Shown here in pieces: positions 1-64,000 of a stretch of DNA of 64,000 nucleotides; the stretch's first letter is position 1; every line of letters begins with the position of its first letter. Location: NCBI RefSeq assembly GCF_036373705.1, contig NC_089853.1, forward strand, positions 28,190,068 to 28,254,067, given 5' to 3'. The position numbers and the translations under genes were made by a program. Under the pieces are notes generated by a model. That model ran no database searches, was not told where the DNA came from, and was given only the letters and a program-made list of their open reading frames with translations. The DNA comes from Amia ocellicauda (Eukaryota > Chordata > Actinopteri > Amiiformes > Amiidae).

Positions 1-1100
1 ATGTCATAAGTTTTAATGTAGTTTATATATAAAATACTCCTATGCACCAATGTTCCTTACCACTGACAATATGGTTTTAGTTAATATAGTGTTTGTATGT
101 ACCAGCATTAACTTAAAAATATGCAGTTTAATGTTGAAAACAAAACATGTTGTATATTTTCAGATTCTTATAACTCTGCTAAAATTTTCTCATTTTCGTT
201 CAACAAAGCAGCTGTTAAGAATAGATAGTTTTCTATGTGGGAGTTATTTTATCTCCTCCACAGCCCTAGAGAGGTTTATCTGTAACTGGGAAAGATTAAT
301 TCAATTTCAAGAAGTGGGTTCCTGCATTAGCCTACAGTTAAAAGCAGCGAGTTCAATTTAATATTAATATTGGTTAAAAATCTGCAATGCAGTTTATTCA
401 GCCACAATGGAAAATAGTCCAGTGAGTATCTTATTAGAACACCCTCACAGAGATGCACGGTCTTCAGTGGTGTTAGAAAGCATACATGTAGATATTTTAC
501 AAATTACTTTCTCATTTGGAATAATGTGTATAGGTGGTTAACCATTGTTGCAGTTTTGCTTTGGCATGTTTGAAATACAAGTACTTCAGTCAATTTAAAA
601 TAATCTCTGGCCAATATTCTGTCAACATCTTGCCCCTACTTCATCAGTGCAAAACATCTGCTCTTTTGGGTACAACTGCAGCTTCCAAACTACTCTGCGA
701 AGTTCAATTATGACTGAATTGTTGCCAACGTTCCATTATGCACATGTGAATCAGGTAGATTAATATCACTGAAAATCATAGGAAATTTAAAATCGCTTGA
801 GTATGGTCATTAGAGAAATTAATATGGGGGCTGTATTTAAAAGGTTGGTTTTGATTAAAGTTGTCTGCAATAGTAAGCAGGGTGTTCATCTAGAAGTGGC
901 ATTTTTAAATTTTTCCTTTTAATACCAACACTTAATTGTCAGTAAGTGCCACTTATTGATGGGTGTGATGAGTTTACATTTCACAGGGTTGAGAGAGAGA
1001 GGAAAAAAAAAAAAAAAAAGTGGTTTAATGGAGTTCGAAAACTATAACTGCAGCATATGTCCCGATATGGTAGGTTTGGTAAAAACAAAAAACAAATGTT
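1..1100. other. Intergenic DNA downstream of ppib
   Basis: AT-rich sequence beyond the ppib polyadenylation signal. The longest open frame (50-361) has no splice context or recognisable domain, and I see no RNA gene or mobile-element end. A short poly-A tract lies near 1003-1019. Confidence 0.6.
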
Positions 1101-1117
1101 TAACAAAAAATGGGAAC

Positions 1118-1123
1118 TTTTAT
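1118..1123 (-). terminator. ppib: ppib polyadenylation signal
   Basis: TTTATT on the plus strand is AATAAA on the minus strand, about 235 bases after the ppib stop codon. It is the only good signal close behind the stop, so the 3' UTR probably runs from 1355 to about 1100. Confidence 0.6.
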
Positions 1124-1355
1124 TTTGTTTTACATTAAAAAAGCAGGTAACCGTTGGACAATCCCATTCGGAATGCCTTTTGGAAGTGGACCCGTGATCT
1201 TTTGCATGGTGGTCAGGCTGTTGTTCGATTTAAAGATGGTGTCCTTCTCAGTTGTGTCAAGTACAGCACAGAGGACTTGAGCGGTGGGGACTTCTCACAG
1301 AGGAACACCTCCAGAAATTAGGTTTTAACCCCCAAACCCAAAAACCTATTACTAG

Positions 1356-3564
<2,209 letters not shown>

Positions 3565-4035
3565 GAAACGGAATGAAGTGAAGCCGTGGCGGAGATAAAA
3601 GCAGCAATGGGCCCGGAAAGCGCACCGAGTATCCGGGGAGGAGACTGCGATGCGCTGCAGGCCTGGTTTCCACCCACACAGCACAAGCCCGGCCCCTGTG
3701 CGGAGAGCAGAGCCCACTGCGCCGCCGCGCCGCGCCTGCGCTCTGACTTACAGCACGAAGCATCCGAAAATGTTTCTGAGAAACGTCTGCAATGAATGCT
3801 GATGGGATGTCGAAGCTGCCGTACCCCCATCTCGGGAAGACTTGGGTTAGGACTCGTATCGGAGAGCACAACACATGTTGGGGCAAGGATGCTAGGGGAG
3901 ACCATACTGTCATTATTTATTAAGTGCAAAGCATAGGATTTGAATTAAAGTTGGTGATATCAAATTCAGCTGTCAATTTTATGTCAGAGGTGCAGCTACA
4001 GGTTACTTTTTTCTTTGCTTAATTGCATTGCTTTC

Positions 4036-4219
4036 ATTGGCTACGCGGATTTACGATGCTCCACCAATGGGATCGGTGGAAATCTGCGGACCTGCGCACA
4101 ACTGCGTACACCCATCGCCCCTTTCCCCGCTTCTATTGGCACTGACGTATGCCACGTCAGCCCAGCCCCATTGGCTGGATTGATATCCAATGGAATTGAG
4201 GAATGTGTCAGTCTATAAA
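4036..4219. promoter_or_regulatory. CCAAT-rich promoter region with UPR-type element and TATA box between ppib and the coiled-coil gene
   Basis: Five CCAAT boxes in either orientation: ATTGG at 4036, 4135 and 4170; CCAAT at 4064 and 4187. TGACGT at 4143-4148 and ACGTCA at 4154-4159 form an inverted pair. The minus-strand reading of 4159-4152 is TGACGTGG, the ATF6/XBP1 (UPRE) core. A plus-strand TATAAA at 4214-4219 could direct a transcript of the coiled-coil gene starting near 4245. The elements lie about 470-650 bases upstream of the ppib start codon. ppib is a known unfolded-protein-response target, so a shared divergent control region is plausible but inferred. Confidence 0.5.
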
Positions 4220-4898
4220 CTAACTACACTACAGTTACAGTGGGTTTTTAACTTGCCTGTTTGGTTTTGCAGATTAAGCATTGTGCAAAGACTAACAGAA
4301 GTACAGGAAAGCGGATAGTATTGTTTAATTAATTTTACTTAATCACACTGAATAAATACTACAAATGTCAACCAAAAATATAATAATAACTGTAATTAAT
4401 AATGATAATTTGTGTTTTTTCAACACAAAAGCCTGTACATTTGTACAAACCTCACATTTTCACTCTGCCCAACATCAAAGTTGATTTGTTTGTTTGGTTT
4501 TATTGCAGGAAGAGTAACTATGCCACAAAGCTGTTTCTATTTGACCTCGGCTCTGCAACACCTGACTGAATTCCATTATCCAGGTTGCATTGATCAGATA
4601 CAGTAACCAAATGGCTGTTTATAGTAACCAGTAGCTTCATGGTTGATGGGTTTGACATATCACTCCCAGGTTTTAGCACTAATACAGCTACTGGGGAAGA
4701 GACATGTAGAGAACAGGATATTTCTTATGAGATGTGTAGCATGGTTTAAATCTAATTCAAATGTAGGCCTATCGCATCACAAGTAAAATTATACACGGGG
4801 CCTACTTGAGTTTATAGGCCTACTAATAAATTATGAAAAAAATGCAGCTTTTTATATTAATAATTTCTAATATTAATAGTAATGTCTAATTCAGAGTA

Positions 4899-6731
4899 AT
4901 GTCAGACTGGGACAGGAATGATGTGGGCAATGACGAGTCACCAGCTCCCAACGAGTTGCTCGCTCAGATGGTTTTGTCAGCCCAGATGACCTCTCGGATT
5001 AATCGTCGGACAGAGCAGACCAGAGATGAACTACAGAAAATTAAGAGTAGAGTGGACCGGGTGAGACAACGTAACACTCTTAAATAAACATTGAAAATAT
5101 GTCTTTAATAAAACCATCCATACATGTCGTAAGCAACACATGGATTAGGCTATTAATTACTATGGACATAAAAAATAGACATCACTGTATCTGTGTTTTA
5201 GTACAGATCTGCATTAAGTAGTTTCAACCCCCCAGCTGAAATGCACAGTTCAGTGTAGTCTTGTGTTGCAGACAATGCAAGCGTTTGAGCAGGAGAACGG
5301 TCGGCAGGCTGTGGGGAGCCTCCAGCAGGCCAGCATGGAGTTTGTGGAAGATATGGTAAGTACGGGGACGACGACATGGAAAGTCTTGTATTGTGTGTAA
5401 TGAGATTGAGATCCTTCACCAGGAATTGATGCATGCTTTTCAATCACTGTATCAGTGCCTCAATATTTTATCACTGGAGGCTATTGATTACATGTTTTTG
5501 CACCTCTGGTATTGTGTGTGTGTGTGTGTGCGTGGTGAGGTGAGGATCTATCTTCTGAGGTGGGTGCTGAAAGATAGACTTTTAATCAGTACATTATGGT
5601 TTACAACATCCATACAGTATGGAAGCTAAGGCTAGTGCAGTAAAAACACTGTGAGAATACAAGAGCTGAGGCTATCAGATTGCTTTATAGTGCTGTACTG
5701 AATATTGGAATGCTTTGAGTAGTTTTTGGTGACTTTTTTTTTGTCTCAGTGTCATGTCATGTCAGCACATGTACTAAAGTTGTAATGGAAAAATGTGCTG
5801 CTTACTACCTTAGGCCCATTTAGAAGCACTTGTGGGCAATCCGGTGAAAAAAATGAAATACCAGCAGCAGGTGACAGTGTTTATTGTGGGCTACCAAGAG
5901 GTGTGTGGAGAGAGGAACGCCATTCTCACCCAGATCAATGAGGTGAGTCCAGAGGAGGATATCCAGGGAAAACAGGGCTTCTACAGGCCTCAAACATGCA
6001 TGACTCAACTTCACACTCTTCTATACTGATCAGTGCTTCTGCATCTCATTGCACTTGTATTTGTAATCAGAAAGTTAAATCAATGTTAATGGGAATTAAT
6101 TGTAATTCCATGTTTTTAAACCGGGGATGGGGATGTAGTTTTTCACACAGAATGCTAAAGTTGGAGAAGAAGAGAGCTTGTCTGACTCTGCTGACCTGGA
6201 GCTGGACCTGGATGATATTGGCTTAAAGGTACATCCCCACAACACTGTAATGATTCATACCACGCAGACGTGATTCAGTTACCAGTCATGCCCCTGTCCG
6301 GGCCTCTGTGTTACAGCTACACAACAGGGCACACACAATCAATCTGTGAGGTTGGAGCTTTTGTCCCAGGTCTGATGATATCATTTCTCTTCAAACTGTA
6401 AATGAATGAAATATGTTTTGGAAGAGTTATTCAGCACTTGTGCAGCATTTATTAACTGCATCCAAGGGATATTGGAAATGTCAGACCTTCTGAGAGAAGG
6501 AGAGAGAGAAAGGAAAAGAAATTGATTTCCTGGAAATTTTTCCAGAGCTCAATAACTCTTTCATGTGTTAATGGATGGGTGGACCTCTTTAAGAGTGTCT
6601 GTTCTGTTAGGTGACAGAGGCCCTGAACTCGGCAGAAAATGCACGCCTTAGACTGGCCCAGATCAACAAAGAGATCATCAGTTATATGAGCAGCAACAGC
6701 CCAGTGAAAACACACAAGAGGTTTGAGGCTT

Positions 6732-6766
<35 letters not shown>

Positions 6767-9700
6767 TTGCCATCATGTTGAACTGTTCTTAACCAAATTG
6801 ATTAAATTGACTGTGGTTAATGATGCATTCTCTGTGTTTTCTCTGTAATCTTCAGTTGTTTTCACAGTCATTTTTTTTTCTTCTCTGTGCTTTTCATTAA
6901 CAAACTATCAGCACTTTCAGTAATAAATCATATTCTATCATTTGATTGTGACTCTTTACTAACTGTAAACATTGATTTGCCGTGCAAGCTCAATAAGGTG
7001 ATCATGTCAACAACTCTGACTGTCCTATCAAGACTTCACAAGGGATCAGTGAAATAAAGGCTGATTAGCTGCATTCAGATGAATCAGTAAGTCCCTCCAG
7101 GGAAGTTTATTTTAGGGCAGACTAGGGTTTGTGTCTAAATGGCATTCAGCTGTCGAATATATATATTTCCTCCTGGATCATATAACTCTTTCTGGACTTT
7201 TTTTTTTCTCCATCCCACAATTTGCCAAACTATTTTCTTCCTGTTGATGGAGATCCTGATTAAATAAAAAGTTTGATCTGTCTTTTTTTTAATGTGTGTT
7301 TATTTCCCTTGTTTTACCGATTAATGCTTCTCACAGAGTTGCCCCCAAGGGGGGCGGTGGCTGGTAGTCAGTGCTCTGGTTTGTGTTGCACAGGACTCAC
7401 ACCAAGCTGCAGAGTGCTGTGGAGAGGGCCAGAGAAGACCTCCTCAAGCTCACTGACAAGCTGTTGCAGGCTCAGACAGGTGGGCACCAGCCACGAACCC
7501 CTCATGTGAAGCATAAAACCTGTTCACACAAGCTCACAAAGTCAGTGAATGATCACACTGGTTCGGCATGTTACAGCCACCACAATCATGCACACAGCAT
7601 GCTTTGATATTAATACAGGATATAATCTCCAATTGTCTTTTAGGGATAAAGGTGTAAAAGGAGCTTATTTCCTATTAAACGCTTAAACGCTTGCGATGAA
7701 TAACAGTCATTATTATTATTATTATAATAATAATAAAAATGCTATTGGTAATTAGTTGTTTATTCTCCACCCACCCTCAAGTCTTTGATGTTTTATCTCT
7801 AAACGTTAAAGTAATTCCTACCATTCCTAAAGGCTGTCAATCAAATCAGAAATACATTCTTAAATTTGACAGAGCTTTGTTATAGAAACTGGAGCAGTCT
7901 CGAAACACTGCAGCGCTCAGTATTTTTCAAAGAACTGCATGCATCTTATACATATATAGATGGGTTATTTCTGTAGTAAATCTCCTTTCCCAGTGTAGAT
8001 CTGTCACACTGCGTCTTGCATTTCAGAGCTGGAGAAGAAGGAGGAGACACTGAAGGAGATGCTGAGACATAATGAGATCCAAACACTGGAGAGCCAGTAT
8101 TATAAATCCCAGCTGGAAGCCACTAAGGTATAGTCCCACAATATAAACAGTTGTAGGCCACAGTTTGAAAGTCTTTTTTAAGTATTTTCTCGAACTCCCT
8201 GGTTCAGCTGTTAATCCAGCACTGAAACGGGGAGAAGAAAACAATGAAAAGTCATATTTGGTCATTAAACATTGCTATGTAGGTAAAAGCACACTTTGAG
8301 GACCACAATCACAGAACCCAAGCACAAATGCTTCCAATTGTAAAGTATGTAGTAATCTGAAGTTAATTCTTAATACAATTCAGTTTATTTTTTCTTCAGT
8401 GTAATACAAATGAAGACTAATTAAAATCCAATAAAAACCTAACATCAGAGGATTATTTAGGATGGAAGGAAAAATTGATTATAGAAGACTTGCTAGCTGA
8501 TAGATGCCTAATAGACACAGTGGCCCTACTACAGAAGGAGTACTCTGTCGATCTGCTTAGCCAGACACGTTGTCCCCCTCTCTGCAGTGCAGTGTGGACA
8601 GTGTGCGTCAGGAGCTGGGGGAACAAGTTGCTCTTCTACAGGCAGACGTGAGGAGGCAAGCAGATTGCATTGCTGAGCTGGAGAGCACACTGAAACAGAG
8701 GAGCCAGGCTGCTGCCACAGTGGTACAGTGTACAAACACATCAGTCAGTCTGTCAGCACGTACAAACAAGCAGAGCCCTTATCGAAGACAGAGTTAATTA
8801 CATTAATGACAACCTAGTTAAAGTAGGCTAGTCATTGAAAGAGTAAAGGGAGCATAGAGTTTCTGCAACTTATTCTAGTCCCAGAAGGTAATGAAAAGTG
8901 AAATGTAAGTTGAAAACTGTCAGTCCCTGAGTTTTGACTTAAGCTATTCAAGTAAAGAAAAAAAACAGTGCTATCAGTACTTCACACACCAGCATCGCCA
9001 CGGCGGAGAGAGCATTAATTTGCCCTATGGAGTGAACCAGAAAATGTAGCTCGGCAGGACTTCAAAACAGTACCATCTAGTGTGCTGGTTCAAGAATTGC
9101 ATGACAGTCATGTATATACAGTACCCATTCTGTATTATTTTAAATGATTTAGTTAGAATATGAGTTTGGAGTCAGTCTCTTCTGAGGCAATTTGATGGGT
9201 GCAGGTGTTCTTCTAATCTGGTATCTGTTGGTTTGGCTGGGGTGTTATTGCAAACCCATTTGAGAAACGTGTCTATATAAGGATTACCATGAGTGTAGCA
9301 TTACTGCAGTCTGTTTGATCCCAGCTAATGTCATAGTCCTTCCCATTTTCACAGCTTATGGTGAACTGATGTAGATCTCTGTTCAGGGAGTGTATGTGCT
9401 GCCAGAGCGAGCCCTGACTCTCTGTCCCCTCAGGAGGCAGCTGGCGGGCCTGTGTGTGAAGAGGGAACTGGCCCCGTGTTGCCGACAGAGGCAGTGGGAC
9501 CAGGAGCCCCACAGCTTGACACCACTCAGGCCCTGACCATAGAGGACCTGAAGGAGAAAGGCAAGATCCTTATCAGAGATGTGGAGCGCAGTATAAAGGT
9601 ACCAAGTTATGAACAGTGGTTGGCTCAGGTCAGAGATACTGTGGAAATTCAAACTGAACATTTCTTTAACGGACATGAAGTAACAAACACAAGAATCCCA

Positions 9701-12700
9701 TACACACATTACTTTTCCTGTTTTTTGGCAAGAAATATGCTGTCAGTTATGACAGGCTTTCATTTCTCCTTGAAGGTGTCCTATGAAGATGTCAGTCTCT
9801 TTCACCATTGCTTTAGAGATGTCTTTGCAGGTATCTGTTCTAGAGACAGCATTTTTAAAAACCTTCTCATGGCGCTCTGTGTCTGTGTTGCAGCTTACTC
9901 TGGACGACCTGAGTGATAATCTGAAATGGCAGCAAATTACCCCCCTGGAGGCACAGAGAGGTATGGAGGTGATGGCACTTGCAGATGCTTTGACCCACTG
10001 TTGGAGAATATGTAATATCTAGCAAGTCTCCCTTAAATACCAAATTTTATAGTTTATATAAACAAATGTTACATTTTCTATTTCACACACAAATCGGGTT
10101 TCTGAGTTTGGCTGCATGTATCATGAATGGTTAACTTCTTATTTTGGAAATCCAGGTGGTGTTGTTTTTAGCACACTCAAATTGTGGAGGGAGGTGTCAA
10201 ATGCTGCAACGTTCTCTACCCATAGTTGGCACCCTGTCTTGCGTGTGTGGTATGAACCTCACATACCAGCTGCCTGCTTTTGCCTAATAATATTTTGCTC
10301 ACTCTTTTTAAAAAATGTTTTGTATATATAACTCTTTTACATATCTTTGTCTGTTGTTTACTTGATTGTGTGTGTGTGTGTGTTGCAGTGCTTCTGGAGA
10401 GGGAGAGGCAGGCACTGAGGGAAGTTCAGCTGGCACACAAGGAGGAGCTGCACCAGCTCAGACACTGGCACAAGAAGCACAGACTGCACTTGCTGGTATC
10501 AGCCCCCTACACACAGCCGCCTCCATCTCCTACACTCACCTACACACCAGCACAACTAATATCTAAAATATCTACAGCGCTGTAGGCAGGAGTGAAGGAG
10601 AGGTGCTGCTTTTGGATTGAAGAGTCTGGCACCAACTAACCATAAACACAATGGGTTGGACCCCCTTTGTTTGGAAAATGTTGTTCTTTTTGAAAACTGT
10701 ATAAAAAAGTGCAGCATATATCTGATCTTGCACAGAGACTTTGAAACAGGCCTTTACATTTCTCACAAAACTCAGAACATTAGATCACAAGACTTATGTC
10801 TATGTTGCCCTTAGGCTTCCATAACCCCAAGGAAAGTTAAGGGATTATAATAAGCCAGGCTTACTAATAAATATGCTTAATAATAAAAAATATATATTTA
10901 ATGAATGCAGATTACATGTTCCTGTTTGCAAAGTTGTTATCAGTTGGTGTTAGGTGTGTGTATTAAAGCAGCATATTTGTTGCAGGGTGAGGACTGGGCT
11001 GTTCCTAGAGAGCTGTCTGGTGACAGTGACAGCAGTGGCACAGAGAGCGTGCGCTCAGAGAACAGCTGTGGAGACCAGGAGCAGCCAGGAATGGGAGACC
11101 AGGTACTTTGCTCTCTGTGACGCTGTTGATATGAAACATACCTGTCAAACCCTGGATTCAAACCACTGTTTCAGGTAGGAGTGCCCCTAACAAGCCACAC
11201 ACATGGCACAGTATATATATACACTCACCTAAAGGATTATTAGGAACACCATACTAATACTGTGTTTGACCCCCTTTCGCCTTCAGAACTGCCTTAATTC
11301 TACGTGGCATTGATTCAACAAGGTGCTGAAAGCATTCTTTAGAAATGTTGGCCAATATTGATAGGATAGCATCTTGCAGTTGATGGCGATTTGTGGGATG
11401 CACATCCAGGGCACAAAGCTCCCGTTCCACCACATCCCAAAGATGCTCTATTGGGTTGAGATCTGGTGACTGTGGGGGCCAGTTTAGTACAGTGAACTCA
11501 TTGTCATGTTCAAGAAACCAATTTGAAATGATTCGACCTTTGTGACATGGTGCATTATCCTGCTGGAAGTAGCCATCAGAGGATGGGTACATGGTTGTCA
11601 TAAAGGGATGGACATGGTCAGAAACAATGCTCAGGTAGGCCGTGGCATTTAAACGATGCCCAATTGGCACTAAGGGGCCTAAAGTGTGCCAAGAAAACAT
11701 CCCCCACACCATTACACCACCACCACCAGCCTGCACAGTGGTAACAAGGCATGATGGATCCATGTTCTCATTCTGTTTACGCCAAATTCTGACTCTACCA
11801 TCTGAATGTGTCAACAGAAATCGAGACTCATCAGACCAGGCAACATTTTTCCAGTCTTCAACTGTCCAATTTTTCCTATTTGTAGTGGAGATGAGTGGTA
11901 CCCGGTGGGGTCTTCTGCTGTTGTAGCCCATCCGCCTCAAGGTTGTACGTGTTGTGGCTTCACAAATGCTTTGCTGCATACCTCGGTTGTAACGAGTGGT
12001 TATTTCAGTCAAAGTTGCTCTTCTATCAACTTGAATCAGTCGGCCCATTCTCCTCTGACCTCTAGCATCAACAAGGCATTTTCGCCCACAGGACTGCCGC
12101 ATACTGGATGTTTTTCATTTTTCACACCATTCTTTGTAAACCCTAGAAATGGTTGTGCGTGAAAATCCCAGAAACTGAGCAGATTGTGAAATACTCAGAC
12201 CGGCCTGTCTGGCACCAACAACCATGCCACGCTCAAAATTGCTTAAATCACCTTTCTTTCCCATTCAGACATTCAGTTTGGAGTTCAGGAGATTGTCTTG
12301 ACCAGGACCACACCCCTAAATGCATTGAAGCAACTGCCATGTGATTGGTTGGTTAGATAATTGCATTAATGAGAAATTGAACAGGTGTTCCTAATAATCC
12401 TTTAGGTGAGTGTATATATACAGATACACGCTTAATATTATTCTTAAAAAATAGTAGAATCAATAAGTTGCTTTCATTTTTCTAAACTTTCTTTCCAGCT
12501 GTGCTGGTCAGATGTGGAGCCCAAGGGAAGCCTGCCCTCAGTCAGTCTCCAAGCTGGGGGAGAGCAGCTCCCTGTGGGCTGGACCAAGCACATCCTGCAG
12601 CCTGATGGACAGAAGGAGGAGACAGGAGCGGTGGCCACGGCGTCTGGGGGAGGACAAGGCCTTGCAGGTGATAGAGAGTTTTTGTGTTTGTGGATTAATA

Positions 12701-13451
12701 TCAACAGACATTGTTATTTAAGATGGTAATTACCAGTAAAAAGTACCATATTTCTTCTTCAACTACAATGTTTTTTCTCCCTTCTTCTCATGTTTTCTTC
12801 TAATTATTCCTGTTCTCTCCTGTGTGATCAGAAAGCATTGAGGTGACCCTGGCTGGCAGTGAGGGGACACTGAGAGAGCAGGCACACAGCCAGCAAGGGG
12901 ATGCCATCTCCCTTGTCAAAGTGTGTATATGGGAGTGTATACATCACTTAAATTGTTTAGTGTTGTATAGGTGTTACAGTTTAAAGAAATGGCATAAACC
13001 AACTGGTAATAATAAGGATACTGATTTTCCTTGAAGGAAAATAAAAAACTGAGTTTTGTGATTTTTCTTTGTATATATATATATACCTGTCACTGGATTT
13101 CCCAGTGTTGGTTAACATACTAATCCATAAAATAGTAAATAATATTAGCAAAACTGCTTTTATTAAAATAATAGTAATCATTTATTTGTTTCTGCATCGT
13201 GGTTGTTAATTTGATCTAAATAGTACCATATCTACTTATCATTTTCCTCATTTCAGCTTCAACAATGTATTTCGGACACTGAATCAGGTTTTGTTAACAT
13301 TTGCCATTATAAGGTAGATCAATAGTTAAATCCAGTTTTCTATTATGTAGGATAAGTTATCTTCTGGAGATCAGAAGGCCCTCTTTGATCTTTACAGGAA
13401 AGAGGTAAGAAAAACCTACTGCCTAAGAAATATTTCTGCTAATAAATTATT

Positions 13452-13503
<52 letters not shown>

Positions 13504-16500
13504 CAGTATTGTAAGTGGTGCTGTTTTTGTAGTTACAAGGTTAGGACACATTGCAAAGCAAACGCAATTGTAGATAATTTCTGATTTATTTATATAGAAT
13601 TATTATTATTATTATTATTATTATTATAATAATTATAATTATTATTATTATTATTGGCTCCTCATTTAAAGGGCAAGAGAGCAGCAGTGAGATTGAGTGT
13701 ACTCAGTCTGTTGTCTCTTCACCAGGCTGCACTGCAGATTGCTGCTCTGGAGGCTAAGCTGGAGGAGGTGAGGGAGAACAGTCGTCGGAAACAGAAGAAA
13801 CTCAGGAAGCTCCTGAGGAAATCTCAGGCCATACTGGGAGAGGTAGGGGTTTTACATGCCATCACTGAAATGTACTTTTCACAGCAGCATGTAGTAGCTT
13901 ATTCTGAGTGTTCTTGGTATTTTCTGTTTATTTGATTATATCTGATGTCAGTGTGCAGTTCCAGTCCAGCCAGACCTCCAACCTCCAGCCATCCTCATCA
14001 GTACAGTCCCTGAGTCAAGTGCTATCAGACACCCAGCACCAGGTAAGACCTCCCCTGCTCTTAGCACCTCTAGTCAGACTATGACTATTTACATTTACTG
14101 TATCAATCTGTAGAAATACAAATAAACTATTTGGAAAGAATTTGGTGAGAGGTAAGAAAGCTAATTGTTCACATCCTCTTGTTATCCACAGAAAATGGGA
14201 TGTTAGACTTAAAATGATGTGTGGAGTGTGCTTCTGTATTGTTTTTCTTTTTGCTATATACAGTTATATGAAGGTTTTAAAAGCAGGTTTGACATATGGA
14301 CAGTTATTTCTAGGACAATTTTCCACAGTTACCACAGAATGCTTTGAAGGTTCTTTGACCATCTACTCACGTGGTGTTGACAGAAGCTGTTGATTACTGG
14401 CCCAGTTCTGATGTACCAGCAGTCCCGATCTGCTCCTCTGGTCCGGGGGTAGTGAGAGAAGAGGCAGCGCAGGTGTCACAGGGAGCTGGGCACAGGAGTC
14501 TGTACTCTCAGGTGATAGCCTTCACTGACACCCTCAGCAGCATACTGCTCCAAGGTAATCCCATGGCTTCCCAGTACTAACTGTGCAGACTGTGATCTGA
14601 GAATAACCACAACAGTCTGGAAAATTTACCAAATGGAAATATCTCACCAACACCCTCTAACAGGTGGGAATTTGTTAGTTGATGCTTCCGAGAAGTCTGA
14701 GATGAACAGAGGTACTACTGACCTTTTGACACAACAACAGCTTGAGGCGGCTTTGAGTCATCTCCAGACCCAGTTGGAAAGGACTACGACTGGTGAATAA
14801 ACTAGCATTTCAAAGGGAGAAAAGATTTTCATCCTTTTAAACACAACAAAGCAAATCACACAGTTTACCTGATTGGGTGATAATGGCTTCTCTGCAACAT
14901 TAACCTTCTCTGTTAACATTCTAGCTCTTCACACTTTACTTAGTACCACCCACTCGCCAGCACAGCCCTCAAGCTGGGACTCGGAAGAGACAGAAATGGA
15001 GGTCAAAGGCCAAGATATGTAAGTGCTGTAATTGTGTCAAATGTGGAGATACAAAGCCCAATACAAACTGAATATTCACATTAGCTATTTAGATTCTCAT
15101 GTAAGCAGTTGATATTATAGATGATGGCAGAAACCACCATAATGGAGAGGTGTATTATTTATAATAATTACTGTACACTGCTGTCATTGGAAATCGATGA
15201 AAACCTGATGCTTTACATATGATGTGAACAGATTATATAGACCACATCTGGAACATCATCAGTCTACTCAAAAGCTGGAATAAAATACTTTGAAGCACTG
15301 TGACAGGAAGGTTCATGTTAAAGTCTTCAATATCAAATATCAAATTCAAGCAAGATCATATTGTGATATACACCGATCAGCCATAACATTATGACCACTT
15401 GCCTAATATTGTGTAGGTCCCAAAACAGCCCTGACCCGTCGAGGCATGGACTCCACTAGACCTCTGAAGGTGTGCTGTGCTATCTGGCACCAAGACGTTA
15501 GCAGCAGATCCTTTAAGTCCTGTAAGTTGCGAGGTGGGGCCTCCATGGATCGGACTTGTTTGTCCAGCACATCCCACAGATGCTCGATTGGATTGAGATC
15601 TGGGGAGTTTGGAGGCCAAGTCAACACCTTGAACTTGTGATTCATCAGACCAGGCCACCTTCTTCCCTTGCTCCGTGGTCCAGTTCTGATGCTCACATGC
15701 CCATTGTAGGCACTTTCGGCAGTGGACAGGGGTCAGCATGGGCACCCTGACTGGTCTGCGGCTACGCAGCCCCATACGCAACAAACTGCGATGCACTGTG
15801 TGTTCTGACACCTTTCTACCAGAAACAGCATTCACTTTTTCAGCAATTTGAGCTACAGTAGCTTGTCTACGCTCCCCACGTGCATCAATGAGCCTTGGCC
15901 GCCCATGACCCTGTTGCCGGTTCACCGCTTTTCCTTCCTTGGACCACTTTTGATAGGTACTGACCACTGCAGACCGGGAACACCCCACAAGAGCTACAGT
16001 TTTGGAGATGCTCTGACCCAGTCGTCTAGCCATCACAATTTGGCCCTTGTCAAAGTCGCTCAGATCCTTACGCTTGCCCATTTTTCCTGCTTCTAACACA
16101 TCAACTTTGAGGACAAAATGTTCACTTGATGCCTAATATATCCCACCCACTGACAGGTGCCATGATAACGACATTATCAGTGTTATTCACTTCACCTGTC
16201 AGTGGTCATAATGTTATGGCTGATCAGTGTATAATATTTATTTCAGTGATTATTTGTTCCCTTCTGAGTCATTTGTTTGACCCCTGCAGTTCGGACTCTG
16301 TCACAGAGTGTAAATCCTCTGAACAGACAGACGATACACTGGGGCCCACGGAAACAGAGATGAAGGTAAATGGAAGTCAGACGCAATTCATAAGTTCCCC
16401 ATCTTAACCAATCCTGGGTATATAAGCACACTGGAATGCAGGATATTAGAACTGCCTGCTCACACAATGTTCCTTTCCCTGGCCATTTGCTCAGACATGC

Positions 16501-19500
16501 AAAGCTTTTCTGGATGAGTGGTGATTTTATTAATTCAATTATTGTCCAGTAATAAGGCTGAGACTATAAAATTACTTTCTTCTTGTGTAAAGATCAAGAC
16601 TTCAATCTCTGGACATTTGCCAGGGCAAAACTAACCCTTGAGAGCCATGCTTTTGTTCTGAGATATTCCTACAACAATGCTCCAAGTCCTGTGACAATCA
16701 TGATGCTCCTATGATGAATGTATTAGAAGTTATATATCAGATGTCCCATGATAGGCACAGTAGGACAGTGTAATAATTATCTCCCTGCTGTAGCCCTCAA
16801 GAGAGCAGAACTCAATGAAACACCAGAGGCAGAGCCAGAGAGATGAGCCCTCAGCTTGCGGGATGGTTATGTTCACCCATATGGACTGGCAGTTCAATAA
16901 GCGGGCACTGACACAGGCACTGCACAGGAGCAGACTGCCAGTTGGCATCTATGAGGTATCAGGGTGAGACTGCATGAGAGATAAGTGGTAAAGTAACCAA
17001 GCAGTGTTTTAACTTGTCTTATTAGCTTTTAGTATGCAAGAAAGAATACAAACAGGAGCTTTTGTGTTTCTGTTACTGTTATTGTATTGGCTGTTTTTCA
17101 TATGGTGATTCAAAGTCTCTCTGCATTACATGTAACTGTTAAGACCTCATGTGCCAACTTGAGTTATACATAATGACTGGAAAATATGGGTGGTCCAGGA
17201 AGGGTAGAGAAACTAATACCTTTTACTTAAATGTATTTATTTTATTTGTATGATTAGAGCCCATTTTGAAATGGAGAAAAAAGTAGTAAATTATGTTGTG
17301 AGAAGGAAAAAAAAGGTGAAAGGATGATTCATTTAAATGTAAAGCTTTGGACCCTCAATTAATTATGTTTGTGTGTGTGTGTGTGTTACAGTGAAAAGCA
17401 AGACAATTGTATGTGACACTTTAGCTTTTAAATTGGCCATGAACACAATCCCTAACCATAAAGTCATTGCTCAGTTTTTTTCTTTTCTAATTTGACTGAT
17501 AACGATGTGGAGAAATAATGATCAATAGTCAATTAAATTCAATGGTTTTAAAAATGCAGATCCATGTTACTGAAACACTCAAGATAATGCTTAAATGACT
17601 TCAATCAATTATTTCAGTCTAGTGCAGTAATATTTCACTCCTTGCAAATTAGATTATCCAATAGAGAACTGGGCAGATGTGTTGTGAGCGGTGCATTGTC
17701 TGTGTGACTGTCTCTCTCTCTCTCTCAAGAGTGTGTGCTCTCAGATGAGGCAGTACTCTGAGCTCCAGCAAGCCCGCCTGGCTGCTCTCTGCAGACAATA
17801 CATAGCTTTCCGGAGGATGCTGGAGGTCAGGGAGGTGACAAGGGAATGCACTCCTCCGCTAGCCTCAAGTGCACCCCGCCTTTTTGCTCTCCAGAGCCAG
17901 GTATGAACCACAGTCCTGCTTGGCAGTAGTCTGGGTATACCGGACATTTTGGCACTTCTGTACTGTAGGATGATTCCTCCCATCTTTCCTTCCTCTCCAT
18001 GTCCACTTTCAGAAGATGCGTTGCTGGAGACAGAACTTGGCACAGCTCTCTATACTCCGGGCTCGTCTGGCACTGTCCCTCACTAGCGTCCTGGACGGAA
18101 TCGAGGAGCAGACAGGGGTCTTCCTCATCAAGCCATTGATGGCCAGGGGCAGAAGGTAACTAACTGACAGAGACATGGAAGGAGCTGTCGCTTCACTGGT
18201 CTTTCCACCTTCCCCTGTCTAGCTGGAGCATTAGAGTTGATGAACAGTATTCCACCAGTTCTCCACAGTGCACTACTGAAAGAGCTCTAGTGCTTACCAA
18301 GGTCATATCTGAGCATGTCATGACAAACAGGCATTATTAGTGTAAGAATTTCACTGGGGTCCTGTGGATTCCTTACACATCCCATTTCTTACAGTAGCAT
18401 GAACATGTTGAGGGATATTAGTATAGTTCTGAATTAAAGCCAAACCTCAAATAACCTGCAATTGTACGTGTATTTGAAAAATCCTTACAAGCTAAAGTAA
18501 TCCATTTCAATTGTATATCTTGCAGCAGTTTGGCTCCATCATACAATTTTTAAACTTTCAGAATGTCATTGAACTGTAGCCGATGGATAATCATGTGGGA
18601 GATTTCTCTCAACTCTTCTGTATATAAGAACAGTCTCTTTATAGCCTGCCACTTTAACATTTAACATGCTTTTCTTCTGATCAACAGAAAAGGTTCTTTA
18701 AACAGACCCACAAGAATAATCAGCAGGTACAAAGTCTGTTGCCAGCATGAAACTCTGTCAAAGGTGCCCTCCAGCTCAGTTTCTGACATGAAGGTATTCA
18801 GAGGCCATTGCGCTCCCAGGATCGCTTTAATTTTAAAAGTCACAGAATTATTTTTTAAAAGCATCATAAGGGTATTTTACTTAACTTGTTTTTAGACTCT
18901 AACATTAAAATTGATGATGATAATGTATTTTTCTTAAATGTTAACTTTGCTCCTTTTTCAACATAATTGTTGATGACTGTTGGGCAATCGAGGGGCTGAA
19001 CAATTGAAGGTCTGCAGTGCAATACACTTATCGGCACTCACAGATACAAAATGTTTTCAAAGATTAAATTGTCAAAGGTGGCTCTCAGTTGACAGAGAAC
19101 TCATACCATACCTGCCGTTTAATGCTCTTCTATAAAAGCACTCCAACACAACACTGATCAATATATTTCAGTTTAAATCTTAGTCATGATGCATCTCTAC
19201 AGACCCAACTTTCAAATAGTGATACAGTTTTCAGTGAAAAAGTTTAGCTATCGTTTAAAGACACTGAAATATTTATATATTTCTTTTCCTCTTGTGTGAC
19301 ATTTGGATGGGGAAGACTCTTTCAGTTTCCAAAGTAGCTACAACAAAAGTTACTGAGGACCCAGCATCTATGGGCCCCCACAGAATCTACTGCATCTCAG
19401 ACTCGGGGGTAGTAGATTCAAATGTCCAAAATCCAGCTGTGCACTTCCTGCCAGCAGTCCCCAGGCTTGTGGAAATGGATGTCAGAACATGTCTTTTCAG

Positions 19501-19965
19501 TCATCAGTATTCAAGGTGAGTGTGGCTTTTTGAGATGAATGGGGTCTGGTTTAATGCATATTTTTGTGTCTTGAGTAATGTTTGAACAGCCAAAAAATAT
19601 ATATATTTGGTTTTAAGCCAAACAAAAAATATTTTTCCTAGTTCCATGTTCACCTATCTACAGTCAAGGTGGTTGTAACTGCTTGTGTATGGAGATGACA
19701 AATAACAGTGAAATACAATTACGACATCAGAATGTAGTGCACACACGTGTATCCATTACATATCTGTATCTTTTTAGATACTCACTCAGGAACAAACCAC
19801 ATTGAAATGATGTTTCATTTTAGCTTGAAAACTGAGAGGAGTTCATCCATGCATCAGGTCTCTATTGGTAGACCAAGCCTGAGAAGTTTTGTTCCAGTCC
19901 ACAGGATGCTGCAACACACGGCAAGGACAGGAGAGAACAAGACAGAACACTACAAACTGCCGTGA
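4899..19965 (+). CDS. Large coiled-coil-rich protein, about 28 exons, family not recognised
   Basis: Exons read from splice sites with consistent phases: 4899-5060, 5272-5355, 5814-5942, 6151-6228, 6611-6720, 7394-7479, 8027-8127, 8588-8722, 9434-9598, 9894-9960, 10389-10495, 10986-11102, 12499-12667, 12832-12920, 13351-13404, 13726-13842, 13952-14042, 14384-14554, 14664-14792, 14925-15018, 16290-16365, 16794-16955, 17730-17900, 18013-18155, 18688-18793, 19203-19241 (doubtful), 19316-19515, 19824-19965. They join to about 1,097 residues (1,084 without the doubtful exon). The start ATG follows an acceptor-like TCTAATTCAG by four bases, so the 5' UTR is probably spliced. Helical heptad segments lie in exons 5-8, 11 and 16, with an acidic linker in exon 4 and Ser/Pro-rich linkers in exons 12-13 and 17-18. 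Exon 22 holds [16 protein letters not shown]. No signal peptide, membrane segment or enzyme motif seen. Centrosomal, ciliary or testis proteins often look like this, but that is a guess. The last three exons are least certain. Confidence 0.75.
5513..5530 (+). repeat. (TG)n microsatellite
   Basis: About nine TG units in the intron after coding exon 2 of the coiled-coil gene. Similar short TG runs lie at about 10370-10384 and 17371-17386 in other introns of the same gene, each close before an acceptor or within 400 bases of one. Confidence 0.9.
6731..6768 (+). repeat. (TTTA)n microsatellite
   Basis: Nine or more tandem TTTA units directly after the donor of coding exon 5 (6611-6720) of the coiled-coil gene. 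Confidence 0.95.
7711..7735 (+). repeat. (TAT)n/(ATA)n microsatellite with internal inversion
   Basis: ATT repeats switch to ATA repeats in the middle of the tract, making a short self-complementary AT-rich element in an intron. Confidence 0.8.
11222..12412 (-). mobile_element. Tc1/mariner transposon, nearly full length (DD36E type)
   Basis: A 1,191-bp element bounded by terminal inverted repeats of about 29 bp that start CACTCACCTAAAGGATTATT and match at both ends. A TA target duplication flanks it (11220-11221 and 12413-12414). The transposase lies on the minus strand, opposite to the host gene. It sits in the intron between exons 10986-11102 and 12499-12667 of the coiled-coil gene, 86 bases before the next acceptor. 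Confidence 0.95.
11254..12264 (-). pseudogene. Tc1-like transposase, interrupted by one in-frame stop
   Basis: The reading frame starts [10 protein letters not shown] at 12264 with the N-terminal helix-turn-helix region, meets one TGA at 12117-12115, then stays open for about 286 codons to the stop at 11254 (337 codons in all). Catalytic-core landmarks are present: WSDESRF (first Asp), [10 protein letters not shown] (second Asp) and [12 protein letters not shown] (Glu). I count 36 residues between the second Asp and the Glu, which fits the DD36E branch of Tc1/mariner rather than DD34E. The segment before WSDES looks slightly shorter than in relatives. The copy is therefore almost intact but not coding as it stands. 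Confidence 0.85.
13455..13501 (+). repeat. (TAA)n microsatellite
   Basis: About 15 TAA/AAT units just after the 54-base exon 13351-13404. Its complement-type array follows about 100 bases later. Confidence 0.95.
13599..13655 (+). repeat. (ATT)n microsatellite
   Basis: About 18 ATT-type units, slightly interrupted, in the same intron as the (TAA)n array. The two arrays are reverse complements and could pair in the transcript. Confidence 0.95.
15371..16229 (-). mobile_element. Internally deleted Tc1/mariner element, second family, copy A
   Basis: Terminal inverted repeats begin CACCGATCAGCCATAACATT at the left and read as the complement (with one change near the tip) at the right. TA duplications lie at 15369-15370 and 16230-16231. 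The 859-bp length is about 430 bp short of a full copy because the transposase core is deleted. It lies in the intron between exons 14925-15018 and 16290-16365 of the coiled-coil gene; its right end is only 60 bases before the acceptor. Confidence 0.95.
15403..16081 (-). pseudogene. Deleted Tc1-like transposase (copy A)
   Basis: Starts [20 protein letters not shown] at 16081, runs through the DNA-binding domain to WSDES, then jumps out of frame to the segment [20 protein letters not shown] and the C terminus ending at 15403. The second catalytic Asp is missing. Compared with copy B near 62.5 kb, about 27 bases are also lost after the DARGERR motif. It cannot encode an active enzyme. Confidence 0.9.
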
Positions 19966-20683
19966 ACTTACATTTATACTTTTTTGATGTAGTCTTTATT
20001 GTAAATATGACTCTTGTTACACAGAGCAGGAACTTTTTTGTGTATTGTTCCTCAAACTTCTTTATTTGCAGTTCTAAAATTCCCATAACTTAAATCAAAC
20101 ATTTCTTTGTCTCAGGGCCATTGCACAGTCAAACACACCTAAATCAAAACTGCAGTGCAATCCAAAATATTTGTATGGAAGTTCCATTCAATGTCTGAAA
20201 ATGTCAGTTACCTGTTTGCACAGAAATGTAGTGATGTATTGTTTTAATATTGCAGTCACACCATACTATAATGTTGCAGGGCCATATAGCAAATCTTTTT
20301 TTCTACTTCTCGATACAGCATTATTTGTTTGATTCCTTTTTTCCAAAACAAAATTATTATTCAGTTCTAGTGAATTACAAGAATAAGTTAATCCTTCAAA
20401 CAACAGAACAAAGAGTAGGGTAAGCTACAGTGCAACAAATACAGTTTTAGCATAAAATTGAGTCTAACCCAGACATTCATTAATTTTGAATAAGCTGTGT
20501 ACCAAAAGTGTCCAAAGGTTATATAACACACCTCCCTATTCTTACAGGCATGCCTTGCATAAATCCTGTGATGTAGCTTTTTAGCCAACCTTTAGACCCT
20601 ACACAGCACATAACTGTGCTGAAAGAGTTATTGATTCCCAGTCCTGAACATTTGTGCCCTCTGGAACCATTCTGTTTTGTTTT

Positions 20684-20691
20684 TATAAATA
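20684..20691 (+). promoter_or_regulatory. TATA box of the syncollin/RNase-like gene
   Basis: TATAAATA placed so that transcription would start near 20712-20716. That is after the first ATG (20700) but about 25 bases before the second (20739), so it supports the second ATG as the true start. The gene would then have a very short unspliced 5' UTR. An upstream noncoding exon cannot be ruled out. Confidence 0.5.
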
Positions 20692-20738
20692 CTATTTAAA
20701 TGCTACTGCAGTTCCTATATTTTCACAAAGCAGTGAAC

Positions 20739-21506
20739 ATGAAGGCAGCGCTCTGTGTTTTCCTCGCACTTTTTGTGCTTGCACAATCTGTGGATATCCC
20801 AGTTGCTAGCTGCTTCTCCACAGAGATTGCTAAACCTGGCACAGAAACCAAAACAGCTTGTGCTCGTCTGTACACCGAGGGCTGTGAGCCGGTCTTAGTG
20901 AAGCCTGGAGAGAAAGGTAGTTTGAGAAGGAGCCATGGGCCTGGCATGAAGGTGACTGTCTCAGAGGGCTGTGTTCTTCAACTGTGGAGCCCAGAAGGAA
21001 ATCAAGTCGCAGGTTCAGCCTCTTTGGGGCAAGGGGAATATGCAACAGAGCTTCCTGCACTGCTGAAGGAGCTAGCCTCTGTTTACCAGTGTGACTGTGG
21101 ACAACTTGAAGCACATTCTCGGAGCAAACGGGCCACTTACAACGATTTCCTGAATCGTCATATAATCTCGCCCTCTCCGCTGCCCAACACCAACCAGGAC
21201 TGGACCCAGTTGATGATAAACCGTGGGATCTTCGGGCGGCCGATCAACACATTCATTCATGGGGAGATTGACCAGATTTTGCAGGCTTTTGACCTGGAGG
21301 ACAAGAAGCTCCAGTATAGAAACCGGGTGGGCCTAGTTCACTGGAGCAAGTACAGGATGCCCACCACCAATCTCCGTCTCGGTGAAAACCAATACATGGT
21401 TGCGGTCAAGGCACGTCCGAAGTACGTTGCTCTGTCCTTTAGAAATGGCCTTCCTGTCCATTTGGATAAAGTCTCCTCAAGATCACCAGAGAACAGACAG
21501 AACTAG
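20739..21506 (+). CDS. Secreted syncollin-like / cysteine-less RNase A-like fusion proprotein
   Basis: Single-exon frame of 255 residues. Residues 1-17 form a signal peptide (MKAALCVFLALFVLAQS). Residues about 24-121 look like syncollin, a secretory-granule protein: ACARLY, then CVLQLWSPEG, ending YQCDC, with six Cys (25, 41, 49, 78, 118, 120) in a syncollin-like order. RSKR at 128-131 is a furin-type site; cleavage would release a 124-residue C-terminal domain, the length of RNase A. That domain shows RNase A landmarks: FLNRHI (His141 = His12), RPINTFIHG (Thr171 = Thr45; Arg167 in the place of Lys41) and NGLPVHLD (His241 = His119; identical to angiogenin in this motif). It has no cysteine, whereas RNase A has eight and angiogenin six. 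RNase A genes also have a single coding exon. The start at 20739 is chosen over 20700 because the signal peptide begins there and a TATA box lies at 20684. Homology is by motif; function is unknown. Confidence 0.85.
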   Translation: MKAALCVFLALFVLAQSVDIPVASCFSTEIAKPGTETKTACARLYTEGCEPVLVKPGEKGSLRRSHGPGMKVTVSEGCVLQLWSPEGNQVAGSASLGQGEYATELPALLKELASVYQCDCGQLEAHSRSKRATYNDFLNRHIISPSPLPNTNQDWTQLMINRGIFGRPINTFIHGEIDQILQAFDLEDKKLQYRNRVGLVHWSKYRMPTTNLRLGENQYMVAVKARPKYVALSFRNGLPVHLDKVSSRSPENRQN

Positions 21507-22158
21507 CTTATTCAACTATGTTTATTATACAAGCATTATATACGCTGTCTGATAATATTATGAAATGATCTACAATTAAGTGTTAAAGGCATGAACTATG
21601 CATTATTATGGTCCATTATAAAATGTACAACTGCAGCACTAGAGGGGTGAAGTAAAATACTTTAAAAACATACTTTCTGTTCCAATCTAATCCTTTTTTA
21701 GTTGAATTACATAGATGTTGCTGTGGACAAAGTTTAAACAGATATAAGTACAAGATCAAATAGAACTTATTAAAGGACTGCATATGTAAGCTGCTTAATT
21801 TTTCTGTAGATTCAAGAGATTAGCTTTTTAAAGAGCTTTGTTTTGGAGTTTAAAAATGAACATGTTCCACAATTCACCATCTGTAGCTACACAAAAAGGA
21901 AAGAGATTTCTATATTTTAACTCTTACCTACTTAGGTTGTTTTTGTGAATGTTTATGATTAAAATATAGACATACTGATTAACTGTCCTAAAGTAACCTC
22001 GTAAAAACCCATTGCTTTTGCCTCGAGAGTATGAAACAAATTGCTGTGAAATTTAATTTTGCATGAAAACCACATGAAAACGACACATTGATTATGTTGT
22101 ATGGTACTGATGTTAAATGGACTTTCAGTGTGCAACAAATACTCATAAAATGTTTTTT

Positions 22159-22164
22159 AATAAA
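22159..22164 (+). terminator. Polyadenylation signal of the syncollin/RNase-like gene
   Basis: AATAAA about 650 bases after the stop codon, followed by TG- and T-rich sequence. It implies a 3' UTR from 21507 to about 22185, without other recognisable content. Confidence 0.5.
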
Positions 22165-22201
22165 ACATGATTATGCTGTATTTTTTGATTTGGTAGGCTT
22201 A

Positions 22202-22363
22202 GGGCCGGATTAAATCAAAACTTTGACCCACCCGCTAATAGCAAACTACAAACCTGTACATCACAGCGGTTACATTTATGATTAGAAGAAAGTGGCATCT
22301 TACTAAAAATGAAGCTGCAGTTTTCTATTAGCGGGTGGGTCAAGTTTTGACTTAATCCGGCCC
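22202..22363. mobile_element. MITE with 40-bp inverted repeats, PIF/Harbinger-like
   Basis: A 162-bp element whose ends begin GGGCCGGATTAA and remain complementary for about 40 bp with one mismatch and one base indel. TTA is duplicated at 22199-22201 and 22364-22366. A TTA/TWA target and GGGCC-type tips fit PIF/Harbinger; no coding capacity. Confidence 0.8.
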
Positions 22364-22870
22364 TTAGTGTAACCTTTTACAACTCACTCTTTGAAGCTGA
22401 TGAATGCTTACAACTAGAAAGGAGCATTTAAAGACACGAACAACAATGACAACAACAACACTTATACTAAATACAGCTGCACTGTAATTACATATTTTTA
22501 AAATATAATCTGAAATTAAAAGGTAGTTGTTTTCAGTAAAAGTTCAGAACGTAATAGGCCTCAGTAAACACATTCACTCCTGGCAACTATTGGTTGCAGG
22601 CAGGCTATACACTTGTTTAAAACCAGTATTGAACAGTCGTTGTGTTGTATTGTGTTGTGTAAATGTATAAGGTAATCTCAAAGGGAAAAGGTAGCTTTGA
22701 AAGCAATAATAATGCAAAAAAAATGTATCATTGCACTACACTTGGTTTGATGAATAAACTAAAAGTGTGTCTAGTACTTTTCATATCAGTTTTAGTATGT
22801 TTAGCAAATCGTAATTATTTGTATGCTAAGCATTAGTGGCGACATCAGAGCAGCACTAACAGCCCGCATA

Positions 22871-23088
22871 TGAGTCAAATGAAGCACGTTTGGGGGAGAG
22901 GCGCTGCAGAACACTGCGGTGACGTGTGCGGTGACGTGTGCGGTGACGTCGGAGGAACCTGGTCGAGATTTAAACTCAGGCGGGAGAGTTTCAACTCATT
23001 TGCTCTGTCTGTCTTGCAGAAAAGACAGGAGGTGTGTTTCCTGACAGACTAAGCGTGCATCTACTGCTTTGAAATAATACCAATTAAA
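22871..23088 (+). promoter_or_regulatory. pclaf: pclaf proximal promoter and 5' UTR
   Basis: Perfect AP-1 site TGAGTCA at 22871-22877. Three tandem 12-bp units at 22916-22951 each hold GGTGACGT, a CRE/ATF half site; the third extends to TGACGTC. An E2F-like GGCGGGA lies at 22980-22986, four bases before TTTCAA, an arrangement reminiscent of the CDE/CHR pair of cell-cycle genes, though TTTCAA is not the canonical CHR. No TATA box. pclaf is known as an E2F/DREAM-controlled S/G2 gene; use of these particular sites is inferred. Confidence 0.5.
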
Positions 23089-25978
23089 ATGGTGAGGACA
23101 AAAGCAGACAGCGTGCCGGGGACGTACAGGAAAGGTGAGAACGTTTTATTTGTTAATAGAGCACAAGTATTTTGTTTTAATCCTAGATTAGGCTCCGGTT
23201 TATGTTGTGAATCTTAACCTGCGTTTCATATGGGCTCGTTTTGTCTGTTTAGTTGCAGATTGCATGCTTTTAATGATGGCTAAACGTGTTTGCATATCTA
23301 TCGGTAGTTTATATTGACCTTTATATTGACCAATATTGACTGGCTTAATTTGTCTACACACAGACACGACTTGGATATCTGCAAAAAAAGTGTCCTCTCT
23401 CTCTCTCTCCCTGTCTCCCTCTCTCCCTCTCTCCCCATCCCGCTCGGTCACTCTTAATGGAGCTGCTGTATTTGGGAGGATATTTTACCTCGACTAACGA
23501 AGTGAAAGTGAATATTGAAAGCAGATTCGTGTTCAGGCGCTTCTTCAGCTCAAGTTAAGGGTTTGTGCTGCTCCCTCCCGCCAATTTGTGCCATTTCTTA
23601 TATTAAAGGCATTCATCCGTCATTTAGGTTACTCTAGTTAACCGCATTTGTAGAAGTACATCCAATTCATCTCAAACTCCCTCTTTAATATTACTTTATA
23701 ACTTCTAAAATAACCTTTAAGGTGGGCGGGGGATGGAAAAAATTAACCCAAACCTTTAGGATTTCTTGCCAGTGCTTTTTGAACTGTTAAAGCGGTGTAA
23801 TTATTTAATCGGTCGACTTTATTGATGCGTATTTTTTAATATATTTAGCTGAACATTTGTCCCCCTCAAAACTGGCGCCAGTTTCACTGAACTGTCCGAT
23901 TTGGCGCCAGGCAACGTATGCTTATTTTCACTTGATCGCAAAGCTACAGACAGTCGTGACCGGCAACCACTTAGGCCACCTATTCAAAGGAAGAAATGTG
24001 AATTTTATCCCCACAATACAAGTTTGGTTTCCATGCTGCGCCGCTGTCAGTGTAGGATTTCGCGATGACCATCTGCTTAAAACCAGGCAGGACCTCCTCC
24101 GTTAGCTGCTGAAGGTAATCCGAGCTAGTCATACTGAACGAAGGTTGGGGATGGAAAAGTGCCTGTCTATGCAGCATAGCGCATACTATCCTAAGCAATG
24201 TCCAGATCGTCGTTATTCCTCGGAGGAAATGAAGACATTAATGCCCGTAAGTGTTTCGTTTGCAGCGGTGGCGGCTTCAGCACCCCGGAAGTCTCTGGGA
24301 GCCTCGAGTTCCGCCAACACGTCCAGCAGCGCCCAGGCGGGCACCCCGTGTGAGTCCTGCGCCGGCGCACTGCACCCCGCCTCCAGAGCGGCTCTTCATT
24401 TGATCCCAGTCTGACTTCAGGACATTTCCTGTTCCTCCTACAATAGTTTATGAACAATTGGACGAGGTTCCAAATTATTTTGTGCTGACTGGCATCTGTC
24501 GCTCCATTATGTCTCAAATGTATAGCATTTGGGCAGTACGTTTATGGTGTGTACTCTTGGGTGTTATTTTAGGGGGTTCCCTTGCTACTACAGGAAACTC
24601 CTTACTGAAGTTCTCGCAAGGATTCTTGATTCTGTACTTTTAATGTTTAAACTGTCATGCATCTGGACGCTGTAAAGGGGGCATAGCATTTTACTTTCAG
24701 TGTTAAAATGAATGTGCAGAAAATTGTTTTATTGCTTTAACTTATTGCACCCCCCCCCCCCCCCTCAACTTTTTAAATCTCCTTTACAGCAAAGGGAAAA
24801 TATGCGGGGGGTAACCCTGTGTGCCCACGGCCCACACCTGCTTGGCAGAAGGGCATTGGGGATTTCTTTGGTGGCCCCAGCCGCCGACCAGAGAAGGAGA
24901 ACCAGCTGCCCTCAGATGATGAGGAAGCGGGGGGCAGCGGAGTCGGCAAAGCTCCCAGAAAGTAGGTGACCGTTGGCTTAACCTTAAATGCCATGTAATC
25001 GCAGTTTCCAGTGAATTGTTAGCTACAGGAAGTCTTTCCAAGATCTCTCACTAGGTGAACAGAGAGCCTATTTGCCTAATGGAGAACTTGGAAGAAAGAA
25101 GAGAAAGGTGGGGGGGGGGGGGATAACAGTGTTTGGTTTATGTCTTTAACTCATAGTATATTAAAGGCTGGCTGCATGGGCTCATGTTTCAAAACTGGAT
25201 GACATTTCACTGAAGTGTCAAGAAGGCATTCCTTCTTTAAGGGACTTCAAGGATGATCTACATGTGAGATGCAGATATTAACTTTATTTTTCAAAGATAA
25301 TAAAATGTATACACACCTACACAATTTAAGTAGGTGGCTGTATGACTAGGTTAGTGTACAACTCTTAAATTGCCATGTTAAGGTTGTTTGCAGTCCTGTG
25401 TGTTAGATACAGTGGAACAAATGGGTCTGACCTTGCTACCTTCAAGGATGGAAAGGCATACCAGTCTTCAGATCCCATGGGGAGGGTAGTTCAATATCAA
25501 GCACATGCAGTGAAGTTGTCCTAAGTATTACCTGCACAGTCCCCTGGCAAAACCATTCAAGCTCTGTTAAAAATGTATATATGAACATGTTTGTCTTTGA
25601 AGTGAAAACCTAAGTTGCTTGACTGCTGATATACATTGATCAGATTTACCCTTGCACATATTCACATCTTTGTGACTGTAAAAGCCAGGATCTCTACAGG
25701 CCTTTTATATTTATTCAATCCCACTGTGGGACCTGGAATGGTATATGAAATATTGAAGTCTAGATGAGGGAGATAACTGGGAGCTTAGACTGTGCTTTAT
25801 TCACAGTGGTATAGTGGTAGCACTAGAGCACCCAGGACAGAGGTATTAACTGCTTCTGCTGTGCAAGACTTGAGGTGATTCCAGGAGTGAGTGAGTGAGT
25901 GAGTGAGGGAGGACTGACTTGTGCGTCTCTTCCAGAGCCCGGCCTTTGCCTGATGAAGACGAAGCTGAAGAGGACTGA
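23089..25978 (+). CDS. pclaf: PCNA-associated factor (PAF15/KIAA0101), four coding exons
   Basis: Small intrinsically disordered nuclear protein that binds the PCNA clamp and acts in replication and translesion bypass. Coding exons 23089-23134, 24266-24349, 24790-24961, 25936-25978 join to 114 residues (human 111). MVRTKADSVPGTYRK is essentially the human N terminus and includes Lys15, and Lys24 is also kept; both are the monoubiquitination sites of the human protein. RKSL at 23-26 fits a D-box, QKGIGDFF at 63-70 is the PIP box, and KEN at 79-81 is the APC/C degron. The tail is acidic (PDEDEAEED). All introns are GT-AG. The gene stands directly upstream of csnk1g1 in the same orientation, as in human. 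Confidence 0.97.
23395..23437 (+). repeat. (TC)n-rich pyrimidine tract
   Basis: CT/CCCT-type low-complexity tract in pclaf intron 1. Confidence 0.9.
23869..24064 (+). promoter_or_regulatory. pclaf: Cluster of E2F-type sites in pclaf intron 1
   Basis: AAACTGGCGCCAGTTT (23869-23884) is a perfect 16-bp palindrome centred on GGCGCC. TTTGGCGC follows at 23900-23907 and TTTCGCG at 24058-24064. These match E2F consensus forms and lie 200-400 bases before exon 2. They could be an intronic enhancer or an alternative promoter; activity is inferred only. Confidence 0.4.
24750..24764 (+). repeat. Poly-C tract before pclaf exon 3
   Basis: About 15 consecutive C lie within the pyrimidine tract of the exon 3 acceptor (24787-24789). 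A matching poly-G run is at about 25110-25122 in the next intron. Confidence 0.9.
25886..25908 (+). repeat. (GTGA)n microsatellite
   Basis: Five to six GTGA units about 28 bases before pclaf exon 4; each unit resembles a donor core but none is needed for the gene model. Confidence 0.85.
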
Positions 25979-26104
25979 GCTGTCTTCCTTTCTTTACTTT
26001 TTTTTTTTTTAGATCTGAAAAGCCATGATTAATACTTGAAAAGGCTGGGTTTTTAGTACCGTGTACATCTTTGTATATATATATTTTTTTTTGTACAGAA
26101 GTTT

Positions 26105-26110
26105 AATAAA
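26105..26110 (+). terminator. pclaf: pclaf polyadenylation signal
   Basis: AATAAA 127 bases after the pclaf stop codon, followed by a T/G-rich stretch. The 3' UTR is about 150 bases. Confidence 0.8.
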
Positions 26111-26134
26111 AAAAATCTAAATTTGTGCTTGTTT

Positions 26135-29100
26135 GTATCCTTAAAGTCCCCAAATGTCTGTGCTGTGAATTCCCGTTGTCCTTTTTGCCCCACTCAACGA
26201 ATGTTCAGCTCTTCATGCATGCTAACTCCTTAATATAGCTAGGTGTCTGGCAAGCTGTTGGAAGGTTTCAATAGTGCGTTACTAGTGTTTTGTAAGTTTA
26301 GGTTTCCCAGTCTTTTATGTAGCTTCTTCCCCCTCTTTGTTTAGGGTCACTAGAGGTTTTAACAATTGTCAGGTGATTTGAGATGAATTCAGATCTGTGG
26401 CGTTTTCAAAGTGTATGAACCACTAATCAAGAAAGGAATACAGGCTGAGTTCTGTTCATCACACCTCACTTGAGGTATTTTAATTTAACTTTTTTAGCAT
26501 TGCCTGTAGGTGTAGAGCAGTGTACATGGGTGTATATATGGCCACTTTCCAGTGTGAAAGCCTTTTTCTGGACTGATGATAGTGGTTAAAGGAAACCTTT
26601 AATGTATATCTTTTTGACTTCTAGGACTACCCAAGATACTTACCATCTGCTTTGATCTATAGCTTCCCTTTTCCATGTCATTCCTGCCAAGTGTGTGTAA
26701 CCTATCTAGCCTCAAGGCTACACTTAGTTTACATGTGCCTTAAACATTCTTATACTATAATATATTGGCTTGTATAATGGGAACCCATGTACCCCGAATG
26801 TAGTGGTTTTAGCATCCACCAGTTATTTCAAAATGGTGCTTTATGTTGAGTTGGGATAGCTACATTGAACCACAAGAGGGTGCTAACCTAAAAGAAAACG
26901 GCCTGCTACCCAGCCTCACCCGCATTTAATACAATTTGAATTTCTCTAATACTCCAGTGTTCTCCTTTGAGAAGTTTTAGATCATTGCATACTTTTAAAA
27001 CATTTGTTTCCCATTGTGTAGGAGAGTGTTTAAGCAAATAAAAGGGTGCATACTATTTGGCAATGCGTGAGTAAGAAGCAATATTTACCCCACCTAGCTT
27101 CCTTCTTTTTTGTCCTACGTTTTCCCAGTTAAGGCAAGAAAAGCCAATTACAATGCTATCACAAGCTATATTCCATAGTACATTCTGCAAATAAAACCAG
27201 ACATTCACTGTTCCCCTAAGCATTCAAAAAAGGGAGAAAAATAAAATAAGTCTTAGTCATCAGAGTTCACTGAGGGATTGTCTCAAAATGGCTCATCTCT
27301 GAAGATCTGAGGTGTCTGTCAGCTGGATTTAATTTTACCACAGATGGAATGGATTGAACATGATTAAGTTCCTTACAGTAGACAATCTATAAAGTGGTAA
27401 ATAGCCATGATATTGCCAAGTAGAGTTAGTGTAATTAGATTTCTGTGAGAATGACCTATATCTGCTAGCAAAAATGTGAAGCGATGAGTAGCAGATTCTG
27501 TTGAAGGTGACACTGAAAAGGAAGAATGAAGAATATTTAGTAAGAATAAAGGAGTCCAATCCAAGGATATCATGGGTTGCATTTGTATCTTTTTCAGGTT
27601 TTCAGATCCTCTGTTAAAATATTATTGTGCGGCGGAACATTTGCAAGTCTTAAATTTATTAATTACATGGATAAATAGCACAGTTGCTAATTTTGATTGA
27701 TCTATTTTAGTTGCTTATTTTAGCTGTATACAAAATACAAGTTTTCTCTGATATTGCATATAATATTCCAGTTTACCATTAAGAACAGTGACACCCTGTG
27801 GCTTTTGTTTGTAACCATCTTTACAGGGATTGATCTTGCTGTGTATGTATCTGCATGCCATGTCGGCTTTGATTAGTGGTGGGTTATCCAGACAGCAAGT
27901 TTTAATTAGTAACATGTTCCCCTGGCCATGCGGGAATGCACACACACACACAAACTAACTGTGACATTTTAAGATCCCATAACTGGATTATGGCAGACTT
28001 TAATGCACAGAGGATTAGATGAGGGGAGGGCTGGGAAAGCTGTAGAAATGCGAGACGAGATTAACTGGAGAGGTGTTCAAAGAGGATTAGCAGAGGACTC
28101 TTAATGGGAAGAAAGAAGATCTTGAACGACGTTCAGACATTGTAGTCAAAACCCTTAATTGCTATAACATCTTTAGAGAAGGCCTAACGATGCTTTGCAG
28201 GAATGGAGCAGACACTAATTGAGTAGAGGAGAGCGGGCAGAATGAAGCGCTTAAGGGTATCCTGCACATGAAGGGAGGCTTAAGTACTATACATGTCAAG
28301 GCCAGAGCTGATAACACAACCACACTTTAGGGAAATATGGCAAGAAATCGTCACTGCAGAGGGGCGGGAGGGCTTATTTTGCCATATGTAGGCAATAAAA
28401 ATATTGAATAGACACCTCCAGATCTTTCAAACATTTAAAACAAACATGTATGGCAAAAAGGCATGGCAGGATGCTATTTCGATTCCCATGTATACCTACT
28501 TTGAGGAAAGAAATAGATTAGTTAATTGGAATACACAAATCTATCTATGAACTTTTACCATTCTGTACAATAAAGCTCCTTCCAGTTATGGTATTTATTT
28601 TGTGGTTGCTACTGAAAAGTATGACACCTCCTTTCCCCGCCACTTATGAGCACTTTAGTTGCAGAAATGTGTGTGAGACTGATTGTTTGAACAAAAAGGC
28701 TGTGTACTCCAGTGAGTCTTTCACACTATTCAGGCTCCATACATTATAAAAACTATCAAATGGAGAAGTCAACAAAAGGAATACACTGAGGATCCATAGT
28801 ACAGCATTATGGAGGATATTATTTTTGTATTGCTACTTTGAACCTCATCCATGTTGTACTCTATTTTGCGTAGGGGCTCATTTTTTCAATCTTGTGTTTT
28901 AAGTCCTTTTTACAGTGACCTCTATGTATACAGTTAATAATGATAGTCCCTGTCTACAATATTATCTCCTTGTGGCTGTAATTGCATGTTGGTCTCTGTC
29001 AGGAGGCAAATTAATCACTGTAGTGGCAATTCATTAGAGGTTTGCTGTGGAAATGAGCCAGGGAACCTCTGTGAGCAGGCCAGGCTGCTGTTCACCTTCC

Positions 29101-30730
29101 TTCTCTGCTCACAGGAAAATGAGCGCTGGTTTTCTTTTCCCCAGTTCCAGTCTGGGATCACAGAAAACTCTGGTAAATAGAGCAAGAGAGCCTGCAGCAA
29201 AACAAATCTCAGCATTCGAGAAGTTGAATATGCAGTGTGTGAGTTTTTCCCCTGGCATGCCTTCTACTATATTTCAGCACCTCTTTCCTCACCTGCTTTC
29301 ATAGGGAAACCTTTTTTTCCAGCAAAACAAACAAACAAAGCGATCTGTACTGACCTATAATTGCCGGGCAGGAAGAACCCCAGGGATGTGACAACAAATG
29401 TAGTTCCATTCTGATTCTTTCATCTGAAACTTCTTTAAAGTACAAGACTACGTTTATAAAGAACCCCCTACAGCACTGTTTCCAGACCTGTGGTACAGGG
29501 AATGATCTGTGAGTATTTTTCCAGTTATCCTGGGAAGTCTTGAAAAGCCTTCAGGCTCAAGTAAACAAGCATCTCATAACAATCGCTTCAAGTTTTCCTT
29601 TCCGGTGCTTTGTGGCTCTGCCCTGCAGGTGAGCCCTGTGGAAAAGAATTACAAAGGTTGGCTCCACAGTGAACCATGATGGCTGGTATTTCACTACAAG
29701 GAAAAAGGAAGAAATTGACTAAATTAATAATTTTAAAAAATGTACAAAAGAGAAATACACAGTTCAATTACCACGACATAAAAAGATATGTGTGTACTTT
29801 ACAGTAATATTATTTTTAGATTATACAGAAGTGTGGGAGATCAGCGTCCTGAGCTGTAAATGTCAGGGAATTACAGATTGAATGCACTGAGCTTCAATTT
29901 AAAATATTACAGGACACAACTGAGCGGAGTACATCTGCTGGTATGTGGAGCACATCCCAATGAGGGAAGCTTGACAACATAAATGCTGGTTTACATATTT
30001 CTCTTCACGTTAAGATTGAGTAAAACATCCTGTGACTGTGTCAATATCAAGGGAATTCCCTCAGTCTCTGTATCCATTATTTATGACAGAAAACCTTGGA
30101 TCTTTCATCCTGTGAAAGTTTCTACATTATTCTGCTGCTCCATAGTAACGCATCAATAAACACCTGATAAATCTACCAACCATCAGTGCAGACAATTGTT
30201 ACTAGACTAGGCCTGTTTCACAAACTTAAGTACTTTATTTGCATGTGTAAATGATTATATGATTTGAATTGAATGTTCAAAATGTATATTTTTGCGTGGG
30301 TGAGGGATTCCAGTCGACACCCAGACTCCCCAAAATGTCTCAGTTAAAACATAATTTCACATATATGACGTTGGATTATATAATATTCCATGTGTGGAGC
30401 TGTGAGTTGTACTCCCTACTGTAATGCATGGATTTGACAGTTCCAGAAATAAATTTAAATTTAAATGAGAAACCAGCAGTGCCCTTGAGTTGCGGAAATG
30501 TTTCTTGGCTAATATGGTCTAAAACTGGAAGTGCTGTAATTATCATCTGTATAATGAAAGCCTCAGGATGATTGTTTTGCATGGGACCTTGATTTCAACA
30601 CCTCCTGGAAAAGATGGTTTACAGTTCAAAGTAACACTTCAGCGAGTTTAGAATGAAGGTCTATTGTTCTAATTTCTGGCTACAATTCACCTGCAACAAA
30701 AACAAAGCCCAGAAATAAGATGTTCATGGT
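26135..30730. other. Intergenic DNA between pclaf and csnk1g1
   Basis: No exon chain, RNA gene or mobile-element end recognised. Open frames here (for example 27335-27559 and 29047-29304) are short, isolated and without domain signatures. The part around 28000-28350 has unusually balanced composition and might be conserved noncoding DNA, but this cannot be judged from one sequence. Confidence 0.55.
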
Positions 30731-30734
30731 GTGT

Positions 30735-30759
30735 TTATTATTATTATTATTATTATTAT
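30735..30759 (+). repeat. (TTA)n microsatellite
   Basis: About eight TTA units just upstream of the csnk1g1 promoter. Confidence 0.9.
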
Positions 30760-30839
30760 GATTATATTATATTATACTATCTCCATGACAACTAGGACTC
30801 TCCACGATCCGCACGGATGGGGGCGCTGGCGGGTTCACC

Positions 30840-31060
30840 CCTCACCCGGAAGTGATCGTGATCCCAGGCGGGCGGTGCTGGATCAGCACTTCCGGGACTG
30901 CAGGAGCCTTTCACAGCTCCGAAGACAGAGCAAGAAGGAAAAGGGGAAAAGGCTGCAGGATAAAATATAAAGGTTTAACACGTCCCGAATCGTCTGCAAC
31001 TGGTACCGAACAAGGATCGCTTAACCCGGCAGATTAAACGTATCCAACATCCGAGAGAAA
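30840..31060 (+). promoter_or_regulatory. csnk1g1: csnk1g1 promoter and noncoding first exon
   Basis: A local GC- and CpG-rich island in AT-rich surroundings. Two ETS sites, CCGGAAGTG at 30846-30854 and its exact inverse CACTTCCGG at 30887-30895, sit around the likely start. The sequence ends with a strong donor, GAGAAA|GTAAGT, at 31060/31061. No coding frame starts here, so this is read as 5' UTR exon 1 spliced to the exon beginning at 46641. The exact transcription start is not visible. Confidence 0.65.
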
Positions 31061-34000
31061 GTAAGTCCAGATTGTGGTTTTATTTCTTCCCTATTCCCCC
31101 CCTTCCTATTGCAAGAAACAAATGACTATTATTAGCGATCTCAGTCACACCACTCACCAGGAAATATATTTAAATAACGTTGCTGTTGCTGAGAGGGAAA
31201 AGGGGGTAATTGTGTTCACGTTCACACGCATCTTGTGTACTGCCTAAATTTGATTGTGGGAATATATATATATATATATCAATGAGATTTTCCCAATGTA
31301 AGAAATGCACACATCGAAACCGATCGATGTGTTCTCGTAAAGCGTGTTTTGCTTTGTCTAAAGCAATCTCACTATTACTGTCTTTAAAAATTACCATTAA
31401 CCTACATTATTTTAAATAATAATGATTTCAAATACTGTGTTCAAAGTTATTTGTTCCTGCTAGCAGTGCACCAGAGTAGTGATCTTTTTTGTACAACAAA
31501 TGTTCACGTTAAACATTAGAAAGCCAATACTTCTTACAGTATTCTGCTTGTATTGCTAACATTACTCCGTCATCGATATTTCACTTTAAGCCAACAGAGA
31601 TCAACTTTATTTTTGAATGACAGGATTTTCTCTCTCTATCCAATATCAATTCAATCGGTTGAAGAAGTGTATTCAGTATGTCGAAGGCAAGGGTTGTTTT
31701 TTTGGTTTGTGTAAGTTAATGAAAGTGCAGCATAACGTCCAATTTACTTAACGAGGTCCCCTGTACACATGGAGGCTGTTTTCCTGATTGGAAATACAGT
31801 GAAGGGTGAGCAGCACACCCTAAATCCCTGCTTTCCGTTACATTACACTGTGGGGGGATGTTAGCAATGCCAGGGTTTCAGGGTAAGGGCATGAGATGAG
31901 TATGTGACCGGGCCAGGCCCACATACAGAGCCCAGACTGGCCTCAGATCACACAACATTGTGAAGAATTGATGAGTAAGATGTTACAACTGGTAACTGTA
32001 AGAATTAATTTAATAAGTATTCCAATTTAAGTACCCCGTCTCCCCTCCATTAAAACCTCAAGTATGAAGTCGCCATGCAGTGTATATCTATAGGCACCAT
32101 GGTGACAGTGGGTGCCCCAGTGACTTATCTGTTTGTGTGTGGGTTTTTTTCTTCACATTGCCCACAACATACCTACCTGTCAACTGGACCTTTTGAAAGT
32201 GTGAGCCCTCTCTTCAGATTCTACCTACATAGATTCCTTTTCCCGGCACATCTGTTTCTGAAGCCCATGTGGAGGCCTCTCTGGGTGTGTTTTTGAGGCC
32301 ACACCCCAATGCAGTAAGAAAACTAGGTGTCCGGGTCACAAAGTAAATCCTCACTCATACTGTGTGCGTAATTGTTGATTACAGTCAGGTAATCATTCAG
32401 AACAGCGCACCAAGGCCTCTAAAACAGTTGTTCAGGCAGTGCTTCATGGCAAATCGCTGTAGACTTTTTTTTACCTTTAACTCCTGACGTGATTGTGTGA
32501 CATCACAGCAGCCCACTGTGGAGACGTAAATAGCTTTCCCTCACTAGACCTCATGAACTTTTACTTGACATATAGTTTTTATGTCTTGACATAAGCCGTT
32601 ACTACCAGAACCCATGCACTCTCTGAGTCGTCTAAAAACTGTCTTTAACAGGACTGCTACTAATCTGGAAATCTATAATCAACGTTGGTGTTGTAAAGCA
32701 TGTGTGGATGAGTCTTTTTCTGGGCAGTTTACTCACTTTGTTGTCAAAGTCATAGCTAGTATTTAATCTAGCCATTGAGACACAAATAATTCAAACTCAC
32801 ACAGGAGAAGCGTAATTGAAATTCCACTTTTTCTAATTATGGGACCAAAACCATCAGAGAAAGTAGCCTACTCTGACTTAATTTGATGTTTTCGCACTAT
32901 AAGTTATCCATCTCTAGTTACACACACAAGATTTATCTTAATCTTTTGTGCAGTTGACATAACGTCAACTATATTAGCTGCTGGTGGGCCATTCACTTCC
33001 AGTCCTATTTTTCTTTTTTCCTGCATTCTTCCATTGTTCTGCTTAGGTTAGTCAACTGCTACACTGATTTACTTTTTGTTCAAGTGAAATTATCATGAGC
33101 AAGGTTTTTGCTTATTATAGTCACTGTCTGTTTGGTGTCAGATCAAGGTGTGATCTTCATATGATTTGGAGATTGCATCAGCAAAAGAACAATAAAATAA
33201 TAAAAAAGCTTCCCTTTCTGCAATCTTATGTTTAAATTAGTTAAATCTCTCCTAGATCATTACCTCTTTTTAAGCTCTGCGTAGTATATCTTATTTTGGC
33301 CAGAATGAGACAGTGTACCGTTCTACTATGATAAAGTGTTTAGCAATACTCAATTTATCAAGCTGTTAGATCTCTTTTAAATGCTTTTACATTGGAGGTT
33401 GTAGCTGTATATTATCTGAATCAGGTTATCTACAGCAAAATAATCCAGAAATGTCCTTTTCTCAGCTGATTGTTTACAGGCTTCATGTAAGATTTAATGG
33501 GCATGTCATTCTTGACATGATTTATACAAACTAAATAGGCCTTGCTTATGGGACCTAGAAATTACTCTGTTTTGTGGCTTAAAGTCTTACAAGAAAAACT
33601 TAAGAGCATTTTGCCTGAATGCCATTTTAACATTTTGTCCCAGCTCACAGATCCAGTCCAATAGCAATGTTCATGATGAGGCCAGTTAAATGTAATGTAA
33701 CAGCTCTAACTGTTGCCTCAGTACTGTGGCAGTTTGGGAAAGAGAGTTATGAGGAATTCAGACAGCAGTGTCATATAGACATTTATTTGATCTGTTAAAG
33801 TCCCCACTCTGTAACTGTGTCAGAAACAAATGAGAACTATCACCTTTCTTAGTTCTTAGTTCCCTAAAGATGATTAAAACTAAATATCTAAATACTAGTT
33901 CTGTAGATTCTTGTTTAATGGTGCTGCTTTGAGAATAAAAAAGTCTTTGGCATGATGAGAAGTACACTGCACAGTGTCGTTTGGGTAATAGAGTACTTTG

Positions 34001-37000
34001 TCTCTGATGCCAAAGTGATAATTTACACCAGGGATTTTTAACAGTTGTTTGAAAGAGATGGGAAAGATTTTTTTGAGTCTCTTTTGTTTTGTTTTTTTAA
34101 GGTTAATGCACTTTATTTCTGCCTGAAAGGTCACTGTCCCTACACTTGTCTTCATCTCTCTTGCACTTGTAAGAGGGCTGTGCTGCTGATCAACTGAGCT
34201 GATTAACAATTGGTGGTCTCTATATTGTGGTACGTGAAAAGAAAAAAGAAAATCATGTTAACTGTATAATAAGTTGTTACACTGCTACATTCAGTTCTCA
34301 ACCAACAAAAATGTAAATCTATTCTGCATGATTCTGGTACAAGCACACTGTGGTTATTTAGTTTTTTGTTTGTTTGCTTAATTAAATCATTAAAAGTCTT
34401 GTGCTGGAATGGATGAAAGGGGAATGACTCTTTGGGAAAAGCCCAGTTGCTTACATGTTCCATTACTGCAAACACAGAGAGAAGGAAAACTCACTTGTTA
34501 CTCAGCAGTTTTCTTTTTAGCTTTGTGAAATTAGCTCTGACTTGAAACAAGTGTAGGTGTACCTGAAAATATGTAGGACACAGCACTGAAGCAAGTGTTT
34601 ATTTTAAGCAGGTTTCTGAACTCAGAAGAGAAGATCAGAAACTTAAAAGGCATTCAGTAAAGGCTGCTGTGCTTTCTGTTTGGTATCTGAGTTTTTTTTA
34701 CTCAGACTTGAGAAATGAGCATCTTTTTGGTTTTCAAGCAAAAGCAGGCTTCTGAGCTATGTTATGTACAGCTAAATCTACCTGTGGACAGCAAGAGCTC
34801 ATCGGTGGATAAGCTGGAGATGACTTGAGTAAACTGACACTGATTCACTTTAATTTAGAAATAGTCACCACAGAGGAAAGCCTTAAAGGAGTTACAAATC
34901 TTTGAAATCCTGCTTTCCCCAGGTTCCTTCTTTACATTGTTGACTGTGAATTAAAAAATGTTTTAAAACAGTGGTCTTACCTGCTTACCTGTTTGTCTGT
35001 TAACAGAATAATTTCAGTGGTGAAGAATCTGTCATTCTGGCCTAAGATAGATAAATGGCTGACCACATTTTCTGAATGTGTTCATTTTGTGGTTTCTTTG
35101 TGTTTATCCCCAGCTATTCTCTAACCTATCCTTATAATTGAATGCTTCCCTGGTTTTGTGAAGCAGTGTATTTATTACTTCCTGTGTACTCAACTTCTGA
35201 AAAAACTAAAAGGAGAATGTTTAAAAATACAGAAGGCTGTCCTTTCCCCAGTCATGGGCATTTCAGAACAAGGTGGCAGGGCCTGAAATTGTTACGACTA
35301 ACCTTGTGCCATTTAATATTCATGTGTGACTTGGTCACACGGGACCCATTATCACCCAGGAATTGACTTTGATCAATGGTCATTGCAAGAGAAGACCTCA
35401 GAGATGCATAATGTTGTGTATGTTAGGATGAAATGGTTTGTAATACAACTATTAGGCCTTGGGTTTACTTCAGGCAAAAACCTGGATCCCCCTCTGAGAC
35501 ACGAAGGCTGAGACAGTGAACAGAGAAAGTCAGAACAGAGGGGTTAACCCTGAGCCTTCAGTCAGATTCTGTGCCAGGGTGTTGCCTGCTGCTTATGGCC
35601 AGCTTTCCCCCATGCTTTGACACAGTAAAAGGTGCACTCCTGGAAACTGTGTATTTTTAATAATATTGCTGAGAGTTTCAAGCATTTTCTTTCAAATATG
35701 TTAGACTTTGCCCCCCCCCCCACCATATATCTATCTATCTGTGTGTTTATATCAATGTACTACTCTGACCCCCCCCCACATTAATTTAGTCTACGTGTAA
35801 TAATGAATTGTTATTTATAAGTATATGCAGAACAGTGTATATCTTCTATTATACTAGAATATAGTTTTCATAATTTAAAGACATCTGTCTTTGATTACAC
35901 AATGTTACCCAGCCTTGACAAGTAAATAATTCCTACCACTATTACCAACCTTTAGAGATTCCTGTTAATGTGAAATACAACTTAATTGTTTCTACTATAG
36001 GTCGGTAATGCTAATAGACGTCAGTTTCTTGTAAAGTGTGGCTGATTATAGCTGCCTATATCTCAGAATGCACCTTGTTAAGTCATGGCCCTGCATCTTG
36101 AAAATGTTTTTGTCTTGACATAATAATGAGCTCAGAGGCAACAAGCATCTCGGTGTGAGGTATAGGAACCACCTAGGGCTGTGTTTTTTTTCTTGACTCC
36201 AGGAAATGGAATGAGTAGACCTGGATGGTTTGTTTTTCTCAGTGGAGAAGTATGGTGAATATAACACCCATGTGAGCAGCAGTAATGTGCAGCCAGTTGT
36301 CTAGGCACAAGAACTTAACTCAATTACCAGTGTACCCTTTTGTGATGTAATGCAATAACACCTCTGAATGTGGAGGTTTTATGCAAACACCTACTTGCTG
36401 TTCTAGCACTTCCTCGGTTTACTGCTTCTGACTTGAGATGTGTGTTACATCACAATAGTTCTGAAAAGGGTGTCTCATTTTCCCAATAGGGGAAGTGACC
36501 AGGCTTTTGCAGAAATTATGTTGTCCGTCTGGTCACCCTGGACTCCTGCAATGAGACCGTGTCTGACTGGTTGACCTTGGCAAAGCGCCTTCATCTGTGT
36601 GCTCCTCGCAGTGAGAATGAGCACCCCCCCCCAGTTGAAATTAATTGTTTGAGCATCCCTGAGGCTCCAGGCAGGAGTGGTGTGTATTGGAAATTATTTT
36701 ATGAAGGTCTGTGTCTGAGACTGGCCATGGATCTGCCAAGCTAGACATTGCAGTAGTTCTAAACCAAACCTGTCTGCTTTGATGATACCTGCACGAAAAA
36801 CAGATGCGCATGCACACAACATTAATAGGTAACAGAAACCTAGACCATTACTGTGCATCTCTGGCTTCAACCCTAGGAAGCAGGCAGAGCAGATGCTAGA
36901 GTAGCACGCAACCTGCTTGCTCACCTCCCCCTGGGCTTCACTTTCCACTAAAGGTCAATAACTTCAGGTGTAATTTTGTTTAGCCTTTGCCAATTTGACC

Positions 37001-40000
37001 TGCACCAACCCATCTTTTCTGGTTATAGTGTAATAAGGTGTTATCCCCCCCATGTATTTTGTGGATGGGGGGCTGGTGACGATGCTGATATTTGATCAGA
37101 TAGACAGAAGAGATCAGTGCACCTCCTTCATACCAGAGTATTGAGCAGGGTATGGATTAGATATTGTACGCATCCTATTTAAAAAAAGCCTTGGCTGCAT
37201 TTCTTTAATAGCACAACAGGGCGGCAGTATGACTTCAAAAGAGACATCTGCTCTGTCTGGAGAAGTTCAGACTGTTAATAACAGATGCTGGTGCTACTGA
37301 AAAAAGGATGAAAGAAATGCCCTAGTTTTCATTGTCCTCTGAGGCTTCTGTTTATTGCCAGATATGTGTGAAATACATGCGTAAGGTTACCCAATATTTG
37401 TGTGTGTATGTGTCTCTCTCTCTCTCTCTCTTCTTTAGAAGTTTGTGCCTGTTATGCTTTTATTTGCTAGCCACAGGTTTTGCCAACTTCTCTCACAGTT
37501 GTCTTAAGTGGATCATCACTGTTTGGAGCCTCTGCTTGTGTGATTGGTTCCGCTTGGCGTTTTATTTCTGCTCAGTCCAGGACTGCAATTTAACTTGATA
37601 CCTTGAAGGCTTTAATGTCTCTTTGCTGTCGCGGAGTCCTTTATTCTTTCAGCAAACACAGTGCTCCTAAGCATCTACTATGAACCATGACTGATTGATT
37701 TGCTAATAAGAACAAAGTGTTGTGGAACTAACCAGTCTCCCGCTGATGCTGTATCCTGTAGGTGCTTTTGAGGGAACTTTTCATATACAGTTAGTAATCT
37801 GTCAGGATTTGTTGTTATACCATCTTTAACTTCTAATGCTTATTCAAAGGCGGCACAAGTCCACACATTTCAGATCTGGTATCTTTGGAATTCTATGTCA
37901 AATCAACAAGGACTAATAGTTTGTAACGTGGACCCTAGAACACATAGAAGAGCTTCATGTTCAGCAAATCCTTGAAAGAAAAGATGCTCTTACTTATGAC
38001 AATGTTTGAACCAGGCTGTAAGTCGGTACTTTCTTGATTCCATCCCAGATAAGGCTAAGGAAGTACATGCTGCAATTGAGGGAGTACCAGATAGTATCAT
38101 CTATTAATGTTTTTCCACTTCAGTACATAGCATTTCTTAGGTTAATCCTGAAAATAAATCTTGTGTGGGTATATTATTATTATTATTATTATTATGTTAT
38201 TATTAAGTGTTCCTTGTACAGTGCAGGTCTACCTCAAATTTCCAAATAAATCTTGTATAATGCAGTTTTCCCCAGAGACTTTTATCTCTGTGTTCAACAT
38301 GTATTAACCCCCGATGATCCGGTCTTCACTTTCTGCCTCCCTGTAGTCACATTAAAGGTTTATATAAGAGGAGCAGTGCTGAGCTGCCCTTGAGAGTGGC
38401 TGTCTCCCTTTGATGCAGAGATTTGTGCAGGCAATGTGATTCAGAAGCTGTGAACATGACTCATTCTCAGCTTCAAACGCATTATTCCAGCACTACGCCC
38501 GGTTTTCTTTTGCTGGGAGTTAGCTGTAAAACCATTACACTGTCTTGACTGCCACTTACCTTTTGGGAATAGTGTTTACACAATTGGGCTTTAAAAATCA
38601 CCAATTTCCTTTTTTTTTTTCCCCATTCCTGCTGCAGTATTTTGGTCCGTAAGTTTTATCCCCAATGAATAAGAGACTCGATGACTGATACTACTGAGAT
38701 AAAAATGTTATTTATTTTCTATCTGACTGTTAGCTAAACAGTTTTTATTCCTTTAGAAGAACAGTGATGACATTAGTACAGGTTTTACTTATGCATGTGC
38801 TCAAGGAGCTGCGGTACCAGAGTGACCTGTTCCCAAAAACAAAAAATGCAATATTTTCTTGTCCTTCAATTTCTTTTCCTTCCAAACTGAATTAGATTTT
38901 CGTTTTCACCGGAAAAAATTAAAGGTTTGTAATGGAAGAGGTGGGAGTAATTTAAAAATGTAAATACAAAAGAAATCATTGATGGTGACAACCTTAATTT
39001 GTATTACTCAATTTCTTAGCAGACTTACAATTGTTACAGTACATCACATTATTTAATTTTTTTTTACATTTTTAACCATTTATACAGATGGGCATTTGCT
39101 GGAGCAATCTAGGTAAAGTACCTTGCTCAAGGCCACAACCCTCCACCATCCTTATTTTGTTTCTCCACAGTTTTTTTTTCTGTCTTTATATGCACACTTG
39201 TACTCAAAAGCTCAGTTGCAGATAATCCCAAATCCCTTGTGATAAAAAAACTGGCATGAAAGCAAAATTTGTGATTTCCTTGGCCCTGTGTATCTGTTTT
39301 TTTTTCTTCATATAATGGAAAGAAACAACTGGCCAGCATTGCTTTGTTGTGTGGGATGGAGCCATTCATAATGACTGCTCAGCGAAGCTATAACTGTGAC
39401 CCTCACTGGCAACAGCTGGTGGAAATCTGAAAACACAAAGGCCTGTGAAAACATCAAGTTCAAGAAGTTGTAAAGAAACATCCTAATGGCTTAGTATAGC
39501 TTAATTTCCCTTTGAGTTTGAGTGACCTGCTACCAGGATGGACATAATTGCAGTCTTTTTTTTTTTTTTTTTGATGTTTTTTCTGTTCGAACACAGTGTT
39601 CAAAGCACAAAGCATCCACAGAAAGCATGTTACCTAAAATGTATTATCTTCCATGTTAGGGGCTATCGAGCTGTAAAGTTTGAAAATAGCAGGAATTAAT
39701 GCACACAAACCAAAGTAAATTGTTCCTTCCTTTTCAAAAGTTGTTTTGGTCCACCCTTATTTTACTCTTCTGTCGCTTCTTAATCCTTATGGTCCACGTT
39801 GTATTGGTGATTTTTCAGTCTCAGCTGCTTTCTTATTTCAGCAGCAACTGTTTTCAAGGCAGGCATCTCAGAGATGTCTGCTTCCCCTGTATACTTCCTC
39901 ACAAACAAGTGCCACATTACACTGTGGAAATGGGTGAAGCAGTATGCTAATTACTGTGAACTTAACACAGATAAACTTTGTAGCAAAGGCTGACATGAAG

Positions 40001-43000
40001 CTTGGACAAGTCCATACAAAGGCTGTTTGGAGAGCAGTTCTAGATTGCCTGCTAGAAACAACAATATAATCAGAAACCACAACAAAGGAAGACATTGAAA
40101 GTATGTAACAGGAAATCCCATGAAAATAGAGAAGGTAAAATTATAACCCTTCTAAAGTCTTCTATATATTCTATAACGGGTGAGCAGTGAAGATGGGTAT
40201 ATGTTAGTATAGCATTTCTAAATTAGATCTGGTAGATGTTTATATGAAAAGTTGGATCATAACCTAAACATTACTTTGCAACAGAAGCCTTCATGAAATG
40301 CAGACTGTTATATCATGGCCAGTTTTCCACCTACATGAGAGAGATTGTCGAAGCAATGCGACACTAGTGAATGTCTAAAATGCCCGGAGCAGGGTAACTT
40401 CAGTTGTGTTTGGCATAAATGTATTAGGAATTATTTAAGACATTTGCACAAAAAAACTTATGAACCAGTTTCCCTAATCAAGTGTAATATGAAACAGTGA
40501 GATATTATGCATGCTGTTACATATATTCTCTGTGATTTGAGAGGTTATTATAATCTTCAGTTTAAATCCTAATTCTGCCACATTACCTTTTATTCCTTAC
40601 CTACCTAATGTTGCATTTTTGCATTTATGAAAACTGCCAACATTGGTTTATAATAGACTCCCAAGTTACAGTTTAGTAGTAGGAAGAAATTAAAATAGAT
40701 AATATAAAGTTTGTAACTCCTTCCACCCTCCCTATCCCTCCATGGCTGAAACTTACTAAATGTAATGGGGACTTTTTAGTTGTTGATAAACCTGTATACT
40801 CAAAGCCAAGGGTTGGATCATTTTCTTTCAGCATGTGAGAGCAGGTAATCACAGATTCTACCCCCTCAGTCTTAGCTGAAGGTGGTAGTTTCGGTTAATT
40901 CTCTTTTTTGGCCGTGCACCTTGGGGGCGTAGTAGTTGCAGATGTTTGTGATAATTGTTTTCTGTGGTGGTTTACCATATAGTGAGAGAGGTGTGAGTTG
41001 TTGTACATGAACACAAGTATTAAGCATACTCGAGCTGTCCTACCACATGACGATGACTAAATGTGATTCATAACAGGTATCCTCGTAAGAAATCTGGTAC
41101 TGTGGAAGTTTTAGCACGCAAGGCTGGAAGTTCTTAGGCAGGGATATAATGGAGAGTCCTCTACTGGAATTAGGCATTGCTTGGCTGCAGTGGTAAAATA
41201 CTGGACTGCGCAATACTATAATCTCAACAGGCCAGTCAACTAATTTGCTATACATTATATTTGGTCATTAAGGTGTCTTCAGATTGTGTTAATATTTTCT
41301 ATTGTTTAAATCACTTCTGTCGCCATGCAACTTCTGTTGGCGGCACCATGGTAAAGCCCAAATATAAGTGACTGCAGGATAATATCCCAGACGGCTGCCT
41401 GCGATCTGTTGTTGAGCTGCTGTCCTAACATGGCCTGCTTAGGGGCATTTCAGTCCTGTGTCATGTATTTTTCTTGTTCCTTTTCTTTTTTTTCTTTTTT
41501 TGCTGATTGTAGTTTTCCTGCCCCCGAAATGCATTAGAAATGGTCCCAGCTGGCTCCTGATTAAATTCTGGTAGGCCCTGAGGGAAGCTGCAGACTAAAT
41601 ATAGGAGACTGGTAGCTGGTGGCTGTGTAACAAGGGCTGGGGGCAGAAATTCTTCTTGAATGTCTTGCCATTGAAATGACCTGTCAGCCTTCTCGAGTCA
41701 TGGCTAAACCTTTTAAATGTTTAAATTATTCATGAGACTCCCTTGGTAAAGTGCTGCACCATCTGACATTTTGTTTATGCTCTGTGGGCCCAGGCTTTTT
41801 CTGAAGGCCAGTGTAGGCTGGGGCTTATTTACACCAATTGATTTCTCCCCCATCTCCCTGACTCCACTTACTCCGTCCTTCCCAAGCACTCTTTGGGAGT
41901 TTCTGACGGAATCGCAATAGGATGATTTTATTTTGTGGTTGGATAGCTTTCACTTCAGTTCAGTGCTCATAGGGGAGTCGTTTTTCTTTGGGAGTGTGGG
42001 AAACAAATGCATTAAATCAGTAGAAGCAGCTCGCATTTTGTTGGTAATATTTCTCAAAATAAACCATGGTTGGGGATGTTTTCATTGCCGTACTGCCTAG
42101 GATTTTTCTAGTAAAGTGCTTCAGCTGGTTCTGTGTTTATTGAAACCGACACTTTCGCAACTAAATTGAAAGATTGATTAAAAGTAAAAATGCTGGATTC
42201 CACAAAGGAGTCGACATGTTTCTTAAATAAGCTGTAAGTGCACAGTACAGTGAGAACCAAGATGGTAAATGACACGTTATCTTAATGCCTGCAAAAAAAT
42301 AGAGCCGTATGTGCAACAAAAATATACAAAGGCTATAATTGTTTTTTAGCCCTTTTGTTTGTTTTCATAAGGGTGTGAGTAATAGCCTAGCATAATATAA
42401 TTTATTCTGAGGGAGCAAAGCACAATGTCAGTGTGGCAAGGTCAAGCATGACTACTATGAACTAGATTCCTGATGTGCTGTTTTACATTTGGCTTCTCAT
42501 GCACTATGGAAGATCATGAGTGTCCTTCACACATTATTCTATTTTATTTTTTTTGTTTGTTTGTTTAACAAAATAAATTTCACCCTGAATGTTTCTCAAC
42601 TTCAGCTAGCCATATAACTGGAGTTTGTTTTCCTGGTGACGATCTGGGTTTGGCCTATTTTCTTTTCTTAAAGTCAAGAAGCAGCATCAGGGGAAATGAG
42701 AACCATAAACCACTTGAGATGAATTATGAGATGAATCTGTAAACTTTAAAATCGGGTTTTTGATAATATTGGAATTTGTCTGAGTTTTAAATGTGCGTAA
42801 GACGTGCCCTTTTGTGGTTTAGAATACCACAGCCGAGGAAGAAGCAGTGTTGAATCAACATGTGATTTACTGGCTTTCCTTCAGCCTCCTCCTGTAGGTT
42901 TCACTGCAATTGCTGTGCCATAGTCCATGCCATATCCTCCACTCACAAAATGATTTATCACTTTATAAGGTGATTTAAAGATGAACTGCAAACATTGCAT

Positions 43001-46000
43001 TAAAGTACACAAGTTAGCCTCTAGCAGTTTTCCTGTGGTGTTTTGTGTTATTTAGTACGGGCGTGTCTTTCAGTACCTGTTGGAAGAAATGTGATCTTCA
43101 AAAGCATTCTTGGCACGTGTGTTGCTCTTGAAGAGGACTGTGTTCCAGGATATTTCCAGCGTGTGCCTAGAACAAGCGGCCGCTCCGTTGCAGTTCAGTA
43201 TACCATGTCAGGGTGTCTGAGTTCTACATCAAAATAGCTTTTGAATTGTGCTTTTATAGATATTAGAAAGGGAAAGCAGCAGATTATAAACTCAGATGAA
43301 GTTGTGACTAATTTTGCCATTCCTTCTTGGTAAACAATACCATGAATCTATATATATTTTTCTGGCTGTGAAAGTGGGCTTTAAAGTGGATGCTTCTGAA
43401 GCTGTTATTTGCATCCCACTAAATTGCAGTTAAACACAAGTAGGGCAGATCTAATGAAACAATGGAAATGGCTGAGCACAGTGCATTGTGACTTCTTTCT
43501 CCTCCTAGATTTTGTAGGGTTCAGTTTCCTTTACCATGTAATAGGCTAACACCTTTACTGTCTTTGACTACTTATTACCAACATTTCAGAGTAAGTTTTT
43601 AAACTTTCTTGAAACAACCTCATTTAGTTTTGACTATTACCTTTTTTTAGTCCTGTCTGATTAAGATATGCAAAATCTTGACTGTTGCCAAAAGGCAGTG
43701 CAACAGTAAGATGTGATTTTCAGGCCCAAAGAATCTCCCCCTCCTACAACATGGCATATAGCCAGAGAAGGACACTATGTAAAGGCTAGGGAGTGATTGG
43801 TGAGACCGACGATATCTTCATAGAGGTGTACAATACACATTTGCTTCCGTGTATTCCTCACAGTCCATGTTGAGTCTTCCCAGAAGCGGTTTTAACTTGC
43901 TACACAATACAAACAACAATAGTCCTGCAATACCATATAATAGCATAATAGGATATGATGTAAGCAAGAAATTAAATCACAGGAAAATCGCATAGAAACT
44001 ACTGCTATTTATTTTAACCATTGTCCAATACAGAGTGAATAGTGCATACTTAGAGGGACACTTAATTCCATCAGGTTTGCAAATAACAAAACAAAGCTTG
44101 AGAGAGGGAACATTCCTACAGATTTGGAGAGCTCTTATTTGTGCAGTCAGTTTGCCCTATGATGTCCCGTGGCAAGCATCCCTTTCAGCCTGTGGTGGTC
44201 TGACGAGTTTTACCTGTGTTTATTATCCTTCACTGCTGTTTATGTTAGAGTTGCAGCCTTTCTTTTCTGCTACTCCCCTGAGAAAATAAACTGTCGAATT
44301 TCTCGTAAATCCTGTAATCCTTGTAAAAGGAGCCTGACTGTATGGCTTCTGCAGGCCTATGTTCATAAACTTCAGCTCAACACAGCGTAAAATTAGACAG
44401 GATGGTAATGTTAAGACTTCACAATTTTTTACAGTTATAAGGAGACAAGCACAATTGACAAAATAAATGGGCAGCAGTGAAGTGACATTGAAGCCATGAA
44501 TAGGCAAATATGGTCTCCAGGTTTCTTTTTTTAATGTGCTGCATGTCTTGTGTCATGGCTACTTAAAAACAATCAAAATGTATATAATAAATTGCCAGTA
44601 CTTACTTTACATTCATTTTATTGAACTGACATGAAGTGAAGAATAATTGCTACTTTCTGCTGCCATCAACTACTATGGGCACCTGTCAAGTTCATAGCAC
44701 ACGAGAACTAAAATGTCTCCATTGGCAGTCATCTCTTTTAAAGGATCTAATCCAGGTGACAGAGATTGATTTCCGCTGCACTAATCTTTTCTTTCTTTCT
44801 TTTTTAATTCTTCCGTCTTCGCCTTTTTTTTTTAATTTCACAACCTCTGCTGCTCTGTCATTAGTTCAATTAAAATTAAACTAAATTAATTCCATCATTT
44901 AAGCACTTACCCCTGGAGAATCCTTCCGAGATGCATAGTTTATTAGAAGGGCAACGTTCAGGGTCACAGAGCATTGTCTCTCTTACAGAAGGTGACAGTT
45001 GTAAAGGCAAAGCGCCTGATATAGTGTCGGCAACCTGCTTGTTCCATGAAGCCTCTATTTAATCAGGAAAGTCTTATCGTCTTGTTTCATTAACAAGAGG
45101 ACTTTTCCCTATGTGAAAAGGGATATAATAAGCAAATGCAAGCTTATTGAAGTAATTGTGCATTTAAGAATTAAGAATTGAAATATTGTAGTACAGTTGG
45201 TTCTTTGCTTGAGCTAAATATCTGATAGACCTGACCAATCTTTTGGTTCAAGAAAAGCTAAAATTATCTGCAAACTAGACAACAGAGGTATAGGACCTCA
45301 GAGGTTAAATGTATTTTGAGATGCTCACCTTCTAAACAGAGTTCACTTCATTGAAAATGTATGCTTTATATAATATATTTATATAATCTTCATGAACCCA
45401 CATCCCACACTATGGTGGGTGGTATAGTTTTAATACTAAGTGAAATTATGGCTACCAGTTTTAACCCTTTTCCCTCATTTTATAAATCTGCAAACTGTTT
45501 AGAATATAAAATGTTTAACTCAATCTCTGAGACCGCTTCATGGCTTTTTATGGAAAGATTAGGTGAAATTTGAAAACCTCAGTTTCCTTTTCTGTTTTTA
45601 AAACTAGAAACAAAAATATTTGCTTTTACTCTTTCATTTAATCTGATAGTTTAAAGCAACCAGGTGGAAGGCAACACAGAACCTCTCCCACCAACCTCAA
45701 GATGGATTACAGAGGGGAAAAAAACTAAAACCTTGATACTTCATAGAAAGATTGATAAATAATGTACTTTGTTCCAGCTCTAGAGCGTTATGGATCAGTA
45801 CATCGGCACATCAATCAATCAGCAGTTCGCTGAATATCAAATAACTATAACTCCATGTTCCATTTTAGTGTGTACAGTAAGCAAATCCTTTTTGGCAGAT
45901 GACAATTTAATCGGGTGATGAAAGTTAATTTCAGCAAGTGAAGAAAATCTGTAAATTGGTTCTCAACTCAATTAAGGGTGTAAGTATTGGCAAACACTCA

Positions 46001-46640
46001 AGTGTCAGCTACTGTTAGATCTTCAAACCCTGAGGCAAGTAGGGCAACTGTTGTCTTGTGTGCCTGCAAATCAGTCGTACATCATAGACCCTGTGGAAAA
46101 TCAGTGAATAGCACTGGTGGCTGGTAGGGTTAGTCTTAAGCCCACATGTGGAACCTGAATACAACCTGTCAAGGAAATGGGCCTATGTGTTTGCTGTTCA
46201 GAAAAGGCCTCACCTGTAGCAACTCTCAATCCAACGCCAGCTGAACTGGTTTGTCAACACTGCGTTGCTGCTGAATTGTGTAAACTCCAGAAACGAAACC
46301 AAAACTTTAAGTGCTCTCTCTTTAATTCAAGACATTTGAACAGGAGATATTCTTAAAGAGGGATACACTACATATTTGGTTATACTTGCACGCCAATTAT
46401 TATAGTGTAATTACATGTCGTCAAATTTAATTAGAGCTGGACAACTCCAGCCTTTGGGATTTTAATATCTTAATTGGTTCTTTTAGACTGGTGACTGTTT
46501 GTTGCTAACTGAAATATCTTAAAGCTGTAGGAGCTGTTCCCTTAGGGCTGGAATTCCTCACCTCTGAATGAAATGCATAACCTAATGGAAAGAAAGCTAA
46601 CAAGTTCCTTTTTCCTCTCTTCTCTCCCTATTCCTCCCAG
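31061..46640 (+). other. csnk1g1: csnk1g1 intron 1 (15.6 kb)
   Basis: Bounded by the donor at 31061 and the acceptor CTCCCAG ending at 46640. It contains microsatellites at 31261-31279 (AT), 37411-37432 (TG/TC) and 38172-38202 (ATT), poly-C runs near 35710 and 35770, and a degraded fish repeat near 39.1 kb. No internal gene is supported on either strand. Confidence 0.6.
39013..39142 (+). repeat. Degraded fish interspersed repeat
   Basis: The pieces TTAGCAGACTTACAA, then GGAGCAATCTAGGTAAAG and CCTTGCTCAAGG, followed by CCACAAC, occur in the order of a repeat I recall as widespread in ray-finned fish (an AGCGACTTACA segment followed by a GCCTTGCTCAAGGGC segment). Ends are lost; strand and class are uncertain. 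Confidence 0.45.
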
Positions 46641-46687
46641 GCATCAAGCCTCTGACCGTGTAATCTTCCCCTACCAGACGTGAGCCG

Positions 46688-46726
46688 ATGTGGCCGCGAA
46701 CGGCAGGCGTTTCTGTTGTGTGGTGA
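46688..46726 (+). other. Upstream ORF 1 in the csnk1g1 5' UTR
   Basis: ATG TGG ... TGG TGA, 12 codons plus stop, in the exon that carries the start codon. A second one, 46773-46793 (six codons plus stop), follows. Both end before the main ATG at 46885 and could lower translation of the kinase. Confidence 0.6.
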
Positions 46727-46884
46727 AGCCAGGGGAGCGGCGGGGTGGTCCAGGCGAGGCCGGCCCTGTCCAATGAGTGTTCTGCGTGTCTGAGCTCCTG
46801 CCCTGGGCGCTGGTTTGGTTTGCTTCGTGGCGCTCGGGACGACTCGCAGCTGGCACTGGGAGGGCAACTGGACAGCCTTGAATC

Positions 46885-49800
46885 ATGGATCACCCGACCA
46901 GGGAAAAGGAGACTGAGCGACCACAGCGGAGCAGCAAGGTGGCCCAAGGGCGCGGCGGCCACTCCCGGCCCTCCAGCTCCACCACGTCCTCGGGGGTCCT
47001 TATGGTGGGGCCCAACTTCCGGGTGGGCAAGAAGATAGGCTGCGGCAATTTTGGCGAGCTGAAGCTAGGTAAGGGCCAGCCATAACTGCTCTGAAATCAG
47101 GCCCTCGTTTTAACCACAGGCTTATATCTGCTGTTCATTCCTCTCTCCATGCTTCATTGCTCCTAAACTGGAACAAAATAAGAATTTCACAAAATCACTA
47201 ATTAAATCTTCAGATTATTCAAAGAAGTGAACAGCTCTGAAATTAAAACGACCTAGTTTTGGCTAAGCATAAGTGCATTAAGAGCAGCCCTCACCCAGGT
47301 CTTTGAAATGAATTAGTTTGTTAGGTTATATCACAAGCAAAATGTCAAGTGTTTAACACTTTCTTGGTAACTGGTAACTAAACGCTTTCAAAACAAAAAG
47401 GTTGTTTTTACCTCTTAAAGGAAGAAAGTTAGAAACGCATAATTTTGCTTTTATTTTTAACTTGGAAGGTGACGAGGGAATTGCCAGGACAGTTTTTCAC
47501 AACAAGAAAAAAAAACAAGTCTCATAAAAGCTGACTGCCAAGTCTCCAAAATAAACAAACAATATCAGGATATAAGCAGACAGATGGTTTATTATGTTTA
47601 TACTATTAATACTGAAGGACTCACTCGGACAGTCCCCTGTAGGCAATATTTACAACCTCTAAGAACTGAAGGGTCACTTGAGTATTAAGAAATAAAATGT
47701 TTTCTCATTTTTTTTGTGTTTTTATTTATCACACTTTCCTCAAAACATCTACCAAACCAATTAATTTTATTATGCTGTTTTAATTTTAAACAAATAAATG
47801 TATCACACATGCATGAAGTCATTAAGTTTTGCAGTTCACATCCTGTGCTCAGTTTATTATACCCTACTGACCCAACACATCTTGTGCTGTATAGGTGTGC
47901 ATGTGTGTTTGTGTATCCTTAAAAAACAAAACTTTGCAGTGGCAGTGCTGCACAATTTTGCATAGAGCACATGCTGAGCAGTGCTTTGCCAAGTTTTCTC
48001 ATCACTCACTACAGTTTAAATGTACAAAACTGTGTACAGTGAGGAAAAACTTGTTCCAGAGTCGAAGATGAGATGTATCTCTGCCTTCGCATGCTGTCAG
48101 AGTTTTTTGGATGGGTTTGGGGAAGTCATCAATGCTGACCACTTTGCAGTATAGATCAGACTCTTTGCAATCAATTCAGAAGCTGTGATCGATCTGCTGA
48201 GCGCATCAACCCCCTCAACCTGTGAGTACAAGATCGTATGACTTTACCAGGCCTTGATCAGAAACAAAACCTCAATCTGTATCTCTTCAATATCTGATCT
48301 GGCTTTGTAGTGTCGCCCTTTTCCTTCTGACTGAAATCTGCTTGACTCGATATCTGTGAGGTGTGACAGACGAGGAAAGGAAAGAAAGAGAATTATAGAT
48401 GGCTCTTGCCGCCAGTGCACAGCTGTATTTCATTCGGGGAGCTGATTAATTTATAAATCGCCCAACTGAACCTGGGGTAATTTATATGTTAATCCACACC
48501 CCCAGAGAGGATTGCCTGCCAAATATTGGTCTAGAGACGTGCAGTACTTAATTCTCTGGAAAACGGAGTGCCGCTCTGAAATATGAATTTGCTTCTGCAT
48601 TGAAGTACCTGTTGTTTGAAATGATCTGGCTCATGTCTAAATTGTCTTTCAGGGTGGTGCTTTTTAAAACGTGAAAGGTTCCTCTGGGACGTTATATAAT
48701 CTGAATGTAAAATCCTGGCAGTAAAGGAGAATGAACTTTCATCTACCAAGTTCCCAGACTGGCTTACATTGCACAGTAATGTCTCCTAAAAGACCCAAGA
48801 CTAAACTAAACTATTTTTGGAGTTCAGCTTTTAAAATCTGATACGTTTTGCTCCATTTCACCACTTTCTGTACTTCAGATGTATAACTTTATCAGAGCCA
48901 TTAGTGTTTATTTTGTTTGTCATATAAATCACACCTTGCAGATGAAAAGTGAAATGAAAAGTTGTTGGGTTAATTATAGAAAGCAGTGGCTTGAATGGAC
49001 TCTTGCTTTTTTCACTTGTAAGAAGTGTCCATTTACATACAGCTGTTGAACCAAACAGGACATCTTAATGGCTTCACACTTAATAACAAAGGATTGATTA
49101 GCCTAAAAATAAAGTTACACTTATGTAAATGTAGAGAGGACTGAGACACTTTCTTCTCAAATTCAAGTTTTCAAAACAGCCTTCATCTTGAGTTTAACAA
49201 CACTGACTCATTCTGACCTTAATAAGAACCAGGAGAAATGATACAGACCGTAGGAATGCACTTGTACTTCCATTGCTTCTGACAATTCTGCTGATCAAAT
49301 TACTTTCTTAGTACAAAGTAAAAATAGTAAAACAAATTAAACTTTTATTAACTTTCTTCCATGCTGCTGTGAATAGACTGTTCATGGTCAGTGGGACTGT
49401 GCAGTTTTGTGAACTAAACTGGTTTTATTAAAATAAATAATTGAAATGGTTTGGACTGAGAGTCTGTCAATTCTGAAAACTTGGCTCTAGTATTTTTCCT
49501 GTAGTATTAGAGGCCACATTTAAGTGCTCTAGGCAGTGACTCAAATTCACTATTTCCATTTGGCACCTTATCCTTATTTGATGCCGTTTCATGGGGTACG
49601 CACTAGTGTTATGAGCCGTATTACTTTAGGCTGGAGCTTTTTGTGCTTTCTTTCTCACAGGTTCACTGCCAGTTCAGCAAGGCAACTGAAGACTAGTCAG
49701 CTTATTGTTAAAGAAGGGGAGAAGCATTTCCCAGAATGCTTTGAAAATGCGCGCACACACAGATACATACACAATGGTTATACAAATGTAGTTCCAACAG

Positions 49801-52800
49801 ACATAGTACTTTGTGGTAATTAAGATGTTCGCTGCTTCATTAAGTTTGGAAGGCTTGAAGTCTGCTGGCCAAGTCTGAATTGGGGATTTTATGCCTCTTT
49901 TGTTATCCCACTGTTCTTCATTTTAGAATTCTGGTTGCCACTTTGCTAAAACTACTTAAACTTTGTGACTCAGTCCTACATACCATATTTAACTCAAACA
50001 GTCATAATTATCTCACATCTGCTTGTCTAACTAGTTCATTCATTTTCCAAACCTCTACAATGTGCATGTATGTTGGATTTTTTGTTTGGTCTCTGCATCA
50101 CTTTTGAAGTGGAAATCAAATCCTCAGTCTCCCAGTTCAGCTGCTTCAGAAAGCCCCACCCCATTTTAATGAAGACGGGTGTCCTGTTTATTAAAGTCTG
50201 GTGGGCCATAGATTCCCTATTATGAATCATGGGGGGGCACTCTTCTCTGTCAGATGTAGGTGTATTTTTGTATTGTCAATTTTTAATTGCATTATCCACT
50301 GTATCAGTCTAACTATTTACAGCTGTAGTCCTGTCTTTGCAGGACCCAGTGAGCCATGGTTTCCACAGTTGTTTAAATAATGTCCCTTCTCTCTTCTCTT
50401 GTAGGTAAAAACCTTTACACAAACGAATACGTAGCCATAAAATTGGTAAGTAAGCAAACTGTTCACACTTGTTCGTTGAAGTCTGTGTTCTGTAACTATA
50501 GACTGCTATTGAAATGCCTTATTTCACATCTCAATGTGACGCAATGTGCCCATTCAGCCTCTGACTAGCTAATGGCCTTCATTCCTTATTTATTAAACAA
50601 AAAATGCAGTTGGTGTTCCTCTTTTCAGATCCTGTTTTATGCAGTAATCATTGTTCTTTTCATATACATTTTTCTAGTGTGAACATTTGTATTCATATCC
50701 ATACCATAGTGCTCATAGTTTTTGACAAGAATTTAAACATCCTGTGGTTTTAATAAGCCACAGAGATCTTGTTTGTCCGAATTTGGCAATTCCATTTTTT
50801 TCATTAGCAGCAAATGGCTGCTCAAATCTTTTTGTCTATCTGGTTTGTAAGACTCCATAACACTGAAAATTCACTTGAATATTTTATGGACTTTGGTTTG
50901 AATTACTTTTAACTGATTCCAATTTGCTGTAGTCTCATTAAATTTGCATTTAATCTAGAATTTAACTGCAATCTTTTTTTTGTTTTGTTAACTGGTTGAA
51001 ACAAATCTATATTATCATCTTATCCAAACAAGCAATGTTCAGCCTCTCTTTAAGAAGATTCTTACTTACATATTGTAGCATGTTGAATTGTTAGCATGAT
51101 TGTTTAATTTGTCCAGAATTTCAGGCCAAATTCCTGAAGGAAGTTTTATTCTTATTGATATATTTTCATTCACATGCCTGCAATAAACCCTCATAGCTAT
51201 GCTGCATTTTAATTAATGCCTTTAGAAAACTGACAAGTGCTGTTACGGCAGTGGCAATGTGTTCTCTGATGTGAGCTTGCCAGCATCAGGATGTATATTA
51301 TTATAGACATTATTCCAGCTTTTGGATTTGTTTTTATGCAAATTAAGTCCCTGGTAGACATGTTTGCAAAATATCAGATATGAGGAAAAAAAACAAGAAG
51401 TTTTCCTTTAGCATTTCAATAAGGCAGTTCCACACAGAGGGTGTGTTTAGAACTCAGTTGTTACTTTGGACCAAGAATAATTCCATGTATAAAAAAAATA
51501 GCCTTGCATTTTAATTTCCACAGGATACCATTAACAAGTTCAGGTTTAACCTCGGCTGTTGAGGGGTAAGGTTCAGAATAGTCCTGTAAAGCCCTGTTAA
51601 GTCTTTCTATAAACACAAGGAAGTGTGAAGCATTTAAGATGGAGTTTGGACACAAGCAGAGTACCACACCACTGCATGGCATGTGTGCACACAGTTTGCA
51701 GACTTTAGACTGGGTTGGGAGGACGACAATTACATTTAATTGAATAACAATCCTAGGGCGAAACAATGTCTTTAATATCTCAATATCTGAAACGGCACTC
51801 TTTCACACACATCAGATATATGAGGATGTTTTTTGTTTTTTTTTGGTTATTAGTCAGGGTGATTCCAACATTTGTACGTTGTAGTCCTCTCCCAACAGTG
51901 AAGGAGTGAGACTGTTAAAGACATGGTTTTTGTCTTCACAATTCATTTACTCACAGAAGCATCTTGTTGCCTCTGGTATGTTAATGGTTCAGATTTACCA
52001 GGCTTTGCAACAGGAAGATAATTCAACTCAATTGATTCTTTAGGGACTTTAGGCCTTTTTATGTTTCAGTGCTAGGTCTAAAAATCTTTCCTCCCACTAC
52101 AAAGCTTTGTAACATTGGCCTACTAGCTAATGTAATAGATACTTTTTGACCTGGCCTAGTCTTTAGGAGTGTCTTGTGTTCTCTTGTATTATGAGTGGTC
52201 TTTTTGGGTGGTCTCAGTGAAAACAGTCTAGAAGCCCAATGATTTTAAGCACAGTAATCTCTTCAGGCAGGCTCTTGAGTTGTAATGAGGCAACCGTTTC
52301 AGAACTGAAAGGCTTTTAACAACATCAAACTTCTAATGATACATTTAACTGCTTCTACTTCCAGTTAAGTCACTTCTCGTAACCTCTAGAGCATTAAAAC
52401 AGTTTTATTCCTTTCAGAAAGTGCCTTTGCAATTGTTTCTTAAAAAGGCCCATTAGGTTGTATCTACATGTGATTTATTTTCACTTTCCCATGCATAGCT
52501 TTTCAGGATGAACAGTAAAAACATCACTATATTGAAGAGCCCTGTAATAACACTTCCTGTTTTGTGTACAATAAGCACTAAAAAAAAAACTCCCTGTGAG
52601 TGTTTAGTTGTAACTATTGGTGTTAGTGATGCCCACTAAGTTGTTTTGCTACCAGGTGAAGTTAAAACGTAGCACAACTTTCTTCCAACACCAGGCAATG
52701 GCCTGTGACGTAAGTGTTGCTAGGCACAACCTTACTGTACACGGAGATAAACAAATGTTTCTGGAAATCCTAGCTTGCTGTGGATTGTGTAGTATCACCT

Positions 52801-53363
52801 CTTCCAATGAGTCATATGACTCAAATGTAATGCTCCTTGTATTGTACCTGACACTTCTGTTAAAGTATGAACTAGAGTAGGAAACCTGTCACCTTGTTCA
52901 TATTTGTATCACACATTCAGTAAGCCTGTTTGCTGGGATGTCTGTCCCTGAAGCAAAATGCTTTGATTGCTCACCTTACCCAGTGTCTTCCACCACACTG
53001 AGCCAGTAGAGAAGGATTATGTGATCTAGAAATGTGATGCTTTCCCTCTCTTGCCAATTGGGTTTTCTTCCTGTGACTTCCGTAGCTCACCCTAGGGCCC
53101 ACTTCCAAAGCCTCCACACTCTCTGTGGAAGAGCCCCCTGCTTTTGAGCTTCTTCACTGCCAGCCCCCCCGCCCGAGTAACTCATAAATAAGTCAACAGC
53201 ACAGCATAGCAGATGGCTGGGTATATGGAATTTAAGGTGGTCTGGCTGGGCATGTGTGTAAACTAGTCATCTTCTTTTCCCTCCTTTCCCCAGGAACCAA
53301 TAAAGTCTCGGGCGCCACAGCTGCATTTGGAATACCGATTCTACAAACAGCTGGGAAGCACAG
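46885..53363 (+). CDS. csnk1g1: Casein kinase 1 gamma 1, N-terminal part (first three coding exons; continues beyond the window)
   Basis: Membrane-associated Ser/Thr kinase of the CK1 gamma group, active in Wnt/LRP6 signalling. Coding exons 46885-47068, 50405-50445, 53294-53363 join to 98 residues plus one base (about a quarter of the protein). The start MDHPTREKE matches the CSNK1G1 N terminus as I recall it. A Ser/Gly-rich leader precedes [20 protein letters not shown], which holds the Gly-rich loop (GCGNFG, 52-57). VAIK with the ATP-binding Lys is at 71-74, and [20 protein letters not shown] follows at 76-95. The first coding exon opens at 46641 after a pyrimidine-rich acceptor. Donors and acceptors are GT-AG with matching phases (1, 0, 1). 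The next exon (GLPQVYYFGP region) is not found before 64000. Position downstream of pclaf supports gamma 1 over gamma 2 or 3. Confidence 0.95.
47069..50404 (+). other. csnk1g1: csnk1g1 intron 2
   Basis: Between donor GTAAGG at 47069 and acceptor TTGTAG ending 50404. No gene, RNA or complete mobile element recognised. Confidence 0.6.
50446..53293 (+). other. csnk1g1: csnk1g1 intron 3
   Basis: Between donor GTAAGT at 50446 and acceptor CCCCAG ending 53293. No other feature recognised. Confidence 0.6.
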
Positions 53364-55444
53364 GTGAGAACTCATCTTTCTCCTTTGCTTTGGGAAAGTA
53401 AAGTGCAGAACCATGCTTCCTGTTCACGGGTGTACATATGCAGGGTCCACCTTTTATCTGTGTTGCAGTTTGCTTGTAAGATCCTGGAAGTGCTTGGCAA
53501 TAAATCTTTTGACTGGCATGGCAAGGGATAATGTAAAACCAGAAAATGATTTTCGAATGCTCTGGGCAACCAATGCAGGAGCCCCTTGTTAGGCTGGGCA
53601 CAGAGCATTTCATAATGCTTTTTTGTTTGGTTTTGTTATTCTAGCAAAGGGGGGAAATAAATTGGATTCACTGGCTTGCACACAATGTATATAAATATGT
53701 ATTGTACACATTCTGCTGTGGTATAAAGAAAGATGTTTTAGTACTATTTCAACTGTCAGTGAAGTGTTTTGTTCGGTGTATTAGTTTAAGGCCGTTGGCT
53801 TGAATTTCCCCAAGGCACCAGAAAGTATCATTGCTCAAGGTTCTATCTACCACAGAAAACATTAGTCTCCCTTTGAAGAGAGTTTGGCTATTTTATTTTG
53901 CTGTCATACATTAGAATAGCATGTCTCAAAATGCATTTATGAACCATTAATCATAACTGCAATTAATACATTTGGCAACTCATATACTATGAAGCGTTTG
54001 TTCTGTGGTATACCGTAGGGCTTTCAGATTTAGAAATGTCCTAATGTATGAGAAGAGGATCAATGTACAGTGAGGGAAAACGTGAATAGAATCAAAATAT
54101 TTTTTTCTTTGTTCACTGTCCTCATAAGTCCTGCATCCTTTTAGTCCTCATTTTGAGTAGTTTTAATCCCTGTAGCTCTTGATCCAGTGTTACATTTTCC
54201 CTGCCAAACATTATCTCCTAACATAACATAACAGTGGATCTCTGTTTTATAATTTCTGCTGGCAATCTATTGGGTAGCACAACTGGAGGATACTAGAACC
54301 TGTTTGATCCAATTTGTTTATTGTAACTCTCCAAAGGTAGAGAAATAAATATCTCTAGGCTATGATATTTTTCAGTCAAAGATGCCTTGGTAGACACCCA
54401 GAGGAATGCAGTGCACTTGACTGCATTTATCTTTTGAAAGCCCTACACTGGGATATGCCAACTTAAGTTTCATGTCTCGCTAAACTGGCTTCCAGCATCA
54501 CAACTCTGTGTTGGGTTCCTGTCTTGGGTGTGTGGTTAGGGTGGTTATGCCAGGGGGAGTGTTAAATGGCTTCAGGTTACAGCATTTCTGATCTTGTTTT
54601 TGGAATTGAGACATTCCCCCCACCCCTCCACTTTACATCTATAACAGCTCGAAACTCCCCTAGCCAATGTAAACCGCCTTCACTGCAAACAGAAGTTCCC
54701 TTGATCTGATCTGATCTGAACTTAATGGCTGGCTTTTTTTTGTTTTAAGTGCTTTTTTCTGGAAGTACACACCATCTACTGCTAGCACAGAATCTCTTGC
54801 ATGCTCTGCAAAAAACTGTTTAGGCCAGTAACTGAGAGAAGGTGTCATGTCTTCACAGGAAGTGCCCCTGAGGTGTTCAGTTGCTGAATAATGCCTCAGA
54901 TTACACCTACATTAAAATCAGTCTTGTTACCTGAATTCCAGATTAATACTGTCACCTCTTATTTTATGTCCTATTTTAAAGTTAGGAAAATGGGTAACCA
55001 TCCAGATTTCTAAAATTTCTACAGTAGAACAATTATTTGCCAACTTCACAGTGAAGCATGATATACATGGTGGCTCTTCTATTTTGTAAATCAGATCTAT
55101 CAGATCTTGTTTTTAAGTATAAATGAAAAATAATGATAGCAGCTCGAAAACAGTTGCAAACAAATGGGGCTGACTCTCAAACAGCATCTGTGGCATCAGT
55201 TCAATTTGGTGATTAAATACCTGTCTACAATTTATGGGGAAAGTGCTCTCGTAGAATAATGTGAAATGTAATGTGACGAGCTGATTGAGGCAATATTTTG
55301 TTTCCTCTGTTGCTGTTCTAATGGTGAGAGCATATTTGGAGCCAAAATCACTAGAGCTGTCAATTGAGGGATTTCTGTAAGCCTTAAGATGCATAAAAAC
55401 TTGATATTTTCAAACAAATTCCCCCCTTCCTTTTCTTCAACATT

Positions 55445-55995
55445 ACTGAAGAGTTGCAGGAAATAGCACGAGACTCGGTGTGTGGTAGAAGGTTGATTTC
55501 TTTATTCCGGCAGCTGCAGGGGAGCCTGACCTGAGAAGTTTCCTCAGACAGTTTCCACAATTCTAAGTTACATTTGGTATTTTATGGGTTGTGTTCAAGG
55601 CAGAGAAGACCGTTCTTTCCTTCTTGATTGGTGCAAACAAGTTTACTAAGCAAATTGTAACTAATTAACAAGAGACATTTAAACTACGTACTACATAGAC
55701 TTTATGAATGAATAACCTCTTGGTCAAGGATGCCAACACAGTAAGTTTTGTTAAACAACAAGATGTAGTGAAACAACAGAATACAGAGCCTTAGAGATAA
55801 GATATCTATATTTGAAATGAGAGAGAATCTATACTGTTTGAGGGAGGTTGTGTCAGCTTTAACCAGGTCCAAAGAGTAACAGAGAAACAGAGTCAGATAT
55901 AAAATCTAGGAATGTGAAATGTATCTAGAAATATAAAATTTAGTTCTAGAAATATAAAATTGAGATCTCTTTCCTCCCCGCTGCTAGATGTGGTT
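55445..55995 (-). repeat. Possible solo LTR or LTR fragment
   Basis: Read on the minus strand, AATAAA at about 55505-55500 is followed by CCTTCTACCACACACCGAGT and a segment ending near TTGCAACTC-like sequence, resembling the R-U5 part of a retroelement LTR. The other side (55800-55960) has two near-copies of a TCTAGAAATATAAAAT motif. No TG/CA ends with target duplication were established and no internal coding region is present. Confidence 0.3.
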
Positions 55996-58420
55996 TAGTG
56001 AATTTTGTGTGGAGTAAGTTTTGTTTTTGAATCATAATTAAGAATTAAGACACCCCCCACCCACTTTAACCAGTTGAAAAGTATATAATTTACTATTTGA
56101 TTGCTTTATGTAAAATTGTAATATAGTTTGTAATTGGAACACCAGATAAATGAGATTCAAGCATTAAAATAATTCAGTCAAATCCCCAAACTAGTGTGAT
56201 AGCTGCATCTGGTGCACTCCCAAACAAATTGGGCACATGCATGGAAAGTCTTGCCCGAGGAACCCCACAGCCTGCAGACAGCGGATTCAATTCACCACTG
56301 TACCTCTCACAGACTGGAACTAGCAGTCTCCACTGGTGGCACTGAATTGGTTGAACACTGGTGTAATTGTGTGGAATGGAGCTGGCTGTGGCAAACGCCA
56401 CCTTGTGTATCACCGTGACATCAGTCAATGCGGTCGGAGCTGTGTGGCTGTATAAACTCTGCTTTGGATACTCAGGAAAAGCAATAAAGCAAGGGACAGA
56501 ATGGCCTTCTTCTTGGAGCAGGTGTCTGTGGTTTTGGTTCTCCCATTTGAGTGTAACATTGTAGCTTTGCAATGAGTGTCTAGATCCAATACTGTGTACA
56601 ATACTCTTCAGTAATGTTGTGTAGATCTGTATCCTTTGTAATTGTGCTGTGTTCCTATTTCGCACTAGACGCACTGCTTTTTCATAAGGAAATAGATTAA
56701 ATTAGGATAAGCTGGAAGATGCACTTGACTGGTTGCTTGGGTGCGGACCTGCAGGCCAGTGGAAAGCCGCCAGATTCGTTTTAAAATGTCAGCATTTTTG
56801 TGAATGCAACGTTGTCATGTACTTAGACACTCCCTCCCTCCCCCCCCCCAAGCTTGTTTTACCTACAGTTTGACAAAAGGCACATCAGAAAAAAGGGATT
56901 TCAGGAAAGGGAGTTGAGAGGAACGCCCAGTCAGGCAGCAGCTCTTCATCCATCAGAGCAGAAACTGATCAATTATTTAGAGACCTGGACTGCCTTCACA
57001 AGCAGTAACCTGCATCCCGCTTCAGATGAGGTAAACTGACCCCATTCCAGCTCGTGTGTCTCAGCACTGCGGGATCCTGACATTCGTGGCATTTCGGTCA
57101 AGGCAAGAATCTGAGAGCTGCCCCGGTACAGCAGCAGGGCAAAGCACCCAGACCGAAAGGCAACAATTTTTGATTCTACTGAATGCGTTTCTTACCACAA
57201 TGACAATAAGTCTTCCAATTGAAATGTTCTTGAGGTGAAATGATAGCCAGTCTCAACAAACTAAGACCAACGGATAGTCAAGGCTTGGAGAAGCAAAAAA
57301 AAAAGAAAAGAAACACAGACTCCTATCACATTGTTTGGTGAGATAAGGAGGGCCTATTCAGAAAGGGGTCTAGAGGCATTACACTGTTCCATACAATGTA
57401 CAATATACACTTGAACACAGGGAGCTAACCAGAGACAGTGCTCTGAATAATAACTTTGATGACTGTGATTAATCATCCAGCCACTGAAATCGTGGCACTG
57501 TGCCTGAGTACGTGTTCAGGATTTCTGCTGAGCACTGCTATCAGGTGGCACCTGGGAATCAATGAGTTGGTGATCTCACAGACACTGAAGAAGCTTCCTG
57601 CTTATTAAACTTGCTGGCTGGTTCCAGAATGTAACGCTAAACCAAACTCCTTGGCGGAAGAGTTGCACACCTCCTGCTCCCCGAGTTTTCTTTTGTGAAC
57701 CGTTGTGCAGGATTCTTCTTCACATCACTGCCTGGCTTGGCAGGGCTTGCTGGGCAATGTTTGTTTCGAAATCCAAGAATTCTACTGTTCTGCTTTGTCA
57801 GGGTCCACCGGATTCCTCTTCTGTGTGAAGTAATAGAATACTGAAGCTGGTTAGTAGAATTTACGGCTAATCGTGGTCAAGCCCCCTGTTTTTGGTCATT
57901 TGCAATGTAAATGAAGATGGCCTTATGAAAACAAGACCCTTTCCGCAATGGAGAATGGCAAACGTTGCTTTGATCAGGACATTTCTCCTAATAAGTGCAG
58001 CATATTGAGGTCTACTAAACCCACAAACTGTCGTACAACTTTAACACAAAGAGATTGGTCTTCATAGAAGGACATTGAGCAGATCATTATTGAGCAAGGT
58101 GGCAGGTGCAAAATGGGCATTCCAATTTCAGCAAATCGTCAAAGCATGTCCCGTCACATTCTTTTTCGTCTAACTGCCTTCTAACCACTTTCATTGCTCC
58201 CTCATGGTGACACAATTGCCCACCATGTTACACCTGCTATTTCTGAGCTGTTTTTTTTCTCTCTTCGTTCCCCTTTTCCCTTCTTGGCTGTCTATTAAGA
58301 GAGAGACAAGCCTTGAAATTGTGCTCCGTCTTCCCACAGGATGTAATGCTGTATTTTCTACAGATTGGTACAGGAGATGATTATGTAAGTGACTGACTTG
58401 CTGCACTGCCTCCCTCCCTG

Positions 58421-58451
<31 letters not shown>

Positions 58452-61400
58452 TCTCACACTGCCTCCTGTACTTGTTAATGAGGGAGCAGCGGAGCTGACA
58501 GCCTCATCTGTATTCACGGATCACCGGGGGCTGCATGGGGGAGCGCTGCCACTCTGTCCGCCCCCGCCCCACCCCACTCATGTTCTATTGATGCACCCAG
58601 GGAGGGGAACTCAATCGCAGAGAGTGGTTCTCCTTGCGATGCTCACACGCAACTCCCCCCTCCACAGCTCAGTTCAGGGAGATTCCCCAACACAATAAGA
58701 TGCAGAAACCCAGAACACTTGAGGGCAGCCTGGAGTCTGGTCACTGGACATGCTTCTCTCTTGCCTCACGATTCATATTCTATTCCAACACTTAATTATA
58801 AGGTCTTCAGGCTCCCTGAAGAATGTAGGTGGTAACAAATGTTTTGTCTTTGTTGTCACAACTTTGAAAAGATTGCTACAAATTTCCCTGATAACTTACG
58901 ATTATAACTTAAGGCATATGGCATGGGAATTGAAAACATCAAGAAGAAATCCTGTAAACGTCTCATACTCCAGCTACAGTTGCGTGCCCTGACAATACTT
59001 GAATCTTGCACTAGTGTCCTGGAACTACAGATAAGCTAGCAGTGTCATGATCTAAATAAGGATTTAAATTTCCATTACTATTTAAAGTGTGTCTCAAGCA
59101 ATCCATGAGATGTCACATTTTGGGCATGTTTGCCCAATTGGAATCTAAGCTGATGTTTCCAGTTCTTTCAGGTTTGTTGTGGTTCACTAGAGATCTATAT
59201 TAATTTCTGGATTGCGCAAGTTGATGCAGGTCACCATTCCCAGTTCAGTTTGTGCCACTTCTTGATGACTGCCCAGGAGCCCAAAAAAAACAAATGCCTG
59301 AGCACTTCATAGGCTGTTTTGTAGTGAGTGTTTCTTTGGTATACCAAACCAAAGCAAACCTATTATCAGTGCAAGCTTTCCTTTCTAATATTGGTACTAA
59401 AGTGCATTCAAAAGACACGTTTCTTCTGAGAAAGTGAGAAGTTTAGACCTCTGGTGAGGTGAAAGAGGTATAACTGACATCACATTGTGTGGTGATGACT
59501 GTAATTATAATAGTAATATCTTTGCCTTGATATAGTGCTATTTATCTGAAGGATCCCATGGTGCTCCATACATACTAGTCCTTCCCTTAATCCACCACTG
59601 AAGTGCAGCAGCACACTATGCAATGGATATGGTGAACCTAAAGAACTGGATAAATAACCATGTGTCTCCACGTAATATAAGAAGTACAGTGAATGAATGA
59701 AAATGACCTTGTTCTGAATATGCTATACCGATTATGCAAACCGCAGCTTCAGTCTTTCAACACCTGATGTGTTTAAGGCCTTTTTGGTACCATGTTACAA
59801 GTGCTTTCACAGTGTAGTTATACGTTAGTTTTGAGGGGACACAATGTCAGTGTTGGTTCCAATAAATTCTTAATTTTAGACATGTTTACACTTGACCATT
59901 CATGTATTTTTGAGTTTGATTTCTGTGTAATGTGCATGTATTTTATTCTGTAGCCGAAAGGGTGAAAACTTCGGTCAGGCTCTATTTTAAGCAATAAATG
60001 TGATAGAATAATAATTTTGAATGCAGAGGTACACAGTAAGGATGGGCATGACTTCCTGTCAGCTGAGTAGGGTGTCAGTGCAATGGCGACCTCCACAGCA
60101 GATTGGTTATAGGGCTGCTTAACAGAGGATCACAATCACTGTTGTGTCAGAGGCTAGCTGCAAAATGTGGAATGGAGAATTGTATTGAGGTGTAGCAGAG
60201 TTTTTTTTTTACGTTTCCAAGACCAGTTGTACTTGACTTGGAGATAAGTGAATCTTGGCTATCTGCTTCATGAAAGACACTGTGACTATGTGATTGGTTA
60301 GAAAGGATTCCATACGTCAGTGTATTTACATATTATGTACACGTATCGTGAAAGTGATTTAGGTTTAGGTTGTGCAGTTTAGATATTTGTGTGTGTGTGT
60401 AAGTAAGACTAAGTGAGTGCAGGACAGCAGCTGCACAGGAGCCAAACCATAATGCACCATGACCCACATAACACCCCCCCAGGATAATAGTCTCTTCTAG
60501 CTTATAAATCAGACATTTTTGAAATGACAATTGCATTTCATGTTTAGCATTTGGAAATGCATTAAAAAAAAAAAAAAAAGTATCATCATAAGGTTTTCTG
60601 TAATATTCATATCTATTCACCCATGAGTTGCAAGGTGTTTTTATATACCTGTCTTGATGCACTGCCTGTGTTGAGTTCAGGTTTTCTTCTGGTTGGTGGT
60701 TCAAACACGGGTCATCTCCCTGTGTCTTCTGGGTGACTTTGCCTCTTTGCTGAACCAGAGGGCTCTGAGCCCCTGCCCTCCTGGCATTAGCGGGAGTTTG
60801 GCCGACTGTACTGAAGACTGCCTGTGAGGAGAGAAGCAGATCTGTATGAATCTAGAGATGAGGGGAGTTCATCTAAGTTCAACTTCCTCATATATGTGGT
60901 GAATTAGTGTTAGAACGGGATATTCACGAATAAAGCCAAGGAGTTTGTAAGATTGAGGGAGAGACGGGAGCTGACCAGAAACAAACAAAAAAGAGATTGG
61001 AGATGGAGAGTACTAGCTGTCAGAATTGTGTCTTAAATACTGCAGTGTTCCTGACTTTGACTTGTCATTGTAATCAGTTGAGCACTGTGTTTATAGTGAT
61101 GGAGGGCTTTGTTTGATTGTTTTGTTTCAACTCTGATAAGGGTAAATGCCTTTTGATTAATGTTGTACAAGAGCCCGTTTACTGACAAATGCAGCATTAC
61201 AAGGTAATCAGACTACACACAGTCTGTGCAGAGGCACTGCAGGATTTTGGGGCTTGAAGATTAGAGCTGGGACGATGGATTGATGCATCGAATCCTTTCA
61301 AAATCATTGATGGGCAAAATAAAGATCGGTGTAAGTTTTACTTGGAAACGGAGAGAGTGAGAGGTACAAATTTGGAAATGAGTTTGTTTCTGGTACTGGT

Positions 61401-62001
61401 ATCCTATGCAGTTATAGTACTTCCTTAAAATAATACAAAAAATAACCAGTAGGTTGCTGAATAGACAGTAGGTTAGCAACTAAGGTTCTTAATTGAACTG
61501 CAATTTAAAAAAAAATATTGGATGTCTGGAATTTTTTCATGAAACAACCCAAACTCGAAAGTGAAATTTGTTGAGCTATTCATCTAATGGGGCTCCATTT
61601 CTTATAAATACAAAACTAATTAGCTTTGTCAGTGACCACTGGGCCTAAATGGCCCTAAAAGTGCCAGATCAAAGCAAGTCACCCACTTGATTATAGATGT
61701 AATGACACAAAACATCCATCCAGTGAGTATCGTCAAGGGGGCTGAATTCCAAAAAACTGATCTCTAACCTGGCTCTGGCCTATGAAATACTGTTTCAAAA
61801 GCTGAGAGAACCCCTTGTTTTGGTGGAAAAACAATCAATCACACTTTCCCAACCTGGCATCCTTGGCTCAGCACATGCTGAGCATTCCTGCAACTTCTGT
61901 GTCAAACAAGTGTTTTAATTATTTCATTTATGACATTGGAAAAAAAAAACATTTTCATTATTGTAATAAACTGTTAATCTTAACAATTTTCTGTTGATAT
62001 A

Positions 62002-62866
<865 letters not shown>

Positions 62867-64000
62867 TATATGATACTATCTATCGATGCATCATACCCAT
62901 TTGACTATGTCAAACTGTTTTCGTCCCAGCCCAAGTTAAGATTAAATCTTACACTGACAAGAACTTTATTTGATATATTTATAGGTGTAAAGTTCATAGA
63001 GATAGGTATTAATAAAGATCAAATTCCAGCTTGGGAAGCAGGATTGACACATTATTTTAATGACTATACAAGGCTCAAAGTCTGGAGATTGTGATGGCTG
63101 TTCAAGGCACTCCCAGGTGAAATGGCACACAGTGCTACTGAATTTGAATCATTATTACCTCTATTCCATTTGAAAGAGTTGATGTATATTGTTTGATATT
63201 TTTTAATTCACCTTGTTGTCATAGGCTTAGTTTGTTTTCTTCTTTGAAGTGTGTGTTTTCCATTATGGGCCACTGTGCCCAGGGAATGATATCCTACAAA
63301 TTACAGCCATGCAATACATTTGGACTGGACATCTTTACTGCTTTTTAGGTACCACTCTTAACTAAAATAATAGAGGCTAATATAGCAAATATAGCAAATA
63401 TAACAATCCAGCATAGAGGTACAATTCATTGTGTATCACTTACTGTCATTGTGAGGACATGCATAAACTTTGGTAATTTGTGGTGTTTGATCTGGCAACT
63501 ACGAGCACAACGTAAATGCAAGTAATGCATTTGGTGATGAATGGATTTATGTTCATATCATGGTTTCTAAAACCTGTCCATCGTGTGCTTGGCTCCAAAA
63601 CCTGAATGGCTTGGCGGGGCTCAAGCTTGGTATGGGATGTGCTGCTTTCTATGTGTTTTTAGAACAGTGTGGCTCAATCTAAGGTTCAAATAGATGTAGG
63701 CATACCAGTATCTGTGCTGTGCTTGTGTTGCCATGTGGCTAATGCAACTGAATTATGGGCATCCCAGGTTTGGATGCTCCCCCTCCCTGTTTTTATGTGC
63801 TTTAAATTTAGCTGACTCGTAGCGACGCCAGCTGGGAAGGACTGAAATCTAACAGCTGCAGGTTTAATCTCAGTGTCTGTTCCCTAATACATGGCTTAGC
63901 ACTGAATCTGGACTTCACTGTTGAGTTTTTAAGCCAGCTTCCTTGCCTCTCTGCCCGATCTGATTACTTGGCAAGAACTACCGAAATCTCCCGGTTTTTC

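Follow-up and report, generated by a model that had tools for sequence, protein, structure and literature searches.

A syncollin-like domain joined to an RNase A domain in four genes of one fish genome

Four intact genes, lying on three contigs of a 988-Mb genome and found among the loci that were read, encode a leader, a syncollin-like domain and an RNase A domain in the same order, and we regard this two-domain architecture as very probably real and recurrent. One of these genes, F1, lies in the window, the stretch of 64,000 nucleotides analysed here, which is part of contig C4 of the genome that was used for all genome-wide searches; the other three are termed F2, F3 and F4. RNase A is the textbook case of a single-domain family held together by disulfides. 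No description of a syncollin-RNase A fusion was found in the open literature searched, as judged by titles and the beginnings of abstracts, "syncollin-like" had no match in the literature searched, and a two-domain vertebrate RNase A goes unmentioned in the excerpts of PMC2582337, PMC6794472, PMC5081542, PMC9086364 and PMC6313885. We lean, by a modest degree, towards the reading that F1 codes for a protein, that it belongs to a two-domain branch of the vertebrate RNase A family and that it works by the mechanism proposed below. Such a branch, with a member that has a cysteine-free RNase half and a convertase-type site, would open new ways to study the storage, targeting and activation of secreted RNases, and F1 would show how far the RNase A fold persists without disulfides. 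The fusion also gives syncollin an RNase partner, which is a hint at the function of syncollin.

The F1 gene and its RNase A-type half

The F1 frame has the structure that the sequence-only reading had assigned to it, with a probable signal peptide, a cysteine-rich domain, RSKR and exactly 124 further residues all present in one open frame of 255 codons (Table 1). The leader is hydrophobic in translation, and the landmarks CARLY, C-x-L-x-x-W-S, Y-x-C-x-C, RSKR, FLNRH, RPINTFIHG and NGLPVHLD were confirmed. An additional in-frame ATG is located upstream, at 20700; given the TATAAA at 20684, the ATG at 20739 would be the better start, and transcription probably begins downstream of the one at 20700. 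A second TATA-like pattern, TATATA, is found at 20520, and on the 3' side ATTAAA occurs at 21769 and 21958, before the AATAAA. The genes adjoining F1, inspected by eye, provided no synteny argument. Exon-like frames upstream of F1 (window 1359-3595, minus strand) presumably represent exons of cyclophilin B (PPIB), and we take three further minus-strand stretches of the window (11257-12114, 15389-16132 and 62260-62577) to be remnants of Tc1/mariner-like transposases.

Table 1. Features of F1 in the window, and related genes elsewhere in the genome
Feature	Contig or locus	Positions	Strand	Description
F1 reading frame	C4, window	20739..21506	+	255 amino acids and stop; unbroken from ATG to stop, no intron required
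Probable F1 signal peptide	C4, window	20739..20789	+	about 17 residues; by eye from the translation, putative cleavage point
F1 syncollin-like N-terminal domain	C4, window	20790..21119	+	about 110 residues, six cysteines; sequence comparison
F1 RSKR	C4, window	21120..21131	+	residues 128-131, furin-type motif at the domain border
F1 RNase A-type domain	C4, window	21132..21503	+	124 residues after RSKR; sequence comparison
TATA-box-like TATAAATA (TATAAA)	C4, window	20684..20691	+	55 bp 5' of the ATG at 20739; pattern match, putative function
AATAAA	C4, window	22159..22164	+	first exact poly(A) signal 3' of the F1 stop; pattern match, putative
F2	C24			single frame, 252 codons, intact; found by tblastn with F1
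F3	C20, L009			single frame: leader, CARLL...CELTLW...CSC, RNase domain with six cysteines
F4, exon 1	C20, L034	8508-8873		leader and N-terminal domain
F4, exon 2	C20, L034	9034-9384		RNase domain
L032 remnant	C20, about 3.495 Mb	L032:9370-9998	+	RNase gene (L007) that retains, of the N-domain exon, only about the last 24 residues before the intron
L035 gene	C20, about 3.846 Mb	L035:5460-6480	-	leader exon matching that of F4; RNase exon with a frame break
True syncollin	C5	L026:1444-1842	+	coding part in a single frame; Pfam syncollin (PF15138) 173.2 bits

The C-terminal half of F1 had been called RNase A/angiogenin-like, and on sequence comparison we place it firmly in the RNase A superfamily, but two hallmarks of that family are missing from it. 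Its best match among PDB sequences was angiogenin (phmmer, E 4.5e-5, query residues 4-120), which it resembles in the INTFIHG and NGLPVHLD blocks, in length and in the positions of the histidines, with His141 and His241 at both catalytic histidine positions. Unlike angiogenin, it has Arg167 at the position of the catalytic lysine and no cysteine at all after residue 131, the place of the first conserved cysteine being taken by Trp155; F1 as a whole adds a furin-type site and an N-terminal domain. With the Pfam RNase A profile, F1 scored 18.2 bits (E 0.0034), below the curated cut-off of 23.1, and it was not among the 22 places returned by the genome search with this profile (19 of them above cut-off), whereas F2, F3 and F4 exceeded the cut-off with 36.7, 57.1 and 109.5 bits, respectively, for the domain or the whole frame. 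A search of NCBIfam with three queries returned no family, and AlphaFold, run on single sequences without an alignment, gave a pLDDT of 33 for the whole of F1 and 42 for its RNase half.

The features of the RNase A family given in the excerpts of PMC2582337 are a triad of two histidines and one lysine, three conserved disulfides and a length of 119 ± 15 residues. The triad is incomplete in F1 and F2 and complete in F3 and F4 (by eye for F2 to F4), and the three conserved disulfide positions are unfilled in F1. Without the catalytic lysine and without cysteines, the C-terminal half of F1 is thus related to RNase A but lacks two of the features that define the family, and RNase activity of F1 is doubtful because arginine replaces the lysine and all RNase-half cysteines are gone. 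To our knowledge, the CdiA toxin of Yersinia kristensenii provides the closest precedent for a disulfide-free RNase A-type domain. The excerpts of PMC9086364 describe CdiA-CT as having an RNase A-type fold without disulfides, a likeness to F1 that is one of description only, and, unlike F1, CdiA-CT forms the terminal portion of a CdiA protein from bacteria. According to the excerpts of PMC6313885, the mammalian non-canonical RNases 9-13 are RNase A relatives with an altered N-terminal region, as the fusions are; they share the three most conserved disulfides, and a syncollin-like domain is not described for them there. The same excerpts give CKxxNTF as a signature of human canonical RNases; it is present only in F4 (CKEINTF), the corresponding residues being GRPINTF in F1, DRDMNTF in F2 and CKPTNMF in F3.

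Among the loci analysed, the RNase domains closest to that of F1 by phmmer were those of F2 (E 9.5e-8) and of L017 (2.7e-7), a member of a group of RNase genes near 9.5 Mb of C20, while blastp placed L016, of the same group, first and F2 second. This group consists of eight places with similar RNase A genes, several of them near-identical, at C20:9.52-9.62 Mb (L016-L018 and L020-L024). Its members have tryptophan at the first conserved cysteine position, as do F2 and L012, and a longer C-terminus with a cysteine.

Related genes with the same order of halves

F2 was retrieved from the genome by tblastn with the whole F1 frame (E 7.9e-11), and in a pairwise comparison the two proteins matched across F1 residues 35-245 (E 5e-16). 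F3 was located from the reading frames of the RNase loci, and F4 by a motif scan across 20 genome stretches. The two F4 exons are separated by a putative phase 0 intron of 160 bp with GT-AG ends, as judged from the sequence. When F2 was used as the tblastn query, F1 (E 1.2e-10), a partial copy of the F2 5' end, the RNase exon of F4, F3 and other RNases were found; the match to F3 (E 0.0014) spans F2 residues 69-241 and so covers both halves. The partial copy is a tandem one (C24:20066282-20066374, minus strand, L039) that stops in a truncated leader, with two segments aligned by blastn, 465 and 734 bases long, that are 98.9% and 99.6% identical to F2, respectively.

The number of cysteines in the RNase half is zero in F1, two in F2 and six each in F3 and F4, and the latter two retain the catalytic His/Lys/His together with all six. 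In the N-terminal half, the six cysteines of F1 (C25, C41, C49, C78, C118 and C120) are matched in order by F2, and four are kept in F3 and F4. From these sequences, cysteines of the family seem to have been lost in even numbers. The fusions have an RNase A domain, probably secreted, in common with fish single-domain RNases such as zebrafish ZF-1 to ZF-4, as described in the excerpts of PMC2582337, and L008 of the present genome; F3 and F4 also share with these the two histidines, the lysine and the six cysteines, whereas the RNase half of F1 has neither this lysine nor any cysteine. What the fusions add to the single-domain proteins is an N-terminal domain of about 80-110 residues.

A genome-wide tblastn search with the F4 exon retrieved F4 and F3, followed by the remnant in L032 (E 2.8e-5), a match on contig C7 (0.14) and the leader of L035 (0.18); the weaker matches after these were taken as noise. 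L032 and L035 are two damaged relatives of the fusion family in the C20 cluster. The signal peptide of L032 is gone, and what remains of the N-domain exon precedes the RNase exon. In L035, no syncollin-like domain is in frame between the leader exon and the RNase exon, and this gene is a possible natural case of domain loss.

The existence of damaged family copies, the arginine in place of lysine, the absence of cysteines from the C-terminal half and the long branches in an RNase-domain tree, with 3.23 changes per column for F1 and 1.53 for F2, would all agree with F1 being a decaying, non-functional copy, in which the lost cysteines and lysine reflect relaxed constraint. We consider such decay highly unlikely. 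The F1 frame runs through 255 codons without a stop or frameshift despite an identity to F2 of only 26-29%, both histidines, the six N-half cysteines and the hydrophobic leader have been retained, and a TATA-box-like element is present.

The N-terminal half and syncollin

Syncollin attaches to the membranes of zymogen granules and is also present in neutrophils; antibacterial activity has been reported for it, and its role is unsettled. Neutrophil syncollin appears in the title of a paper cited in the excerpts of PMC5081542. The present genome has a true syncollin on contig C5 (Table 1), with which the fusions share a leader, a CA-x-L start, a C-x-L-T-x-W-type core, a C-x-C end and a coding part in one frame; unlike syncollin, the N-terminal halves of the fusions are missed by the Pfam model and run on into an RNase domain, and those of F3 and F4 are shorter. 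The description of this half as syncollin-like in the sequence-only reading was upheld as remote homology, detected with family profiles, shuffles and landmarks, but not as a match to the Pfam syncollin model (PF15138, cut-off 32.8 bits), which listed none of the four N-halves at E values up to 10 in a test in which the HMMER filters discard most weak matches.

Searches were run against 1540 frames, each 60 residues or longer, taken from the loci analysed and from the window. With a profile of the four N-halves, the top non-member was the genome's own syncollin (E 0.0068), and the same was true of a profile of F1 and F2 (E 0.0042). The profile of F3 and F4 retrieved F2 and then F1 next (E 0.022 and 0.12), with syncollin only 19th, and a profile of F3, F4 and syncollin together found F2 at 3.2e-4 and F1 at 1.4e-3. 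Syncollin as a lone query ranked F2 4th, after two unrelated frames, F4 33rd, F3 145th and F1 192nd. When syncollin was shuffled, only 1 of 20,000 shuffles scored as high as, or higher than, the real sequence with the F1-F4 profile. The corresponding numbers from single-sequence comparisons of syncollin with F1, F2, F3 and F4 were 358, 31, 29 and 1 of 20,000, and in the opposite direction 178, 25, 94 and 29 of 20,000, the result being weakest for F1. Alignment of the N-half family with syncollin by hhalign gave a P value of 0.0002 and a probability of 46%. Nine columns are invariant among F1-F4 and syncollin, including the CA-x-L start, the core cysteine and tryptophan and the final C-x-C, and the landmarks CA-x-L, C-x-x-x-x-W and C-x-C follow one another in the order seen in syncollin.

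Based on these comparisons, the N-terminal half of the fusions is likely to be a remote relative of syncollin. One could instead envisage that it is an unrelated, lineage-specific pro-region with a CxC end that is similar by chance, as the failure of the Pfam model with all four N-halves, the modest hhalign probability and the low rankings (syncollin 19th with the F3 and F4 profile, F1 192nd with syncollin) would suggest. We find this explanation unlikely, however, since syncollin was the first non-member for two profiles, its score with the family profile was reached by a single shuffle in 20,000, and the start, core and end motifs occur in all five aligned sequences.

The N-terminal half of F1 alone, used as a query against the genome, found only itself and two noise matches (E 5 and 9). 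Among PDB sequences, the best match of the N-half had an E value of 1.3 as a single sequence and 0.84 as a profile, and syncollin itself had no match. Two matches of the syncollin model, on C29 (E 0.163) and C9 (E 5.09), contained stops and were taken as chance, the C29 sequence having been inspected. A sub-threshold match of the C5 syncollin to the Pfam beta/gamma-crystallin model (17.5 bits against a cut-off of 27.3, E 0.0048) hints, as a single observation, at a beta/gamma-crystallin fold for syncollin.

Cleavage, proposed mechanism and origin

F1, a predicted secreted protein, carries R-x-[KR]-R between its domains, as a convertase substrate would, and only 90 of 20,000 shuffles of the F1 protein had this motif within residues 121-136. 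A stored, convertase-cut proprotein, as proposed in the sequence-only reading, is a fair interpretation of F1, with RSKR at the domain border, but not of F2, F3 and F4, none of which was found by eye to have R-x-[KR]-R between its halves. Because the furin-type site is present in one gene of four, cleavage is not the rule for the family, and furin processing of all the fusions was rejected. For F1 itself, cleavage at RSKR is fairly probable on the strength of the motif and its position. The absence of the site from its three relatives leaves appreciable, though lesser, weight for the alternative that F1 stays uncut at RSKR and acts, like them, as an intact two-domain protein; on the other side, RSKR falls at the domain border, a cut after it would make the first catalytic histidine residue 10 of the mature protein, and R-x-K-R is a good furin consensus.

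In the mechanism that we propose, the N-terminal domain would fold independently on its own disulfides and would either sort the protein into secretory granules or attach it to membranes or microbial glycans. The RNase would be stored and then released as a tethered effector in host defence or digestion, F3 and F4 being ordinary RNases borne by the N-domain module. F1 would be cut at RSKR by furin-like convertases in the late Golgi, and this would free a 124-residue, cysteine-free RNase-like protein with both catalytic histidines and with arginine in place of lysine. The freed half would be expected to cleave RNA weakly or not at all and might function through binding to RNA or to surfaces. 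The granule- or surface-targeting role of the N-terminal half is put forward tentatively; the sequence-only reading had suggested that this half could serve as a chaperone, an inhibitor or a granule-targeting part.

The RNase domains were compared in a tree of 12 rows, comprising F1 and 11 of the 22 Pfam RNase A places; L025, the broken or partial L011, L013, L014 and L019, the near-copies L017, L020, L023 and L024, as well as two places that have no locus, were omitted. F3 and F4 were separated from F1 and F2 with a support of 82/87 and on long branches. The tree decides little, because five of its nine inner branches are open, and its well-supported branches are compatible with one origin of the fusion. 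A bolder view would be that the syncollin-RNase order is ancestral in fish RNase A genes, the single-domain ones having lost their front part, and that F1 is furin-activated and releases a disulfide-free RNase A-type domain. We hold this combination to be quite unlikely; if it were true, the disulfide-free RNase domain of F1 would be able to work in the cytosol and in reducing media.

A single two-domain lineage has a competitor, to which we assign clearly less than an even chance, namely that the fusion arose repeatedly or that the front part is an exchangeable leader exon. The distribution of fusion and non-fusion labels on the tree needs four changes, not one of 200 bootstrap trees united the four fusions, and in L035 the leader exon is present but the N-domain is missing. 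Against repeated fusion, the tree is poorly supported and has long branches, its well-supported part allows a single origin, and the N-halves of F1/F2 and F3/F4 retrieve each other by profile. The comparison of F3 with F4 also argues for the exchange of front parts, in that 300 of 315 aligned bases are identical in the N-half as against 170 of 315 in the RNase half. Over the 105 codons of leader and N-half, dN is 0.036 and dS 0.083, and the contrast between the halves could reflect either a leader exon that was exchanged or homogenised or an RNase half that diverged fast.
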